64,000 nt of DNA from Gimesia maris. Its GTDB lineage: Bacteria; Planctomycetota; Planctomycetia; Planctomycetales; Planctomycetaceae. This document shows positions 1 to 64,000 of the stretch, one piece after another. The notes below the pieces were generated by a model, which saw only the letters and a program-made list of their open reading frames with translations, did not search any database and had not been told where the DNA came from. Position 1 is the stretch's first letter; each line of letters starts with the position of its first letter. The stretch lies in the NCBI RefSeq assembly GCF_008298035.1, contig NZ_CP042910.1, positions 682,001-746,000 on the forward strand, given 5' to 3'. The position numbers were made by a program, and so were the translations under genes.

Positions 1-1
1 T

Positions 2-1231
2 CTGATGCGTCGCTATGCCGGCGAAGGGAGCAACGCAAGTCTGGTCGCCTGTGCCCGGTTACTGGCAGCAGCCCCGGAGAAAACAGAGCGCAAACGGATG
101 ATTTCCGAACTGGATGCCGGGTTGAAAATGCTGGGTCGCGAACGTCTGCCCGGGCTTCCCCTCGGTCCCAAATACGGTAATATCGCTGCCATCACTCGCG
201 TGGAGAAATCGAATCAGGTCACGCGATTGAAAACCCTTCCCCCGGAACTCGCCGACCAACTTGCCACGATCTGGGACGACAAAACCACCGACCCGCTCAT
301 CATTCGTGTCGCCATGCGGCTCGGTAGCAAGGCCGCTTATGATCGTGCCCTGGCATTGGCGACAGATAAAACATGCACAGAAAAAACACGTTTAGACATG
401 CTGGCAATTCTGCAGGAACTGGGGGACTCCCGGGAATGTCGGGATAGGGTGTTAAAGCTGGTGGGCGGTTCGGAAACGCCCACCATTCAACTGGCGGCAC
501 TCAATCTGTTGAGCCGCTTCGCTGATGAGCGGATTACAGAGCGTCTTCTGGCTCAGTATGAAAAGATGGATGCAACTCTGCGATCTCAGACCCGCGATGT
601 TCTGCTGGGGCGCGCTGACTCTGCGTTCGCATTTTTGCAGGAAATCGATCAGGGAACCTATCCGCCAACAGAAGTCACTGCCGATCAGTTACGAAGAGTG
701 GCCTTACACAATGATGTCAGGCTGAATGAAATCGTCCGCAAGCACTGGGGTAATATTCGCGCAGGGACACCGGAAGAAAAACTGGCCGAGATCCGGCGCA
801 TCTCCAATGACCTGCGTGCCGGTTCGGGAAATCTGGATCAGGGGAAACTGCTGTTCGAGAAACAGTGTGCGACCTGCCATAAGCTGTTTGATACCGGCAA
901 AACAATCGGGCCGGACCTGACCAAAGCTAATCGTCAGGACCAGAGTTTTCTGCTGGTCAGCATCGTCGACCCGAATACGCAGATCCGCAAAGAGTATTTG
1001 AACTACGTACTGGTCACTGTCGATGGACGCGTACTGAACGGACTGCTGGTGGAAGAAACTCCCGCCAGTGTGACGCTGCTCAATGCGAAAAATGAGCGCA
1101 CCACGGTCAGCCGAAATGACATTGAGGAACTGAAAGCGTCTCCCGTTTCTCTGATGCCCGAAGACCTGCTGAAAAAACTGACGCCCCAGCAGGTCCGTGA
1201 TCTGTTTCAGTATTTACAAACAGAGAAATAG
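2..1231 (+). CDS. PVC-type heme-binding cytochrome c protein, C-terminal part
   Basis: The reading frame is open from the first bases, so the true start lies before the window. The visible roughly 410 residues are alpha-helical HEAT-like repeats followed by a c-type cytochrome domain. The heme motif CATCH is encoded at 866-880, and the family's usual C-terminal tail with SLMPEDLL follows. This matches the planctomycete putative heme-binding domain family, periplasmic proteins often fused to a PQQ/sugar dehydrogenase-like propeller. The C-terminal half aligns well by eye with the end of the large protein at 54196-58059, including the KHWG and TPxEK blocks, so the two are paralogues. A secreted isochorismatase-like gene follows 78 bp later on the same strand, possibly co-transcribed. 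The substrate is unknown. Confidence 0.9.
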   Translation: MMRRYAGEGSNASLVACARLLAAAPEKTERKRMISELDAGLKMLGRERLPGLPLGPKYGNIAAITRVEKSNQVTRLKTLPPELADQLATIWDDKTTDPLIIRVAMRLGSKAAYDRALALATDKTCTEKTRLDMLAILQELGDSRECRDRVLKLVGGSETPTIQLAALNLLSRFADERITERLLAQYEKMDATLRSQTRDVLLGRADSAFAFLQEIDQGTYPPTEVTADQLRRVALHNDVRLNEIVRKHWGNIRAGTPEEKLAEIRRISNDLRAGSGNLDQGKLLFEKQCATCHKLFDTGKTIGPDLTKANRQDQSFLLVSIVDPNTQIRKEYLNYVLVTVDGRVLNGLLVEETPASVTLLNAKNERTTVSRNDIEELKASPVSLMPEDLLKKLTPQQVRDLFQYLQTEK

Positions 1232-1309
1232 AGTAACATCAACAGAAACAGAACGTTGATGTTAGACAGCGCATCGTCCGCTCCCCCGAAAACACAGGAA
1301 GAAAATGTG

Positions 1310-2380
1310 ATGACACAGCTTCGAAAATGGAACGTTTCATTCTTCTGCCTTGTGGTAATCTTATGTTCCACGCTTCAGGCTGTTCCTGCCGACGAACCAC
1401 CGCGGGTGTATCAGAACCGGTTGCAGCTGCTCAAAAATCCGGAACCACTGCTGGCAGACCATCCGACATTCGTGCAGCCGATTGAAGAAGTCCGCCGCTA
1501 TGCAGCACCGATTCTGGTTGATGAGGAAGGTGCCGACCTGAGTGTACGTGCCTGGAGATTCTCCTACAATGCGCGGGGCATCATCGAAATGCCGAACCGC
1601 CTGCGCGCCGATAAGACAGCGGTGATTATGGTCCATCCCTGGGGAATTGACGATGGCCAGGGCTGGCGCACACCCGAACCGGCGGGGGTCTGCGACTTCT
1701 GTACGCCGACCAAAAATCATCTCGCCGCACAGCATACGCGTACCGTGATTGATCCGTTTCTCAAGCGGATGCGGCCGCAGGTCTCGCTGACGATGTTTAG
1801 CCTGATTGCGCCCGTCGATCCGATTCGAAAAAAACTGTATCGCACGTTTGACTACCAACCCACGGAGGAAGAACGGGCGGAAGCAAAAAAACAGTTGAAA
1901 GCCCGACTCGACAGCCTGCCCTATAAAGGACAGCCTTTGATCGAGAAACTCACGCTTTCCAGCGATCGACCTGTGATCGATTACTTCCGCCAGTTTCCGG
2001 GCCTGATGTCGGGCGATCAATATAACGGCGCAGGTTTCTGGAATGTACCGGTCCCGGTGACCGCGGATGTGACCGTGCATAAAGATGACGTGCTGATTTT
2101 TGACCAGGAAGGGTATGCGCCTTTAAAGAAGTTTCTCAACAAGCACGGCATTCGGCACATTCTGCTGACCGGTTATGCGACCGACATGTGTTTCTGTAAA
2201 ACGACCGCCGGTTATGAGAATCTCTCAAAAGACTTCAACGTCTTTCTGGTGGGAGACGCCACTCTGGCAACGTTCCCCGCCAACTCAAGTCCGCGTTATG
2301 CCACCAACGCACACATTTCGTTTGCCTCGATCAATCACCTGATCACACAGGTCTCGTGGATTAAAAAACTGGATAAGTAA
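1310..2380 (+). CDS. secreted isochorismatase-like cysteine hydrolase
   Basis: This 356-residue protein opens with a signal peptide (hydrophobic stretch at about 10-25, then AVPADE). An in-frame start lies 54 bases upstream, but ATG 1310 has an AGGAAG ribosome site and places the signal peptide at the N terminus. The isochorismatase fold is suggested by strand AVIMV near residue 105, the conserved lysine in VHKDD (about 258) and the cysteine in ATDMCFC (about 294). The family nucleophile-supporting Asp at the end of the first strand appears to be His (VHPWG), so hydrolytic activity is uncertain. A long helical insert holds Glu/Lys-rich sequence. It follows the cytochrome gene and may work with it in periplasmic catabolism (inference). 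Confidence 0.85.
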   Translation: MTQLRKWNVSFFCLVVILCSTLQAVPADEPPRVYQNRLQLLKNPEPLLADHPTFVQPIEEVRRYAAPILVDEEGADLSVRAWRFSYNARGIIEMPNRLRADKTAVIMVHPWGIDDGQGWRTPEPAGVCDFCTPTKNHLAAQHTRTVIDPFLKRMRPQVSLTMFSLIAPVDPIRKKLYRTFDYQPTEEERAEAKKQLKARLDSLPYKGQPLIEKLTLSSDRPVIDYFRQFPGLMSGDQYNGAGFWNVPVPVTADVTVHKDDVLIFDQEGYAPLKKFLNKHGIRHILLTGYATDMCFCKTTAGYENLSKDFNVFLVGDATLATFPANSSPRYATNAHISFASINHLITQVSWIKKLDK

Positions 2381-2409
2381 ATACTTTCGTCAGTATCAAG
2401 ACTTTGTAT

Positions 2410-2479
2410 TAGACTGTGTCCCGTTTTGCTGTACCGTCTCCCAGGACATTTGGGTCGAGAATAATAGTTCAAGAGACGT
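2410..2479. repeat. dispersed hairpin repeat, copy 1
   Basis: About 70 bp beginning TAGACTGTGTCCCGTTTTGC and containing the arms CGTCTC and GAGACG around an A+T-containing loop. It lies between the convergent genes ending at 2380 and 2501. The reverse complement of 45851-45920 aligns along its whole length, and 5857-5900 is a shorter relative. The position suggests a bidirectional terminator or a small repeated extragenic element. Confidence 0.75.
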
Positions 2480-2500
2480 GATGGTGAAATGTGATTCGCT

Positions 2501-3175
2501 CTAGTGGGAGCCCGGATCTTTTGGTTTCTTTGTCTCAGTGTGCCTGGACTGGGTGGTCAACCAGAGAGGGACGTGCAGGTCCCAGTAGATGGCAGAGCCG
2601 CGCAGGCAGAGAATCAGTAACGAACAGACTACACCAGTCACAACGGCGTATGCCGGGAACCAGGTCAGCAGGAAGACATACAGGATGCAGCCACAGGTTA
2701 CGGGAATCGCATAGAGTTCACGGCGTTTCAACAGCGTCGGTTGTCCCGCGAGTACATCCCGCAGCAGTCCGCCGCCAATTGCGGTCAACACTCCCAGCAG
2801 GATCGGCGCAATGGGCATACCGAAGTCGAGCCACATCACTTTTTGTGCCGCCTGGATGGCAAACATGGAGACGCCGAGCGCGTCGAGGTAGAGCATGGTC
2901 CGGTGAATTTCCCTGCGGGTCAGTAAACGCTCGGTGAGAAAGGCAACAAAACTCGCACCCAAAGCGACCCAGATATAGTTCAGGTCCGCTGCCCAGAAGA
3001 CCGGTACTCCCAAAATTAAGTCGCGGATCGTGCCGCCACCAATGGCGGTAATCAGGCCCAGCACGCAGGCACCAAAAAAATCGATGCCCCGTGGAGTTAC
3101 CGCCAGCACACCCGTCACCGCAAAAGCGACTGTTCCCGCCATCCCCAGCAGATATTGTAAGGTGTCTACACTCAT
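2501..3175 (-). CDS. TRIC/UPF0126 family cation channel-like membrane protein
   Basis: This 224-residue, highly hydrophobic protein is made of two related halves, each with a glycine-rich kinked helix: ITAIGGGTIRD at about 40-50 and LTAIGGGLLRDV at about 125-136. That pair of GGG-(T/L)-(I/L)-RD motifs is the signature of UPF0126 (YicG/YadS) proteins, the bacterial relatives of trimeric intracellular cation channels. It should form a seven-helix inner-membrane channel for monovalent cations; the physiological role in bacteria is poorly known. The length is normal for the family. It starts 20 bp after the stop of the YjdM-like gene on the same strand, so the two are likely co-transcribed. Confidence 0.9.
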   Translation of the reverse strand: MSVDTLQYLLGMAGTVAFAVTGVLAVTPRGIDFFGACVLGLITAIGGGTIRDLILGVPVFWAADLNYIWVALGASFVAFLTERLLTRREIHRTMLYLDALGVSMFAIQAAQKVMWLDFGMPIAPILLGVLTAIGGGLLRDVLAGQPTLLKRRELYAIPVTCGCILYVFLLTWFPAYAVVTGVVCSLLILCLRGSAIYWDLHVPLWLTTQSRHTETKKPKDPGSH

Positions 3176-3195
3176 CGTTTACTTTTTGACGAGGA

Positions 3196-3537
3196 TCATG
3201 CTTTTTTGACAAATTCTGATTTCAACTGCATGGCACCGATGCCGGGGATTTTACAGTCGATGTCGTGATCGCCTTCTACCAGGCGGATGTTTTTGACTTT
3301 TGTGCCGACCTTCACGACGGTAGAGGAGCCTTTCACTTTCAGGTCTTTGATCACCGTGATCGTATCACCATTGGTCAGTTCATTACCGTTCGCATCTCTG
3401 ACGACCGGGCCCGCCGCGGCGCCTGCAGCAGTGTCACCTGGATTCCACTCGTGACCACAGGACGGACAAACCAGCAAATCCCGGTCTTCATACGTATATT
3501 CCGAATCACATTCCGGACAGTTCGGCAAATCGCTCAT
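3196..3537 (-). CDS. yjdM: YjdM/PhnA family zinc-ribbon protein
   Basis: A 113-residue cytosolic protein. An N-terminal zinc ribbon has cysteines at 7, 10, 24 and 27 (CPEC and CPSC). A PhnA/YjdM beta-barrel domain follows, with the conserved run VVRDANGN then [16 protein letters not shown]. The family was once called alkylphosphonate uptake protein PhnA, but it is not part of the phosphonate operon and its biochemical role is not settled. Its length and motifs are typical. AGGAATTGAG upstream of the ATG can serve as ribosome site. The channel gene begins 20 bp downstream, which indicates an operon. Confidence 0.93.
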
Positions 3538-3719
3538 CTCAATTCCTGCAGTTGGTAGGTCTCATCATCAGTCGCCGGTTTCAATAATCGGCATCTCGTT
3601 ACAATAAGATAACGTTTCGCCGTGCGCAGGAACAGTCAGGACAATCGCTTATTCCGCAGTGATAGTTACCTGATCCAGGTATGATCTCGATTTCAGCTTA
3701 CTGTCTGAGAAGGCAGGGA

Positions 3720-4397
3720 CTATTCGCGCTGTTCTTCCCGCAGCGGTTTGATGTGATACGGAATGCCTGTTTCATCGGTCTTTCTCCAGACAACATCAAA
3801 TGCGCCCCGATATCCAAACAGGCGGCCCCAGGTGCGGTTCGTGACTTCCACCTGGATGCGATACTTTTCGTCGTCGTCGTCATACCACTCGCACACATCG
3901 GCAATTCCCGAAAAAAATAACGGAAAGGAAAAGCCAAGCGGTCCTTCATAAAATCGCTGCGCCCCGGACCGGATTCGCATGCCTCCCCGTTCATCCACTG
4001 ACAGATCCAGGTCGACGGCGAGATGCTGATGTGATCCCAGGTAATCGACAATCCGGTTTCGCTGTTCGCTATAAATCATATACGCATCGAAGCGCCGTTG
4101 TTTGCGGCCTTCGAAGGTCCGTACCCAGGTCACCGTTTCCCGACCGAACCGGTCCTGGTAGGCATAGTTCTCAATGGTGAAAGGAATGTGATTGCCATAC
4201 TCGGGAAACATGATGCGTCGCCACGTTCCCAAGTAAAGAAAAGGGACCGTATAGAATCGGCCGCGCCAGAGTTCATCCATGATTCCCGTGCCGATCGAGG
4301 CGATTCTGTCTTCACTGCTGAACCCGAAACGTTCCTGGATCTTCGGGTGCAGTTTCTCAAAATCGGATCCAAGAACCCGCTGATAAATCGAGGCCAT
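3720..4397 (-). CDS. DUF4166 domain-containing protein
   Basis: The 225-residue protein carries the full DUF4166 pattern: an N-terminal FEKLHP and RFGFSS block, PFTIENYAY with the following REVTW-like RETVTWVRTF, the DYLGSHQHLAVDL segment, RSGAQRFYEG, and a C-terminal WGRLFGYRGAFDV block. The domain is all-beta and has no assigned function; no signal peptide is seen. Its ATG overlaps the stop of the upstream DoxX-like gene as TGATG, so the two are translationally coupled. DUF4166 genes often lie next to DoxX-like or saccharopine-dehydrogenase-like genes, which fits this arrangement. Confidence 0.88.
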   Translation of the reverse strand: MASIYQRVLGSDFEKLHPKIQERFGFSSEDRIASIGTGIMDELWRGRFYTVPFLYLGTWRRIMFPEYGNHIPFTIENYAYQDRFGRETVTWVRTFEGRKQRRFDAYMIYSEQRNRIVDYLGSHQHLAVDLDLSVDERGGMRIRSGAQRFYEGPLGFSFPLFFSGIADVCEWYDDDDEKYRIQVEVTNRTWGRLFGYRGAFDVVWRKTDETGIPYHIKPLREEQRE

Positions 4398-5302
4398 CAG
4401 TCAGTCTCCGGTTTTTTTCTGAGACAACGTCGCGCGGAAGGCAGATCATGCATCACGGAGAGTCCCAGCAAAGCCACGACCGCCAGCAGCAGATTCAGGC
4501 TGACCGGATTAAATGCCGCCGACAGGTATTGAGGCGAACTGATCGCCACGCCGATCGTGACCAGCAGCATCAGCAGTACGGTTAACACCAGCGGCCAGCG
4601 ACGATGAAAACAGATCAGCACGGTTGCCCCCAGTACCACTTCTGCCATCCCCGCGATAATCAGGAACGCAGGGGCAACGGATGCGGCGACCCCCGCGTCT
4701 GCCAGCATCGCCAGTTCGTCCGCGTGTCGCGCGATCAGCTTGGGGATCAGCCCCTGGTAGATCCAGACGAATGCCACTGTCATTCGCGCCAGGCCGTGGA
4801 TCAGGGTTCGCTGCATTGATACCCCCGGGTCAATGCCTTGCTCGATCCATAATCGCAGGCGGTCGAAGCTCCAGGCGGTCGCCCAACCCATCAGCGGTCG
4901 AAAGACGAAGCGATCGAAAGTACGACCCAGCCAGCCGAACCGCGTCTGGTAATCGTAGCCTGTGACGAACCGTACGCCGTCCTCCAAAGGAGTGTACTGC
5001 CAGTAACCGGCGCCTTCACGAATCAGGGACTTGGCATCGTCCGACCAGAAACGCAGCGACGAGGTACGTCGGCCAGTGGTTTCATCGCGACTGCCAACGG
5101 TCTCACCTGCGCCTTGGATGCCAAGACCAAAACCCAGTCGCGTTGCATATTCAAATTGCTGCGGTTCAGATTCCTCGGCGCGGGGGAGATAGGTGATCGA
5201 AGTGAAGCGGGCGTCCCAGCGTTCATGCAATTCCGGGTTCTGGGTTTTCTCCCACAACTCTTCCATTGAACCATGAATTCGTATTTCTACATAGATGCCC
5301 AT
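4397..5302 (-). CDS. SRPBCC / DoxX-like fusion membrane protein
   Basis: A 301-residue fusion. Residues 1-150 resemble a START/SRPBCC lipid- or hydrophobe-binding fold (opening MGIYVEIRIHGSMEELW, then alternating beta strands and WQYTPLEDGVRFVTGYDY). Residues about 175-300 are a four-helix DoxX-like membrane domain (LIHGLARMTVAFVWIYQGLIPK, then AGMAEVVLGATVL and two further helices). The soluble part would face the cytoplasm. DoxX-like proteins are linked to quinone or redox functions in some bacteria, but this fusion has no known reaction. It is coupled to the DUF4166 gene by a one-base TGATG overlap. GGGA lies seven bases before the ATG. Confidence 0.85.
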   Translation of the reverse strand: MGIYVEIRIHGSMEELWEKTQNPELHERWDARFTSITYLPRAEESEPQQFEYATRLGFGLGIQGAGETVGSRDETTGRRTSSLRFWSDDAKSLIREGAGYWQYTPLEDGVRFVTGYDYQTRFGWLGRTFDRFVFRPLMGWATAWSFDRLRLWIEQGIDPGVSMQRTLIHGLARMTVAFVWIYQGLIPKLIARHADELAMLADAGVAASVAPAFLIIAGMAEVVLGATVLICFHRRWPLVLTVLLMLLVTIGVAISSPQYLSAAFNPVSLNLLLAVVALLGLSVMHDLPSARRCLRKKPETD

Positions 5303-5688
5303 GCAGGGTTCCCATACGCGTCAGAGGACAATACCCGTGACGAAATGTGAGTTGAATGATGAAATCACAATGTGACTGTGACAGGGAAGTACATTCCTTA
5401 TAGCATGTACGCAACTGGGAATAAAGCAATTTGACGATCCTGGCACACGCAGACTGAATACGGATACTGCGCATTTAAATAACAGAGTCTCCAGAAATTG
5501 TGAGAAGTAACATCCGCTGATTGATTTCAAGTCGAGCCTGTTGCCCTGTTTCGATGCGAATATACGACTTTGACGTCACTCCAGAGTATGCTAAGATCCC
5601 GGCCAACAGGCATCGCCCCTCAGCAGGGTTGCCTTTTTTCATGATTAAAAATGCTCACGGACTTCCTCTGAACGATAAAGGAATCGCC
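5303..5688. other. intergenic region, no gene seen
   Basis: About 385 bp between the divergent DoxX-like gene and the DUF5993 gene. It must contain both promoters, but no convincing -35/-10 pair, RNA or repeat could be picked out. The short open frames in it lack ribosome sites and coding character. Confidence 0.4.
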
Positions 5689-5844
5689 TTGGATACTCTG
5701 ATTCTGTTGCTCATCCTTTTTACATTCTTCGCGATGAGGTGGCGCAAGCGCTGGTTCGTCTATCTCCCCTTCTTTGTCTCCCTGATGGCGACCTTCCTCC
5801 TGTTTCTGTGTCACGCGACGGATTCGCTGAAACTCAATTTCTGA
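5689..5844 (+). CDS. DUF5993 family small membrane protein
   Basis: A 51-residue protein starting at TTG 5689, chosen because AAAGGA lies six bases upstream and because the family normally begins (M)DTL. Upstream in-frame ATG codons would add a non-conserved tail. It has two membrane helices (LILLLILFTFFAM and FVYLPFFVSLMATFLLFL) separated by a basic loop (RWRKRW), and ends HATDSLKLNF, a tail that I recall as characteristic of DUF5993. Such genes typically sit directly before a DsbB-type gene, as here (89 bp to the dsbB start). A role in the thiol-oxidation unit is inferred from this pairing alone. The family assignment is from memory of its motifs. Confidence 0.75.
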   Translation: MDTLILLLILFTFFAMRWRKRWFVYLPFFVSLMATFLLFLCHATDSLKLNF

Positions 5845-5856
5845 ATCAGTCTTCGC

Positions 5857-5900
5857 TAGTGTGCCGGTTGCTGTAGCGTCTCCAGAGCCATTTGAGACGC
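5857..5900. repeat. dispersed hairpin repeat, short copy 2
   Basis: About 44 bp sharing TGCTGTAGCGTCTCC and CATTTG with the copies at 2410 and 45851 and closing with GAGACGC, so the arms GCGTCTC/GAGACGC can pair over a 12-base loop. It is shorter than the other two copies and lies between the DUF5993 and DsbB-like genes, where it could attenuate read-through. Confidence 0.6.
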
Positions 5901-5933
5901 ATATCTAAAGACGATATAAGGAGAGACACTCAG

Positions 5934-6524
5934 ATGAACAAGCACCTTGGGTTCTGGATTGCTCATTTTAATATTCTTGCAGTCTGCATGGTCCTGCTGG
6001 GCGCTTTTGGTGTTCAGTTTGGTGAGCAGGAAGTTCCCTGTCCGCTGTGTATGCTGCAGCGAATGGCCATGATGCTCTGTGCTCTCGGGTCATGCTATAT
6101 CATCCTGCAGGCCAGATCAGGGTCTCTTACTCGAGCTGACTTTGCAGCAGGTTATGGCATGAGTATCCTGGCTGCCGTCTGTGGCGCATGCATTTCGACA
6201 CGTCAGATTCTGATTCACATTGTTCCCCCCGATCCCGGCTATGGTGACCCTGTGTTGGGACTGCATTTATACACTTGGGCTCTGGTGGTCTTCCTCGTAG
6301 TGCTGATCGATAGCGGACTCAATCTGATGTTTGTCCCCGAACTGGTAACGGATCACCCGATTGAATTCAACTGGGTCTCGAAGGCTGTCATTGGCATATT
6401 GGGAGCAGTCATTATCGCCAATTTGCTCAGTGTCTTCTGCCAGGAAGGCTTTCACTGGGTTCTACCGGATGACCCGGTACGCTATGAATTGTTTTACGAT
6501 CTCGGCCTCTTCAAATCGCCCTGA
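5934..6524 (+). CDS. dsbB: DsbB-type disulfide bond formation protein
   Basis: A 196-residue inner-membrane protein starting at ATG 5934 with AAGGAGAG upstream; an earlier in-frame codon is not supported. It has about five hydrophobic helices. After the first helix comes the periplasmic CPLC pair (C36, C39), which in DsbB reoxidises a periplasmic thiol oxidase and passes electrons to quinone, followed by MLQRMAMM with the conserved QR. The second periplasmic loop (PPDPGYGDPVLGLHLYTW) has no cysteine pair, unlike E. coli DsbB; this fits a subgroup that travels with DUF5993. A partner DsbA-like protein is not adjacent, although secreted thioredoxin-fold proteins occur at 15081 and 39228. Confidence 0.88.
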   Translation: MNKHLGFWIAHFNILAVCMVLLGAFGVQFGEQEVPCPLCMLQRMAMMLCALGSCYIILQARSGSLTRADFAAGYGMSILAAVCGACISTRQILIHIVPPDPGYGDPVLGLHLYTWALVVFLVVLIDSGLNLMFVPELVTDHPIEFNWVSKAVIGILGAVIIANLLSVFCQEGFHWVLPDDPVRYELFYDLGLFKSP

Positions 6525-6607
6525 TCAGGCTAATCACTGCGAGATGCCAGACCTCTGGTTTCGCCCACTCTTAATAGATGAGCAGGAGACTGTTACCTGT
6601 CTGTCCC

Positions 6608-7243
6608 TCAGCGAATCGACTTATGCGAACCATCGCAGGCGGGCAGCTTTTGGGAAAGGCCGCAGGTGCAGTCATGGATGCCTTTGCCATCAAGAATCTG
6701 CGGGATGTATTTCTCAACCCGGGTTTCCCGTGTTTTGGATTGTTTGGCGGCTGAAAAATGCATCAGGTAAGCACGCTGCCTTCCTGGTGTTAGCGCTGCA
6801 AATGCCGTCTGCAGCGCCGGGCTCTCGTCCAGTTTCTTCTGAAATTCTGCTGGTACTGGTTCGGCTTCTTTTTTGACGTCGACCTTCAACCCGGCTTTTT
6901 CAACCTCTATCGCTTCCTCAATGTATGCTTTCAGGACCGGTTCCAGTTCGATGATTTCCTGCAGACTGGTGAACCGCACCACGCGCGCCGCCTGTGTATT
7001 CTCTCCCGGCTTTGTGAGTATGTCGAGGGGGTCTTTGAGCAGGGCGCCTTTGAAAAAACTGAGAACACAATTGTCACTGAAGGCACCGATCAAAACGACG
7101 TTTTTTTTCTGAAACGTATAACAGGGGGTCCGCCACTTGAATTCTTCGGTGAGGGGCGTATCAACCACGATGGTGCGCAACGTCACCAGTTCTTCCTGCC
7201 AGAGTCTGGCCTTGTTTAAATAGATCTCTACATCGGGATTCAT
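6608..7243 (-). CDS. YdeI-like (DUF1801/OmdA) protein with C-terminal CDGSH iron-sulfur motif
   Basis: A 211-residue cytosolic protein. Residues 1-125 match the DUF1801/YdhG-like fold (EEFKWRTPCYTFQKKNVVLIG, then SFFKGALLKDP). Residues 130-180 are the YdeI/OmpD-associated helical block (VPAEFQKKL, ALTPGRQRAYLMHFSAAKQ). The last 20 residues form a complete CDGSH signature: C192-x-C194, S197, P201, C203-D-G-S-H207, the 3Cys-1His ligand set for a 2Fe-2S cluster. GGAGG precedes the ATG. YdeI homologues have been linked to envelope stress or peptide resistance; the cluster would add a redox or sensing element. The convergent neighbour is dsbB. Confidence 0.85.
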   Translation of the reverse strand: MNPDVEIYLNKARLWQEELVTLRTIVVDTPLTEEFKWRTPCYTFQKKNVVLIGAFSDNCVLSFFKGALLKDPLDILTKPGENTQAARVVRFTSLQEIIELEPVLKAYIEEAIEVEKAGLKVDVKKEAEPVPAEFQKKLDESPALQTAFAALTPGRQRAYLMHFSAAKQSKTRETRVEKYIPQILDGKGIHDCTCGLSQKLPACDGSHKSIR

Positions 7244-7310
7244 TTTTGTCAGGTCCTCCAGAATTGAGCAGGATTCAGCTGCGCTTCCCGTGATACCACT
7301 TCATAAAAAA

Positions 7311-8147
7311 TCAGTCAAAGAACCCGCATTCCTGCAAGTACACGACGCTCTGTTTCACCCGGTTGTGATGTTCTTCCAGGCTGGGGTCCGGTTCGCCTTC
7401 GATGCCTTCAATTTCCAGGCTGTAGGGACCTTCGAAGTTGTGGTCTTCCAGAATATAGCGAACCTGCAGAAAGTCGATGCCTCCCGCTTCGCCCAGTGTT
7501 GTGAAATGCCAGTCTTTGAATTTGCAGAACGAGTCTTTCAGATGCACGTGTCTGACATACTCGACCACTTCATGCAGCGACTCCAGCACATTCTCATGTC
7601 TGTTGTAGTAGTTGATGTTACCCGTATCAAAATTGAGCTTGAGCTGCCTGTGATCCAGGTCCTGCATCGTGCGCAACATGCCGGCAGCGTTGACGCAGAT
7701 ACCGGGATGTGTTTCAAAACAATAGGTGATGCCTTTTTCGCCAGCATAGTCGCCAATCGCACGAAAATTCTGATACAGGGTTTCCCGCTGTGATTCGTCT
7801 TCGATTTCCCCCGCACCGCCCACCACCAGGCTGACGCCCAGTTGTGCCGCCAGATCGAGTTTCTGTCTGGTCATCGAAACAATGGCAGGATCCAAAGGAT
7901 TGCCGCTGGTGATATTACAACTGGAGAGTTGCACATCATTCTGCGCAAGGAGTTCTTGCACACGTTGAATGTCGTCCGCGGTCGATGCATTGGTCAGCAG
8001 CGGCGTTTCTTTAAAGAACGAAGCAATGCCGTGATTCTTGATGTTCAGTTCAATATGCGAGAGACCGGCGTCGTGGATGTGCTCGATGGCGGCGATCGGA
8101 CCAAAGCGACCATAGGAGTTTGTCAGGCAGGAAACGAGAGCGGCCAT
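7311..8147 (-). CDS. sugar phosphate isomerase/epimerase (TIM barrel)
   Basis: A 278-residue cytosolic protein of the AP-endonuclease-2/xylose isomerase-like TIM-barrel superfamily. Recognisable blocks are HDAGLSHIELN near the N terminus, the barrel strand GITYCFETHPG, the metal-site LNFDTGNINYYN, VRHVHLKDS and the final SLEIEGIEGE. The E, D, H and E in these strands are the expected divalent-metal ligands. ATG 8147 is preferred; a GTG three codons upstream is the alternative. The substrate cannot be told from sequence; planctomycetes carry many such genes, often with Gfo/Idh/MocA oxidoreductases such as the one at 13564. Confidence 0.88.
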   Translation of the reverse strand: MAALVSCLTNSYGRFGPIAAIEHIHDAGLSHIELNIKNHGIASFFKETPLLTNASTADDIQRVQELLAQNDVQLSSCNITSGNPLDPAIVSMTRQKLDLAAQLGVSLVVGGAGEIEDESQRETLYQNFRAIGDYAGEKGITYCFETHPGICVNAAGMLRTMQDLDHRQLKLNFDTGNINYYNRHENVLESLHEVVEYVRHVHLKDSFCKFKDWHFTTLGEAGGIDFLQVRYILEDHNFEGPYSLEIEGIEGEPDPSLEEHHNRVKQSVVYLQECGFFD

Positions 8148-8209
8148 GCTTTCCACTTTCTATCTTAAGGATCGGCGAACCGTTATTGCAGTACTACTGA
8201 TAGAATGTT

Positions 8210-8236
8210 ACTTTGAGCCAGCGCCAAATTCAAAGT
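8210..8236. promoter_or_regulatory. inverted repeat between divergent genes
   Basis: Arms ACTTTGA and TCAAAGT are exact complements separated by 13 bases. The dyad lies between the divergent isomerase and TPR-glycosyltransferase genes, 63 bp from each start region, so it could be an operator acting on either. No family is assigned. Confidence 0.3.
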
Positions 8237-8298
8237 GATCTGGCAAAAGTCTTTCGTTCAAAGCGTTTTTCCTCGGCAGAAACAGCACAGGTTCCCAC

Positions 8299-10074
8299 AT
8301 GGATGAGGTTCAGGTACAACTGAAAGCAGCATTAGCCCATCACCAGGCGGGAGAACTGGATCAGGCGGCCACTATCTATCAGCATGTACTGGATACGAAT
8401 GCACGTCAATGGGAGGCCCGCTATTATCTGGGAACTCTGCAACTGCAGCGCGGGGACCTGGATCAGAGTATTCGCACTTTTCTCCAGGTGGTGCAACTGC
8501 AGCCGGAACTCCCCGATGTGCATAACAATCTGGGCGTTGCCTACCATGCCGCGGGGAAGTGGCAGGAGGCAGGTCAGTCCTTCGAACAGGCCATCCGCCT
8601 GAATCCCCATTATGAGCGTGCTTATTTTAATCTGGGATCATTGTTTGAGAGCCGTGGCGTTTTCAGTGAAGCAGTGAAGTGTTATCAGAAGGCGCATGAT
8701 TTAAGTCCCGGCAATCTGGACACTCACCAGAAACTGGCAGACGCACTGAAGTCAGCCGGCGAATGGGCGCGGGCGGAAGACATCTACCGGGAACTGCTGG
8801 TGGCAAAACCGGGTGACTTTGATCTGTCGATGAAACTGGCTTACGTCCTGGTACTGCAACGTCAGTATCAGGAAGCGATCATGCTGTATGAGTCGATGTT
8901 GAAAATAAGTCCCGACCACTACCAGATTCTGGTCAGCCTGAGTTATGTGTATGAAGCAGTCGGGAACATTGACGCCGCGATTGAGGCGGCAGAGCGTTCG
9001 ATTCAAGTTGCTCCGACACAGCCAGAGGGGTATAACAACCTGGGGAATGCATTCAAACTGAAACATGATCTGGAAAACGCCAGCGAGAATTTCAGAAAAG
9101 CAATCAGCCTGCGTCCTGATTTTGCAATGGCGGAATTCAACCTGGCGACAACCCGTATGCTGCAGGGAAACCTGCAGGATGGCTGGCGCGGTTACGAACG
9201 CCGCACGGACATTGCCGCGAGTCCGCAGCAGCAGTATCCCGGTCCGCAGTGGCAGGGGGAACCGTTAACGGGGAAATCCATCTGCCTGTGGTGTGAACAG
9301 GGCTTTGGCGATACACTGTTGTTTCTTCGATTTGCGATCGAACTGAAAAAACGGGGCGCCGCACGTGTGCTGGTTCTGTGCCAGCCAGAATTGGCTGCAT
9401 TGCTCAAACAGGTTCCGGAAATCGATCAGATTCTGAAGGCAGGAGACCCGCAACCGGAGTGTGATTATCAGTGTGCCCTGTTGAGCGTGCCCTTCTACCT
9501 GGAAACCAGCCTGGAGACAATTCCTGCAGCGGTTCCGTTTCTCCAGCCGCCCGCAGACAGGCAGCAGTACTGGGCCAGCTTACTTTCCGATTTACCGGGA
9601 GCCAAAGTCGGACTGAACTGGTGTGGAAATCCTGACTTTCCGAAAAATGAACTCCGTTCGATTCCCTTAGAGTCGTTCCTGCCGCTGGGAAAAAGAGAGG
9701 ACATTCAGTTGATCAGCCTGCAGCAGGTGAGCGGACTGGAACAGATCGAAGCCCTGCAGAACGAATGGAATCTCTGGCAACCGGGACCCGAATACCAGGC
9801 GGACACAGGAGATTTTTCGGAGACCGCCGCCTTGATCCAAAATCTGGACCTGGTGATTACCGCAGATACGGCGGTGGCTCATCTGGCAGGCTCACTGGGC
9901 GTGCCGGTCTGGATTCTGCTTTCGCGGCTTCCCGAATGGCGCTGGCTGCTGGAACGCAAAGACAGCCCCTGGTATCCGACGGCGCGGTTGTTTCGACAGT
10001 CAGTGCTGGGGGACTGGGAACCTGTCATCCAGGCGGTTCAGACCGAGCTGGAGCAGACGCTGCGTTCGAACTAA
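8299..10074 (+). CDS. TPR protein with GT9-like glycosyltransferase domain
   Basis: A 591-residue protein. Residues 1-290 are eight or so tetratricopeptide repeats with the usual spacing (for example DVHNNLGVAYHAAGKWQEA, YFNLGSLFESRGVFSEA). Residues about 310-590 form a glycosyltransferase-like domain: SICLWCEQGFGDTLLFLRF resembles the first Rossmann segment of ADP-heptose transferase-like GT9 enzymes, and NLDLVITADTAVAHLAGSLGVPVW is the family's nucleotide-sugar binding end. No signal peptide or membrane helix is seen. Probably a cytosolic protein or glycan glycosyltransferase; acceptor and donor are unknown. The arrangement is a common TPR-glycosyltransferase architecture. Confidence 0.87.
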   Translation: MDEVQVQLKAALAHHQAGELDQAATIYQHVLDTNARQWEARYYLGTLQLQRGDLDQSIRTFLQVVQLQPELPDVHNNLGVAYHAAGKWQEAGQSFEQAIRLNPHYERAYFNLGSLFESRGVFSEAVKCYQKAHDLSPGNLDTHQKLADALKSAGEWARAEDIYRELLVAKPGDFDLSMKLAYVLVLQRQYQEAIMLYESMLKISPDHYQILVSLSYVYEAVGNIDAAIEAAERSIQVAPTQPEGYNNLGNAFKLKHDLENASENFRKAISLRPDFAMAEFNLATTRMLQGNLQDGWRGYERRTDIAASPQQQYPGPQWQGEPLTGKSICLWCEQGFGDTLLFLRFAIELKKRGAARVLVLCQPELAALLKQVPEIDQILKAGDPQPECDYQCALLSVPFYLETSLETIPAAVPFLQPPADRQQYWASLLSDLPGAKVGLNWCGNPDFPKNELRSIPLESFLPLGKREDIQLISLQQVSGLEQIEALQNEWNLWQPGPEYQADTGDFSETAALIQNLDLVITADTAVAHLAGSLGVPVWILLSRLPEWRWLLERKDSPWYPTARLFRQSVLGDWEPVIQAVQTELEQTLRSN

Positions 10075-10264
10075 CGCGGAATCTATTGAGAATTCAAAAT
10101 AGAGGGGTATTCCTCAACTCGCTGAACGGGAGATTCGATGAACACCGCTAAACTCAAGTTCAGAAAGAGGATGCGTCTTCAGGCCAGTCGCTGACACTTG
10201 ACGGGATTAATCCAGCTCAAGCGATTATTCCGGTCCCGTGCTCGAGGCAGTCTGCAGGTTGAAT

Positions 10265-10293
10265 TTGACCCGCTTTTCATTGCGGGCTAAATT
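10265..10293 (+). promoter_or_regulatory. candidate sigma-70 promoter with dyad spacer
   Basis: TTGACC (10265-10270) and TAAATT (10288-10293) are 17 bases apart, about 140 bp before the PilZ-like gene. The spacer contains CCCGC and GCGGG as an inverted repeat, which could be an operator. The rest of the 10075-10431 gap shows nothing else identifiable. Confidence 0.4.
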
Positions 10294-10431
10294 AGAGTAT
10301 CTCTCTCCCTGTCTTAACCCCGTCAGCATTTCTGCAAAGAATGCTTATCTTCCATCGAAATAATCATTTGAATTTTGGCAGACAATCTGAGTCTGACGTC
10401 AGTTCCGTTACGTCTATAAAAGAGCAGATCC

Positions 10432-10935
10432 ATGCGACAAGCCGTGAGAGCCTACCCGAGTGATGTGTTTCCAAAAACGATTAACGAAGACGAAAATTCA
10501 GAATTCTACCAGCAGAAGCGAGACGCGTTTCTTCGTGAGACGACCAATACTCCCTGCCTGCGGCGAATTCCGGAATTGAACAAACTGATCGATTCCGTGG
10601 TGGCCAGCTGGTATCTTGAGCCTTCATCCATCAGCAGCCGCGAATGGCATCGCATCCCCTGCAGGCGTCCGCTGGGCCTGGCCGTCTTTAATCCTCAGAC
10701 CAGGCAACTGGAGTCCGATCTGCAGATCGTGACAGGACGCAATATTTCGGTTCGAGGAATTTCTTTCACGCATCAGGCTCATATTTATTCCCGGGAAGTC
10801 GCAGTGACCTTTGACCTGGATCAGCCGGTACAGGAATTTCTGATCGTGCGCCTGGCCTGGAGTCGTTTCTCGGAAAAACGGACGTTTCAGAGTGGTGGTC
10901 AGTTTCTGTCTCAGATTGAAGTCGCCGCGGAATGA
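10432..10935 (+). CDS. PilZ-like domain protein (putative)
   Basis: A 167-residue cytosolic protein with no firm family match. It has the two short marks of a PilZ c-di-GMP-binding domain in the right order: RxxxR at 74-78 (RIPCR) and an N/DxSxxG motif at 104-109 (NISVRG), followed by beta-rich sequence (VAVTFDL, EFLIVRLAW). The N-terminal 60 residues are helical and unassigned. If correct, it binds cyclic di-GMP as a regulator or adaptor. The motifs are short, so the call is tentative. It is convergent with the SirB1-like gene (21 bp gap). Confidence 0.5.
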   Translation: MRQAVRAYPSDVFPKTINEDENSEFYQQKRDAFLRETTNTPCLRRIPELNKLIDSVVASWYLEPSSISSREWHRIPCRRPLGLAVFNPQTRQLESDLQIVTGRNISVRGISFTHQAHIYSREVAVTFDLDQPVQEFLIVRLAWSRFSEKRTFQSGGQFLSQIEVAAE

Positions 10936-10956
10936 ACCGCTTTCTGCAGGCGGATC

Positions 10957-11802
10957 TCAGTTCCACTGAGCCAGTTCGGCGTGCACCTTCTGCAGCATCA
11001 GCTTGATATCCAACTGCTCGGATTCGGGACAGCTTTTCAGGCAACCAGTCAGCAGGTCGGCTGCCAGTCCCAGCTTTTTCGTTTTAAAACTGAGGGCCGC
11101 CAGATCCTTGCGGTGTGCATTGGAAAGTGGATTCAAGGCACACAGCCGGCGTTGCACATTCCAGGCTTTGGGAAAATCTTCGCGCTCTTCGTGAATCCGT
11201 TTCAGGTTCATCAGCATGCGGACAATAATTTCCCGATGTGTGGCCGGCTTTAACAGTCGCAGCAGAACATCGCGGGAAAAGTCGCCTAACTCCGCGAGGT
11301 GAATGATACACTCTTTTTCGTTATAGATTTTTCCACTGGAGTAGGGATCGATGAATAACGGGCCCGACTGTGATTCGTAACGCACCAGAAACTGCATAGG
11401 GGCTGCGACTCCCTGGATCTCGATCCCCAGTTCATTGCCGACGGCCATATAAATCAGGGAGAGCGCAATGGGCAGCCCCTGTTTTGTTTCGATCACATGA
11501 TTCAGATAGCTGCCTTCCGGCTGATGGTAACAGACCGTATTTCCCGCCAGTCCATGCTGTTTGGCCAGACAGTCAACGAAGCATCTGATCAAGGTCTCAT
11601 CGTCATTGGCCAGCGCCACCTTCCCGGAGAGTTCACAGGCTCTCTGGCGGATCCAGATCTTGACCTGTTCAAACTGCAGTTCAGGCTGATCGTCGCGTGC
11701 CAGTTCCAGTGCAGCGATTGTCAGGTCAACCTGTTTGTCATGCAGCAGGAGCTTGGAAAATTCCTGGTCCTGTTTAAACTGGAATAGTTTTGAAATGTCC
11801 AT
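10957..11802 (-). CDS. SirB1-like transglutaminase-fold/TPR protein
   Basis: A 281-residue cytosolic protein starting at ATG 11802 (an upstream TTG is possible). Its centre carries the SirB1 hallmark NHVIETKQGLPIALSLIYM, then LGIEIQGVAAPMQFLVRY and FIDPYSSGKI, a transglutaminase-like core in which the usual catalytic cysteine position is not obvious. The C-terminal 100 residues are TPR-like helices (RRLCALNPLSNAHRKDLAALSFK). SirB1 proteins are widespread and poorly understood; some are near peptide-release-factor modification genes in proteobacteria, not here. Length and domain order are typical. Confidence 0.85.
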   Translation of the reverse strand: MDISKLFQFKQDQEFSKLLLHDKQVDLTIAALELARDDQPELQFEQVKIWIRQRACELSGKVALANDDETLIRCFVDCLAKQHGLAGNTVCYHQPEGSYLNHVIETKQGLPIALSLIYMAVGNELGIEIQGVAAPMQFLVRYESQSGPLFIDPYSSGKIYNEKECIIHLAELGDFSRDVLLRLLKPATHREIIVRMLMNLKRIHEEREDFPKAWNVQRRLCALNPLSNAHRKDLAALSFKTKKLGLAADLLTGCLKSCPESEQLDIKLMLQKVHAELAQWN

Positions 11803-11890
11803 CAAAGACAAACTTGGTACTGGAGTGATTGGATAGTAGTTGGCAGGAGGGTAAACAATTTTGAGGAGGCAGCATCACTTATTTATTTGT

Positions 11891-11904
11891 ACCGGAATTC
11901 CGGT
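11891..11904. promoter_or_regulatory. 14-bp perfect palindrome upstream of tyrS
   Basis: ACCGGAATTCCGGT reads identically on both strands. It sits in the roughly 340-bp gap between the divergent SirB1-like gene (start 11802) and tyrS (start 12147), close to the former. It could be a repressor site. The rest of the gap shows no T-box, tRNA-like element or other structure I can defend. Confidence 0.35.
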
Positions 11905-12146
11905 TCGAGCATCAATGCCATTTTTTCACGGAATGAGGAAAAGCTTGATTCTTTGTAAAAAAAACAACAAGGCAGGATCGGGACAGGCCGAATCTTATCA
12001 CAGTCAGGGATGCCCGGTCAAATCGGTCTGAAATAAACGACTTCCGATCTGCTGCTTAGATTGACGCTGGCAGACTGAGTCGACAAAATGGGCGAATCGC
12101 TGATATGTCAGAATAACATTGTTTGAGAGAGAGTCTGGTAAGTTTA

Positions 12147-13370
12147 ATGCAATTTTTGCCTGTAGAAGAGCAGTTGGCTATCCTCCGACGTGGTGTGGAA
12201 AAGATCGTTCCCGAACAGGAACTGGCCGAAAAATTAAAATGGAGCCGCGAGACGGGCACGCCGTTGCGTGTGAAATATGGAATCGACCCCACAGGGATTG
12301 ACCTCCATCTGGGACATACAGTTCCCATGCGAAAAATGCGTCAGTTTCAGGAACTGGGACATCAGGCGGTCATCATCATCGGCAATTACACTGCCCTGGT
12401 CGGCGATCCCAGTGGTCGCGATGAGACCCGCGCCCGCCTGACTGCAGAACAGGTCGAAGCCAATGCCGTCGATTACCTGAATCAGGTTGGGAAAGTCATC
12501 GATCTGGAGAATGCGGAAGTCGTACGCAACGGCGACTGGTTCAGTAAAATGAACTTCGCGGCGATCCTTGAACTCTGCAGTAAAGTTACCGTCGCACAAT
12601 TGCTGACCCGCGATGATTTCTCAAAACGATACCGTGAAGAAGCCGCCATATATCTCCACGAGTGCCTGTACCCGATTATGCAGGCCTGGGATTCCGTCGA
12701 GATCAAAGCTGACATCGAACTGGGGGGCACAGAACAGCTCTACTCCTTCATGCTGGCCCGCGATCTGCAGAAAGACCAGGGACTGCGACAGCAGGTGAGT
12801 GTCATGTCACCCATTCTGGTGGGAACAGACGGCGTGCGCCGCATGGGCAAAAGCCTGGGCAATTATATCGGCATCAGTGAATCGCCATACGAGATGATGA
12901 AAAAATTCATGCAGCTTTCTGATGACAGCATGCAGATGTTTTATGAACTGCTGACCGACTTTCCGCTGGATGAAGTGCAGACGATTCTGGCCGGCCACCC
13001 CAAAGAAGCCAAAGTCAAACTGGCAAAAACGATTATTGCTGAATACCACGATACTGCCGCCGCTGAGGAATCGGCCGATCGCTGGCAGCGGGAAATTGGT
13101 TCTGGCGGTCTGCCTGAGGATATTCCCGTTGCAAAGATTTCCCGATCCGAATTGAATGAAGACGGCACCTTACCGGCTGCAAATTTACTGAAGCAACTGG
13201 GTCTGTGTGCTTCCACCAGCGATGCCCGGCGTTCGATTCAGCAGGGAGGCGCGAAAATGGGGGAAGAAAAAGTGAAGATTGAAACCCATGATCAGGCGAT
13301 TGCGGTGGAATCAGGCATGTTACTCTGGGTTGGCAAGAAACGGTTCTGCCAGGTGGAACTGCTGGATTGA
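12147..13370 (+). CDS. tyrS: tyrosine--tRNA ligase
   Basis: A 407-residue class I aminoacyl-tRNA synthetase that charges tRNA-Tyr. ATG 12147 is chosen over an in-frame TTG 24 bases upstream because homologues begin near the VEEQLAILRRG block. The HIGH motif appears as HLGH (54-57), the tyrosine-binding region as KYGIDPTG, and the KMSKS loop as RRMGKS (232-236), with Gly in place of the usual Ser. A C-terminal S4 RNA-binding domain covers about 340-405 (LPAANLLKQLGL, ARRSIQQGG). The length is typical of the longer bacterial TyrRS type. It is a single-gene unit. Confidence 0.96.
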   Translation: MQFLPVEEQLAILRRGVEKIVPEQELAEKLKWSRETGTPLRVKYGIDPTGIDLHLGHTVPMRKMRQFQELGHQAVIIIGNYTALVGDPSGRDETRARLTAEQVEANAVDYLNQVGKVIDLENAEVVRNGDWFSKMNFAAILELCSKVTVAQLLTRDDFSKRYREEAAIYLHECLYPIMQAWDSVEIKADIELGGTEQLYSFMLARDLQKDQGLRQQVSVMSPILVGTDGVRRMGKSLGNYIGISESPYEMMKKFMQLSDDSMQMFYELLTDFPLDEVQTILAGHPKEAKVKLAKTIIAEYHDTAAAEESADRWQREIGSGGLPEDIPVAKISRSELNEDGTLPAANLLKQLGLCASTSDARRSIQQGGAKMGEEKVKIETHDQAIAVESGMLLWVGKKRFCQVELLD

Positions 13371-13563
13371 CTTGTGATCTGATTGAAATCCGCCGCCTTT
13401 TACAGGCAATCAGGGGAAATAATTCCGCGCGGATTGCATTCGTAAGAAATACTTCGTAAAACGATATTTTAAAGGTGAATTTCAAGATTCACGATCTCAC
13501 GTTCACAACAAAGATGTGAACGGAGACTCCTGGTTTTAAAATGAAATACAGAAAGCAACAGTA

Positions 13564-14640
13564 ATGGCAACAGGTTTTGGAATTGTCGGCTGTGGCATGA
13601 TTTCGAATTTTCATGCAAAGGCACTGGAAGAAATTCGCGGTGCCAAGCTGGTCGCCTGCTTTGATCGATTTGCAGCATCAGCAGATAAATTTGCAGAAGC
13701 GAATGGTTGCACGGCCTATCATGATTTGGATGAAATGCTGGCAGATCCCGAAGTGGATGTGGTCACCATCTGCACCCCCAGCGGGGCACACATGGACCCC
13801 GCGGTCGCCGCTGCCAAAGCAGGCAAACATGTCGTGGTGGAAAAACCGCTGGAAATCACACTCAAACGCTGTGATGCAATTATCGACGCCTGCAAAAAAA
13901 ATAAAGTCCAGCTGGCAACCATCATGCCTTCCCGTTTTGGTGCCGCCAATCAGGAACTGAAAAAAGCGATCGATAAAGGCCGCTTCGGCAAGCTGACCTT
14001 AGGCGACACTTATGTCAAATGGTGGCGGACACAAGAGTACTACGATTCCGGCGGATGGCGTGGTACCTGGGAAATGGATGGCGGCGGTGCCTACATGAAC
14101 CAGGCGATTCATAACGTCGACCTGCTGTTCTGGTTCATGGGTGATGTTGCTGACGTGAATGGCATGACCGGTACCCTGGCTCACAAGCGGATCGAAGTCG
14201 AAGATACCGGCGTCGCCACAATTCGGTTCAAGAACGGTGCCCTGGGTGTGATCGAAGCGACCACCAGCGTCTTCCCCGGCCTGCTCAAGAAAACCGAAAT
14301 CTCCGGTACCAAAGGGACCGTGATTATCGAGCAGGACGATGTACTGCACTGGGAGTTCGAAAAAGAGAACGCCCGCGATGAAAAAATTCGCACCGAACTG
14401 GCAAAGAAGAGCGGCAACACCGGTGGTGCCAGCGATCCTTCTGCCATCTCCTATGCAGGACACATGGAACAGTTGAAAGACTTCATCAAGTCGATCAAAA
14501 CCGGCAAGAAGCCGTTTGTCGATGGAAATGACGGTCGCAAGAGTGTAGAAATCATTCTGGCGATCTATCAGTCTTCCTGGACCGGAAAACAGGTATCACT
14601 GCCTCTGAAACGTGATCCCCGGATTCCAAAAGCAAAATAA
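13564..14640 (+). CDS. Gfo/Idh/MocA family oxidoreductase
   Basis: A 358-residue cytosolic NAD(P)-dependent oxidoreductase. The N-terminal Rossmann fold has GIVGCGMIS (5-13), the VVTICTPSGAH strand and the signature catalytic-region motif KHVVVEKPLE (around 95) with the conserved EKP lysine. The C-terminal half is the family's alpha/beta substrate domain (GGWRGTWEMDGGGAYMNQAIHNVDLL). Unlike many planctomycete members it has no TAT signal, so it acts in the cytoplasm. The likely reaction is oxidation or reduction of a sugar or inositol hydroxyl; the substrate is unknown. A strong terminator follows immediately. Confidence 0.92.
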   Translation: MATGFGIVGCGMISNFHAKALEEIRGAKLVACFDRFAASADKFAEANGCTAYHDLDEMLADPEVDVVTICTPSGAHMDPAVAAAKAGKHVVVEKPLEITLKRCDAIIDACKKNKVQLATIMPSRFGAANQELKKAIDKGRFGKLTLGDTYVKWWRTQEYYDSGGWRGTWEMDGGGAYMNQAIHNVDLLFWFMGDVADVNGMTGTLAHKRIEVEDTGVATIRFKNGALGVIEATTSVFPGLLKKTEISGTKGTVIIEQDDVLHWEFEKENARDEKIRTELAKKSGNTGGASDPSAISYAGHMEQLKDFIKSIKTGKKPFVDGNDGRKSVEIILAIYQSSWTGKQVSLPLKRDPRIPKAK

Positions 14641-14660
14641 TGCGGAACGGATGCCAATTG

Positions 14661-14700
14661 AAAGCAGGACGGGTTAAGGAGAGCCCGTCCTGCTTTTTTT
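14661..14700 (+). terminator. rho-independent terminator
   Basis: Stem AAGCAGGACGGG pairs with CCCGTCCTGCTT across a short loop and is followed by a run of T, 20 bp after the stop of the oxidoreductase gene. Confidence 0.9.
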
Positions 14701-14724
14701 ATTGAATCACATTTCCCCCCCCTC

Positions 14725-14962
14725 CGTGGTTCAGATTTATTTTTCTACCACGAAAAACACGAAATCACACGAAATTAAAAAACAATGGGTGGTACCGAAT
14801 GCAATTCGGTACGAGCGTAGCGAGCAGGAAGCTGACAGTGTGACGTTCCTGGAAATGAAACACTGGTTTGCACATTGAGAGGTGTCATGTTGTGAGATAG
14901 GAGACCATCTCCTCAGTTCGTGAGACTACCCTGACAGTTTCCTGTTGTCTGCGACAACCCCG
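14725..14962 (+). repeat. foldback repeat, half-length copy A
   Basis: About 238 bp matching 16300-16532 in the same orientation: the end TTTCTACCACGAAAAACACG, the GGGTGGTACC block with the stem ACCGAAT/ATTCGGT, AGCGAGCAGGAA, and a downstream CCCTGACAGTTTCCTGTTGT block. The middle has diverged, and the right terminal arm present in copy B is missing, so this copy is truncated after GCGACAACCCC. It separates the oxidoreductase terminator from the TlpA-like gene. Confidence 0.85.
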
Positions 14963-15080
14963 GGGTGATCCATTCCAAATCAAATCTGTAAAAATCTCAT
15001 ATTCCGATAAACAAACATACGATTCGGTTCTGTCTTCAAAATGGATGAACTTAACAACAGGACTGTTTGCGGAGAAGAAA

Positions 15081-16250
15081 ATGCGATTCTGGCGGTATTT
15101 GATTGTGCTGATGTCTCTGGTCTTTGTTTCATCTGTGATTGCTGCAGAGGAGCAGAACAAAGCGACGGAGGAGTTCAAACCGTTTCTGACAGTGAAACTC
15201 GTAGATGAAGCAGGCAAGCCAGTGGTCGGGGCGCAGACTGGCATGGTGGTCACGGTCAATGGGTATGATCCTAATCAGGGGGCGAACTGGACTTTCGGTC
15301 ATTTTGAGCTCAAGTCTGACTCGGAAGGGCTCATTCGGTTTCGCGATCCAGATCAATATCGCGGCATGGTCTATGCGCGTCACGCGGGGCGCGGCCTGGT
15401 CGCTGTGAAACGGACGGATTTGATAGAAGACAAGCAGTCGCCGCTGGTGTTGACGATGTATCCCGAATGTCATGTCACCTGGCAGATCAAAAGCAGCCAA
15501 CTCAAGCGGATCGGAAAAGAAACGGGTGCCATACGCGGCATCAGCGGTTCGGAAAACATGTATTGCCAGTGGTGTCAGGATACAGGTTCAACGCTTCATT
15601 TTTTCCTGCCGCCGGGAGAGTTTTCTCTTGTGGGACACTCAAGCCAGATTAATCCGGTTGAAAAAACAATCGTCATCAAAGCGGGGCAAACAGAATATGA
15701 TGCAGGAACAGCAGATGCCTCCGCTAAAAAATGGATTCTGCTGGAGGGTAAGCCTGCCCCCGAAATTGTCGATATTCAGGAATGGAAAAACGGACCTGTT
15801 AAACTGTCACAACTCAGGGGGAAAGTGGTTATTCTCGAATTCTGGGGCTGGTGGTGTGGCCCCTGTGTTCTCTCGGGAATTCCGGAACTGTTTAAACTGC
15901 GGGAAGAATATTCGCAGGATGAACTTGCGATCGTCGGCATTCACACACCTTACGGGGAAGATGATGAAGTGGATTCCGTGAAAGAACTGGATGCAAGGCT
16001 GGAGAAAGTTCAAAAAGAGGTCTGGAAAGGAAAGCAGCTTGACTTCCCGGTAGCCCTCATCCGTTTTCAAAAATTGCCTTACACTCCTGAAGGCGAGCCG
16101 ATTGCGAACGCAAAAATGAATGTCGAATATGGGATCAACAGTTTCCCGAGTACTATTGTGATTGACCGCCAGGGGAACATCTTCGGCAATCTGAAACTGT
16201 GGAAGCAGTCTGATCGAGACAAATTGAAACAGTTAATCAATGCGAAGTAA
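15081..16250 (+). CDS. secreted TlpA-like thioredoxin-fold protein
   Basis: A 389-residue exported protein starting at ATG 15081 with GGAGAAG upstream. The signal peptide spans about 1-25 (ending VIAAEEQ). Residues 30-230 hold a beta-rich segment resembling a carboxypeptidase-regulatory-like or prealbumin-like fold (VKLVDEAGKPVVGAQ). Residues about 235-389 are a TlpA/ResA redoxin with the active-site CGPC (C259, C262) in EFWGWWCGPC and a cis-Pro loop near FPSTIV. It is likely a periplasmic thiol-disulfide oxidoreductase, anchored or partnered through its N-terminal domain. It lies between two same-orientation copies of a foldback repeat, so the locus could have been duplicated or moved with them. 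Confidence 0.88.
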   Translation: MRFWRYLIVLMSLVFVSSVIAAEEQNKATEEFKPFLTVKLVDEAGKPVVGAQTGMVVTVNGYDPNQGANWTFGHFELKSDSEGLIRFRDPDQYRGMVYARHAGRGLVAVKRTDLIEDKQSPLVLTMYPECHVTWQIKSSQLKRIGKETGAIRGISGSENMYCQWCQDTGSTLHFFLPPGEFSLVGHSSQINPVEKTIVIKAGQTEYDAGTADASAKKWILLEGKPAPEIVDIQEWKNGPVKLSQLRGKVVILEFWGWWCGPCVLSGIPELFKLREEYSQDELAIVGIHTPYGEDDEVDSVKELDARLEKVQKEVWKGKQLDFPVALIRFQKLPYTPEGEPIANAKMNVEYGINSFPSTIVIDRQGNIFGNLKLWKQSDRDKLKQLINAK

Positions 16251-16299
16251 ATCGGAGTGATTGCATCGACACCCCCTTATTCGATTTGGGGCCACCTGT

Positions 16300-16634
16300 C
16301 GTGGTTCAATTTAATTATTTCTACCACGAAAAACACGAAATTACACCAAATTAATAAACAATGGGTGGTACCGAATGCAATTCGGTACGAGCGGAGCGAG
16401 CAGGAAATTGACAGTGTGGTGTTCGTGAAAGTGAATCGCTGGTTTGCTCTTAGAAGCAGCATGTGCTGAGGTGAGTTAATAGTCAATTCGTAAGTTTACC
16501 CTGACAGTTTCCTGTTGTCTGCGACAACCCCGAATTGCATTCGAGGCCACCCGACATTCTTCTCTCTCAACCACGGTTGTTACTTCTCGCCAACCAGATT
16601 CTTTCGTGTCCGTTCGTGTTTTTCGTGGTAGAAA
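16300..16634 (+). repeat. foldback (long inverted repeat) element, copy B
   Basis: About 335 bp without a plausible gene. The ends are inverted copies: TTTCTACCACGAAAAACACG at 16318 and its complement ending at 16634. Inward, CCGAATGCAATTCGG (16371-16385) is matched in reverse by the CGAATTGCATTCG region (16531-16543), and CAGGAAATTGACAG by CTGACAGTTTCCTG. The two halves can therefore fold into a long imperfect hairpin. It fills the gap between the TlpA-like gene and the CPBP gene, right up to the latter's stop. Confidence 0.85.
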
Positions 16635-16645
16635 AAAGAAATTTG

Positions 16646-17287
16646 TTACTCTGATTCGTATGGCTGCTCAGCCTCTTTCTGCTGGCGATACGCGTGCATG
16701 ACGTACATAAAGCACATGAAGTCATACACGGTATGTGTGGTGACCGGGATCAGCAGGTTTTGTGGCGTGAACAGAATCAACAGCAGGCTCATGTAAACGC
16801 CCATCAGCGTCGCCACGATGACGTACAGCCGCGTGATCGAATGTAATATGCCAAACAGAATGTTGGTGAAGATGATGGCGACAATCACGCCGTATTGCGT
16901 TGCCCAGGATTGCAGCACGCCGCGAAACAGCATTTCTTCCCCCAGGCCGATAAAGATGCAGAGGATGAACAGTTCCCACACTTTACCGTGTTCCACGCGG
17001 GGACCCAGTTCCTCAAGCAGGAACTGCTGGATCTGTTGAAATCCCTTGATGGGCAGACGGGACGTTAAGAAAAAAAACAGATACAAAGGCAGCGCAGCCA
17101 GTACGCCAATCAGGAGATCCGTCCAGTTCCAGTTCAGGTTGGTAAGCGGGCTGACACCCAGTCCCCAGCCGACGCCGAAGGCAATCACAATGATGCCGAT
17201 GGAAATCAGAGAGCCACCCAGAATGAATGATTGCTGTTCCGGCGCAGTCGTCTCTTCAAATTCTTCTTCTTCATCCCAATCGTCCAT
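16646..17287 (-). CDS. CPBP family intramembrane metalloprotease
   Basis: A 213-residue membrane protein; ATG 17287 is used, with a GTG 15 bases upstream as alternative (neither has a strong ribosome site). An acidic cytosolic tail (DEEEEFEE) precedes about six helices. The CPBP/Abi signature is present as EEMLFRG (the EExxxR motif) and, a helix later, the second motif in FGILHS with its histidine. These residues bind zinc or activate water in the related CAAX proteases. In bacteria such proteins act in prenyl-protein-like processing, bacteriocin self-immunity or membrane proteolysis; nothing nearby fixes the role. It is transcribed away from mreB. Confidence 0.85.
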   Translation of the reverse strand: MDDWDEEEEFEETTAPEQQSFILGGSLISIGIIVIAFGVGWGLGVSPLTNLNWNWTDLLIGVLAALPLYLFFFLTSRLPIKGFQQIQQFLLEELGPRVEHGKVWELFILCIFIGLGEEMLFRGVLQSWATQYGVIVAIIFTNILFGILHSITRLYVIVATLMGVYMSLLLILFTPQNLLIPVTTHTVYDFMCFMYVMHAYRQQKEAEQPYESE

Positions 17288-17478
17288 GGATAGTATGTTC
17301 ACTCTCTGTTTCAGGATTTTACTGGGATTATAGCACCAGGTGTCCCAAATCCAAATTCTGATGAGTTCGCAAAACAGCCAGGTTTGCCTGTCTTTACAGT
17401 GATATCACAGTTTCGAAACTGCATCTTGCAGAAACTCACCATCTCGAATACATTTTCCCAATCTTAACAGGAAGTTTT

Positions 17479-17643
17479 ATGAATAGCAGGCGACTCAATA
17501 ATGGTTTGTTGAGTTTCGTTCCTGATTCTGTTCAGCCCACTTATTCTTTTAAAAAAGAAGCGGTAGTGCAAGGATGCTGCACCGTTTACGTCAATGGCTC
17601 TGTCCTGATCTGGCGATCGATCTGGGAACGGCTAATACCATAG
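17479..17643 (+). CDS. possible small ORF overlapping the mreB start
   Basis: A 54-codon frame starts at ATG 17479 with a good AGGAAG site six bases upstream and runs across the mreB start codon in another frame, ending at TAG 17641. The peptide is unrelated to anything I recognise. MreB itself has a poor ribosome site, so this frame might couple its translation. It may equally be chance. Confidence 0.22.
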   Translation: MNSRRLNNGLLSFVPDSVQPTYSFKKEAVVQGCCTVYVNGSVLIWRSIWERLIP

Positions 17644-18623
17644 TCGCGATCCAGGGCGAGGGCATTGCGCTGGACGAACCTTCGGTCGTAGCGTTGCATA
17701 AAGGCAGCCGCAAGATTCTGGGCAAAGGAACCGCCGTCGGCAAACTGGCCAAGCAGATGCTGGGCCGCACCCCCGACAGTATCATTGCCGTCCGCCCACT
17801 CAAAGAAGGTGTGATCACCGATTTCGAACTGTGTGAGGCGATGCTCCGCTATTTCATCCATAAGGCCCGCCATCATTCGCGCGGCCTGCGACCCCGGGTG
17901 GTGATCGCCGTTCCGGGTAGTATCACACCGGTCGAGAAACGGGCCGTGTTCAACAGTGCCGAGCGCGCCGGCGCCGGTCGGGTTTATCTGATTGAAGAAT
18001 CCAAGGCGGCGGGCATCGGTGCCGGACTGCCGATTTCTGAACCGATGGCGAGCATGGTCTGCGACATTGGCGGGGGCACTACGGAAGTCGCCATCATGAG
18101 CATGGGCGATACCGTCGTCAGTAATTCGGTTCGCATCGGCGGCGATCGTTGTGACGAAGCCATTGTCGAATATATGAAACAACATTACTCGCTGCGGATT
18201 GGCGTACAGACAGCAGAAGACCTGAAGCTGGAACTGGGCAGCGCCTATCCCCTCGAACAGGAGCTGACCGGCGAAGTCAAAGGCCTGGATATCATCAGCA
18301 GTATTCCCCGCAAAGCGATCGTCACCAGTGAAGAACTCCGCGATGCCTTACATGGGCCGCTGGAATCCGTCCTAAACTGCTGCAAGCAGACCATCGAACA
18401 GTGTAAGCCGGAACTGGTGGCGGATCTGGCCGATAATGGGCTGGTCCTCACGGGCGGCGGCGCGTTACTCCGTGGCCTGGCGTATTACATGAGCGAACAA
18501 CTGGGGATTCCCGTCCGCGTGGACGAGGACCCGCTCCGCACCGTCGCGCGGGGCACCGCGATCTGCCTGGAACATCTCAGCCAGTGGCGACATGCCTTTG
18601 ATAACGGCGATGGCGATTTTTAA
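17574..18623 (+). CDS. mreB: rod shape-determining protein MreB
   Basis: A 349-residue actin-like ATPase that forms membrane-bound filaments guiding lateral wall synthesis. The phosphate-1 loop is DLGTANT (16-22), the second phosphate loop is CDIGGGTTEVA (about 163-173) and the adenosine motif is LTGGGALLRGL near residue 290. An amphipathic N terminus (MLHRLRQWL) fits the usual membrane-binding helix. Length is normal. It heads the mreB-mreC-mreD-PBP2 cluster, with 18 bp to mreC. MreB is present in only part of the Planctomycetota, a phylum that lacks FtsZ, so its presence here is informative about growth mode. Confidence 0.97.
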   Translation: MLHRLRQWLCPDLAIDLGTANTIVAIQGEGIALDEPSVVALHKGSRKILGKGTAVGKLAKQMLGRTPDSIIAVRPLKEGVITDFELCEAMLRYFIHKARHHSRGLRPRVVIAVPGSITPVEKRAVFNSAERAGAGRVYLIEESKAAGIGAGLPISEPMASMVCDIGGGTTEVAIMSMGDTVVSNSVRIGGDRCDEAIVEYMKQHYSLRIGVQTAEDLKLELGSAYPLEQELTGEVKGLDIISSIPRKAIVTSEELRDALHGPLESVLNCCKQTIEQCKPELVADLADNGLVLTGGGALLRGLAYYMSEQLGIPVRVDEDPLRTVARGTAICLEHLSQWRHAFDNGDGDF

Positions 18624-18641
18624 AGGACGGGCCTGCAGTCT

Positions 18642-19607
18642 ATGAAACGCGAAACGCGGTTTTCGGAAATCAAACTGGTTCTGCTGACACTGCTGGTTTC
18701 AGGCTGCCTGTACGCCATGCCGGTTGTTTATTCGAGCCGACTGTATCATCTGATTCGCGATGCAGCCCGGCCCGGATTGATACTGGTTCAACAGATCAAA
18801 GCCTGGGAATCCACTGTGGCAAAACCGGAGTCGCCCGATCCACGCACGGAGCAGCTCGAACGTCAGTTGAACGAAAGTGAACAGGCAAACCGCCGACTCG
18901 AACTGCAGACGCTGCAGGTCTCCGAAGAGTTACAGCGTCTCAAACAGACAGGCGTTCCCAATTATCAGACACACTCCAGCGACCGCCTGCTGGTTCCGGA
19001 TCTGCTCGAAGCACAGATTCTGGGCGAGTCAGCAATCTCACTGTTGCGGGAAGGACAGTTTCTTAACCAGGGACAAGAGCAGGGAGTGTTCGAATCGTCA
19101 TTCGTGCTGGAATCTGATTACCCGCTGATCGATCAGGGGATCGCGCAGGGGATCAAAGCCGGGTATGCCTTGTATGCAGGGCAGGCCGTGATCGGAAAAA
19201 TTGACGAAGTCGGCAGCTGGACCAGCAGTCTGATTCCCATCACATCGGTCAAATATCGCGGCTCCGCACGCATTGCCCGACGCACAGAGCAGGGCTTGCA
19301 ACTGGGCACCGATGGAATCCTGGTGGGGCTGGGGGAAGGCAAATGCGAACTGCTGCAGATTCCGCCTACCGAATCAATCCAGGTCGGCCAGGATGTCTAC
19401 ACGGGAGAAGTTGATCGCGAGCTCCCTTTAAGCATGCAGTCCACACTGGGGCAACCCATGTATTACGGTCGGGTCGTTGAAGCAGAACTGCCTCGCGGTG
19501 CGCCGTACTGGAAAATCATTGTGGAGCCGGCTGTGAAACTTTCGGAAGTCAAACAGGTCAGTGTGCTGCGACAGATTATCAATCCGCGACGGATGCTGGC
19601 AAATTGA
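18642..19607 (+). CDS. mreC: rod shape-determining protein MreC
   Basis: A 321-residue bitopic membrane protein. One N-terminal helix (about 10-30) is followed by a coiled coil (about 60-108, rich in E, Q, L, R: RTEQLERQLNESEQANRR) and the MreC beta-domain pair from about 125 to 310, with typical glycine/valine-rich strands (GQAVIGKIDEVGSWTSSLIPIT). It bridges MreB filaments to PBP2 in the periplasm. Its place between mreB and mreD and the 15-bp gap to mreD support the call although the sequence is divergent. Confidence 0.9.
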   Translation: MKRETRFSEIKLVLLTLLVSGCLYAMPVVYSSRLYHLIRDAARPGLILVQQIKAWESTVAKPESPDPRTEQLERQLNESEQANRRLELQTLQVSEELQRLKQTGVPNYQTHSSDRLLVPDLLEAQILGESAISLLREGQFLNQGQEQGVFESSFVLESDYPLIDQGIAQGIKAGYALYAGQAVIGKIDEVGSWTSSLIPITSVKYRGSARIARRTEQGLQLGTDGILVGLGEGKCELLQIPPTESIQVGQDVYTGEVDRELPLSMQSTLGQPMYYGRVVEAELPRGAPYWKIIVEPAVKLSEVKQVSVLRQIINPRRMLAN

Positions 19608-19622
19608 AGGGGATCGCCAATA

Positions 19623-20156
19623 ATGAAACTACTCAGCCTGCTGTTACTGGGATATGTCTGTCTGATTACTCAGATCAGTGTGATTCCTGAACTGAGCCCC
19701 GACGGCTATCGTCCGAACCTGATCGTTCTGGTAACAGGTCTGGCATTATTCTGGCTCCGCGATGCGCGTGTCATGCTTTGTGCACTGCTGGCGGGACTGG
19801 TCTGCGAAGCATTCGATTCCGCGATTCCGGGTACCGGCGTTTTTCTGCTGACCACGCTGGTCTGGCTCGCTTATCGGGTACAGATCCACTTTCAACTTCG
19901 TTCCCTCTTCAGTCGGTTTGTGCTGCTGGCCTGCCTGTCATTTTTATTCGACAGTCTGTTCCAGGTTTTGAACCGCATGGAGGCAGGGGCAGAACTGTTC
20001 TCTGAACTGTCAATCATCGTGCAGCAGTCAGCAGGAAACGGTCTGGCAACCGCCGTGTTGGGACTGTTGATACTGATCGGTTTAAAACTGATTCCCGTCG
20101 ATCTTCGAACACCGCCCGCTGCTTCAGCCGGGTATTCCTCGCAGTATTCCCGCTGA
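19623..20156 (+). CDS. mreD: rod shape-determining protein MreD
   Basis: A 177-residue integral membrane protein with about five helices and few charged residues, matching MreD in size and hydropathy. Recognition rests mainly on position between mreC and the PBP2 gene, plus the pattern LVTGLALFWLRDARVMLCALLAGLVCEAFDS, which resembles the MreD core. AAGGGGA lies nine bases before the ATG. MreD stabilises the MreC-PBP2 assembly. Confidence 0.85.
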   Translation: MKLLSLLLLGYVCLITQISVIPELSPDGYRPNLIVLVTGLALFWLRDARVMLCALLAGLVCEAFDSAIPGTGVFLLTTLVWLAYRVQIHFQLRSLFSRFVLLACLSFLFDSLFQVLNRMEAGAELFSELSIIVQQSAGNGLATAVLGLLILIGLKLIPVDLRTPPAASAGYSSQYSR

Positions 20157-20204
20157 TCACATTTGTAGATATTCCTCGTTGTCCCAATCACAGAACCGTA
20201 TTCA

Positions 20205-22457
20205 ATGCGTAATCGTCCCGGCAGTAACCATCTGAATTCAGAAAGCGAAGCGAATGGGAATCCGTTTCAGGTGGATCGTATGCCCGGTCTGCGGGTCTGT
20301 CTGCTGGGGCTGTTACTGTTGGCGCCGCTGCTGGCGGTGAGCGGACGGTTAATGTTCATCCAGATGATGAATGCAGAGCATTTTTATTCGCAGTTTGGGA
20401 AGACAACCGAATCTTTTGAGACGATTCCCAGTCGCGACGGCCGCATTGTCTCCATCGATGGGCGCGTGCTGGCCATGGATGTCGAACGCTTCGACCTGCA
20501 GGTGCATTATCGCTGGCTGGAAGAACCCCCCAATGAACGCTGGTTAAAACAGCAGGCGCTGACGCTGTTAAAGCCCGTGGAGCGTCGGCAGAAAGAAAAG
20601 GTCGAGGCCGCCCGTGAAAAAGTACTCGCGCGACGTCTGCAGTTGTGGGAAGAGCTGGCGCTGGTCATGCGGGTCCCGCAACAGGACCTGTTGATCTCTG
20701 GTAACGAGATTCAAAAACGCGTCGAAAACATTATTGACAGCGTGAATGAGCGAGCAGAAAAAAAACGAGCAGAGACAGCGCCGTCAGAATCCGTCGAAGA
20801 AACGGCTGAAACAGAACCGGCAGACTACCCGCAGGCCTTCTGGAAACTGTTGAAAGAAACATTAACGCGGCCTCCGCGACGACCGCGGCGGGAACGCATT
20901 GTGGTACGCGAAGAACTGGATTATCACACGATCAAATCAGGGATTCCGCGTGAGATTGCGCTGGCGATTTCCGCGCATCCAGAACACTTTCCCGGCGTGA
21001 ATATTCAGGTCGCCACCCTCCGCGAATATCCGCAGAGAACGATCGCCCCGCACGAACTGGGAATACGACATCGTATCGATGAGAAAACCCTGGCAGCCAG
21101 ACAGGAACGGTTTCCCGACGGAGATCCGCTGGATTACCAGGAAGGGGACCGCATCGGCAAAATGGGAATTGAACGCTCGTACGATCGATTTCTGCGTGGC
21201 TTGCGTGGCTTAAAACGCGTGGTGAAAAACCGGCAGGGAGAAATCATTCGCAGCGAAGTTGTGCGCGAACCCAAGTCAGGCGATGATGTCGTGTTGACTT
21301 TGAATACACGGCTGCAAGGCGAGGTTCAAAATCTGCTGGATCAGTCACTGGACGAACTGGCACAGCAGAAGGACGAGAATGATGCTCCCACCATGGAGCC
21401 TTCTACAGGCGGCTGTATTGTCGTGCTTGATGTCCGCAGCGGCGCGATTGTGGCAACGGCTTCTGCGCCGCGGTATGACCTGAACCTGCTGTTGAATCCC
21501 TCTCCGGAAGAATGGCAGGCAGTGCTGGATGATCCGCGTCGACCCCTGTTTCCCCGGGCGACACAGATGATGCTGCCTCCAGGCTCGACCTTCAAAGCAC
21601 TGACTTCCATTGCGATACTGGAAAGTGGCAAGATTGATCCGGATGAGATGTATCCCTGCCGCGGATATCTGGATCGACCTGATCGACATCGCGACTTTAT
21701 TTACCGCCACTATGGCGTCGGCCACAACGACATCAATCTCACACAGGCGTTATGCCAGTCCTGTAACGTCTACTTTTTTCAGGCAGCCCGCACGATGGGG
21801 CCAGAGACGCTCTGCCACTGGGCCGATCAACTCGGCTTCGGCAAACCGACCGGAATAGATATTCCCGGTGAGCGCGGCGGTCATCTGCCCGATCCTTCAC
21901 CCGACCGGAAAAAAGGAAAGTCCCCCTGGTATCCCGGCGACACGCTGGGCATCGCCATCGGTCAATCCCGGTTGACGGTAACGCCACTGCAGATCGCGCG
22001 ACTCATGGCGGTCGTTGCCAATAATGGTGAGCTGGTTGTTCCACATCTGGCTTACAGTATTGTCCCCTCGGCGGAATCGACGACGACCACCCGCCAGATC
22101 ATCTCGCATCCCCAGCGCTACGTGAGCGGCATTCATCCGGATACACTGGAACGGGTTCGCGAAGGCTTGATCGATGTCGTAGCGAATCCTCACGGAACCG
22201 GTTACAAAACGGTACGGATGAAAGAAATTTCCATCGCCGGAAAAACGGGGACCGCAGAGACCGGCGGAGGCAAAAATGATCACGCCTGGTTCGCCGGTTT
22301 CGTACCAGCCACCCGACCGAAATATGCGTTTGCCGTTGTGATTGAACACGGCGGTTCCGGCAGCCGCGTCGCGGGACCGGTCGCACAGAAACTGGTGCGG
22401 GCGATGCTGGATACCGGATTGCTTCAACCCACGGCAGCCAAACTGCAGGCGAACTGA
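20205..22457 (+). CDS. mrdA: penicillin-binding protein 2 (elongasome transpeptidase)
   Basis: A 750-residue class B penicillin-binding protein, anchored by one helix (about 28-50), that cross-links peptidoglycan during elongation. Active-site motifs are S461-T-F-K464 (SxxK), S519-C-N521 (SxN) and K680-T-G682 (KTG). The N-terminal pedestal is enlarged by a charged helical insert at about 120-230 with many E, K and R residues, making it longer than the roughly 630 residues usual for PBP2. A second start, ATG 20280, has a better ribosome site (AGGTGGA) and would remove 25 residues of cytosolic tail. No rodA follows, so its SEDS partner must be elsewhere. Confidence 0.94.
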   Translation: MRNRPGSNHLNSESEANGNPFQVDRMPGLRVCLLGLLLLAPLLAVSGRLMFIQMMNAEHFYSQFGKTTESFETIPSRDGRIVSIDGRVLAMDVERFDLQVHYRWLEEPPNERWLKQQALTLLKPVERRQKEKVEAAREKVLARRLQLWEELALVMRVPQQDLLISGNEIQKRVENIIDSVNERAEKKRAETAPSESVEETAETEPADYPQAFWKLLKETLTRPPRRPRRERIVVREELDYHTIKSGIPREIALAISAHPEHFPGVNIQVATLREYPQRTIAPHELGIRHRIDEKTLAARQERFPDGDPLDYQEGDRIGKMGIERSYDRFLRGLRGLKRVVKNRQGEIIRSEVVREPKSGDDVVLTLNTRLQGEVQNLLDQSLDELAQQKDENDAPTMEPSTGGCIVVLDVRSGAIVATASAPRYDLNLLLNPSPEEWQAVLDDPRRPLFPRATQMMLPPGSTFKALTSIAILESGKIDPDEMYPCRGYLDRPDRHRDFIYRHYGVGHNDINLTQALCQSCNVYFFQAARTMGPETLCHWADQLGFGKPTGIDIPGERGGHLPDPSPDRKKGKSPWYPGDTLGIAIGQSRLTVTPLQIARLMAVVANNGELVVPHLAYSIVPSAESTTTTRQIISHPQRYVSGIHPDTLERVREGLIDVVANPHGTGYKTVRMKEISIAGKTGTAETGGGKNDHAWFAGFVPATRPKYAFAVVIEHGGSGSRVAGPVAQKLVRAMLDTGLLQPTAAKLQAN

Positions 22458-22469
22458 ATTCGAACGATT

Positions 22470-24146
22470 TTACTTCGCTTCTTTTTTCGGCGGGATTAAC
22501 GCTTCCGGCTGATCAATATTCAGATAGTGCCCATGATCGGCGGTCAGAATCACAAGCGTCTCATCCCAGTTGCTGTTTTTCTCCACCCAGTCCGTGATCA
22601 CTTTGAATGCGTCGTCGCCGCTTTTGACAGCGCCAATGGCGTTGTCCAGATTGTTATCGTGGTTGGCCCAATCGACATCTCCGGCTTCCACCAGCAACCA
22701 GAAACCCTGTTTGTTCTGGCTGAGTACAGAGAGTGCCGACTCAGTCATGTCTGCCAGTGTCGGGTTTTCAGCGATATCTGATTCAGAGTAAACTTCAGAA
22801 CTGTTCTTTAATCCCGGAGCAGGCTGGTAATCGCCGTTGGCTGTCTGATAGGGGAGATGGGCCGCGTATTTCTCGACGCCGTACACGCCCAGCAGTCGCG
22901 TTTTATTTTTGATGGCGGCGTCGGTTGCCTGTTTCAGGCCATCTTTCCCTTTGACCTGGGGAGTTCTTAAAGCGACCGTGTATTTTCCACCCTGTTTGAC
23001 GTCTGCCTTGTTGATGGTTTCTTCCGAAATGTATTTCCAGCCGGGCACGAAGTTCTTGCCATGCGATTTGCCGCCGGTCGGTTTTTCCATCGTGCCAAAG
23101 CCTCCTCCCAGCACAACATCCATTCCAGGCAATGCCTGCTCGGGATGGGAAATGGATGTCTGTCCCAGCAGGTCACGAGCCAGGTCCTGGTAATCATTGC
23201 GGCTGACATTGTGTGCATAAGTTGCAGCAGGTGTGGCATGAGTAATGGGAACACTGGTAACAACGCCAACGGAATAACCTTTCTCCTGTGCTTCGTGCGC
23301 GATCGTAGCGACAGGGGCACCATTGGGGTCCACGTTGATCGCGTTATTGTATGACTTAATGCCGGCGGTCATGGAGGTGGCCGTATTCGCCGAGTCGGGG
23401 TAAGCGTGCTCACCATATTTATTGCCGGGACTGCCAATCAGATATTTTTTATCATTGCCTGCGGTCCAGGGATTGGAGCCCCCCTTTTTGGCGTTGTATC
23501 CGCCGCGCATTTTTCCACCGGCGTTGAGTACACGTTGCCCATTCACATCCACGTTAGAACCATCGTTGTGGGGTGCCGTCACCATGTAGCCAAACTGGCT
23601 TGTTCCGTCAGCAGTATAATCCTGAAAATGGAAACCGGTTCCCCGACCGCTGTTGTACTTGTCAGCCGCGTTGTAATACAAAGCCGCGGCGCGGGTGGTC
23701 TGCCAGTCCATGCCATCGAATACAAACAGGATAATATTCTTTTTGCCCGCTTTGAGCGCCGCTTCCTGGATATCGTAGAGGTTGGTCTGGTCCAGATATT
23801 TAGCTTTCGGGTTCAGCGTATTCTCAGGCAGAAATCCATAAATGGCTTCGAGTTTTTTCTCGTCGCGATAAGGGCTGTTTTTCCCTTTGTAAGACTTCAG
23901 ATTATAACCGGGTACACCGTTTTTGGTGCCGAAGGTGTAGACCGGAATCAGCCGCAGGGAATGACTGGACCATTGGGTATAGTCATTCGGATCAAAGCCC
24001 CAGTGGGCGACCGGGCTCTTTTTATGCTTGATCGCTGCAGTCTGGATCTTTCGAATGTGATCTTCAGTCGGTTTTTCCGCCTGGGCAGGAGTCAGATTGA
24101 ACAACAGGATCAGAATCAACAGGCGGGAAGAAACAGCAAAATTCAT
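22470..24146 (-). CDS. secreted alkaline phosphatase
   Basis: A 558-residue exported phosphomonoesterase starting at ATG 24146 (an upstream in-frame start would bury the signal peptide). The signal peptide is at 1-23, ending PAQA. Metal- and substrate-site motifs of the alkaline phosphatase superfamily are present: FVFDGMD with the first Asp (about 144), the nucleophile in PDSANTAT (D251-S252), and ADHGH near the C terminus with zinc-ligand Asp and His. It also has WANHDNNLD, the family's His-containing metal motif. It should release phosphate from organic esters in the periplasm. It is convergent with the PBP2 gene (12 bp gap). Confidence 0.92.
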   Translation of the reverse strand: MNFAVSSRLLILILLFNLTPAQAEKPTEDHIRKIQTAAIKHKKSPVAHWGFDPNDYTQWSSHSLRLIPVYTFGTKNGVPGYNLKSYKGKNSPYRDEKKLEAIYGFLPENTLNPKAKYLDQTNLYDIQEAALKAGKKNIILFVFDGMDWQTTRAAALYYNAADKYNSGRGTGFHFQDYTADGTSQFGYMVTAPHNDGSNVDVNGQRVLNAGGKMRGGYNAKKGGSNPWTAGNDKKYLIGSPGNKYGEHAYPDSANTATSMTAGIKSYNNAINVDPNGAPVATIAHEAQEKGYSVGVVTSVPITHATPAATYAHNVSRNDYQDLARDLLGQTSISHPEQALPGMDVVLGGGFGTMEKPTGGKSHGKNFVPGWKYISEETINKADVKQGGKYTVALRTPQVKGKDGLKQATDAAIKNKTRLLGVYGVEKYAAHLPYQTANGDYQPAPGLKNSSEVYSESDIAENPTLADMTESALSVLSQNKQGFWLLVEAGDVDWANHDNNLDNAIGAVKSGDDAFKVITDWVEKNSNWDETLVILTADHGHYLNIDQPEALIPPKKEAK

Positions 24147-24419
24147 GAAAGCCTCTGGATAGATGAAAGCAAAATCGTTGTTGGTGAAAACCGGCGGGAG
24201 TGGCATCATTATAGTCACAGCCAGTCACTGTTTGTAAAGCGCGTGGTGTGAAGCCTCGGTTAAGTTTCAGAGATAGCAGCTTCGTAAAATATTCGACGCT
24301 TGATGCGCAACGAAAACATCCTCGAATGGTTCTTATGTATAGTTCTGTTGACCTGCCTCTGGAACGGTAGAGAACCAGTCATTTTGAGGGAAACAGAGCT
24401 CCGTCAGATCAGAAAGAAC

Positions 24420-24436
24420 ATGTACGAACGGTACAT
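24420..24436. promoter_or_regulatory. dyad upstream of glnA promoter
   Basis: ATGTAC and GTACAT are exact inverted arms around GAACG, centred about 46 bp upstream of the -24 element of the glnA promoter candidate. A sigma-54 promoter needs an upstream activator site, and this is the best dyad in the gap, though it does not match the enteric NtrC consensus. The rest of 24147-24548 shows no other element. Confidence 0.4.
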
Positions 24437-24466
24437 AATGCCTGATAATTGTGCAAATTTCAGGAA

Positions 24467-24482
24467 TGGTATATGTTTTGCA
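24467..24482 (+). promoter_or_regulatory. sigma-54-like promoter of glnA
   Basis: TGGTATATGTTTTGCA has GG at the -24 and GC at the -12 position exactly 10 bases apart, with the typical TTGCA end of the RpoN consensus. Initiation about 12 bases downstream would leave a leader of roughly 55 nt before ATG 24549. RpoN control of glnA is established in enteric bacteria; here it is inferred from sequence. Confidence 0.55.
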
Positions 24483-24548
24483 TTATTAAGATATTTTGTA
24501 ATACCATAGAATCTTCAAGGAATGACTTACTCAGATCAGGAAAACAAG

Positions 24549-25961
<1,413 letters not shown>

Positions 25962-26142
25962 AACGGCGATTTCCGACATAAAACATTACCAGGCTCGCGA
26001 TCCGGTTCTGCTGCGCATCAGGAGAAAACAGCGTTATTTGCTGTGTTCGGAAGACGGTTGTGTTACGATGTTGGAAGAGAGGCTTTGACCCTCTTTCATG
26101 TAACCTGCCTCAGAAACGATTTTCGTTCCCGGAGAAATCCTC

Positions 26143-27495
26143 ATGAAACGTGCATCTGGTATTTCGTTCTTTCTTGTCTTGTTGATTGTCTGCCAGACTG
26201 GGCGTGCAGGCGAACCGGGTTTGCAGGATGGCTGGCAGGCGAAGACGCCTCGCGAAGAACTGCGTCCCGACATTTCCTGGAAAGCGGACGCCGGCCCCGA
26301 TCAGCGCGGCGCCTTCCTGATCCAGGCAGATGGCCGCGAAGGTTTGATGGGGCATATTCAGAAATCGTTCCCTGTCGCCGGGGGGAAAACGTATGAATTC
26401 TCGGCGCTGCGAAAAACTGAAGGCATCGAACTGGTCCGCCGTGCCGGTACCGCCCGTCTGATCTGGCTCGATCAAAACGGAAAGCGGGTCAAGCGGGATA
26501 AACCTTCTTTCGCATCCTATCGACCGGGAGAGCATCCGCGGGCGGAACCCGAATTTCCCGGAGATCAGGAAATGGTTTCCGGCTGGACGAAGGTTGGCGG
26601 TGTCTATCGGGCTCCTGAAAACGCGACGCAGGTTCAAGTCGAATTACATTTTCGCTGGGGGCCCCCTCATTCACAGATTCTGTGGAGCGATATCAATTTA
26701 AAGCAGACCAAAGATTTGCAGCCCCGCATTGTACGTCTGGCGACAATCCATCATCGTCCCCAGGCAGGGAAAAAGCCGAGTGACAAACCCGCCCAGTTCG
26801 CAAAGTTGATTGAGCAGGCTGCGGAGCAGAAAGCTGATCTGGTTGTTTTGCCGGAATCGATTACCGTTTACGGCACTGGTTTATCCTATGCCGAAACCGC
26901 GGAGCCGATTCCCGGACCTTCCACACAATACTTTGGAGAGCTTGCTAAAAAGCATGACCTGTATATTGTCGTCGGGCTTTACGAACGGGCAGCGCATCTG
27001 GTTTATAACGTCGCGGTGTTGATTGGCCCCGATGGAAAAGTGGTTGGCAAGTACCGCAAAGTCACCCTTCCCCGCGGCGAGATCGAAGGGGGCGTCACAC
27101 CGGGGAACGAGTATCCCGTGTTTGAAACCCGTTTCGGAAAAGTCGGCATGATGGTCTGCTACGACGGCTTCTTTCCGGAAGTCGCCCGCGAACTGAGCAA
27201 GAACGGAGCCGAGGTCATCGCCTGGCCGGTCTGGGGCTGCAATCCCCTGCTCGGTGCTGCACGTGCCTGCGAAAATCATGTGTACGTCATCAGCAGCACT
27301 TATACGGATACCTCTTCCAACTGGATGATTTCCGCGATTTACGGACATGATGGCAAGCCGCTGGCACAGGCGAAAGACTGGGGTACCGTCGCGGTTACTG
27401 AAGTCGATCTGAATCACCCGCTGTATTGGCAGAGCCTGGGCGATTTTAAATCCCAGATCGAACGACATCGGCCGATTGTAGATACGAAACCCTGA
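26143..27495 (+). CDS. secreted nitrilase-superfamily carbon-nitrogen hydrolase
   Basis: A 450-residue exported protein with a signal peptide (1-22, ending GRAG). Residues about 25-190 are a beta-rich domain resembling a carbohydrate-binding jelly roll ([19 protein letters not shown]). Residues about 195-450 are the nitrilase fold, with the catalytic triad E238 (LPES), K306 (KYRKVTLP) and C339 (MVCYDG). The enzyme should hydrolyse an amide or nitrile outside the cytoplasm; the N-terminal domain could bring it to a glycan. GGAGAAA lies six bases before ATG. It stands alone between glnA and the convergent autotransporter-like gene. Confidence 0.9.
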
Positions 27496-27541
27496 CCTTA
27501 TTTGGAGTCACGTGGCTGCGATGAATAAAATGCGAATATTC

Positions 27542-29911
27542 TTACGGAGCATTCACGACATTACCCGTAGTATTGACGGTGACGCCGTTATTGTTGGCTG
27601 AGAGATCCGAGAGGTCCTGGATTCTGATAATGCCTCCGGAATTCGTCGTGAAGTCGAATGGTTTGTGAGCCGTATTACCAAAGATTGACATGGTCAAATC
27701 AGAGCCGGCATTTTCCGAATAGATCAGCAGGTCGCCACTTGTGCCTGCATTATCTGTAAAGATATTCTGAGTGACCCGAATATTCGCCGCTGCCCCGTTT
27801 TTCACATCGACACGTACATTAAACAGGTTGGGGCCGATCCTGTTACTGGTGATGAAAAAGTCATGGTTCGTACCCTGGTTTATTTCGGCAATCAGGCCGT
27901 AGTAAAAGACGTTAGAGTCGGTGTAGTCGGAGAGGATATTATTATTGACGGTGGTTGTTGTGGCTCCGCTGGTCTGATAGTTCAGCCAGATTCCTCTGCC
28001 GTTCGTGGCATGATCGTTGCTGGCGATCTGGTTATTCGTGATATTTGTAATTGCCGACCCGTTCAGATAACTGACCTGGATCCCATTGAAAATGGCTGAT
28101 CCAGCAATACTGTCGTCATCGTTCAGGATGATGTTGTCAGTGATCGTCGTCTGTGCCAAACCAGTAGAATTGCCCGTGTATTTAATTCCTCCAGCCAGCG
28201 AGAAGTCGACGCCGGAGATCTGGTTGTTGCGAATCCGGGCCGTAATATTACCGACGGTCGTGGAGACGTTAATCCCGTTGTCAGAAGTCTGTACGAGACT
28301 GGAAATGATATTGTTGTCAACTGTCAGGTCCGTATCACCGTTAAGCTCTACATTGATGGCGTCATCAAAAGCTGTCGAAACACTTTTAATCGTGTTATTG
28401 CTGACCGTAATAGTACCGGAACTGTCTTCGATATCGATGGCGTCGTCACTGACGTCCTGCAGAGTGTTATTGAGAATGGTTATACCTTGAGAATTGGCGA
28501 TGGCAATTCCTGAAGTCGAACCGTTTGTAATCGTGTTATTGGCAATCGTGATATTCTGTACGCCATCCGCCATGACAGCCGGGTTGGCACCGCCGCTGGT
28601 AATATTAAACCCGGACAGCACACTGTTATTGCCCATAATGAAATTCCCTGTGACCTGGGGAGTCAGACCGGTATTCGAATCGGGCAGACTGACCTGTCCG
28701 ATCTGGGTGTTCAAAAACTGGGTCGGGCCGGACGAGAGCACCTGGGTCTGATCGGCGAGGGTGAATGTGCCGGTTTCCGAATCGCTGCGATGATCGTAGA
28801 CTACGACATTACCGGCCTGCGTCCGCGGATCGGCAAAGGCGGCGGCTAACGTGGCATACGGGTCTTCGTAAGAGCCATCGCTGTTCCCTCCGCTGGCGAC
28901 ATGCATGAAGTAATACGGGTTCCCCGTGGCAGGATTGATCAGCAGTCCCCCATTGGGATCCTGGATGGACTGGTTGTCGACTACTATGCTGCGGAGACGT
29001 TCCGGCGATTCCCCCAGTCGGTCGCGAGCCGGAATATCGGCTTTCAGTCCAGCGCGTCGTCCCGTGATACTCGGCCAGGAAATCGACACCGAAAAATTAA
29101 CCGTCGTATTGAACACGCGATCGTTCTGCACACCCAGATTCAATGCGACCATATCTGAAATGCGATTCTCTACGCGGGTTTTCCACCCCCACGCCTGTTG
29201 ACTGCCGGGTGCCTGAAAATGATACCAGCCGGCAAACGCCCGCACATCCATCGAGTCACTGGTCAAAATTTTTCGTCCCGCTTCCATATCCACGCCGGTC
29301 ATTGCGGCCTGGTAGTAACGGGTCAGAATTCCTCCGTAGAGATAATGCCCGATAAACTGACTGGGGCCTCCAACCGTGTGTGACGTGCCGACCAGTGAGC
29401 GTCTGCTGCCTGTAGGCACATACCAGTTCAGGCGCGCGTCCCACAGGTCGCCCAGCGTTTCAATACCGCCTGAAACCTGGCTGAAATTGCGCGTGCCTGT
29501 GTCGCGCGTGTCGTAGTACACATATCCGCCGATCGTGCGTCCCCATTCGGGCAGGTACTGACGGGCACCAAAGCCCACATTGGACCCCAGGTTCTGGTTC
29601 TGATCATCCAGTAACAGTCGCGCATCGAGAAATGTGAGCCAGTTGCCATCTTCCGCTTCAAGTAAAGGCAGAAAACCATCCAGCGAAGAGAGGCCCCCGA
29701 TCCGACCAATGGTATCACCGGCCTGATAGCGATAGCCGAAATGCGGTTGGTAACGCCTGAACCAGGCCGAGTCGCCAAAGAGTTCTGACACATCACCGGT
29801 CACGTTTTGTGTTTCGGGAACGGGGAGTGTCTCAGAAGAATCAGCCAGGAGCGAGCAGGGGGCGCAGCTCAAAATCAGCAGCCCGAGAGAAAATAGTTTC
29901 ATGGAGTCCAT
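27542..29911 (-). CDS. inverse autotransporter-like barrel with beta-helix passenger (paralogue 1)
   Basis: A 789-residue surface protein. A signal peptide (1-23, ending SLLA) is followed at about 40-300 by a beta-barrel-like domain typical of inverse autotransporters (PHFGYRYQAGDTIGRIGG, GYVYYDTRDTG, LNLGVQNDRVFNTTVNFSV). A linker (SDGSYEDPYATLAAAFADP) resembles the start of a right-handed beta-helix. The passenger then has many N-N-x-I turns (ISNNTI-like) forming parallel beta-helix coils to the C terminus. The N terminus would be inserted in the outer membrane and the helix exposed as adhesin or glycan-binding rod. Start codon: the first of two in-frame ATGs nine bases apart; both are conserved in the paralogue. 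Confidence 0.85.
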   Translation of the reverse strand: MDSMKLFSLGLLILSCAPCSLLADSSETLPVPETQNVTGDVSELFGDSAWFRRYQPHFGYRYQAGDTIGRIGGLSSLDGFLPLLEAEDGNWLTFLDARLLLDDQNQNLGSNVGFGARQYLPEWGRTIGGYVYYDTRDTGTRNFSQVSGGIETLGDLWDARLNWYVPTGSRRSLVGTSHTVGGPSQFIGHYLYGGILTRYYQAAMTGVDMEAGRKILTSDSMDVRAFAGWYHFQAPGSQQAWGWKTRVENRISDMVALNLGVQNDRVFNTTVNFSVSISWPSITGRRAGLKADIPARDRLGESPERLRSIVVDNQSIQDPNGGLLINPATGNPYYFMHVASGGNSDGSYEDPYATLAAAFADPRTQAGNVVVYDHRSDSETGTFTLADQTQVLSSGPTQFLNTQIGQVSLPDSNTGLTPQVTGNFIMGNNSVLSGFNITSGGANPAVMADGVQNITIANNTITNGSTSGIAIANSQGITILNNTLQDVSDDAIDIEDSSGTITVSNNTIKSVSTAFDDAINVELNGDTDLTVDNNIISSLVQTSDNGINVSTTVGNITARIRNNQISGVDFSLAGGIKYTGNSTGLAQTTITDNIILNDDDSIAGSAIFNGIQVSYLNGSAITNITNNQIASNDHATNGRGIWLNYQTSGATTTTVNNNILSDYTDSNVFYYGLIAEINQGTNHDFFITSNRIGPNLFNVRVDVKNGAAANIRVTQNIFTDNAGTSGDLLIYSENAGSDLTMSIFGNTAHKPFDFTTNSGGIIRIQDLSDLSANNNGVTVNTTGNVVNAP

Positions 29912-30014
29912 TCCACTTGATGCAGCACATTACTTTTAAAGCCTATGAAAAATCTTCGACGCAGAATTGAGAGGGCTGAAGAAAAGTTCAGAAAAAACAT
30001 GTGTGAACAAGCGG

Positions 30015-30041
30015 CCTGTTCCGGTTAGTTAAAACAGGATG
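30015..30041 (-). promoter_or_regulatory. conserved upstream block of autotransporter paralogue 1
   Basis: CCTGTTCCGGTT followed by AGTTAAAACAGGATG lies 104-130 bp before the gene start. The other paralogue has the same block with a five-base insertion at a near-identical distance (33104-33135). Retention of this block beside otherwise diverged intergenic DNA suggests a promoter or operator copied with the gene. Confidence 0.45.
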
Positions 30042-30095
30042 TGTAGTGAAGTGTTCGGCTTACAACAAGCTGTCAGATCATTGATTCAACAAAGA

Positions 30096-33008
30096 TCAGG
30101 GAGTGTTCTGGATGGTTCCCGGTCCCAGCAGATTGATGGTGGCACCATTGTTGTTTGGCTGCAGGTTCGGCAGATCGTCGATGTTGATTGTACCGCCCAC
30201 ACCGGCGAAGAAGTCCAGTGCAGTGTCCGTTGTATTCCCCGTGACATCCATAAAGATCGTATCGGGTGAGAAGACAGCGACATCCAGGCCGCGACCGCCC
30301 ACGCCGGCACTGCCATTCAACAGGTTGTTTTGCACCTGCACCGTTGCCGAGGCGCCTGATGCGTTATTCAGCAGGATCTCAATTCCGTCATCAAAAAGTC
30401 CACCCGTTTGCGCAATCTGGTTATTGTTGATGAAGGCACTGTGATTCACGCCTCGATCAATGTCCAGGGCAATCCCGTCTGTAAACAGGGCCGCATTGTT
30501 GTCATCGGAAATGGTGTTCTGGGTGATATATGATGTGGTTGTCCCTGTTGTATTCAAATTGAGATAGATACTGGTTCCAAACAGGTTCACCAGATCGTCG
30601 GAGTCGATCGTGTTCTGCGAGATCGTCGTCGTGGCGGAGCCATCATCGTAAATCACGTTGATCGCATTTCCAAAGGCCCCCGCGGTATTGTTGATTGTGT
30701 TGTTGGAAATGTTGGTCGTCATCACCCCATTCGCAGTACCGTGGAATGTGATGGCATCGCCGAAGGCGCCAATTGTGTTGGTGATGGTGTTACCGGTAAT
30801 CGTGGTGTTTACGACGCCGGTTGAGTTACTGGTAAAATCAATCCCATTTCCGAAGGCGTCCACGAAACTGGTAATCTGGTTGTCTCTGATTCGAGTCGTC
30901 ACATCTCCGGAACTGGCTGTGACTTCAATTCCCGAACCGGCAAGCGCAATCACACTGGTAATGGTATTGTTGTCGATGTCAACGTTCGAATTTCCATTGA
31001 GGGTGACGTCTATACCGGTACTAAAGGCAGTTACAATACTTCTGATCGTGTTGCCACTGATGGTACCGTTTCCATTACCACTCACCGAGATGCCATCAGA
31101 GTCGGCATTGTTGATCGTATTGTTAGAGAAATTGAAGTTCTCAACATTCAATCCGATGATACCATATGTCGTTGGTGAGTTGATGGTAGTGTTTTTGATG
31201 GTGACATTCTTCGAGTCAGCAATTTGGACGCCTGAGAACCCACTGTTATTGAGTGTCCCGCCGTTGAGTGTGACGCTCCCGCTTACATTATTGATATCCA
31301 GCGGTGCCAGAGTGGTGTTGCTGGTGTTCAACTCGGCGATAGTGATATTCGCTGAGCTGTCGTCGATATCAACGGCCGTCGATCCATTGCTGGTTGTGAT
31401 TTGACCGAACTCAATGGTTCCGCCTGAATTCGCAATCACGACTGCATTCCCATTGGTATTCGTAATGGAGCTGTTGGTAAAGGTCACATCAGCCGCGTTT
31501 TGGCTGCCCGTAATTGACACGCCCAGACCACCCGTTTTTGTGAGGGGGGTTTGGTCGAATGTGGCGGGGCCTGTTAAATTTGTCAGGCTGATAGCCGTAC
31601 CAGCTCCGTTATGATTGATCGTATTGTTTGAGACCATCAGGTTCCCCACGCCATTGGCAATAATCGAAGATCCAGCACCAGTGGTGGTGATATCAAACCC
31701 GGACAGCACGCTGCGGTTATTCAGAGTGAAGCTACCCGTGATATCGGGGTTGATGCCAGTGCCGGAGTCAGGTAACTGGATCTGGCCGATGGTGGAAGTG
31801 ATGAACTGCGTCGGTCCTGCTGAAAGGACCTGCGTGTTGTTTGCGAGAGTAAAGTCGCCTGTTTCCATACCGTTGCGGTGATCGTAGACAACCACATTAC
31901 CCTGTTGTGTGCGCGGATCAGCAAAGGCGGCGGCCAGTGTTGCATATGGGTCTTCATAAGAACCATCGCTGTTTCCGCCGGTGGCGACATGCATGAAGTA
32001 AAAAGGCAGTCCCGTGGTCGGATCGATGACAAGGCCGCCATCCGAGTCCTGAATTTCCTGATTGGCAACGACAATGCTGCGGAGTCGTTCGGGGCTTTCA
32101 CCCAGTCGATCCCAGGCTTTCAGGTCAGAACGGGGGCCTCCTCGCAGGCCAGTGATACTGGGCCACTGGATGCCGACAGCAAAGTTGACGGTGGTATTGA
32201 AAACCCGATCGTTCTGCACGCCCAGATTCAATGAAACCATATCAGAGATGCGGCTCTCAATCCGGGACTTCCAACCCCAGGCCTGTTCACTGCCTTTGGC
32301 CTGGAAATGGTACCAGCCTGCATAGGCGCGAAGGTCCATTGATTCGTTGGAGTAGAATTTGGCACCTGCTTCCATATCCAGGCCTTTCATTGCGGCCTGA
32401 TAGTAACGGGTAAAAGTACCCCCCGTCAGATAATGACCGACGAATTTATAGCTCCCACCACTGGTGTGTGTCGTTGCATACTGATTGCGTGTCTGGCCGG
32501 TAGGGACATACCAGTTGAGCCGCGCATCCCAGATGTCCCCCAGTGTTTCGATACCACCGGAGACCTGATCGAAGCTGGCATAACCTGCATCACGGGTGTC
32601 GTAGTAAATATAGGCCCCGATGGTGCGTTGGTATTCGGGAATATATTGACGGGCACCGACACCAACATTCGAACCCAGATTATGATTGTCATCACCCAGC
32701 AGCAGTCGCGCGTCGATGAAGGTCAGCCAGTCGCTGTCTTCCCCTTCCAGCAATGGGAAGAAGGCATCAAAGGAGGAAAGCCCGCCGATGCGTCCGATGG
32801 TGTCGCCGGCTTCGTAGCGGTACCCGAAATGCGGCCGGTAACGGCCAAACCAGCCAGAATCGCCGAAAAGTTCAGAGACATCCCCGTTGATCTCTTCCTG
32901 CGGAACACCCGATGGCTCCACAATGGGATCGAGAGTCTCAGCTGATATTGAGTACGGCGCACAGAGTGAGATCAATAAAGCAAGATAGATGCGTTTCATG
33001 GAGTCCAT
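30096..33008 (-). CDS. inverse autotransporter-like barrel with beta-helix passenger (paralogue 2)
   Basis: A 970-residue relative of the neighbouring 789-residue protein; signal peptide, barrel and linker align nearly residue for residue over the first 400 positions (GDVSELFGDS, RPHFGYRYEAGDTIGRIGG). The passenger is about 180 residues longer, with a larger array of beta-helix coils and an added segment of short parallel strands around 480-600 (SGVQIADSKNVTIKNTTI). Asn and Thr dominate the helix, as in surface-exposed parallel beta-helices. The two genes are tandem, same strand, 184 bp apart, each with its own conserved upstream block, consistent with a duplication followed by passenger expansion. 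Confidence 0.86.
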   Translation of the reverse strand: MDSMKRIYLALLISLCAPYSISAETLDPIVEPSGVPQEEINGDVSELFGDSGWFGRYRPHFGYRYEAGDTIGRIGGLSSFDAFFPLLEGEDSDWLTFIDARLLLGDDNHNLGSNVGVGARQYIPEYQRTIGAYIYYDTRDAGYASFDQVSGGIETLGDIWDARLNWYVPTGQTRNQYATTHTSGGSYKFVGHYLTGGTFTRYYQAAMKGLDMEAGAKFYSNESMDLRAYAGWYHFQAKGSEQAWGWKSRIESRISDMVSLNLGVQNDRVFNTTVNFAVGIQWPSITGLRGGPRSDLKAWDRLGESPERLRSIVVANQEIQDSDGGLVIDPTTGLPFYFMHVATGGNSDGSYEDPYATLAAAFADPRTQQGNVVVYDHRNGMETGDFTLANNTQVLSAGPTQFITSTIGQIQLPDSGTGINPDITGSFTLNNRSVLSGFDITTTGAGSSIIANGVGNLMVSNNTINHNGAGTAISLTNLTGPATFDQTPLTKTGGLGVSITGSQNAADVTFTNSSITNTNGNAVVIANSGGTIEFGQITTSNGSTAVDIDDSSANITIAELNTSNTTLAPLDINNVSGSVTLNGGTLNNSGFSGVQIADSKNVTIKNTTINSPTTYGIIGLNVENFNFSNNTINNADSDGISVSGNGNGTISGNTIRSIVTAFSTGIDVTLNGNSNVDIDNNTITSVIALAGSGIEVTASSGDVTTRIRDNQITSFVDAFGNGIDFTSNSTGVVNTTITGNTITNTIGAFGDAITFHGTANGVMTTNISNNTINNTAGAFGNAINVIYDDGSATTTISQNTIDSDDLVNLFGTSIYLNLNTTGTTTSYITQNTISDDNNAALFTDGIALDIDRGVNHSAFINNNQIAQTGGLFDDGIEILLNNASGASATVQVQNNLLNGSAGVGGRGLDVAVFSPDTIFMDVTGNTTDTALDFFAGVGGTINIDDLPNLQPNNNGATINLLGPGTIQNTP

Positions 33009-33095
33009 TCCAGTAAGAATAAGCTGTTATCAACTCAGTCGTCTAAAAGGCTCCACACGCTGAACTGCAATTATTTGCAGTGGTTCACAAGTCTC

Positions 33096-33110
33096 GAACA
33101 GGTCCTGTTC
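33096..33110. promoter_or_regulatory. 15-bp dyad upstream of autotransporter paralogue 2
   Basis: GAACAGG and CCTGTTC are perfect inverted arms around one base, 88 bp before the gene start, overlapping the block shared with the other paralogue (33104-33135). Only one arm is kept upstream of paralogue 1. It may be a regulator site. The rest of the 33009-33423 gap holds no gene or clear terminator. Confidence 0.4.
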
Positions 33111-33423
33111 AGGTTCGGTGAGTCAAAATAGGATGCTGTTGCGGATTAAGATGATCAGCATTTGAGTGTGACATTGAGGGGAACAGCCAGTCACTGGTAT
33201 TCTGAACCAAACTCAAACCCAGTATCAAAGGCAACATATTATGTCTTATTTGCAGACAGAGAGGGCCGGTCTGCAATTTTCAAAGTACTGCCCAGCCTGT
33301 ATCCACTGCGAACGGTATTACCACTGTTTGTGCCATTACTTGAACGGGTCAACAGATCGTGCCCACCAATCCGATACGGGCTATCATCGTTCAATGTTTC
33401 ACTCCACTGCGTGTAGATTTCAC

Positions 33424-36400
33424 TCAGGCATCTCGCTTTTTGAAACTCCACCACTGGTTCTGTGGGATCAGTGCGACAGCCATTACGGCAAGTTGTGAGA
33501 GCATAAACAGCCCCAGCGCTTTCAGGACTCCTTCGGTGAAACCATAAGAATGCAGTCCGACACCGAGTTCGTTCACACCAAACCAGGACCAGCTGGTGAC
33601 GATGTTTCCGCCGATCGCAAGGATGGCCAGACCACGGTCTTTGACCATGCCACCCCAGCGTGCGTGTAGCACAAGTGCATTCCAGAGCACGATGATCAAT
33701 GCGCCGTTTTCTTTAGGATCCCAGCCCCAGAAGCGGCCCCAGGAATCGTCGGCCCACAGACCACCGAGCACGGTACCAAAGAAACTCAGGATGATCGCAA
33801 AGCAGAGGACGCCGTACAACATGCGTATCACTTCTTTGCCTGCCGTTGCCGTCATGCGGGGAGTACAGGTACCCCACAGGATATAGAATACGCCGAGTAG
33901 ACCCGCGACAAAAGTCGCCGCATAACCGAGTGTAATACAGACCACATGGGTGGCCAGCCAGAACTGTGTATCCAGGACTGCCTGCAGCACGGCAAACGTA
34001 TCACCATCGCCGGCGAGCATGTGCGCAATCAGCAGTGTCGAAAATCCAGCGACCGAGGCCAGTAAACTGCCGATGCCCAGTCGATTGATTTTTTCAATGA
34101 CAATTCCCGCCAGTACAGCTCCCCAGCCGATAAAGACAGCCGATGAATACAGGTTGGTAACCGGTGGTCGTCCCGAAATATAAATCCGGCCAATCAGCGC
34201 GAGAGTATGCACAAAGAATGTGAGGCAGATCAGCCAGAACGCCGCGTTGCCCAACGGTCTGGGCCAGAACAGGAACGAGAAACAGACCATTACAAATGCG
34301 AATATGTAGAGCACAGAGCAGTAAAAAAAGGGTTCAAAGTGATTGAAGAATGCTTCGAAATCGACTTTGGACAGGCTGGTGTGTGGCAGATCTGCTTTGT
34401 GCTTGTTCAACCAGATCTGGTAGTTGCGTACCTCTTTATTGAATTCACTCACATCATCACTGGCATACGCCACGAGCATTTTCGTCCAGGCTTGTGTGGC
34501 TTCGTTTTCCTTATCCTTGGCAAAACTGGCTTTGACCAGGTCGCGGGTCCAGGCATACGAATAAGTCTGCCATTGATCATCATTCTCACCTTCGCCTCCC
34601 GGAGGAATGGCGCGGGGCGGGTTGCGACGCTCCAGCATCCCATGGCGGCGGATCGCTTCGATCAGGTCATCGCGGGCCGACTCAGCCCGGATTTCCGGCG
34701 GTTTGAATGATGAAATCAGCAGGTCAACGGTGCCGATTTTCTTTTCGAGATCGAGTACGCGTGACTGATACAGGGTCGCATTCCCTTTACCCGCTTTTCG
34801 TGCCAGATCAGACTGTTTCATCAGTTCAGGCATTTGTTCGATAAAGTCGTCAAACGAATAACGGAAGCCAGCGCGCTTGGACAGCTTGAGCGTGGTGAGT
34901 AAATCCGGATTTTCAATCCGAATGACCTGGTATTCAAAGGCATCCTGTGGTTTGGCAATGGTATCCAGGAACCATTTGATGGCCGGTTGCTTTTCGCCGT
35001 CCTGATCTGTGAATTCCTGTTTACCCGAGATAATTCGCAGACTGTTGCGAGCCAGGGTATCAACGGGCTTGGTCCGGCCTTCATATAAAATCGGCAGTTG
35101 GCCGAATTCATACAGGTTCATCTTATTGGAATCCGGTTTCGGTACCCGGGCTTTGCTCATGAGGTAGCCGCCAAAAATTACGACAATCAGAGCCGGGATC
35201 AGGTACTTTGTCAGTTTTTCCTGCAGGCGTGCCCGGTTCTGCCAGGCCAGATCATTTTCTTTGCCAGTTGGTATAAACTCATTGACGTCTGATGGCTCGT
35301 TTCGCTGTTTTTCACGACGGTTTAAGTATCGCAACAGCGTAATCATGAAGTGATACAGCATGCCCACCACCACGATCATGCAGGAGACGTAAGGAATCAT
35401 CCAGCCGACATTCGTGACGACGGACAGGGTTGTCATTTCCTTTCCAGTGGTCGGATCAGCATGGTAACCGCTCTGGTAAAAGGTTTCGCCACTGTAACGC
35501 AGCGGGTTGTTCATCCAGACTTTGATTTCCCGATCGACATTGTTGGTCGGATCAACCAGTTTGATGTCAGAAGAATAGCTCATTACCGTGTTGGTGCCTG
35601 CGTAATCATCCTTGCGGACATCGTTGAGCGTGACGGAATAAGGTTTGTAATATCGTTTAAAACGCAGGTAGAGCTGATAGGGTGTGCCGTCTACGACCAC
35701 CGGCTGCCCGATTTCCTGTAACGCCATTTCCAGGTCGACCAGGTAGATCCCCAGAGTCTCAGACGATTTTTTGTCGATCACTTTAATATAGGCAGCCGGC
35801 GTGTCGACGCCGCCCCCCATGTCAGTACCACTGGCACTCCGCATCGGTAACGCGATCCAGTCCAGGCCGATTCCGGCTGTCGCGGGATTCTTGGTCTCTT
35901 TCTGTTCTTCAGGAGTCAGAGAACTCACTTTACGCAGGGACGCATTCGGATAATATTTGACCAGCTCGTAGTCGAAGGGGAGTTTCGGGTCAGAGACAAC
36001 CTGCTGCTGTTTTGCCAGCAGAATCGACTTGGGGATGACGGTGACCTTGTCTTCCTGGGGGTCTGTTTCATCAATGATGGCCAGTTCGATCTCACGGATA
36101 TCATGTACGAAGTTGGTGGTCTGGCCTTCGGAGATGGTCATCTGGGTTTCGACGGCCATTGTGCCGACAATCAGTTCGCTGAGCATCATCAGGCCGACGC
36201 CGGCATGCAGTAACACAACGCCCGCCCGTTTCTTGAACAGGAAAATACAACCGGAGAGCAGGACACAGCCTGCAAAAGTGGCTTTGATCAACTGCCATAG
36301 AATCCGCATGGAGGCATCACTGAACCGTGCCGCCTGCCCCTGGGAAATAAACCAGGCTAATAGACAGCCCAGCAGGATCGTGATTCCCAGGATCAAGCCA

Positions 36401-37011
36401 CGTTCTGCTCTGCGATGTTTGTCGATGTAAAAAAAGAGGACACACCCCGCGACTGTCGCAACCCCGACTCCCGCTTCCAGCAGCCACCACAGTGCCTGCC
36501 AGCTCAACAGCGAGTATCCCTGGAACCCATCTTTGTTGGCCCCACTGATGATCACCAGCCACGTCACCAGGGATCCTGCGGCGATAATCGTCCAGCCGAT
36601 AGTTCGCTGTTTCCCTTTTGCCTGCACTTTAAAACGAATCAGGTGGGCAGCGAACAGGTTCAAGCCCATCAGGAAGCCGATCAGCCAGCCTCCCGGGAAG
36701 TAGATAAAGCCGGGAATATTCTGCTGGTCGAGATTCGGGAAAAAGGAAGGGGGGAAAAAGATTTTGAACTCAATTTTAGCAATACCGGTACGGAAGTATT
36801 CGTCGATGACGACCCAGATGTCTTTATTCACCTGGGCCAGGGTACCCGCCAGGATAATAAAGATGGCCATTGCAAACAGCACCACCGTCAGTCTCAACGA
36901 AGACAGAGGCGACAGGACCTTCAGGAATGTTTCATTGAAGTTGGTTTCCCCGGAATCGGATCCGCGTGTCGCCGTTTCGTCTGTCTGATCGGGAAGGGTA
37001 TTGGTTGCCAT
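33424..37011 (-). CDS. fused ResB/CcsB-CcsA cytochrome c biogenesis protein
   Basis: A 1195-residue system II cytochrome c synthase in one chain. Residues about 35-620 are ResB/CcsB-like, with about eight helices and a periplasmic beta domain between (LTLNDVRKDDYAG region). A roughly 250-residue soluble segment follows (FGQLPILYEGRTKPVDTLARNS), known in planctomycete and Bacteroidetes fusions. Residues about 930-1195 are CcsA/CcmC-like, with histidines in ATHVVCITLG and GLHSYGF and the heme-handling WWD-type motif FWGWDPKENGALI near 1095. It attaches heme to CxxCH apocytochromes such as the PVC-type proteins in this window. A lipoprotein gene lies 61 bp upstream on the same strand. Confidence 0.92.
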   Translation of the reverse strand: MATNTLPDQTDETATRGSDSGETNFNETFLKVLSPLSSLRLTVVLFAMAIFIILAGTLAQVNKDIWVVIDEYFRTGIAKIEFKIFFPPSFFPNLDQQNIPGFIYFPGGWLIGFLMGLNLFAAHLIRFKVQAKGKQRTIGWTIIAAGSLVTWLVIISGANKDGFQGYSLLSWQALWWLLEAGVGVATVAGCVLFFYIDKHRRAERGLILGITILLGCLLAWFISQGQAARFSDASMRILWQLIKATFAGCVLLSGCIFLFKKRAGVVLLHAGVGLMMLSELIVGTMAVETQMTISEGQTTNFVHDIREIELAIIDETDPQEDKVTVIPKSILLAKQQQVVSDPKLPFDYELVKYYPNASLRKVSSLTPEEQKETKNPATAGIGLDWIALPMRSASGTDMGGGVDTPAAYIKVIDKKSSETLGIYLVDLEMALQEIGQPVVVDGTPYQLYLRFKRYYKPYSVTLNDVRKDDYAGTNTVMSYSSDIKLVDPTNNVDREIKVWMNNPLRYSGETFYQSGYHADPTTGKEMTTLSVVTNVGWMIPYVSCMIVVVGMLYHFMITLLRYLNRREKQRNEPSDVNEFIPTGKENDLAWQNRARLQEKLTKYLIPALIVVIFGGYLMSKARVPKPDSNKMNLYEFGQLPILYEGRTKPVDTLARNSLRIISGKQEFTDQDGEKQPAIKWFLDTIAKPQDAFEYQVIRIENPDLLTTLKLSKRAGFRYSFDDFIEQMPELMKQSDLARKAGKGNATLYQSRVLDLEKKIGTVDLLISSFKPPEIRAESARDDLIEAIRRHGMLERRNPPRAIPPGGEGENDDQWQTYSYAWTRDLVKASFAKDKENEATQAWTKMLVAYASDDVSEFNKEVRNYQIWLNKHKADLPHTSLSKVDFEAFFNHFEPFFYCSVLYIFAFVMVCFSFLFWPRPLGNAAFWLICLTFFVHTLALIGRIYISGRPPVTNLYSSAVFIGWGAVLAGIVIEKINRLGIGSLLASVAGFSTLLIAHMLAGDGDTFAVLQAVLDTQFWLATHVVCITLGYAATFVAGLLGVFYILWGTCTPRMTATAGKEVIRMLYGVLCFAIILSFFGTVLGGLWADDSWGRFWGWDPKENGALIIVLWNALVLHARWGGMVKDRGLAILAIGGNIVTSWSWFGVNELGVGLHSYGFTEGVLKALGLFMLSQLAVMAVALIPQNQWWSFKKRDA

Positions 37012-37072
37012 GCTTGTATCCTGAATTGAAAACTCAAGTAAAAAGTTCGTTGAGTGAGGGAGTCGTCAGCTG

Positions 37073-38182
37073 TTATTCAAACCGGATCGATTTTACAAAC
37101 TGTTTGAAGCGGTCTTGTTCCTGTTCGGCCAGCTTGACCGGACCTGTGAATTTCACAAACCAGGCGAGGTGATCCCGGTAAATGATGGCTCCTAAAATTG
37201 CGATACGCGGTTTTGCATCTTCCGGTCCGATGAGCTTGACGTAAGTAGCTTCCAGATCGCCGACCTTGAGCTGTTCTGACTGTTGGGGAAGTTCGGCTTC
37301 AGTGATGTCTTTCAAGCCGACCTGATCCCGCCAGCGATTGACATTCAGCAGTAACGGATTGCTCTCTCCATTCAGATCGATGACGGTGACTTCACCGGTT
37401 TCGTCGCCACTGGTGATGTTGAAAGCAGCTTTTCTCATCCCGCCACTGCGACCCGGTTGCCAGCCTTCGGGAGTTTCATATTTGATTGAGGCAGCAGCTG
37501 GAGGATTCGCCGGGCCTGCTGCAGGACCTCCCGGGCCCCCCATCATGCCCGAGGCAAACGGGGCACGGCTCATCGGGTTGCCGGCCATCATTCCGTTCAG
37601 GCTGACGACCGAAATGGTCTCATCCCCTGATTTGAGTGTGAACAGTTCGGTGTCGAGCGCGGGTGATTTGTCGGCAGCCGCCTTGATGTCCTCTGCTGAA
37701 ATCGAGTCGAGACCCACCTGTCCGCGCCAGCGATTGATGTTGGAGAGTAAGTCCGCTGTCTGATCACTGCCCGCGGGAAGTGGAATCACAGACAGCTCCA
37801 CTGCAGGGTCAGTCTCCTTGACTTTCAGAGTCGCAAATCGCATGGAACTGCCCGGTTCCTGAGTCCAGTTTTCAGGCAGCTTCCATTCCGGTTTGTCGCC
37901 GTTGAGTGTGACTGATTTCATGAATTGAATGAAGTTGTCGAATTCGGCTTTGACCTGATCCGGCTCTCCGGTCATTTTGAAAAACCAGTTTTGCGGACTG
38001 CCGGGCACGATGGCCGCCAGCATACGCGTTGGTTTCGCAGGAGCAGCCGTCATGTCAGGTAGAGCAGAATTCTGAGAGGAAGCACCTTTAGAAACCGTGT
38101 AAGAGGTAATTTCTTCCTGTTTGCGGCAGCCGGTTGACAGTGACAGGACTGCGATCAGAGTTACGAGGCATATCTGTTTCAT
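37073..38182 (-). CDS. predicted lipoprotein, function unknown
   Basis: A 369-residue protein with a lipoprotein signal: a hydrophobic stretch (QICLVTLIAVLSL) ends in the lipobox LSTGC. Start at ATG 38182; an upstream TTG would only lengthen the signal. The rest contains two related halves of about 130 residues, each with WRDQVGL or WRGQVGL, an NINRW/NVNRW block and a FKQFVKSI or FIQFMKSV element, separated by a short proline- and glycine-rich linker (GGPGGPAAGPANPPAA). The repeats suggest an internal duplication. It is probably co-transcribed with the fused CcsBA gene; a link to cytochrome maturation is inferred from that only. Confidence 0.7.
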   Translation of the reverse strand: MKQICLVTLIAVLSLSTGCRKQEEITSYTVSKGASSQNSALPDMTAAPAKPTRMLAAIVPGSPQNWFFKMTGEPDQVKAEFDNFIQFMKSVTLNGDKPEWKLPENWTQEPGSSMRFATLKVKETDPAVELSVIPLPAGSDQTADLLSNINRWRGQVGLDSISAEDIKAAADKSPALDTELFTLKSGDETISVVSLNGMMAGNPMSRAPFASGMMGGPGGPAAGPANPPAAASIKYETPEGWQPGRSGGMRKAAFNITSGDETGEVTVIDLNGESNPLLLNVNRWRDQVGLKDITEAELPQQSEQLKVGDLEATYVKLIGPEDAKPRIAILGAIIYRDHLAWFVKFTGPVKLAEQEQDRFKQFVKSIRFE

Positions 38183-38966
38183 GTGTCTCAATCGAATAGA
38201 AGGTTTTGTCTATGGTATTCTGTTACAGCTCACTGCTGCAGCGTTACAGGCTGAACCGGGGGGCTGATTTCGCTACACGAAATCAATTCAGCAGGGCCTG
38301 ACTGTTGATGTTACGGATACTTTTAGAGTCACAGAAAGAGATTCTGTAAAAATGTTCAAGGTGGGTGATTTAAGAAAGAATGTCTTTCTGCAGGGGTTTA
38401 AGTCGTTTGGTATTATAATCTTAAGGGTGATTTTGATCGCCCGTGTTAAGGATCGTGCCTCAGCGGCGGACCTCTACTCTATTATAGTTGCCCGGCAACA
38501 GAAAAGTACACAACCAGTTCCCGTCTGCTCCTGAAAACCTCTGCATTCACTCGCTTTCGTCACCCCCGCCGGTCTGCAGAAACGGGATCCCAAAAAACGC
38601 GAAAATTGCGGTAAAAATTACAATGCCTTGCAAAAAAGTCACAAAAAAGTTTTCGCTGAGAGGCGATTGTAAAAGCTTCCAGAGAAAATTCTATTTACAA
38701 GGAATTCTCTTTAATGTATTTACGCATTCCTGCGAATTTTTCGCAAAATAATTTAACTTTCTGGTACACCAGATGCGTGAACTTAAACTGACCCGTCACA
38801 AATGGGACTCTGCTCCCGTTTCTAAATGATATCAGTACACAGGTACGGAACCGACAATTCAAGCGATTCAGAGCAGTTGGTCAGGAAGACCGGGCTCGAT
38901 TCCCATTAAACTACCCATATTACCAGCAGATTGCTGGTGACAACCGTTTGGCATGGAAGCCGCATA
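38183..38966. other. long gene-poor A+T-rich intergenic region
   Basis: About 780 bp without a convincing gene, upstream of both the lipoprotein and the thioredoxin-protease genes. It contains several dyads: GCGAA/TTCGC at about 38731-38743, and TCTGGT/ACCAGA around AC at 38760-38773. A possible promoter for the rightward genes is TTTACA at about 38694 and TATTTA 17 bases on. A TATAAT-like hexamer lies at about 38412-38421. No tRNA or rRNA is present. Confidence 0.45.
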
Positions 38967-39227
38967 GTGAAGCTAATTTCACCGACATCGCCTGTTGATG
39001 CGTTCAACCAGGCTTTGAAAGTTCAAACTGTCGAATCTCTTCAGATTTCAAGAGGGTTCCTGCAGTTTTCCGCTCACACTGCTTCTCTGCAACCGGCGAC
39101 CATTCAGGTTGCCTGCTCTCAGCCGCAATCACGTTCTGATGCCTGGCTTGAGCTAAGAGAGAATACCCCTTTATCTGAATTTAAAACGCCTTGCGCGTTG
39201 AAACCAACCTTTTTGAGGAGTTGGTAG
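38967..39227 (+). CDS. possible small ORF before thioredoxin-protease gene
   Basis: An 86-codon frame from GTG 38967 (GGAAG seven bases upstream) ends with TAG directly before ATG 39228, so stop and next start touch. The composition is protein-like, rich in Ser, Gln, Ala and Leu, with no motif, signal or family. It may be a decayed or leader gene, or chance. Translational coupling is possible. Confidence 0.25.
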   Translation: MKLISPTSPVDAFNQALKVQTVESLQISRGFLQFSAHTASLQPATIQVACSQPQSRSDAWLELRENTPLSEFKTPCALKPTFLRSW

Positions 39228-41003
39228 ATGAGGTTTTTTACGACAGCCTTTCTTACAGTTGTAATCCTTTCCGGATCAGTACAGGCAGCGGCACCCAAAG
39301 GTGTGCTGTTGGATTTTACTGCCACCTGGTGCGGTCCCTGTCAGAAAATGAGTCCCTTAATCTCACGTTTAAAGCGTGAAGGTTATCCGATTAAAAAAGT
39401 AGACGTTGATCAGGAACCGGATCTGGCGAAACGTTTTAATGTAACCAGCATACCGGCGTTTGTACTGGTGGTGGAAGGCAGAGAGGTCGCCCGTTCGGTG
39501 GGATCAACGACCGAGAGCAACCTGCGAAGAATGCTGGCCCGCATCCCCAGTTCAGAACCCGAACAGCCTGCCCGCGAGAACCCTGTTGTTTTCGCTGCGA
39601 ATGAAAGTCGAGCCAGCCAGCCTGCAGAGACTCCCATTCACCTGACGCAGAACGAAACAAAACCGGAAAAGAAATCTCGCGGCTTTAATATTCCCTTCTT
39701 TGGTAAATCAAAAGAAGAAGAGTCGGTCCCGGTCGAAGAACCAGTGATCCGTGCCCAGTTCGGCGACTCTGCCAGTGATCCGCTGGCAGATGCAGCTCCG
39801 CAGAAAGAAATTATCAACTTTCGGGCCAGCACGGTTCGTATTCGTGTCAAAGATAAAAAAGGCATGGACCTGGGATCAGGAACTGTAATCCACAGTGCCG
39901 TCGGTCGCACATTGATTATGACCTGCAGTCACATCTTCAGTGAACTGAAAAGTGATTCGGTCATTGAAGTCGATGTCTTCCAGGGAGAGAAGTTTGATAC
40001 CTACGTGGGAACCCTGGTTCGCTACAATATGCAGGCCGACGTGGGGCTGATCTCCATTCCCACATCAGGCGTGGTGGCAGCCGCAAAAGTGGCCGGTATT
40101 GAACAGGAAGTCAAAACAGGCGATGTCGTCGCCAGCATCGGTTGTAACGGCGGTGCACTCCCCACACTGGAAAAGATCCAGGTGACGGAACTGAACCGCT
40201 TTCTGGGACCCGACAATATCGAATGCACGGGCATGCCTGTGCAGGGACGTTCCGGCGGCGGATTGTTTGACCGTTCCGGTCGACTGGTGGGTGTCTGTTT
40301 TGCGGTGGAAAAAGACGAAAAACGTGGTCTGTATGTCGGCCTGCCGATGATTCATAAGCTGCTGGATGAAGCGCAGCTGACTGCCATCTATAAAGAACCG
40401 GCTGTCGCAGAAACCGTACCCGAAGTCAAACTGGCGATGAGCGAAACGCCACAGGAAATGACGCCTGCTCCCAATCAGGAAATCCTGGATGAATTTCTGG
40501 AACGGGCCATGCCTTCCAGTCAACCCGTTGCTTCAGGCACAACCGGAAACCCCGATCTGTCTCAACTGCAGGCAGCCCTCGATCAGGCTGGCGAAGCAGA
40601 AGTCGTCTGCATCATTCGTCCTCTCAATAAGCCTCAATCTGCCAGCCGGGTTGTGATTATCAACAAAGCCAGCTCGAAATTTGTATCTTATCTGTCGGGT
40701 GAAGTGGGTAATCAGCCCACACCAACTTCGGCACGTTTTCAACCGGCAGAAACACTAAGCCGGACAGAGCAGCCAGCACAAACTCTGCAGCAGGAACGGA
40801 TCAGTCGCAGCCTGCCACGCACCGCCCGCGTCAATCGGGTACAGAGTACAACTCAACCCGAAGTCACGGGGTTTCGTGCTCCTTCTTCCTTTACTCAGAC
40901 TACCAATAAAACCACGGTCTCCCGTGAAGAACGTCAGGGCAAAATCCAGGAAGTAGAACAGCAACTGCGACGTTATCGCCGTTCTGCGGATTCCCGTCGA
41001 TAA
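39228..41003 (+). CDS. secreted thioredoxin / trypsin-like serine protease fusion
   Basis: A 591-residue exported protein; the start has GAGGAG eight bases upstream. Signal peptide at 1-21. A thioredoxin domain at about 22-105 has the active site W34-C35-G-P-C38 and the cis-Pro loop TSIPAF. A low-complexity linker runs to about 190. A trypsin-like peptidase domain covers about 195-385, with triad H235 (TCSH), D271 (ADVGL) and S342 (GRSGGG). The C-terminal 200 residues are Pro/Gln/Thr-rich and probably disordered. Disulfide chemistry and proteolysis in one periplasmic chain suggest quality control of oxidised proteins, or redox-gated protease activity (inference). A terminator follows. Confidence 0.88.
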   Translation: MRFFTTAFLTVVILSGSVQAAAPKGVLLDFTATWCGPCQKMSPLISRLKREGYPIKKVDVDQEPDLAKRFNVTSIPAFVLVVEGREVARSVGSTTESNLRRMLARIPSSEPEQPARENPVVFAANESRASQPAETPIHLTQNETKPEKKSRGFNIPFFGKSKEEESVPVEEPVIRAQFGDSASDPLADAAPQKEIINFRASTVRIRVKDKKGMDLGSGTVIHSAVGRTLIMTCSHIFSELKSDSVIEVDVFQGEKFDTYVGTLVRYNMQADVGLISIPTSGVVAAAKVAGIEQEVKTGDVVASIGCNGGALPTLEKIQVTELNRFLGPDNIECTGMPVQGRSGGGLFDRSGRLVGVCFAVEKDEKRGLYVGLPMIHKLLDEAQLTAIYKEPAVAETVPEVKLAMSETPQEMTPAPNQEILDEFLERAMPSSQPVASGTTGNPDLSQLQAALDQAGEAEVVCIIRPLNKPQSASRVVIINKASSKFVSYLSGEVGNQPTPTSARFQPAETLSRTEQPAQTLQQERISRSLPRTARVNRVQSTTQPEVTGFRAPSSFTQTTNKTTVSREERQGKIQEVEQQLRRYRRSADSRR

Positions 41004-41032
41004 AACGACGTCTTCACAATTGATTACCAGCG

Positions 41033-41077
41033 AAAAACCAGCCGGAAAAGCAGACCTCTTTTTCAGCTGGTTTTTTT
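41033..41077 (+). terminator. rho-independent terminator
   Basis: AAACCAGC pairs with GCTGGTTT around a loop that itself contains AAAAG and CTTTT; seven T residues follow. It is 30 bp after the thioredoxin-protease stop. Confidence 0.85.
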
Positions 41078-41198
41078 GTTTTCTGCTCTCAGACTTTTGT
41101 TCTGGTGCCGGGCTCCTCTAAAATAAACAGACTGTGATTGATTGCAGTCGAATTCATTCCACGGGTCAACCCCGTTGCCTGCCACCAGGAGACATCAC

Positions 41199-43259
41199 GT
41201 GAAGACGTTCTACAAGCTGGCTGCCTGCCTGAGCCTGATTCTGATTTCTACAACTTCACTGTCCGCGAAAGATCTGGATCTGCAATTGCGTTATCAGCAG
41301 GAAACGGGCAAAGACACCGGTGGCTTTCATCGGCTGCAACGTTCCGAGAGCTGGAAACCATCTGAGACCGCCATCATTGTCTGTGATGTGTGGGATTATC
41401 ACCACTGTCTCAATGCCGTCAAACGCCTCGAACAGTTCGCGCCGCGCCTGGATCAGCTGTTAAAGACAGCCCGTGCGGAAGGGGTCACCATCATCCATGC
41501 CCCCAGTGACTGCATGCCCGCTTATCAGAAACATCCCGCGCGAAAACGAGCCATGCAGGTGACCTTTGACGGCCCTGTACCAGATGGCATTGAAAACTGG
41601 TGCTCGAAGATTCCGGCTGAAGAGCGTGCCGTCTACCCCCTGGATCAGTCCGACGGGGGAGAAGACGATGATCCCGAGGAACACGCAGTCTGGGCCAAAA
41701 AGCTGAAAGACCTCGGCCGCAATCCCGCGCTACCCTGGAAGAGCCAGTCACCTGTGATCACAGTCGACAGCGAGCGTGATTTCATCAGTGACAAAGGCGA
41801 TGAAGTCTGGCGGATTCTGGAGAGCCGCGGAATCAAAAACGTGATGCTGGTAGGCGTGCACACGAATATGTGTGTTCTGGGGCGTCCGTTTGGATTACGA
41901 CAATTGAAGCAGAACGGCAAGAATGTCGTTCTCGTTCGCGATCTGACAGACACCATGTATAACCCCCAGCGCTGGCCTTACGTCAGTCATTTTACCGGCA
42001 ATGACTTGATCATTTCACACATCGAAAAATATGTCTGTCCGACCATCACCAGCGATCAACTGCTCGGCGATCAGGCATTCGTTTTCAAAGAAGATAAACG
42101 ACCGCATCTGTTAATCGTGATGGCGGAAGCCGAATATGAAACGAATATCAGTCTGCCGAAGTTTGCCGCGGAAAATCTGGGCAAACACTTTCGGGTCAGC
42201 CTGATCTATGCCGATGAAAAGGATCGGAACCTGATTCCGGGAATCGAAAAAATCAACGATGCCGACGTGGTCCTGTTCAGCGTGCGTCGCCGTGTCTTAC
42301 CTGCAAAAGAAATGCAGGCGATTCGGAAATATGTGAAAGCCGGTAAACCCGTTGTGGGAATCCGGACCGCCAGTCACGCGTTCTCACTCCGGGGAAAAGA
42401 ACCTCCTGCAGGTTACGCTGACTGGACGGAATTCGATGCTTACGTGTTCGGCGGCAATTATAAAGGGCATCATGCCAACGATCTCAAATCGATGGTCACC
42501 ATCAATCCCGCACAAAAACAAAATCCCATTCTGGATGGCATTTCCGACAAACCATTCCCGCAGGCCTATTCACTGTATGAAGTCTCTCCGCTGGCAAAAG
42601 GCACCACGGTGTTGATGACCGCAGAAATTCCGGGTAAACCAGTCGAGCCGGTTGCCTGGACCTTCCAGCGCAAAGACGGCGGAAAATCGTTTTACACTTC
42701 ACTGGGACATCCAGGTGATTTCAAACAGCCTGAGTTTGTCAGACTGCTGACAAATAGTATCTACTGGGCCGCCGGCCTCGATCCGGCGAATGTCAAAGTC
42801 TCACAAAAAGTCTCGTTGAACGACGCACCTCACTGGTCCGTAGTTGAAGTTCCGGGTAACGGCTCAACAGCGAAAACCGACCAGGGCCGCTGGTATCGCT
42901 GTGTGGTGCGTATTCCCGAAGCATGGAAAGCCGGCAAAACATTACTGTTAACAGCAGGCAACGCTGACAATACGCAAGTCCGTGCCTGGTTGAATGGCAC
43001 ACCTTTGAAGTCGACGGAGAAGGGTTTTCAACTGGATCGTCAAGCGGTTTACGGGGATGATGCCAACCTGATTGTGTTGCAGGTAACAGGCCCGGCCGGT
43101 GAGACCGATTTTGCTTCTGCACCGCGGCTGATATCCGGTCAAAGCGCACTGCCTCTGGCAGGTCGCTGGCAGTACCGGACTGGCAAAGATTCCGCATTTG
43201 CCAACATGCCTTTGCCGGCAAAATTCGGAACGGTGACGGACATCGTATTTCAGCCCTGA
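41199..43259 (+). CDS. secreted isochorismatase-like / ThuA-like fusion protein
   Basis: A 686-residue exported protein starting at GTG 41199, preferred over an earlier ATG because AGGAGA lies just upstream and the signal peptide (about 1-22, ending LSAKD) then begins the protein. Residues about 40-310 are isochorismatase-like: IIVCDVWDYHHC with the first catalytic Asp, and GVHTNMCVLG with the catalytic Cys; the usual lysine is not seen in the matching place (VDSERDFISD). Residues about 325-550 are a ThuA-like domain (SVRRRVLPAKEM, VGIRTASHAFSL, HPGDFKQPEFV). About 140 further residues resemble a small beta domain. ThuA members are implicated in sugar catabolism; the substrate here is unknown. 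Confidence 0.86.
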   Translation: MKTFYKLAACLSLILISTTSLSAKDLDLQLRYQQETGKDTGGFHRLQRSESWKPSETAIIVCDVWDYHHCLNAVKRLEQFAPRLDQLLKTARAEGVTIIHAPSDCMPAYQKHPARKRAMQVTFDGPVPDGIENWCSKIPAEERAVYPLDQSDGGEDDDPEEHAVWAKKLKDLGRNPALPWKSQSPVITVDSERDFISDKGDEVWRILESRGIKNVMLVGVHTNMCVLGRPFGLRQLKQNGKNVVLVRDLTDTMYNPQRWPYVSHFTGNDLIISHIEKYVCPTITSDQLLGDQAFVFKEDKRPHLLIVMAEAEYETNISLPKFAAENLGKHFRVSLIYADEKDRNLIPGIEKINDADVVLFSVRRRVLPAKEMQAIRKYVKAGKPVVGIRTASHAFSLRGKEPPAGYADWTEFDAYVFGGNYKGHHANDLKSMVTINPAQKQNPILDGISDKPFPQAYSLYEVSPLAKGTTVLMTAEIPGKPVEPVAWTFQRKDGGKSFYTSLGHPGDFKQPEFVRLLTNSIYWAAGLDPANVKVSQKVSLNDAPHWSVVEVPGNGSTAKTDQGRWYRCVVRIPEAWKAGKTLLLTAGNADNTQVRAWLNGTPLKSTEKGFQLDRQAVYGDDANLIVLQVTGPAGETDFASAPRLISGQSALPLAGRWQYRTGKDSAFANMPLPAKFGTVTDIVFQP

Positions 43260-43279
43260 ACGAAATCAGCAAGCCGGGT

Positions 43280-44380
43280 TTATTCTGTCTCGTCTTTGAA
43301 TTTCGGACCGTTCTTGACGAAGAACTCCAGCCAGTTCCCCATCAACGCAGCGGCGATGGTTTTTTCCGACTTGTATTCAGACAGTGACTTTCCCCAGTAG
43401 AAACCAATCCAGCCGTCCGCGTACTTTCGTGACTTCAACAGAAATTCCTCGAATTCCTGCGGCGAACTTTTGAGCGGAAATGTTTCTTCAATCACCAGCG
43501 GTTTACCGATTTCGAAGCCTTTGAGCGTCTCCATGGCCTCATCGACCTTGCCTGCTTCCGGATAGAGGTGCACGCAGATAAAATCGAGATGCTGGCTGAC
43601 TTTGTCAGGTACGAAACCGGACCGCAGACCGGGGCGATCCAGGCTCCAGGGAACCATGCCAACGGTGATTAAGTGCCGCTGGTCGTGCTTGCGAATCGCC
43701 TGCACCAGAGTCTTGATCCAGGCGGCTGCGATGTCAGGTCGAGACCTTTTATCAGGGCTTAAAGTAATGCGCTGCACAAAATGTTTGTTGCCTAAGGCAG
43801 GTCCGAGCCAGTCGGTTCCCTGTTTTTTACCGGCGTGCACGACCGGTTCATTCATCAGATCGTAGCAGAAGATAGCCGGGCTTTTCGCACACTGTTTCGC
43901 AACCGCTTCCCAGAAAACCGCCTGCGCCTGCCAGCGTTCCTCGTCGGTCAGTTGATCGTACCAGGCGGGGACATCCTGTTTGTGATAACAGCCCAGCCCG
44001 GTCAGATCGATATAGATCCCCGTGCGTTCGGCGAGTTGCAGCAGTTCACCCAGTTTCTGCAACGCTTCTTCGCGCGGCTTGTCGACGGCAGACATGAACT
44101 TGCCGAACTGAATATGGATGCGAACCACATTCGCGCCCAGTTCTTTCATCTCGGCGAAGTCCTGTTCGATCTGCTTCCAGTCTGTCTGCCAGTAATCTTC
44201 CAGCAGTTGACCCTCCCCGTTGTGGTCGTAATTAAATCCCCAGGGAACAAACGGTTTCTGATTTTGTGAGGTGACAAAAGACTTTCCGTCCGCACTGATG
44301 CGAATAAAGTCGAGGTCGGCCGCCGGGAGAATCGGGCAGCAGCAGAAAGTCAGGACAGCGATCAGTGAGCACATTCGCAT
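43280..44380 (-). CDS. secreted glycoside hydrolase, GH5-like
   Basis: A 366-residue exported TIM-barrel enzyme. A signal peptide (1-20) ends before DLDFIRIS. Conserved GH5 features are FVPWGFNYDH near the start of the barrel, ELGANVVRIHIQF with the barrel arginine, the acid/base in DLMNEP (E178), and the nucleophile region KPLVIEETF (E298 or E299). Histidine HLY near residue 271 fits the active-site H-x-Y. Likely an endo-acting beta-glycanase or beta-mannosidase relative of the cytosolic or periplasmic space; the linkage is unknown. It is divergent from the sialidase-like gene, with an AGGA site before ATG 44380. Confidence 0.86.
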   Translation of the reverse strand: MRMCSLIAVLTFCCCPILPAADLDFIRISADGKSFVTSQNQKPFVPWGFNYDHNGEGQLLEDYWQTDWKQIEQDFAEMKELGANVVRIHIQFGKFMSAVDKPREEALQKLGELLQLAERTGIYIDLTGLGCYHKQDVPAWYDQLTDEERWQAQAVFWEAVAKQCAKSPAIFCYDLMNEPVVHAGKKQGTDWLGPALGNKHFVQRITLSPDKRSRPDIAAAWIKTLVQAIRKHDQRHLITVGMVPWSLDRPGLRSGFVPDKVSQHLDFICVHLYPEAGKVDEAMETLKGFEIGKPLVIEETFPLKSSPQEFEEFLLKSRKYADGWIGFYWGKSLSEYKSEKTIAAALMGNWLEFFVKNGPKFKDETE

Positions 44381-44597
44381 CGGACTATTCCTGATATAAG
44401 AGTTGCAAGGGGCATCGCGATCACAGGAACCGATTGCCTGTTTCGTTTGCCAGTTTTATTTTGGATAGCATTTCTGCAGAATGCAATACCGGTTGTCTTT
44501 CCGCTCATGGTTTGAATTGGAATGGAAGTCTTGAGAGTTCCCTTCAATCTGCGTATGGTAAAGGGATCTTTCTTTTACCACTTTTAGAGAGGCCCCT

Positions 44598-45815
44598 ATG
44601 AAATCGCTCGTTCCTGTTTGTCTCACGCTTGTACTGCTGATTGCGGGAACGTCCCGTCTCTCTGCTGAAGATTCCGCGAAACCACTTGACTATGAAGTCG
44701 ATTTGCGCGTGGTTACGGAAGGCTTCGATGGGAAAACCTGCTGGGTTCAGGCCCGCACCGGTGCTATTCCTCAGGCAGGTCCGTTTCCCGCGACCGTCGT
44801 ACTCACAATGCAGAAGCTGCTGTTGACCGGCTCGGATGTGTTCTATGCTTTAAATGAGATGCGGACGACTGACGGAGAAAACTGGGTAGGGCCGATCAAA
44901 CATGATACATTAGCGCGAAGGCGTTTATCAGACAAGCATGAGATCGCGGTCTGTGATTTCACGCCCGGCTGGCACGCGAAAACCAAAAAACTGCTGGGAA
45001 CCGGTCATACCGTACGCTATGAAAATAATAAAGTCATGCACGTTCGCAAGCGGAGTGTGGCGTATTCGGTCTATAATGAAAAGGATCACACCTGGTCCGA
45101 CTGGACCACCATGAGCATGCCGGACGAACCCCGTTTCGAAAGCTGCGGCGCCGGTTCCGCACAGCGATATGATCTGGAAGATGGCAGCATTCTTCTGCCC
45201 GTCTACTTCAAGAAAAAAGGAGCAAAGCAGTACAGCACTACGGTGGTGTTATGCGACTTTGATGGCGAGAAGCTGACTTACAAAAAGCATGGCAGCGAAC
45301 ATACGATTCCCGTCAAACGCGGGTTATATGAACCTTCCATTACGAAGTACCAGGATAAGTATTATCTGACAATGCGAAATGACGACAAAGGGTATGTCTC
45401 GGTCAGCGATGACGGGCTGAATTATTCCGAGCCGATTGTCTGGAAGTTTGATGACGGTAAAGAACTGGGGAATTATAACACGCAGCAGCATTGGGTGACC
45501 CACAGCGATGGTCTGTACCTGGTCTATACACGACGCGGCGCGAACAACGACCATGTATTTCGGCATCGGGCACCGCTGTTTATGGCTCAAGTCGATCCTG
45601 AAACGCTGCAGGTGAAACGCAAAACCGAACGAATCATTGTGCCGGAAAAAGGGGCGCGGATGGGAAACTTCGCCGTCGTGAATCTCAGCCCCAGCGAAAC
45701 CTGGGTCACCGTCGCCGAGTGGATGCAGCCGATCGGCATCGAAAAGTACGGCAGTAACAACCGGATTTACACCGCCCGCATCAAATGGTCAAAGCCTTCA
45801 CGCCAGGATGATTAA
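44598..45815 (+). CDS. secreted sialidase-like protein
   Basis: A 405-residue exported beta-propeller protein. The signal peptide ends at about residue 24 (RLSAED). Asp-box-like repeats T-x-D-G-x-x-W (RTTDGENWVG) and SVSDDGLNYSE occur, and the spaced blades support the six-bladed sialidase fold. Other motifs include SITKYQDKYYLTMRN and VYTRRGANNDHVFRHRAP, typical of planctomycete exo-alpha-sialidase-like proteins. True sialidase activity is not shown; many such proteins act on other glycans. GAGAGG precedes the ATG. An inverted repeat GGTAAA/TTTACC lies just upstream at about 44556-44579. Confidence 0.8.
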   Translation: MKSLVPVCLTLVLLIAGTSRLSAEDSAKPLDYEVDLRVVTEGFDGKTCWVQARTGAIPQAGPFPATVVLTMQKLLLTGSDVFYALNEMRTTDGENWVGPIKHDTLARRRLSDKHEIAVCDFTPGWHAKTKKLLGTGHTVRYENNKVMHVRKRSVAYSVYNEKDHTWSDWTTMSMPDEPRFESCGAGSAQRYDLEDGSILLPVYFKKKGAKQYSTTVVLCDFDGEKLTYKKHGSEHTIPVKRGLYEPSITKYQDKYYLTMRNDDKGYVSVSDDGLNYSEPIVWKFDDGKELGNYNTQQHWVTHSDGLYLVYTRRGANNDHVFRHRAPLFMAQVDPETLQVKRKTERIIVPEKGARMGNFAVVNLSPSETWVTVAEWMQPIGIEKYGSNNRIYTARIKWSKPSRQDD

Positions 45816-45850
45816 GTGGATGAAGCCAGAGCGCATCGCATTTAACCATA

Positions 45851-45920
45851 GCGTCTCCCGAGCTATTATACTCAGTCCAAATGGTTTTGGAGACGCTACT
45901 GTAAAACGGGACACAGTCTA
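45851..45920. repeat. dispersed hairpin repeat, copy 3
   Basis: About 70 bp; its reverse complement aligns with 2410-2479 from TAGACTGTGTCCCGTTTT through the GAGACG arm. The arms GCGTCTCC and GGAGACGC can pair around 30 bases. It lies between the convergent sialidase-like and ceramidase-like genes, and its outer end supplies the TAG stop of the latter. Confidence 0.75.
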
Positions 45921-47324
45921 ATCGTTAGTGCCCAGTAATTCTTTGAGCGTCTGCATCAGCGTTGCTTCTACTTCAGGAGCAGTGCGGGAAACGCGGCCGG
46001 TTTCGTAACCTCCCTGGGAATACGCGATCGTCGTACCGATGTAACCGGGGCCCTGGTCTCCGTAAGCAGCCATGCAGACGAAATCATCCGGTGCCAACTT
46101 TTGAGCAGCCAGTTGATATTCCACAAACAGTTCACCCGGCATATGAATGATCTGAGCGGAACCGAGCTGCAGCCGCGTGATGTCGATGGTTTTACCTGCT
46201 TTAGTTCGCTGCAGATAGTTCAGATCACGGGCGGCCCGGATGCGATCGGTGAGCTTGGCACGCGGATTTTGCAAGATGCCGGTGAGGGCGGCTTCATCCA
46301 GCGTGTCTCGCAACGGCAGGAGTACCGGTTTGACTTTCCAGTTCACATCGTTGGCAGTAAGAGGACTTTTTTTTGTTGAGTCCCAGGCTTGTTTCATTCC
46401 GTCTGCCAGGCGTTGTGCCAGCAGGGGTCGGTTTTTGGGGGCGCCGTTATTGTATTTTCCTGCGCCGATGTTTCCCCCCGCGCCGTTGAAGTGAATGTGT
46501 AGTGTTTCCGGGGTCTGCTTTTCATGCATCGCCCGCGCCAGGCCGACGGTGTCACAACTGACGCCCCCTTTACCATAATAGCTCTGAGGATGTGTGGCGT
46601 AATAACTGAGCGCCACCAGCGGCTTGTCTTCGTTCCACAGACTGAGTACGCGGACATCAGGATCAATGATTCCTTCCGGAGCCGCGATGGCAGCGGGATT
46701 GCGGGACGAACTGAAACGGACAATTTTGACTTTTCCATCCGTCCCCAGAATGCGGCGGTTCGAAGCAAACTGCGCGACTTTCGCTTTGCCTGTCCCCACA
46801 TGTGTGACAGGTTGCGGATGCGACAGACTCTGTTTTGCTGCCGCGATCGTTCGCTGCATGACGTCTTCTACGTACGCAACATCATACATGACACCTTTTA
46901 AACCATTCTGTTCGAGCAGGACATTCGTGGAAATATCGACTCCCGGCGTATCGTGTTGATGCAGGCAGTGAATGGCACAGCGATCCACGGTCGTTCCCAG
47001 CGCCTCTGCCAGGCGTTGCTTCCAGACATCCTGGGCACCATTATTGGCTCCCACCCAGTCGAGCGCCAGCAGGACAATCGGTTGATCGGAATTCAGGAAG
47101 ATGATGCCCCGCGCACTGAGAGGGTCGACGATTTTCTTCGCGGGCGTGACATGTCCATAACAGAGGGGGCTGCCGAGGGGGGGCGTGATATCACACTGGA
47201 AAGTCGTGATCAGTAGCGGTTTAGTCTGTGATGCGTCTTCTGCCTGCAATGAAACATTCAGCACCAGGACGGAAAACAATAATACGAATTGAGGAAGAAC
47301 AGAATGATTGCGGAATAAGTGCAT
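45918..47324 (-). CDS. secreted neutral ceramidase-like protein
   Basis: A 468-residue exported protein with an N-terminal signal peptide (about 1-28, ending LQAED). It carries the opening of the neutral/alkaline ceramidase fold: CDITPPLGSPL, then LLALDWVGANNG and the metal-site CLHQHDTPG. Later come YYATHPQSYYG and the block NGAGGNIGAGKYN, both typical. The protein is shorter than full-length ceramidases and probably lacks the C-terminal immunoglobulin-like domain, as is common in planctomycetes. It would hydrolyse an amide in a lipid or related molecule. The stop codon lies in a dispersed repeat. Confidence 0.86.
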   Translation of the reverse strand: MHLFRNHSVLPQFVLLFSVLVLNVSLQAEDASQTKPLLITTFQCDITPPLGSPLCYGHVTPAKKIVDPLSARGIIFLNSDQPIVLLALDWVGANNGAQDVWKQRLAEALGTTVDRCAIHCLHQHDTPGVDISTNVLLEQNGLKGVMYDVAYVEDVMQRTIAAAKQSLSHPQPVTHVGTGKAKVAQFASNRRILGTDGKVKIVRFSSSRNPAAIAAPEGIIDPDVRVLSLWNEDKPLVALSYYATHPQSYYGKGGVSCDTVGLARAMHEKQTPETLHIHFNGAGGNIGAGKYNNGAPKNRPLLAQRLADGMKQAWDSTKKSPLTANDVNWKVKPVLLPLRDTLDEAALTGILQNPRAKLTDRIRAARDLNYLQRTKAGKTIDITRLQLGSAQIIHMPGELFVEYQLAAQKLAPDDFVCMAAYGDQGPGYIGTTIAYSQGGYETGRVSRTAPEVEATLMQTLKELLGTND

Positions 47325-47477
47325 CGGGCTGTCTTTCTTGAGAAATCATGTGTGAGGATAGTTCTGGCTGGCAGGAATCAGTATAACAGAAATTCGGTGT
47401 CAGGCTCTAATGAATAATGGATCATTCAATTCAGAAACCTGCAGATCCACCGCGTTTTATTTGCTGAATGATTTTCA

Positions 47478-48695
47478 ATGCGACGTGTATTTCTGGGAAA
47501 TTATGACTTTGAACATCAACTGGCCAGCGAAGTGTATGCAGCGTCGGGGGGAGGCACGCCCGCATTGAATCTGCAACTGGCCTGCTGCTGGATCAGCGTG
47601 GCGGCAGACGGCGACCAGATCTATTTGCCCGGTTCAATTACTTCTGAATTTATGATAGATTTGAAGACAGCGGGGCTGCCGGAGGTGGAGTGGATCTCAG
47701 CATGGCCTCGTCACGAAGAAGCGGCTCGAAGCGAGTTCGTTCCCTGGGGCTGGTCGGAAGCGGTTGCAAAACTGGCAAACGCGCAGGGATTCACCGCGAA
47801 TACTCCTGATCTGGCTGCCGTGAAAACGGTCAATTCCCGGTCGTTTTCATTTGCATGTGAAAGAGAATGGGGACTCTCGCTGCCTGGAAGTCGTCGGGTG
47901 GAAAATATGGAGGAGCTGGAAGCAGCGGTTGCAGAGCTGCCGTTGCAGCAGGCTCGAGAGCCAGCCTGGGTACTCAAGGCAAATTTCAGCATGTCAGCCC
48001 GTGAGCGGATGCTGGCACGGGGAACCGGCGTGGAAAATCCGGTCAGGGACTGGGCAAAAAAACGATTTGCGTACCAGCAGCCACTGTTTCTGGAACCGTG
48101 GGTGCAGCGCAGCGCGGAAGCCGGACTGCAGTTTGAGATACCGCAGCAGGGGGACCCCGAATTTCTGGGGATCGCAGTATTGTTATGTGATGACCGCGGC
48201 CAGTATCGCGGCAGTCGGATCTGTATCGATGCGCAGACGCGGGAAACCTGGCAGCCTGCAATAGAAGTGGGGCACCGCGTGGCATTACGTGTGCAGCAGG
48301 CGGGTTACTTCGGGCCGCTGGGAATCGATGCGATGCAGTATCGGGATGATCGGGGAGAGTTGCAGTGGCGTCCGGTTCAGGATGTCAACGCCCGCTATAC
48401 CATGGGACGACTGGCGCTGGGATTTACACGCCTCTTAAATGCGGGACAGGTGGCAAGCTGGCTGCATTTCCCCTGGAAAGAGTCGTATGGTCAGCCGTTT
48501 TCAAAGTGGTTAAGATGTGTTGCCGACGCACAGCAGTCGGGCACACGCTGGATTGCGACGTCCCCTGACCAGATTAACGGTCAAACGTTACATCTTGTGA
48601 ATGGTTTACTGATTTCTGAAACAACGGAAGACCTGTATCGGGCGGAAGCGACCCTGATGCGGGCGGTTTCTGTATTGGCAGAGACCAGTTGTTGA
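47478..48695 (+). CDS. ATP-grasp-like protein, function unknown
   Basis: A 405-residue cytosolic protein without a clear family match. The order of elements resembles an ATP-grasp enzyme: an N-terminal region with strand-helix alternation, a central ANFSMSARERML segment where the family's lysine strand would be, LFLEPWVQRSAEAGLQFEI, and an end GPLGIDAMQYRDDRGELQWRP followed by QDVNARYTMG, reminiscent of the metal-binding E/D-x-N-x-R motif. If so, it would ligate a carboxylate to an amine. It is 36 bp upstream of a flippase-like gene, suggesting a joint role in glycan or peptide-modified envelope assembly. Confidence 0.5.
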   Translation: MRRVFLGNYDFEHQLASEVYAASGGGTPALNLQLACCWISVAADGDQIYLPGSITSEFMIDLKTAGLPEVEWISAWPRHEEAARSEFVPWGWSEAVAKLANAQGFTANTPDLAAVKTVNSRSFSFACEREWGLSLPGSRRVENMEELEAAVAELPLQQAREPAWVLKANFSMSARERMLARGTGVENPVRDWAKKRFAYQQPLFLEPWVQRSAEAGLQFEIPQQGDPEFLGIAVLLCDDRGQYRGSRICIDAQTRETWQPAIEVGHRVALRVQQAGYFGPLGIDAMQYRDDRGELQWRPVQDVNARYTMGRLALGFTRLLNAGQVASWLHFPWKESYGQPFSKWLRCVADAQQSGTRWIATSPDQINGQTLHLVNGLLISETTEDLYRAEATLMRAVSVLAETSC

Positions 48696-48731
48696 GGTAG
48701 ACGAAGCTTAGAAGAGAATTGAATACGGCGT

Positions 48732-50156
48732 ATGACCGAACAGCGGGAACTTCAACCACAACGACGCAGTTGGCCGCGTCGTATGCTCAACCGAATGGAA
48801 GTCAATCGTGCGGTATTCTATGCGCTGTTGAGCCGGGGCTGGCAGTTTGTCTCCGGCCCTGTCACGATGCTGCTGATCATCGCGTTTTTCTCCAGTGAGT
48901 TGCAGGGATACTATTATACTTTCGGTGCGCTGATTGCTTTGCAGACCTTTGTCGAGATGGGCATGCAGGTCGTCACACTCTATCTGGCCAGTCATGAATG
49001 GTCGAAACTGAAAATTGACGAACAGGGGGCGTTAAGCGGTGATGCGGATGCGCTCTCACGGATACGCAGCCTGGCGTCACTGGTATTGAAGTGGTACAGC
49101 GTAGCCGGACTGCTGTTTGTCGGCGGTATTGGAATGGCCGGCTATTATTTCTTTTCGTCTCAGCCGGCAGGTAGTGTGGACTGGCAGCTCCCCTGGCTGT
49201 GTGTGGCCGGGCTGACGGCACTGAGTCTGATTGTGACGCCCTGTCTCACTCTGCTGGATGGTTGCGACCAGGTTGCGGTCACCAATCGTTATCGCGCTTT
49301 CCAGAGTATTACAGGGACACTGGTCGCCTGGCTGGTCATTTCCAGCGGAGGCGGGATCTGGACCTGTGTTGCGATTTGTGCTGTGCGGCTGTTCTGGGAA
49401 CTGTGGCTGATTGTTATTCGCTATCGACGATTTTTTACGTCGTTGTTACCACCGCGTTCAGGGGCGCTGGTCAGCTGGTCGGAAGAAGTCTGGCCTTTGC
49501 AATGGAAGCTGGCAGTGCAGGCGATGGCGACGTACTTCACCAGCGCGTTTGTCATCCCGTTGATGTTTGAATATCAGGGCCCCGAAGTCGCCGGCCGCCT
49601 GGGACTGACCTGGTCGGCCTTGATGACATTGCAACTGGCCGCCTATTCCTGGCTGCTGGCGCGGGCACCGTTGTTTGGTTCGCTGGTATCACAGAATAAT
49701 ATTCCCGAACTGAACCGCGTCTTTCGCCGATTGTCACAGGTTTCCACCATGGTTCTACTGGCGGGAGGAACTTTGTTTTGCCTGATCGTCTGGGGACTGC
49801 AACTGGTGCAAGGCATGGAGCTACCAGCAGGCTGGGACAGGCTGGAACCGGTCTGGTACCTGATTCAGAAGCTGCAGCAACGGATCCTGCCACTCTACCC
49901 GACTGTGCTGCTGACGTTGGCCATTGTTCCCATTCATATCTCCCAGTGTGTGATGGCGTATATTCGTCCGTTTAAACAGGAACCATTTCTGTTTTTGAAT
50001 ACGCTGACTCAGCTGATCACGGGGCTGCTGGTCTGGTACCTGGGAAAAACCTACGGGCCGGTGGGCGCAGGCTGGGGGTTTCTCGTGGCGGGTTATCTAC
50101 TGACGATCCCCGGATTTCTACTCATCTTACGACGATTTGTTTCTCAGCGAACATAA
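48732..50156 (+). CDS. oligosaccharide flippase-like polytopic membrane protein
   Basis: A 474-residue protein with about twelve hydrophobic helices, a basic N-terminal tail (RRSWPRRML), and the pattern of the MVF/polysaccharide transporter (Wzx-like) superfamily: ALLSRGWQFVSGPVTMLLI, then alternating helices, and a C-terminal YGPVGAGWGFLVAGY segment. It probably moves a lipid-linked glycan across the inner membrane, or is a diverged member with another substrate. It follows the ATP-grasp-like gene closely; no glycosyltransferase is adjacent, so the product is unknown. Confidence 0.72.
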   Translation: MTEQRELQPQRRSWPRRMLNRMEVNRAVFYALLSRGWQFVSGPVTMLLIIAFFSSELQGYYYTFGALIALQTFVEMGMQVVTLYLASHEWSKLKIDEQGALSGDADALSRIRSLASLVLKWYSVAGLLFVGGIGMAGYYFFSSQPAGSVDWQLPWLCVAGLTALSLIVTPCLTLLDGCDQVAVTNRYRAFQSITGTLVAWLVISSGGGIWTCVAICAVRLFWELWLIVIRYRRFFTSLLPPRSGALVSWSEEVWPLQWKLAVQAMATYFTSAFVIPLMFEYQGPEVAGRLGLTWSALMTLQLAAYSWLLARAPLFGSLVSQNNIPELNRVFRRLSQVSTMVLLAGGTLFCLIVWGLQLVQGMELPAGWDRLEPVWYLIQKLQQRILPLYPTVLLTLAIVPIHISQCVMAYIRPFKQEPFLFLNTLTQLITGLLVWYLGKTYGPVGAGWGFLVAGYLLTIPGFLLILRRFVSQRT

Positions 50157-50217
50157 GGAATCTTGCGCTCGCGCCTGACTGAAGAGTCTGTGTGCCGCAA
50201 TTTCGTCAAGAAAAATG

Positions 50218-50246
50218 TTGACAGTCTGAAATCCTGATTTTACTAT
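50218..50246 (+). promoter_or_regulatory. sigma-70 promoter of the STN-protein cluster
   Basis: TTGACA (50218-50223) and TACTAT (50241-50246) are separated by exactly 17 bases, a near-consensus housekeeping promoter, giving a leader of about 210 nt before the first gene at 50464. Confidence 0.7.
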
Positions 50247-50343
50247 CAGTAGATATTCATTCATTCATTGCATACTCGTTTTTATTGTCTGATTTCATTT
50301 CTTTTCTCAATCAGGTTCAACGCCCGGACAAGTTTCTTTCGCG

Positions 50344-50360
50344 CTGCTGGTTTCCAGCAG
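50344..50360 (+). other. hairpin in leader of STN-protein cluster
   Basis: CTGCTGG and CCAGCAG pair perfectly around TTT in the middle of the untranslated leader. It could stabilise the message or act in attenuation; no T run follows, so it is not a terminator. Confidence 0.45.
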
Positions 50361-50463
50361 ATACGGGCCTCTTCAACGAGTAGTGAGTTTCCGGCACTGA
50401 TGTAGTCTATCTCTGTTTTGCAGGATCGATGCCACCTTCGTGTATTGAAAAGGAGTTTTCATA

Positions 50464-51348
50464 ATGCAATGGTTTTTGAAGCGAAATCACCTGTTCGTCC
50501 TGTTACTGTGCATCTCAACGGGCTGGGTATTAATGACGGTCAGTGCGGAAGTAGCACAGAACACCAGGGCCGGAAATCCCGATGCTTCGTCTGAGGCGGA
50601 TCTCGATATCGTAGAGCAAGATGTCTTTGTCAGTTCGCAGAAACATCAATCAACCCTGCAGACTCAAAAGCAGACAGCGGATTCGGGTATCAAGAGTATT
50701 CAGCTCTTCTATCCGCCGTTGACAAAACACGCACAGACAATCCAGAGGGAGCTCAATGCTGAAACAAAAGCGGACTTTTCCGACACCCCTTTAACTGAAG
50801 TAACAGGTTTCTTTCAGAACCAGCATGGGATTAATATTTTTCTGGACGCTCTGGCATTAGAGCAAGTTGGTCTCACAGCAAAAGAGCCTGTGAATGTCTC
50901 GCTGAGTGGAATTAAACTCATGTCCGCACTCGACATCATTCTGAGACCAATGGGGCTGGATTATGTCATCGATCAGGAAGTGTTGAAGATTACGACGATT
51001 GAAAAAGCGAATCGTACTCTGACAGTACGGATTTATCCGATTGCCGATTTAGGCAGTTCACCAGAGGAATTCGCGGCACTTGAAAACGTGATTCGCAATA
51101 TCTGTCTGCCACCTTCATCGATGCGCCAAAAAACTTATCCGGTCGATGATCTGGTCATTGGCGATTCCGGTTTGTCAACCGGAAAATTATCCGTGCCAGA
51201 TTCAAGTCGCAGTATTTCCATCGTTCCCCAGTGCCAGGCACTGGTGGTGAATGATACAGATCGAGTGCACATCAAAATATCGGAGTTATTGAATCAGCTC
51301 AGGCAGGTCCGCAAAGCTCAGACCAGCCTGAAATCTGATGCAAAGTGA
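50464..51348 (+). CDS. secreted STN (secretin N0-like) domain protein, paralogue 1
   Basis: A 294-residue exported protein; AAGGAG precedes the ATG and a signal peptide ends near VSAEV (about 29). After a variable linker comes the shared core: FYPPLTK, DFSDTPLTEVTGFF, then IKLMSALDIILRPMGLDYVI and LKITT, the pattern of an STN/N0 domain of secretins and TonB receptors. A second beta-alpha unit (RIYPIADL, ISIVPQCQALVVND, LLNQLRQVR) resembles the secretin N1 fold. No secretin barrel is present. It is the most divergent of four tandem copies and lacks the LGDWK-type tryptophan block. Confidence 0.75.
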   Translation: MQWFLKRNHLFVLLLCISTGWVLMTVSAEVAQNTRAGNPDASSEADLDIVEQDVFVSSQKHQSTLQTQKQTADSGIKSIQLFYPPLTKHAQTIQRELNAETKADFSDTPLTEVTGFFQNQHGINIFLDALALEQVGLTAKEPVNVSLSGIKLMSALDIILRPMGLDYVIDQEVLKITTIEKANRTLTVRIYPIADLGSSPEEFAALENVIRNICLPPSSMRQKTYPVDDLVIGDSGLSTGKLSVPDSSRSISIVPQCQALVVNDTDRVHIKISELLNQLRQVRKAQTSLKSDAK

Positions 51349-51385
51349 TTCTCAGTTGTCACATATTCAATACGGGGGACTGGTT

Positions 51386-52273
51386 ATGAGCTGGCTTTTG
51401 AAAAAGAAGATTGTTGCTGCCCTATTATGTGTTCTGGCTGTCGGAAGCAGCATGCTGGTGGCGACTGCGGAAGTGAAGAAAAAAACGGTTGCTTCCGAAG
51501 CAGAGAAACCTGTCGCCCAGAATATGATCGCATTTAAAGAAGCGGCACTATCGCAGCAGCAGCAGAAGAAAAAAACGCAGCAGATCTTTTATCCGGCGTT
51601 AACAAAACGTGAGCTGAAAATTCAGGAAGCGCTAGCGGAAGAAACCGATTGTGATTTTCCCGATCTGCCTCTCTCTGAAATTATGGCGTTATTTTCAGAG
51701 AGACATGGTATTCCCATTCTCATCTCAGGTAATGATCTGGGTGAGGAAGGTTTAACGCCCGATGAGCCTGTAAACCTCCATGTGAAAAGTATCACGCTCA
51801 GTGATGCGTTGGATCTCATTCTGGAACCCATGGGTTTGACTTACCTTGTTGAACATGGAGTCCTGAAGATCACGACATCCATGAAAGCCAGTGATAAACT
51901 GACTTCACGTGTGTATCCTGTCGGCGATCTTTGCCGGACTGTCGAAGATTATCTCACGCTGGAATCGGCGCTCAGAAATGCAGACCTGGGTGACTGGCGG
52001 GCGCGGAAAACCGGTTGTGCGTCGGAAAAGACCAACGATCAGCCACAACAGTCCGGCGGACAGGCACCCGCGGGAGGAGGTTTTTTCAATATTCCCGATG
52101 GCAATTTCAAGGGAGGGGAAAGTGTCGACCCCCTGCTTTATGAAGACGGTCATGGCGGAACGATTACGATTGTGCAGCAATGTCGTGCATTGGTCATCTC
52201 GCAGACGTATCATGCGCACAAAGTCATCGTTGATCTGTTAACACAAATCAGAGAAGCCCGTGCCAGTGAATAG
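51386..52273 (+). CDS. secreted STN (secretin N0-like) domain protein, paralogue 2
   Basis: A 295-residue exported protein; ATG 51386 is chosen because GGGGGA sits upstream and the signal peptide (MSWLLKKKIVAALLC) then starts the chain. Core order: FYPALTKRE, DFPDLPLSEIMALFSERHG, ITLSDALDLILEPMGLTYLV with VLKITT, SRVYPVGDLC, LGDWR, a Gly/Gln-rich spacer, and the end GTITIVQQCRALVISQTYHA then LLTQIREAR. It is 37 bp after paralogue 1. The STN-like unit binds partner proteins in secretins and TonB receptors; the partner here is unknown. Confidence 0.77.
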   Translation: MSWLLKKKIVAALLCVLAVGSSMLVATAEVKKKTVASEAEKPVAQNMIAFKEAALSQQQQKKKTQQIFYPALTKRELKIQEALAEETDCDFPDLPLSEIMALFSERHGIPILISGNDLGEEGLTPDEPVNLHVKSITLSDALDLILEPMGLTYLVEHGVLKITTSMKASDKLTSRVYPVGDLCRTVEDYLTLESALRNADLGDWRARKTGCASEKTNDQPQQSGGQAPAGGGFFNIPDGNFKGGESVDPLLYEDGHGGTITIVQQCRALVISQTYHAHKVIVDLLTQIREARASE

Positions 52274-52355
52274 ACGACTCGACTCAAACCGGTTGCAAAT
52301 ATACTTTGACTCAGAATTCAATTAAATCAAAAGTTGACGACAGCAGGAGAAAGTG

Positions 52356-53267
52356 ATGAAACGGAAAACCGATAGCGGTAGCTGGAGACAAACAATTACG
52401 TTTACCCTGTTGAGCTGCCTGGTGGGGGCAGGTTTTCTCATCACGGCAAACGCGGAAGAGAAGCCGAAATCAAAAGAGACATCAGCGAAAAAACCGACGG
52501 TAAACGCGATTTCGAAAACGATTGCGCCTGCAGAACAAACAAAAGCGAAGGCGTCAAAACCGGTCTTCTATCCGGCGCTCACCGCCCGCGAACAGACATT
52601 GGAAGTGGCGCTGAAGATGAATACCGACGCCGACTTCGTGGAATCAACGCTGCAGGATGTGATCACCTATTACAGCGACAGACATAAAGTGCCCATTGTG
52701 ATTCAGACAAAAGACCTGGAAAATAATCTGGGAATCACTCCTGAAGAACCCATTGATGCCCATTTTTCTGAAATCAGCCTGAGCGATGCGTTGCTGCAGA
52801 TTTTGGATCCACTGGATCTGACCTTTATCGTCGATCGAGGACTGATTCAGGTGCTTTCCAAAGAGTCGGCTGCCCGCACATTCAAAACCAGGGTCTACCC
52901 CGTCGCCGATCTGTGCATCATTGATGAAGATTACCTGGTCCTGGGCGCCTCCATTCAGAATGCGAACCTGGGAGACTGGAAACCCGTTCGCCTCAGTACC
53001 ACATTAAGTAATCCAAAATCTGAACATGGTCAGAAGGGAAGTGGTGGTAGAGGATATTTTAACGTGCAGGGAGCATTAGGAGGTGGCCTGGGTGGAGGTT
53101 TTGGCGGTGGCGGTGGATCACTGGCTGATTACACGAATGAACCGGGGGGGACGATCTCGGTAGTGCAACAGTCACATGCGCTGGTGATCAGTCAGACCTG
53201 GCACGCGCACAATGCGATTGTTGAATTATTGACACAACTACGTCAGGCACAACAGGACAGTGAATAA
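52356..53267 (+). CDS. secreted STN (secretin N0-like) domain protein, paralogue 3
   Basis: A 303-residue exported protein; ATG 52356 has AGGAGA upstream (ATG 52353 reading one codon earlier is GTG). The signal peptide contains FTLLSCLVGAGFLITANAE. The core follows paralogue 2: FYPALTARE, ISLSDALLQILDPLDLTFIV, TRVYPVADLC, LGDWK, then GTISVVQQSHALVISQTWHA and LLTQLRQAQ. The spacer between the two units is an unusual glycine-rich tract (GGGLGGGFGGGGG). A Lys/Ala-rich linker follows the signal peptide. It is 82 bp after paralogue 2. Confidence 0.77.
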   Translation: MKRKTDSGSWRQTITFTLLSCLVGAGFLITANAEEKPKSKETSAKKPTVNAISKTIAPAEQTKAKASKPVFYPALTAREQTLEVALKMNTDADFVESTLQDVITYYSDRHKVPIVIQTKDLENNLGITPEEPIDAHFSEISLSDALLQILDPLDLTFIVDRGLIQVLSKESAARTFKTRVYPVADLCIIDEDYLVLGASIQNANLGDWKPVRLSTTLSNPKSEHGQKGSGGRGYFNVQGALGGGLGGGFGGGGGSLADYTNEPGGTISVVQQSHALVISQTWHAHNAIVELLTQLRQAQQDSE

Positions 53268-53334
53268 TCTGAACCTTCAAAGAATCAAACTGAAAAAGGT
53301 TTCAGTTGATTGAAGCGGAAATGAAGGAGTCTCG

Positions 53335-54135
53335 ATGAGCAGAAACCCAAAATATGGTCGATCTGGTATCCTGGCAGTGGGATTGGGGACGCTGTTAATC
53401 GGGGTGTTGACACTGCCGGTTCAGGCAGAAGAAAAAGCAGTGGTGCCGGATAAGAAAACCAAACCACCCGCTAGGACCGTGCAGGCTCAGCCCGTCTTTT
53501 ATCCCGCGTTAACAGAGCGGGAAAAACTGATCGACAGCATGTTGAAGAGGGATACTCATGCCAATTTCCCCAAAGTCCCGCTCTATGAAACAATGGAATA
53601 TTTTTCCCAGTTGACTAATATTCCGATTCTCCTGCAGGACAAATATCTGGAAGAGGCCGGCGTCACCCGGGAGGAAATGATCGAGGTCAAATTCACAAAT
53701 CAATCCCTGCAAAATGAGCTGGACTATATCCTGGACCCTCTTGATCTGACGTATGTGGTCGACAAGGAAATGGTTCTGATAACTACAAAGGAACGAGCGG
53801 CACGAATATTAAAGACGCGGGTTTATCCCGTGGGCGATTTATGTCAATCCAGTCCCGATGGTTATGCCGCACTGGAAATGGTGATTCGCAACGCGCGCCT
53901 CGGAGAGTGGAAACCAGGCGGTATTGACCAGCTGGCCCCCATTTATGGTTCCTCAGGCCAGGATGCCCGGGTCTATAACTTCCAGTTTAAAGGGGGGACC
54001 ATTTCGATACATGAACCGAGTCAATCATTGGTGATCAGCCAGACTTATCATGCTCATGAAGCGATTGTGAAACTGTTACAGGATCTGAGACAAGCCCGGG
54101 CATTGCAGCAGAAATCGGCGGACCGCAGCTTCTGA
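53335..54135 (+). CDS. secreted STN (secretin N0-like) domain protein, paralogue 4
   Basis: A 266-residue exported protein with AAGGAG five bases before ATG; the signal peptide ends near LPVQAEE. It is the shortest paralogue, with a compact linker. Core order: FYPALTERE, NFPKVPLYETMEYFSQ, the STN strand-helix unit ending DLTYVVDKEMVLITT, TRVYPVGDLC, LGEWK, then GTISIHEPSQSLVISQTYHA and LLQDLRQAR. It ends the four-gene unit; the dyad terminator lies 13 bp after its stop. All four differ most in linker and spacer, as expected for proteins binding different partners. Confidence 0.77.
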   Translation: MSRNPKYGRSGILAVGLGTLLIGVLTLPVQAEEKAVVPDKKTKPPARTVQAQPVFYPALTEREKLIDSMLKRDTHANFPKVPLYETMEYFSQLTNIPILLQDKYLEEAGVTREEMIEVKFTNQSLQNELDYILDPLDLTYVVDKEMVLITTKERAARILKTRVYPVGDLCQSSPDGYAALEMVIRNARLGEWKPGGIDQLAPIYGSSGQDARVYNFQFKGGTISIHEPSQSLVISQTYHAHEAIVKLLQDLRQARALQQKSADRSF

Positions 54136-54147
54136 AAGCCGACGCAT

Positions 54148-54190
54148 ATAAAATGGAGCAGGCCGAGGGGAGCAGCCCGCCCCATTTTAT
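54148..54190. terminator. bidirectional terminator dyad
   Basis: ATAAAATGG and CCATTTTAT are exact complements, with a G+C-rich, partly pairing interior. It lies between the convergent STN-protein unit and the ThuA/cytochrome gene; A and T tracts on both sides fit use in both directions. Confidence 0.65.
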
Positions 54191-54195
54191 GCTCG

Positions 54196-57100
54196 TCACT
54201 TACCGCCATTTGGTGTACGGCTCATAATATAGTTGAAGAGGTCCTTCACTTCCTGATCACTCATATTTTTCGTCAGGCCGTCGGGCATCAGTGACAGATC
54301 CAGTGCCTTGAGGATTTCGATCTCGTCTTTATTGATGAGCACGGTCTGTCCTTTGACATCCCGCAATGTGAGTGTCTTGGTGGTCTGCTCATCAATGAGA
54401 CCTGTCACCGTCCGACCGTCGTCAGTGACGACCAGGAAGTTGGTGAATTCTTCCCGAATCGCGGCACTCGGATCCACAACTGCCAGCAGCATGAAGTCCA
54501 GGTTGTCGCGTTCGTAACCTGTCAGTTTAGGGCCGGCTTTACCTCCTTCGCCGTACAGCGTATGACAGACGGCACACGTTTTATTGAACAGGACTTTTCC
54601 GGCTGAGAATTCCCCGCCACCCGCTTTGACCAGTTCCGCTACGCGTTTCATTTCCTGCTGTTTTTCTGCAGGGGTCGAACCGCGGACTTTGCCCCAGTGC
54701 TTTTTAATACTGGCTTTGATCTCCGGGTCATCATGCAGTGACATCTGCTGCACCACATCCAGGGGAATCGTATTGGCCTTGATTCGCCACGCGTCGACTT
54801 GCGCGAGGAACTGCTTGCTCCACGCTTTGCGACTGGCTAATACCCGCTGCGCCGTGCCGCGGACATCGTGTTCGTCGAGCAGTGTGCTGTGATAACGCCC
54901 CAGAATACTGTTGCCGATACTCGGGTTTTCATAATTCATCAGAGCCTGCAGTGCGACCCGTTTCAACGAATGTGTGTCGGCTCCCGATGACGAGAGAATC
55001 GCCGTCAAAGGGCCCACAGCGTCTTTCACTTTCAACTGACCCAGGATTTCGATATAAGTCAGACGAGTCGGACGGTCTGCATTTTTATCAGCAACAATTT
55101 TCAAGGCGCGCTGGGTCGCTTCCTTGTCTCCCAGCCGTAAGGCTAATGCGAGGTCCGATTCTCCCAGGTTCTTCTGGTATTCGACCAGTTCTTTACTGAG
55201 TTCTTCAGGCAGGTTGTCGATCTTCTGGCCGCGGAACGCTTCCAGCATGCCCACCATCAGTTTTTCTTTATGCTGATCCGAGGGGGCCAGCTTCAACAGT
55301 TTGGCGCACATGGCGTAGTTTTCATCGCCGCCCGCCATTGCATAGCGCTGCATGATGCGTTCAAGAATGTAATCCTGAACCATTTTGACTTTCCAGAAGT
55401 CCGGTTTTGAAAACAGTTGGAGCACCAGTTCCCGGTCGGAAGTCGCTTTGCTCTCGATCGCCCACCATAACAGCAGGGGAATATGCAGGTCCTGCAGATC
55501 TTCTTCCCGCTGCAGAAGTTCGGCGGTAATCGCGAGACCGGATTCCGCGGGAAGTCGTTTGGCCGTCGATGCCAGCTGTGAACGTACTTCGGCGTAAGGT
55601 TCCGTTTTCGCCAGGCCAACCAGTGACGCGGTCAGCTTTTTCGAAGTCGTATGCGAATCGCCGAGCAGACGGATCGTCCAGCGACGTATGTGTTCATCCC
55701 GGTGTCCCAGCAGCTCCAGCGCCAGTTCTTTGTTGAACGCACCTAATTGATTCAACGCCCAGAGTGCTTCCAGGCAGCGATCATCGTTCTCGTCTTTGGC
55801 AATTGCCAGCAGTGCGGGAACCATCGAAGTGTCGCCACGTTCGCCAATCACCTGCACGGCTTTCTGACGGAACCATTTGTTTTTGTGGCCCATCGTTTCG
55901 ATCAGTTCCGCATTGGTCTGTTTGGAAAGATCGAACGGTTTGAGGGGCTTATACTCGGTTGGTTTGAGACGATAGATACGTCCGCTGGTTTTGTGCCAGT
56001 TGTCGCGAGGGTCGACGTGTGTCAGACGACTGTCGTACCAGTCGGCGAGGTACACGCTGCCATCAGGGCCCACCTTGATATCAACAGGGCGGAACCAGCG
56101 GTCCTGCGTCATCACGATGGGGGGCATATCTTCTGTTCGAAAAGTGGATGTATCTGGAATCAGATTGCTGGCCATCACGCGGTTATGCAGTGAGTTCGCT
56201 GCGAAGACGGCACCGTTGTATTTGGGCGGGAAAGCCCCCCCTTCATAAATGGAGAAGGTCTGGCTGAAACGTTCCTGGTAACCTTTGTGCCGCATATGTT
56301 CGTAATATCCGAAGGCGTATGAATTCGTCAGCGGACCATGTTTGCCCCAGTTCTTATGAGCATATCCGCCCTGGGCATAATGCATGCCGCGGGTACTTCC
56401 GTTATTCGTACCGGAGAAGACGCGGCCTTTGGAATCGATTTCCACACTGAAGGTATTTCCGCCCCCTTCTGCGTAGATTTCGAAAATTTTGGTTTCAGGG
56501 TGATAACGCCAGATCATCTGACCTTTGAAGTGCAGGTTCTTCGTGACAGCGGAACTGACGGTCCCGGTGGTCGTACTGCCGTTCGCGCCGTACAGCCAGC
56601 CATCGGGGCCCCACTTGATGCTGTTGGCAACAGAATGCGTGTCTTCCAGGCCGAAGCCGGAGAGATGGACTTCAGGATCGCCGTCGGGAATGTCATCGCC
56701 GTCGGCATCGGGATAGAACAGCAGGTAAGGCGGATTCAAGACCCAGATTCCGCCTTTGCCGACCGTGACCGCGGAGACAATATTCAGACCGGTAATCACG
56801 TCTTTGATTTTATCGAACGTCCCATCGCCGTCGGTGTCTTCGAGTACCGATATCTTGTCGGCTCCTTTGAAGTGATTAGGCGGTGCGGGGGGCACCTTAT
56901 CGAAGACCGCCCGCAGGTACTGGTCGTATTTGACGACTTTCAAGCCAGCGGGAAACGGGTACTGCAGGTACTGCACGACCCACATTCGCCCGCGATGGTC
57001 AAAGCTGAGATACAGGGGCTGCATGACTTCGGGTTCCGCAGCGATACTTTCCATTTCGAAGTCTTTGTGAACCTGAAACAGTTTGACCGCCTGTTCGGGG

Positions 57101-58059
57101 GGAGTCGGATCGGATTCATCGCCGACTTCACCTTTGCCTTTGAAGGCTTTCATGACTTTGTCGACCTGCTTGTTGGCAGCGACATTCTTCTTGAAGCGAT
57201 CACGGGTGATCTTTCCGGCGACATCCACCTGGGGTGGTTGTTTTTTGAGACACCAGTAGATGGCATTCACCAGCGTGTGTGTGAACGTGTTGATTTTGAA
57301 ATCGCTCGGGTGTCCGAGTGAAGTATAGAATACCAGAGATTTTTGATAGCGGTTGGTCCAGGCAACGGGCATGTGGACCGGCTGCCCTTCCACGTTGGAC
57401 AGGCCGATTAATAATGTCTTCGTGGAACTTTTGAGGTTCGTGCTTTTATACATCGAACCTTCACTGCGAAAATATTTATTGCGGACCGTCGCCATGATCG
57501 GGTCCTGCTCGGCCCGCAGCTGGGTGGTCACATCGGTTGGTGTTTTGTTATTAAAGTCGCCCGCGTATTCGCCCCCCAGTACTTCCGTGTCGAAGTTTTT
57601 CCACTCGACATAACCTTTCTTCGGTTCCCCTTTACTGAGCGAGAAGCCGTGACTCGAAGTACGAATGGCGACCAGCGGCTTGCCGGAATCAAGATAATCG
57701 CGAAGCAGTTTCATCTGGGCGGCCGGTAATGTTTTTCGACGTACACTCAGAAACAGCAGGTCTGCCTCTTTAAGAGCTTTCAGGCCAGGGAACGAATTCG
57801 GATCATCTTTGTCGGCGAACACAAATTCGGTACGAAATCCGAGTGGCTGCAGATGTTCTTTGGCAAAAGCAGGCAAGCTTTCTGCCGTTTTATAACCTTC
57901 CTCCCCGATCACAAACAGAATCAGAGGCTGGTCAGCGGGAGTCGCTGCTTTTGGGGAATCGGTCTGCTCTTCGCCGGGGAGCGGGAAAACGACCAGACTG
58001 CAGAAACCGAGAAAGACAGACAGTGAGAGCACGTGCTTCAAAATCATTCTATTGAGCAT
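54196..58059 (-). CDS. ThuA / PVC-type dehydrogenase / HEAT / cytochrome c protein
   Basis: A 1287-residue exported protein; ATG 58059 is used (a GTG lies nine bases upstream). After a signal peptide (to about 32) come a ThuA-like domain at about 45-275 (LSVRRKTLP, AIRTSSHGFSL, TSLGHPSDFK), a sugar/PQQ-dehydrogenase-like propeller at about 325-690 (YLSFDHRGRMWVVQYLQYP, VLEDTDGDGTFDK, VYLADWYDSR), HEAT repeats to about 1100, and a C-terminal cytochrome c with CAVCH encoded at 54562-54576. It would oxidise a sugar-like compound in the periplasm and pass electrons to the heme. The end matches the gene at 2-1231, and the ThuA domain matches that of 41199-43259. Confidence 0.92.
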   Translation of the reverse strand: MLNRMILKHVLSLSVFLGFCSLVVFPLPGEEQTDSPKAATPADQPLILFVIGEEGYKTAESLPAFAKEHLQPLGFRTEFVFADKDDPNSFPGLKALKEADLLFLSVRRKTLPAAQMKLLRDYLDSGKPLVAIRTSSHGFSLSKGEPKKGYVEWKNFDTEVLGGEYAGDFNNKTPTDVTTQLRAEQDPIMATVRNKYFRSEGSMYKSTNLKSSTKTLLIGLSNVEGQPVHMPVAWTNRYQKSLVFYTSLGHPSDFKINTFTHTLVNAIYWCLKKQPPQVDVAGKITRDRFKKNVAANKQVDKVMKAFKGKGEVGDESDPTPPEQAVKLFQVHKDFEMESIAAEPEVMQPLYLSFDHRGRMWVVQYLQYPFPAGLKVVKYDQYLRAVFDKVPPAPPNHFKGADKISVLEDTDGDGTFDKIKDVITGLNIVSAVTVGKGGIWVLNPPYLLFYPDADGDDIPDGDPEVHLSGFGLEDTHSVANSIKWGPDGWLYGANGSTTTGTVSSAVTKNLHFKGQMIWRYHPETKIFEIYAEGGGNTFSVEIDSKGRVFSGTNNGSTRGMHYAQGGYAHKNWGKHGPLTNSYAFGYYEHMRHKGYQERFSQTFSIYEGGAFPPKYNGAVFAANSLHNRVMASNLIPDTSTFRTEDMPPIVMTQDRWFRPVDIKVGPDGSVYLADWYDSRLTHVDPRDNWHKTSGRIYRLKPTEYKPLKPFDLSKQTNAELIETMGHKNKWFRQKAVQVIGERGDTSMVPALLAIAKDENDDRCLEALWALNQLGAFNKELALELLGHRDEHIRRWTIRLLGDSHTTSKKLTASLVGLAKTEPYAEVRSQLASTAKRLPAESGLAITAELLQREEDLQDLHIPLLLWWAIESKATSDRELVLQLFSKPDFWKVKMVQDYILERIMQRYAMAGGDENYAMCAKLLKLAPSDQHKEKLMVGMLEAFRGQKIDNLPEELSKELVEYQKNLGESDLALALRLGDKEATQRALKIVADKNADRPTRLTYIEILGQLKVKDAVGPLTAILSSSGADTHSLKRVALQALMNYENPSIGNSILGRYHSTLLDEHDVRGTAQRVLASRKAWSKQFLAQVDAWRIKANTIPLDVVQQMSLHDDPEIKASIKKHWGKVRGSTPAEKQQEMKRVAELVKAGGGEFSAGKVLFNKTCAVCHTLYGEGGKAGPKLTGYERDNLDFMLLAVVDPSAAIREEFTNFLVVTDDGRTVTGLIDEQTTKTLTLRDVKGQTVLINKDEIEILKALDLSLMPDGLTKNMSDQEVKDLFNYIMSRTPNGGK

Positions 58060-58261
58060 GGGGACCACTTCTTGGCGAGGTAAAACTAAAGGAAATTAAA
58101 TAATGGTGGTTTTTCATCATAACAGGTCGATAAAGGCCCTGTCACCCGTCAAATGTGTGTTTTTTTGAGAAGAAGAAACCAGTCGGGTTCATGATAATGA
58201 CCGGAGAAATATATTTATCATAAGTGCTATTGATTTAAAGGTTTAATGTCGCATTTGAGAA

Positions 58262-59983
58262 TCATTCCCGGGGAGGTGTATCTTCCAGACGGGGAGAGAA
58301 TTCATTTGAGCGAGGCTGCGTTGATTTGTCCGTTGAGGTATCGGTCTGCTTGTGGATCGGTTTTTCGGGATATTGATGTACGACCAGAGTACCGGAGCGA
58401 AAGGCGATCGGCAGATTCCAGGGGTAATTCGATTTCAAATCCTCAGGAAACGCGGGTGGATAACTGAAAGGCCCCTCGGGGCCTATTTCTTTTGCCTGAC
58501 TGACGAGCAGGCCCGGCGTCATCAGATTGGTCAGAATATATTTCTGGGGACTGTTTCGGAGTGCTTTGTATATCGCAGGTTGTTTCGAAGGAAAATAGGT
58601 TGCATGATGATGACTGTAGACATAGCGTGTCGAGGGCTCCAGATCCAGATAAAGAAAGAGATGAACCAGATCATTGCTGTAACAGGTGATCTCGTTATCT
58701 TGCGCCTGCTGCCCTCTTAAATAGTCAGCAACCCGTTCCATGTCTTCCCAGTCCGGAAAAGGGATTCTTGCCAACTGGTTTCGAATCGAACCGGTACTCC
58801 CCTGTTGCAGGCAATCATCCCATAACTTCAAATACGCCGGTTTTGTGATGGGAGAGCAGATCAGTGCCAGAACAACAAAACTGCCAGCAGCAGTTTTCAG
58901 CATTCGGGGAAAGCGCTGGTGGCAGTGGATCCAGAATGTCAGCAGAACGATGCCCAACAGGAGAGGTGGGAAGTGCACATAGTCAAACGGATGTTGCAGG
59001 AGCAGCACCTGCAGACACCAGGCGAGATACAGAGTGGAAAGCAGTTGCAGACGCAGTTTGTCGGAATCGTTTCGCTTCGGATCCTGCCTGATCAACAATG
59101 CCAGAGCGGTCGGGACTGCAGCCAGATGGATGAAACTGTAAGGAAAGAGTCGGACGACCATACTGAAGACAACATAGCCATAATTCTGCAGATTATTTGT
59201 TTTGTCTGTCAGGTATTCCCGGTTCCAGTCCAACTGCATTTCCAGGAACCAGGGCCAGGCACCATTGAAGTAGAGCCACCCTGTTCCCAGGACACCCACC
59301 AGTATTCCCCCGGTGATCAGACCTGTCAGGTCTTTAAACACGTGTCGGCGCAATGCGGACTGTGTGAGCGAACAGAGCCAGACTGCCAGTGCCGGAAACA
59401 CGATATGTGGTTTCAGCCAGACACCCGTGCCCCAGATCAGACCTTCCAGCAGCGCGAACAGAAAAATTATTTTAGCAGGGGGGTGCGCCTCGGAGCAGCG
59501 CCGGATTTGAGCCCAACGCAAATTGAGCGCCACGGCGGTCGGTAACAGGAGCCAGAGATCGCGTTGGACGTGACACCATTCTGAAACAGAATAATAAGCC
59601 AGGAATAAAAGAAAGCTGAGCTGAAAACGCACCGGGGAAACAAAGCGGGCCAGAAAAGTGACGGTGAGTCCAAAGAGGATCAGATCACAGATCCGCAAGA
59701 CCTCGGTGCTCCAGCCAAACATTCCGCGAATCGTCAAATGTACCCAGACCACCCCGGGAAAATTAGGCTCGACAATATCTCTGTAGAGAACTCCTCCTCT
59801 CATGACCGTTCGAGTCTGCAGATCGTAATAGGAGACATCATTGGTCACGGGCATGCAGACCAGTTGAGGAGTCGCGGTCACCACCAGTAGAAGCAGCGAT
59901 CCCAGCGCCAGATTGGAAGTATTCCATAACGAGGGGCGATCGGGAGTCTCAACAGACAGTGTTTCAGTAGTGGAAATAGACAT
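58262..59983 (-). CDS. GT-C fold membrane glycosyltransferase-like protein
   Basis: A 573-residue polytopic membrane protein with about eleven helices. After the first helix it has NDVSYYDLQTRTVMRGGVLYRDIVEPNFPG, the D-x-Y-large-loop pattern of dolichol- or undecaprenyl-phosphate-dependent GT-C transferases (ArnT/PMT superfamily, glycosyltransferase 39-like). The C-terminal 170 residues are a soluble periplasmic domain with few charged motifs. It should transfer a sugar from a polyprenyl-phosphate donor to lipid or protein. The tail ends in a Ser/Thr/Pro-rich region. The N terminus is normal for ATG 59983. Confidence 0.8.
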   Translation of the reverse strand: MSISTTETLSVETPDRPSLWNTSNLALGSLLLLVVTATPQLVCMPVTNDVSYYDLQTRTVMRGGVLYRDIVEPNFPGVVWVHLTIRGMFGWSTEVLRICDLILFGLTVTFLARFVSPVRFQLSFLLFLAYYSVSEWCHVQRDLWLLLPTAVALNLRWAQIRRCSEAHPPAKIIFLFALLEGLIWGTGVWLKPHIVFPALAVWLCSLTQSALRRHVFKDLTGLITGGILVGVLGTGWLYFNGAWPWFLEMQLDWNREYLTDKTNNLQNYGYVVFSMVVRLFPYSFIHLAAVPTALALLIRQDPKRNDSDKLRLQLLSTLYLAWCLQVLLLQHPFDYVHFPPLLLGIVLLTFWIHCHQRFPRMLKTAAGSFVVLALICSPITKPAYLKLWDDCLQQGSTGSIRNQLARIPFPDWEDMERVADYLRGQQAQDNEITCYSNDLVHLFLYLDLEPSTRYVYSHHHATYFPSKQPAIYKALRNSPQKYILTNLMTPGLLVSQAKEIGPEGPFSYPPAFPEDLKSNYPWNLPIAFRSGTLVVHQYPEKPIHKQTDTSTDKSTQPRSNEFSPRLEDTPPRE

Positions 59984-60109
59984 CAGATGTGGATTCGATA
60001 AGAGACTATGGTCATTGCAAGTCAGGCATCAAAGTGGATACTCGTCAATAGACATCCTAAACAGACCCACAGACCATTCACCAGATATTTTTGAGAGACC
60101 AGGCTCAGA

Positions 60110-60679
60110 ATGTCACGAATTTACCAGTTGTTATTCTGCATTTCCTGGCTGGCATTCTGCTGGCTGGCAATGATGGGTGTGCACGAACTGGGGCATGTAC
60201 TGGGAGGCATAGTGACGGGAGGTTCCATTTCGCGGGTGGTCCTGCGTCCGTTCTCCATTTCGCGAACGGATCTCTCCGTCAATCCTCTGCCGGCGCTGGT
60301 TGTCTGGGCGGGGCCTGTTCTGGGCGTGCTGCTGCCTCTATTGCTCTGGCTGATCGGGCGACTGCTGCGAACACCGGTTGTTGCGTCATTGCAGTTCTTT
60401 GCCGGCTTCTGTCTGATCACCAACGGTGCGTATATTACCGGCGGCTCACTGGAAGGCATTGGTGATTGCGGCGTGATGTTGCAAACCGGAACCCCTCTGT
60501 GGGTGATGTGGGGATTTGGAATACTTACTGTTCCCGCCGGTTTCTGGTTCTGGCATCGGCTCGGTTCGCTTCAGGAATGGTGGCGGCATCCGGAACGCGT
60601 TTCAGAACAGAGCGCCTGGTTTATGCTTTTGTCAGTGGCTACGCTGGTTGTGCTGCTGGTCTGTTTTTCTGCCCGATAA
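60110..60679 (+). CDS. M50-like site-2 protease-type membrane protein
   Basis: A 189-residue membrane protein with about five helices. The first helix contains HELGH (H25, E26, H29), the zinc-binding motif of M50 intramembrane proteases. The second zinc ligand expected in a later NPDG-type motif is not clearly present; NPLPALVVWAGPVLG in the third helix may replace it. It is much shorter than typical RseP-like proteases and lacks PDZ domains, like other small planctomycete M50-type proteins. Activity is plausible but unproven. It is divergent from the GT-C gene. Confidence 0.68.
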   Translation: MSRIYQLLFCISWLAFCWLAMMGVHELGHVLGGIVTGGSISRVVLRPFSISRTDLSVNPLPALVVWAGPVLGVLLPLLLWLIGRLLRTPVVASLQFFAGFCLITNGAYITGGSLEGIGDCGVMLQTGTPLWVMWGFGILTVPAGFWFWHRLGSLQEWWRHPERVSEQSAWFMLLSVATLVVLLVCFSAR

Positions 60680-60759
60680 TGATTTCCGGTTTGCTTCGAA
60701 CCGGTTGGATTTGATACCTTGATTGCAGTGCGAGCCTTAATTTTTCAGGGGAACAGCTC

Positions 60760-61740
60760 ATGTCAGAAGTTTTCAATCGCCGTCAAATGCTGGGAATCTG
60801 TGCTGCTTCTGCTTCGGCACTGTGGTTACCGGAACTCACGTATGCAAAATCAGCGAAACCCAAAGTCAAAACTTTCACCTTTAAAACGGTAGGAGATCTG
60901 GAGATCAAAGCCGACGTCTACCGGGCCGACGATAATCAAACGCGTCCCGTCATGGTCTGGTTTCACGGCGGTGCATTGATCGTCGGGCATCGTGGCGGAG
61001 TGAGTGGTCGCGTACTGCAGGATATGTTGAATGCCGGCTACACGGTCGTTTCATTTGATTATCGGCTTGCACCGGAAACCAAGCTGCCGGAAATTATTGC
61101 TGACCTGGAAGACGGTTTTACCTGGCTGCATGCAAAGGGGCCGGAGCTGTTCAATGTCGATACCAGCAAGGTTGCCGTCTCGGGGGGATCGGCGGGAGGC
61201 TGCCTGACGATGGTCGCCGGCTATCGCGCCAAACCCAGACCAACGGTTCTGGTCCCGTTCTGGGGGTACGGCGATCTGATTGGCGACTGGATCGGTAAGC
61301 CCAGCCCGCATGCACGGCATCAGATCAAATTGACGAAAGCCGAGGCATATCAGCAGGTCGGCACCACGCCGATTGCCGATTCCCGGGAGAGTAAAAAAGA
61401 ACGCGGCGCATTTTATCAATACTGTCGCCAGCACGGAATCTGGCCAGAAGCAGTGGCCGGCTGGGACCATCACAGGGAACCGGAAAAGTTTGATCCGTAT
61501 ATGACCCTGAAAAATGTCACGAAAGAGTATCCTCCCACGCTGATGGTGCATGGCACGAAAGACACCGATGTGCCTTACGAACAATCGACGTTGATGGCGG
61601 AGCAGTTCCAGCAGCATGGCGTGGAACATGAACTGGTCACCATTCCCAATGGCGAACACGGCCTGGCGGGCGGCGATCCGAAACTGATCGACGATGCCTA
61701 CCAGCGGGCGTTCGTCTTTATGCACGATCGCATGCAGTGA
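60760..61740 (+). CDS. TAT-exported alpha/beta hydrolase
   Basis: A 326-residue hydrolase exported by the Tat route: NRRQMLG near the N terminus is the twin-arginine motif, followed by a hydrophobic stretch. Fold motifs are HGG at 69-71 (oxyanion hole), the nucleophile elbow GGSAGG (S144), and the later Asp and His in HGTKDTDVPYE and NGEHGL. This resembles the hormone-sensitive-lipase-like/acetyl-esterase group. It likely removes acyl groups from glycans or other esters outside the cytoplasm. GGGGAA precedes the ATG. Confidence 0.86.
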   Translation: MSEVFNRRQMLGICAASASALWLPELTYAKSAKPKVKTFTFKTVGDLEIKADVYRADDNQTRPVMVWFHGGALIVGHRGGVSGRVLQDMLNAGYTVVSFDYRLAPETKLPEIIADLEDGFTWLHAKGPELFNVDTSKVAVSGGSAGGCLTMVAGYRAKPRPTVLVPFWGYGDLIGDWIGKPSPHARHQIKLTKAEAYQQVGTTPIADSRESKKERGAFYQYCRQHGIWPEAVAGWDHHREPEKFDPYMTLKNVTKEYPPTLMVHGTKDTDVPYEQSTLMAEQFQQHGVEHELVTIPNGEHGLAGGDPKLIDDAYQRAFVFMHDRMQ

Positions 61741-61825
61741 ATGTGATATGGGATCCCTGAAATGTAAAATCATACGAACGATAGTCAACAGACTCAAGTT
61801 TTGAGCCGAATAGGTCGAGAGATTC

Positions 61826-61866
61826 ATCGTAGCCCCGGTCCCATTGCTCGCTGGCCAGGCTACGAT
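61826..61866. other. strong hairpin between co-directional genes
   Basis: ATCGTAGCC and GGCTACGAT pair perfectly around 23 bases, in the gap between the hydrolase and GAP-family genes. It is followed by a T-rich stretch (TATTTATTTTA), so it may end the upstream transcript or regulate the next gene. Confidence 0.45.
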
Positions 61867-61903
61867 CACGTATTTATTTTAGACTTCAAAAGGATGTGAG
61901 TTT

Positions 61904-62569
61904 GTGTTTGAGCTCTGGATGACCCTGATTCCGATTCTGATTGCGGATGTCGTCAACCCTGTCTTATTTGCTTTTCTGGTCTATGCCGCCGGCACTGATC
62001 GTCCCGTGATCAACTGTTGCGCGGTCCTGCTGGGGCATACGCTGGCCTATTATCTCGCCGGGATTGTGATCGCGATCGGCATCGAACAGATTTCCGATCA
62101 CCTGTCGCATCCGCAACTCATCGATTACATCATCGGCTTTGTGCTTGGTGTGATTCTGCTCTGGGTAGGCTATCTCTCCTGGAAAACGAAAAGTAAAGAA
62201 CAGGCTGAAGAAAACCGCAGGTTGACACCCCTCAAGGCAATCGGTCTGGGGGCGGTGGTCAGTTTCATGGGCATGCCTTTCGCGCTTCCCTATTTTGCGG
62301 CATTAGATCAAATGCTCAAGGCCGACATGACACCGCTGACGGCGCTGGTCGTGTTGGCGGTTTACAACGTGCTGTATGCACTGCCGTTTGCTTTGGTTCC
62401 CGTGCTGATCGCCACTTCTGGTCAGAAAAGTCAGGACATTTTACGAAAGATCAATTCGTGGCTGGTGGGGATCAGTAATATTCTGATGCCCATTCTGCTG
62501 ACGCTGGTCGGGCTGGCGCTGATCGCCGACTCGATGATTTATTTTGTGACCGGATACGAGATGTTTTAA
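61904..62569 (+). CDS. GAP/LysE-like six-helix membrane transporter
   Basis: A 221-residue membrane protein from GTG 61904, with AAGGATGTGAG upstream. It has six hydrophobic helices, with NPVLFAFLVYAAGTDRP in the first and GHTLAYYLAGIVI following; this matches the GAP/Sap family of the LysE exporter superfamily, also resembling DsbD-like cores. A charged loop (TKSKEQAEENRR) divides the two halves. The substrate is unknown; mycobacterial members export a lipid. No cysteine pair supports a redox role. Confidence 0.75.
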   Translation: MFELWMTLIPILIADVVNPVLFAFLVYAAGTDRPVINCCAVLLGHTLAYYLAGIVIAIGIEQISDHLSHPQLIDYIIGFVLGVILLWVGYLSWKTKSKEQAEENRRLTPLKAIGLGAVVSFMGMPFALPYFAALDQMLKADMTPLTALVVLAVYNVLYALPFALVPVLIATSGQKSQDILRKINSWLVGISNILMPILLTLVGLALIADSMIYFVTGYEMF

Positions 62570-62675
62570 TAGATTCCCGGTTGTCTCATTGTGTATGATA
62601 GAATCCTCTGATTCCGCCAGTACTCAAATCGTTTTGAATTGAGCAGTGGTTTTGCCGATTCCGGGGATTGATAAG

Positions 62676-63413
62676 ATGGATCAAAAGGATTCACCAGAAC
62701 TCATACAACAATCGCGAAGCGATCAGATACCTTTCGCTGAGCAGATCCGCTATTCGCCGATCTCCATGACGGCTGTGACATCAGCCGGGCTGGGTGTGTT
62801 CTGCATTCTGGGATTTATTTTCCCTACTCTGGCATGGCTGGCGATTCCCGGCGTTGTGCTGGGAGTCGTTGCGCTCAGGTCCATTCGCCATTATGAACTC
62901 AGTGGGCGGAAACTTGCGCGACGTGGTATTCAGTTTTCCCTGGTCTGCGGAATGCTCGCGCCTCTCTGGCATCTGACCTGGTACGAAATCCGCTTCCACT
63001 CCGAAGCGCTCCCCGGCTACCAGCGAGTCAGTTTTGGAGAGATTGTGAATGACAGAAAAAATTTCGAAAGCCGAATGGAATCTCTGCTGGGACAAAACAT
63101 CTGTTTCAAAGGATTTGCCATCTATGCGGGGCAGGGATCCCACAAGCATCAGTTTGAATTGTATTACTCTCAGCCCAGAGGGGGCTTCGGTTCTCAGCCG
63201 GGTCACAGAGAGGTCGTGTCAGTCCAACTGCCCCGTGGAAAAAGCTGGGAATGGAATCATCAATCGATCGCTGTCTCCGGTAAACTGGTGCGTAATCCGG
63301 ATGCGAAAAGCGATCCGGAAGCACCACAATTCCTGTTGAAGCAGAGCACCGTTTTCCCCGCGCTGACTGCCGATCATTTTCAGGGTCCTTTCTCAGCGAG
63401 GAGAGGCTGTTGA
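62676..63413 (+). CDS. DUF4190-like membrane protein
   Basis: A 245-residue protein from ATG 62676 (GGGGA nine bases upstream; an upstream in-frame GTG would add a poorly coding tail). Residues about 30-100 hold two or three helices in the DUF4190 pattern: SAGLGVFCILGFIFPTLAW, IPGVVLGVVALRSIRHY, GIQFSLVCGML. The C-terminal soluble part (about 115-245) is beta-rich, with KGFAIYAGQGSHKHQFELYY, and probably faces the periplasm. No function is known for the family. Confidence 0.65.
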   Translation: MDQKDSPELIQQSRSDQIPFAEQIRYSPISMTAVTSAGLGVFCILGFIFPTLAWLAIPGVVLGVVALRSIRHYELSGRKLARRGIQFSLVCGMLAPLWHLTWYEIRFHSEALPGYQRVSFGEIVNDRKNFESRMESLLGQNICFKGFAIYAGQGSHKHQFELYYSQPRGGFGSQPGHREVVSVQLPRGKSWEWNHQSIAVSGKLVRNPDAKSDPEAPQFLLKQSTVFPALTADHFQGPFSARRGC

Positions 63414-63497
63414 GAACCCGGTTAACGAATCTGGTGTCTTGAGAACTGAATCCCATTTTAATCTGATCCTTGTTCCGATCCTGAAGTGCAGACATTC

Positions 63498-64000
63498 ATG
63501 GATACAAAATCGTTTCCACCGCGCGTGCACATTTTACTCGCCCGCGACAGCCCGCATGCTGTTGTGATCAGACGGGGACCGGCAAAGAAAACCTGCATCC
63601 TGGGATGGGATCGACGTCGGCATACATTCACCGTGGGACAGTGGCTCAAAGGGCGGATTTATGAACGCCGCTGTGATATCTCACCAGATGGCAGTCACTG
63701 GATCTATTTTGCCATGAACGGGAAATGGGATTCCGAAACCGGAGGCTGCTGGACGGCGATCGCCAGAACTCCTTATCTCAAGGCATTGGATCTGGCGGGG
63801 CAGAGCAGTACCTATTACGGAGGAGGCCTGTTTATCGACAACAGGACTATCTGGGAAATGGGCGGTGACAAATATCTGCAGAGATCGGGTCTGTTCCAAC
63901 AGGGCGATCCCGATTTCATCACCCGCTATTATGGCACTGGATGTCCGTCCGTGTATTATCCCCGTCTGGAACGGGACGGCTGGAAGATGCGAGGCACCAC
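63498..64000 (+). CDS. unknown protein, cut by window end
   Basis: An open frame from ATG 63498 continues without a stop to the end, giving at least 167 residues. It begins MDTKSFPPRVHILLARD and is rich in Trp, Gly and Tyr, with WDRRRHTF, YFAMNGKWDSETGGCWTA and SSTYYGGGLFID in order; such spaced Trp/Gly blocks hint at a beta-propeller-like or repeated sheet fold. No signal peptide or known motif is recognised. Coding use is steady to the end. It lies 85 bp after the DUF4190-like gene on the same strand. Confidence 0.7.
   Translation, partial: MDTKSFPPRVHILLARDSPHAVVIRRGPAKKTCILGWDRRRHTFTVGQWLKGRIYERRCDISPDGSHWIYFAMNGKWDSETGGCWTAIARTPYLKALDLAGQSSTYYGGGLFIDNRTIWEMGGDKYLQRSGLFQQGDPDFITRYYGTGCPSVYYPRLERDGWKMRGT

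Follow-up and report, generated by a model that had tools for sequence, protein, structure and literature searches.

The N0 and N1 domains are usually read as anchor points of secretion pores, and form rings in known secretins. The STN domains of TonB-dependent transducers act in signalling to ECF sigma factors and, to our knowledge, normally carry no N1 domain. Barrel-less N0 proteins are described in other systems, including (i) DotD from the type IVB secretion system of Legionella, a lipoprotein comprising a lone N0-like domain preceded by a flexible N-terminal segment (PMC2951367), and (ii) VirB7 XAC2622 from Xanthomonas, a lone-N0 lipoprotein that oligomerises via N0 and its flexible N-terminal segment and binds VirB9 (PMC3093366). 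In planctomycetes, the periplasm is unusually large (PMC11131199), and an essential locus of P. limnophila comprises type II secretion genes together with planctomycete-specific genes (PMC10632474). Searches of the open-licence PMC literature listed no description of the proteins analysed below.

Organization of the Locus

The window, a 64,000-nucleotide stretch of the genome of the marine planctomycete Gimesia maris, contains a four-gene cluster with the following features:

50218..50246, + strand: sigma70-like promoter TTGACA-17-TACTAT, matching the consensus and conserved in the genus
50464..51348, + strand: gene 1 (class A), signal peptide, linker, N0, N1, without glycine-rich spacer
51386..52273, + strand: gene 2 (class B), signal peptide, linker, FYPALT box, N0, N1 with insert
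51584..51637, + strand: gene 2 FYPALT-RE box and next helix (residues 67-84; AlphaFold2 model), similar boxes preceding N0 in secretin and VWA proteins
51638..51895, + strand: gene 2 predicted N0 domain (residues 85-170; block pLDDT 89-95; PDB matches)
51896..51994, + strand: gene 2 predicted N1, first half (strand, helix; residues 171-203; AlphaFold2 model)
51995..52153, + strand: gene 2 predicted disordered insert of N1, holding GGGFFNIP (residues 204-256; pLDDT <50 at 211-247)
52154..52264, + strand: gene 2 predicted N1, second half (two strands, helix; residues 257-293; AlphaFold2 model)
52356..53267, + strand: gene 3 (class C), plan as gene 2, glycine-rich insert with YFNV
53335..54135, + strand: gene 4 (class C, second copy)
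54141..54197, + strand: terminator-like hairpin between convergent genes, from folding energy against shuffles

The four consecutive open reading frames, all on the + strand, encode proteins of 266-303 residues that are homologous in all six pairs (BLASTP E 9e-67 to 9e-28, identity 28-41%) and display, by eye, a signal peptide with an A-x-A end followed by E (4/4), confirming the exported paralogues proposed in an earlier note on this DNA. The frame of gene 2 is open already from 51338, and gene 3 has an alternative GTG start at 52353. A crude signal-peptide pattern matches 53 of the 57 Gimesia cluster proteins, placing the cut too late in several, including genes 1 and 2, and a simple lipobox pattern matches none of the four proteins; its 4/57 matches in Gimesia cluster proteins are chance-like and fall within the signal peptide. 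The plan of motifs described in that note is shared, but gene 1 deviates in the motifs themselves (FYPPLT, RIYPIADLG, LVVNDTDRVH); the glycine-rich spacer ascribed to the third gene is present, but gene 2 contains one too, although weaker.

The near-consensus promoter proposed at 50218 is borne out by conservation and not by the scan count: TTGACA-17-TAnnAT is found ungapped in 12/12 aligned upstream regions (12 of the 16 cluster-holding Gimesia genomes), whereas the scan by itself provides no evidence, with 1 site found against 5.8 expected by shuffling. The hairpin of the proposed closing terminator likewise stands (54140-54200; -23.0 kcal/mol), folding beyond chance (z -2.96, 0/200 shuffles) and being absent from the list of a simple scan. 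The leader hairpin also claimed there folds at chance level (z -0.09, 85/200 shuffles) and is alignable only in the four closest species. A search of Rfam over 49900-54600 gave no match at E <= 0.1.

Predicted Fold

Each protein is almost certainly composed of one N0 and one N1 of the secretin type, without a pore, as predicted from the model of gene 2 and extended to genes 1, 3, and 4 by 39-42% identity. The AlphaFold2 model of gene 2 displays block pLDDT values of 80-95 at residues 71-210 and 83-92 at residues 251-295, with the order strand-helix-[insert]-strand-strand-helix of a KH-like N1 following N0. The 'TRVYPVxDLC box', the spacer, and the 'LVISQTYHA unit', previously listed as separate parts, thus appear as two halves of one N1 around a low-confidence insert. 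The best PDB matches of the model are the N-terminal domains of GspD, XcpQ, PilQ, and EscC; every one of the 12 Foldseek matches at E <= 0.001 is to a secretin or a complex of one, and a profile of 23 relatives matches PilQ (6w6m, E 5.7e-4), the gene 2 sequence alone giving no PDB match at E <= 1. Whole-length TM-scores against secretins are low (0.19-0.28). N0 alone superposes well (rmsd 1.7-2.3 Å over 70-74 residues), whereas N0 and N1 together fit at only about 10 Å, and therefore the two domains are either arranged differently than in secretins or poorly placed by the prediction. Baseplate hubs of phages and injection systems likewise match the N0 fold (Z 8-10).

Pfam STN is found in one of the four proteins (gene 2), below the cut-off (21.4 of 28.4 bits), and Secretin_N in gene 4 only (E 0.17). 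Neither the secretin barrel (PF00263) nor a TonB-receptor domain (plug, 22-strand barrel) gives a Pfam match at E <= 1 in any of the four; the proteins stop after N1, and their length is too short to hold the 22-strand barrel of a TonB-dependent receptor. The same Pfam search found in the four proteins no anti-sigma or sigma part and no membrane anchor of the FecR/PupR type, and NCBIfam matches are chance-level or far sub-threshold, with the Amuc_1098 family at E 0.004 and 0.042 (15.3 and 11.9 bits; cut-off 750). Model, PDB matches, and Pfam scan hence agree on the barrel-less N0 and N1 that the earlier note had read from the letters; of the two findings that would have spoken against that reading, neither appeared, be it an unrelated fold in the model of gene 2 or a barrel in the four proteins.

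Conservation and Evolution in Gimesia

The survey for tandem copies covered 16 other Gimesia genomes and discloses the cluster in 15 of them; the remaining one is a 74% assembly in fragments. Copy number turns over, at 2-5 per genome in three classes (A, B, and C), and in one instance two paralogues appear to have fused (G014_2). The varied set of proteins claimed for this locus is thus kept genus-wide, and the maintenance of three classes is consistent, at the sequence level, with a division of labour. Across 11 gene pairs from the three closest species, dN/dS of the cluster genes is 0.10-0.35, compared to 0.02-0.20 for flanking genes, many comparisons with more distant species being saturated. 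Two flanking genes approach the cluster values (47478, 0.16-0.20; 58262, 0.15, from one close species), and gene 3 against G011 (0.10) lies within the flank range. The cluster appears to evolve fast in relative terms only. Positive selection was considered and dropped, every computable dN/dS being well below 1.

Relationship to the VWA-N0 Protein

The genome encodes, far from the cluster, a conserved and exported protein of 920 residues with a C-terminal N0 and a glycine-rich/FxV tail, here called the VWA-N0 protein after its von Willebrand A (VWA) domain; a VWA_3 domain is found in 10/10 long N0 proteins scanned (1 + 9). Its N0 is 59% identical to that of gene 2 over 111 residues and 54% identical to that of gene 1 over 106 residues. 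In an N0 tree (110 columns, single short search without bootstrap), the 36 rows of the Gimesia cluster group together with 8 VWA rows (SH-aLRT 95); the latter nest among the cluster rows (SH-aLRT 96), and the secretin rows lie elsewhere. The closest relative of the cluster N0 thus appears to be the C-terminal N0 of the VWA protein, not that of the genome's secretin. An FFxV-like spacer motif, present in 17/22 class B, 9/20 class C, and 0/15 class A proteins, matches the VWA tails, and WTALTERR and WAELTKRR boxes, matching the FYPALT-RE box, precede N0 in the VWA and secretin proteins.

Functional Interpretation

We tentatively propose, at somewhat less than even confidence, that the four proteins are soluble periplasmic docking or oligomerisation subunits that assemble into a scaffold. 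An operon under one conserved promoter would supply soluble, exported, pore-less N0-N1 proteins; N0 and N1 would provide docking or oligomerisation surfaces, aided by the flexible linker and the FYPALT box in front of N0; the proteins would join into a common assembly, with the VWA-N0 protein as its likeliest further member, and the variable N1 insert would determine the partners recruited by each class. Of these steps, the identity of the partner is the most uncertain. The N0 identity to the VWA protein, the grouping in the tree, and the FFxV-like motif common to the VWA tails speak for the scaffold, as does by analogy the oligomerisation of VirB7 XAC2622 via N0 and a flexible segment (PMC3093366). 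Against the VWA partnership, common descent of N0 does not show contact, class A proteins lack the shared tail, and the VWA gene is remote.

The 1692-residue secretin of the genome comprises a WAELT box, N0, a YPVADL-N1, and then the Pfam secretin domain (E 5.7e-21), the same box-N0-N1 order as in the four proteins, which match it by BLASTP at E 8e-24, 1e-17, 1e-13, and 7e-11. Since known secretins build rings from N0 and N1, the four proteins might dock on, cap, or mix into rings of this secretin or of a 467-residue secretin-like protein, which we consider unlikely; a mixed ring was one of the two roles suggested in the earlier note, next to the binding of different partners. For N0 and N1 of the secretin, identity between G000 and nine further species is 87-98%, whereas the cluster N0 and N1 halves display 50-74% mean identity within class (all pairs, not strictly matched to the secretin figure), and the cluster N0 groups with that of the VWA protein, and therefore a ring built jointly with this secretin is less favoured; moreover, the secretin genes are distant from the cluster. 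That the genes are decaying or neutral duplicates without distinct function, as copy number, the G014_2 fusion, and dN/dS above most flanking genes might suggest, is very improbable in view of the low dN/dS, the promoter kept in all aligned regions, and the near-universal presence of the cluster in the genus.

Other members of the family likewise encode short N0-N1 proteins that appear to lack a barrel, and another planctomycete lineage has doubled N0-N1-N0-N1 proteins. In a single family member, G172, a free N0-N1 gene adjoins one for an ECF sigma factor with a fused N0-N1 part, and N0 matches STN-like domains of anti-sigma proteins (4m0n, Z 10.7, rmsd 1.8 over 74 residues; PupR, Z 9.2) no less well than it matches N0 of secretins; free N0-N1 proteins could hence modulate ECF sigma factors by contacting the STN-like domains of regulators that span the envelope. 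This signalling role is quite unlikely here, since transducer STN domains normally lack N1 and Pfam finds no sigma or anti-sigma gene among nine neighbouring window proteins, four of them without any match. The same nine include no secretion gene, type IV or other. An ExbD/TolR-like C-terminal domain occurs on N0-N1 proteins in three loci, above the Pfam cut-off in L144 (29.5 of 25.4 bits) and just below it in L070 and L071 (23.6 and 24.2), and the L070 model resembles TolR 5by4 (E 0.16, prob 0.84) and ExbD 8pek (E 0.24, prob 0.90). N0-N1 proteins might accordingly connect force generators of the inner membrane with partners in the periplasm, as parts of an energised envelope system, but the chance is small for this locus: these structural matches are weak, and the domain is absent from the four window proteins and from the second protein of L072. 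Across 29 loci (4 Gimesia, 2 Schlesneria-type, and 23 others, some without a free N0-N1 gene), 11 protein families are common to different loci, each in 2-4, and no family occurs in most loci as a consistent genomic partner; CobW-type GTPases (L146, L154) and 3-keto-disaccharide hydrolases (L149, L151) each adjoin free N0-N1 genes at two loci.

Returning to the scaffold, there is a slim chance that planctomycete N0-N1 units form a free, multi-class kit, in which tandem subunits, encoded separately in Gimesia, would assemble pore-less around the phylum-typical VWA-N0 protein, with ExbD/TolR or ECF-sigma fusions providing the link to the inner membrane in some lineages. The VWA-N0 kinship and the ExbD/TolR-like fusions provide concrete candidate partners. 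If pore-less use of N0-N1 is widespread and multi-copy, STN or secretin N-domain labels on many planctomycete genes would be uninformative about secretion, and an unstudied periplasmic assembly would be indicated in these bacteria.

Comparison with Known Systems

The four proteins resemble the secretins GspD, XcpQ, PilQ, and EscC in export, in the order N0 then N1, and in best fold matches, but differ in the missing barrel, the long disordered insert inside N1, the tandem paralogy, and the modelled N0/N1 arrangement. With DotD, whose structure (3ady) matches the gene 2 model at Z 7.8, they share a barrel-less N0 and a flexible N-terminal segment (PMC2951367), whereas they add N1, lack a lipobox, and are flanked by nine scanned neighbours of which none is a type IV secretion gene. 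VirB7 XAC2622 also has a barrel-less N0 but is a VirB9-binding lipoprotein without N1 (PMC3093366). The STN domains of TonB-dependent transducers and anti-sigma proteins (FpvA, PupA, PupR; PF07660) share the fold of the N0 half, whereas the four proteins contain N1 and neither receptor barrel nor transmembrane anti-sigma part. The VWA-N0 protein displays the closest N0 and a similar glycine-rich/FxV tail, but it carries its VWA domain and a coiled region in front, comprises only the start of N1, and is present as a single copy in the listed Gimesia genomes.

Organization and conservation of the cluster

The genome of G. maris is a single contig of 7.8 Mb, of which the window covers positions 682001-746000, and the four paralogues follow one another with intergenic gaps of 37, 82, and 67 bases:

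50464-51348, forward strand: gene 1, 294 aa
51386-52273, forward strand: gene 2, 295 aa
52356-53267, forward strand: gene 3, 303 aa
53335-54135, forward strand: gene 4, 266 aa

All pairs of products are homologous by BLASTP (28-41% identity; E 9e-67 to 9e-28). By eye, the N-termini read as Sec signal peptides with A-x-A followed by E, and a simple signal-peptide pattern, which misplaced some cut sites, matched 53 of the 57 cluster proteins collected across the genus; a simple lipobox pattern found none in the four products. The promoter proposed before gene 1 is borne out by a TTGACA-17-base spacer-TAnnAT element conserved in all 12 of the upstream regions aligned; an additional conserved stretch lies directly downstream of it. 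The hairpin at the cluster end was significant, in agreement with the closing terminator of the earlier note; the leader hairpin also proposed there was not significant, and Rfam gave no match.

A search with profile A1 detected the tandem cluster in 15 of the 16 other same-genus genomes, the sole exception being a 74% complete assembly of 590 contigs (G015). The genomes carry two to five cluster proteins each, and the tree resolves (i) class A, with 15 rows including gene 1 (support 100/100), (ii) class B, with 22 rows including gene 2 (support only 82/86), and (iii) class C, with 20 rows including genes 3 and 4 (support 100/99). All three classes occur together in 13 of 16 genomes, G004 being without A and C, G010 without A, and G014 without B; class C comes last in 15 of 16 genomes and class A first in 13. 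The second gene of G014, read from its sequence, joins a class B front to a class C body and looks like a product of unequal recombination. On one side, a 474-aa gene (at 48732 in the window) adjoins the cluster in 14 of 16 genomes, G002 and G003 deviating there; on the other, a 1290-aa ThuA/DUF7133/HEAT/cytochrome c gene does so in 16 of 16. This protein (54196-58068, reverse strand) keeps 85-97% identity genus-wide, over full or part length, beside the fast-changing cluster.

Against the three closest species, dN/dS was 0.10-0.35 for 11 cluster gene pairs and 0.02-0.20 for flanking genes, two of which come near the cluster; against two of these species it was 0.08-0.09 for the secretin of the same genome and 0.06-0.07 for its VWA protein. 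Judged from these coding-sequence comparisons, the cluster is under purifying selection that is relaxed, not positive. Within classes, mean identity is 50-74% in the N0 and N1 regions, 22-29% in the linker, and 19-23% in the insert, and residues kept in at least 90% of the 57 proteins include F68, P70, L72, R175, Y177, P178, D181, H278, and R289 (gene 2 numbering).

Structural architecture

Pfam searches of genes 1-4 found no secretin barrel domain, only STN in gene 2, under the cut-off, and Secretin_N in gene 4 (E 0.17), and a profile of 23 relatives matched the V. cholerae PilQ secretin across N0 and the start of N1 (E 5.7e-4). The AlphaFold2 model of gene 2, built from 23 sequences (mean pLDDT 74; pTM 0.59), is well predicted at residues 71-210 and 251-295, with a disordered stretch, 211-247, between them. 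The first well-predicted part is N0; a strand (173-178), a helix (186-198), the insert, two strands (258-263 and 268-273), and a helix (275-294) follow, the order of N1. The proposal of N0/N1-type units without a secretin barrel thus stands, and the TRVYPVxDLC box and LVISQTYHA unit, previously regarded as separate, therefore fall within a single N1 domain.

All 12 Foldseek matches of this model with E ≤ 0.001 are secretins or secretin complexes, with low whole-model TM-scores. VIA-align superposed it on EscC N0-N1 with Z 10.8 and an rmsd of 10.2 across 149 residues; the N0 domain by itself fits GspD, XcpQ, and anti-sigma STN-like domains at 1.7-2.3 Å over 70-74 residues. The N0 fold also resembles phage and injection-system baseplate hubs (Z 8-10), so the family is not fixed by fold alone; it is fixed by the N0-N1 order together with the sequence profile.

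Relatives in the same genome and beyond the genus

Also encoded in the same genome are a secretin of 1692 aa, matched by the Pfam secretin domain at E 5.7e-21; a secretin-like protein of 467 aa; and a protein of 920 aa that starts with a VWA domain (E 5.6e-18) and has its N0 at the C-terminal end. Gene 2 shares 59% identity over 111 aa with the latter N0 and 35-39% with its siblings, a lower figure taken over a different stretch, nearly the full length. A 103-row tree of N0 domains, including 36 of the 57 cluster proteins, places the cluster and VWA N0 domains in one group (SH-aLRT 95), with the VWA rows within it (96), and secretin N0 elsewhere; the alignment has only 110 columns, which makes the evidence good without being strong. 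The loci of these relatives, and one further protein, are as follows:

L045, 3604-7808, forward strand: VWA-N0 gene, then a 389-aa TPR-like gene
L046, 9177-14255, reverse strand: 1692-aa secretin, in which a long repeat-rich N-terminal region precedes N0-N1 and the barrel domain; a PPIC-type isomerase gene lies immediately upstream
L047, 7514-8917, reverse strand: 467-aa protein in which N0 and N1 precede a short secretin-like C-terminus; without a Pfam secretin match, perhaps a reduced secretin
L048, 6400-8454, forward strand: 684-aa zinc-ribbon protein that weakly matches N0 close to its C-terminus

In another lineage (L135-L137), VWA-N0 and TPR-like proteins seem fused into about 1300 aa, a similar stretch being read in L136.

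All ten long N0 proteins scanned contain VWA_3, with N0 near residues 640-840 and a glycine-rich stretch after it. Of ten tails compared, nine carry F-[SAN]-[VLI], L138 having FPSV, and the same kind of motif occurs in 17 of 22 class B inserts, 9 of 20 class C inserts, and none of 15 in class A. The profile matched at least 226 of 294 genomes in a phylum sample (E ≤ 1e-8) and 61 of 61 in a family sample, most of the matches listed being to long proteins, secretins and VWA proteins among them. Among 15 family loci chosen for short open frames or weak copies, 13, from 10 genomes, encode proteins that contain N0-N1 units and are 246-470 aa long, and the Pfam secretin domain was absent from the four of these scanned; of the other two, L155 represents part of a VWA-type protein, while L152 yielded no intact match. 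Two such genes are adjacent in Schlesneria-type records, and another lineage has runs of two and of three genes for doubled N0-N1 proteins (L106, L114). Three fusions end in an ExbD/TolR or ExbD/TolR-like domain, and a fourth, adjoining a free N0-N1 gene, is possibly a trans-envelope signaling protein:

L144, 7708-9024, forward strand: N0-N1 with C-terminal ExbD/TolR, above the Pfam cut-off
L070, 9601-10632, forward strand, and L071, 9586-10626, forward strand: N0-N1 with C-terminal ExbD/TolR-like domain, just under the cut-off
L109, 8920-11007, reverse strand: ECF sigma factor with C-terminal N0-N1

Free N0-N1 genes lie beside CobW-type GTPase genes at L146 and L154, and beside 3-keto-disaccharide hydrolase genes at L149 and L151.

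Proposed role and comparison with known systems

Barrel-less N0 domains are already known as ring or core-complex subunits: a periplasmic ring has been proposed for DotD (PMC2951367), and VirB7 XAC2622 uses its N0, together with a flexible segment at the N-terminus, to oligomerize (PMC3093366). The exported N0-N1 proteins of Gimesia, in which a flexible linker and the conserved FYPALT box precede N0, should by analogy be docking or oligomerizing subunits. The foremost candidate partner is the VWA-N0 protein, because of the N0 kinship and the shared tail. That the cluster proteins instead share a ring with the secretin of the same genome is less likely, since they have diverged from it and its gene is distant from the cluster.

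The identity of genes 1-4 as TonB receptors was rejected. Unlike secretins, their products lack the barrel, as tested, and unlike DotD-type lipoproteins they have no lipobox and carry an additional N1, so they are members of neither group; they would nevertheless work like a pore-less secretin N-domain or a subunit of the DotD/VirB7-N0 type.
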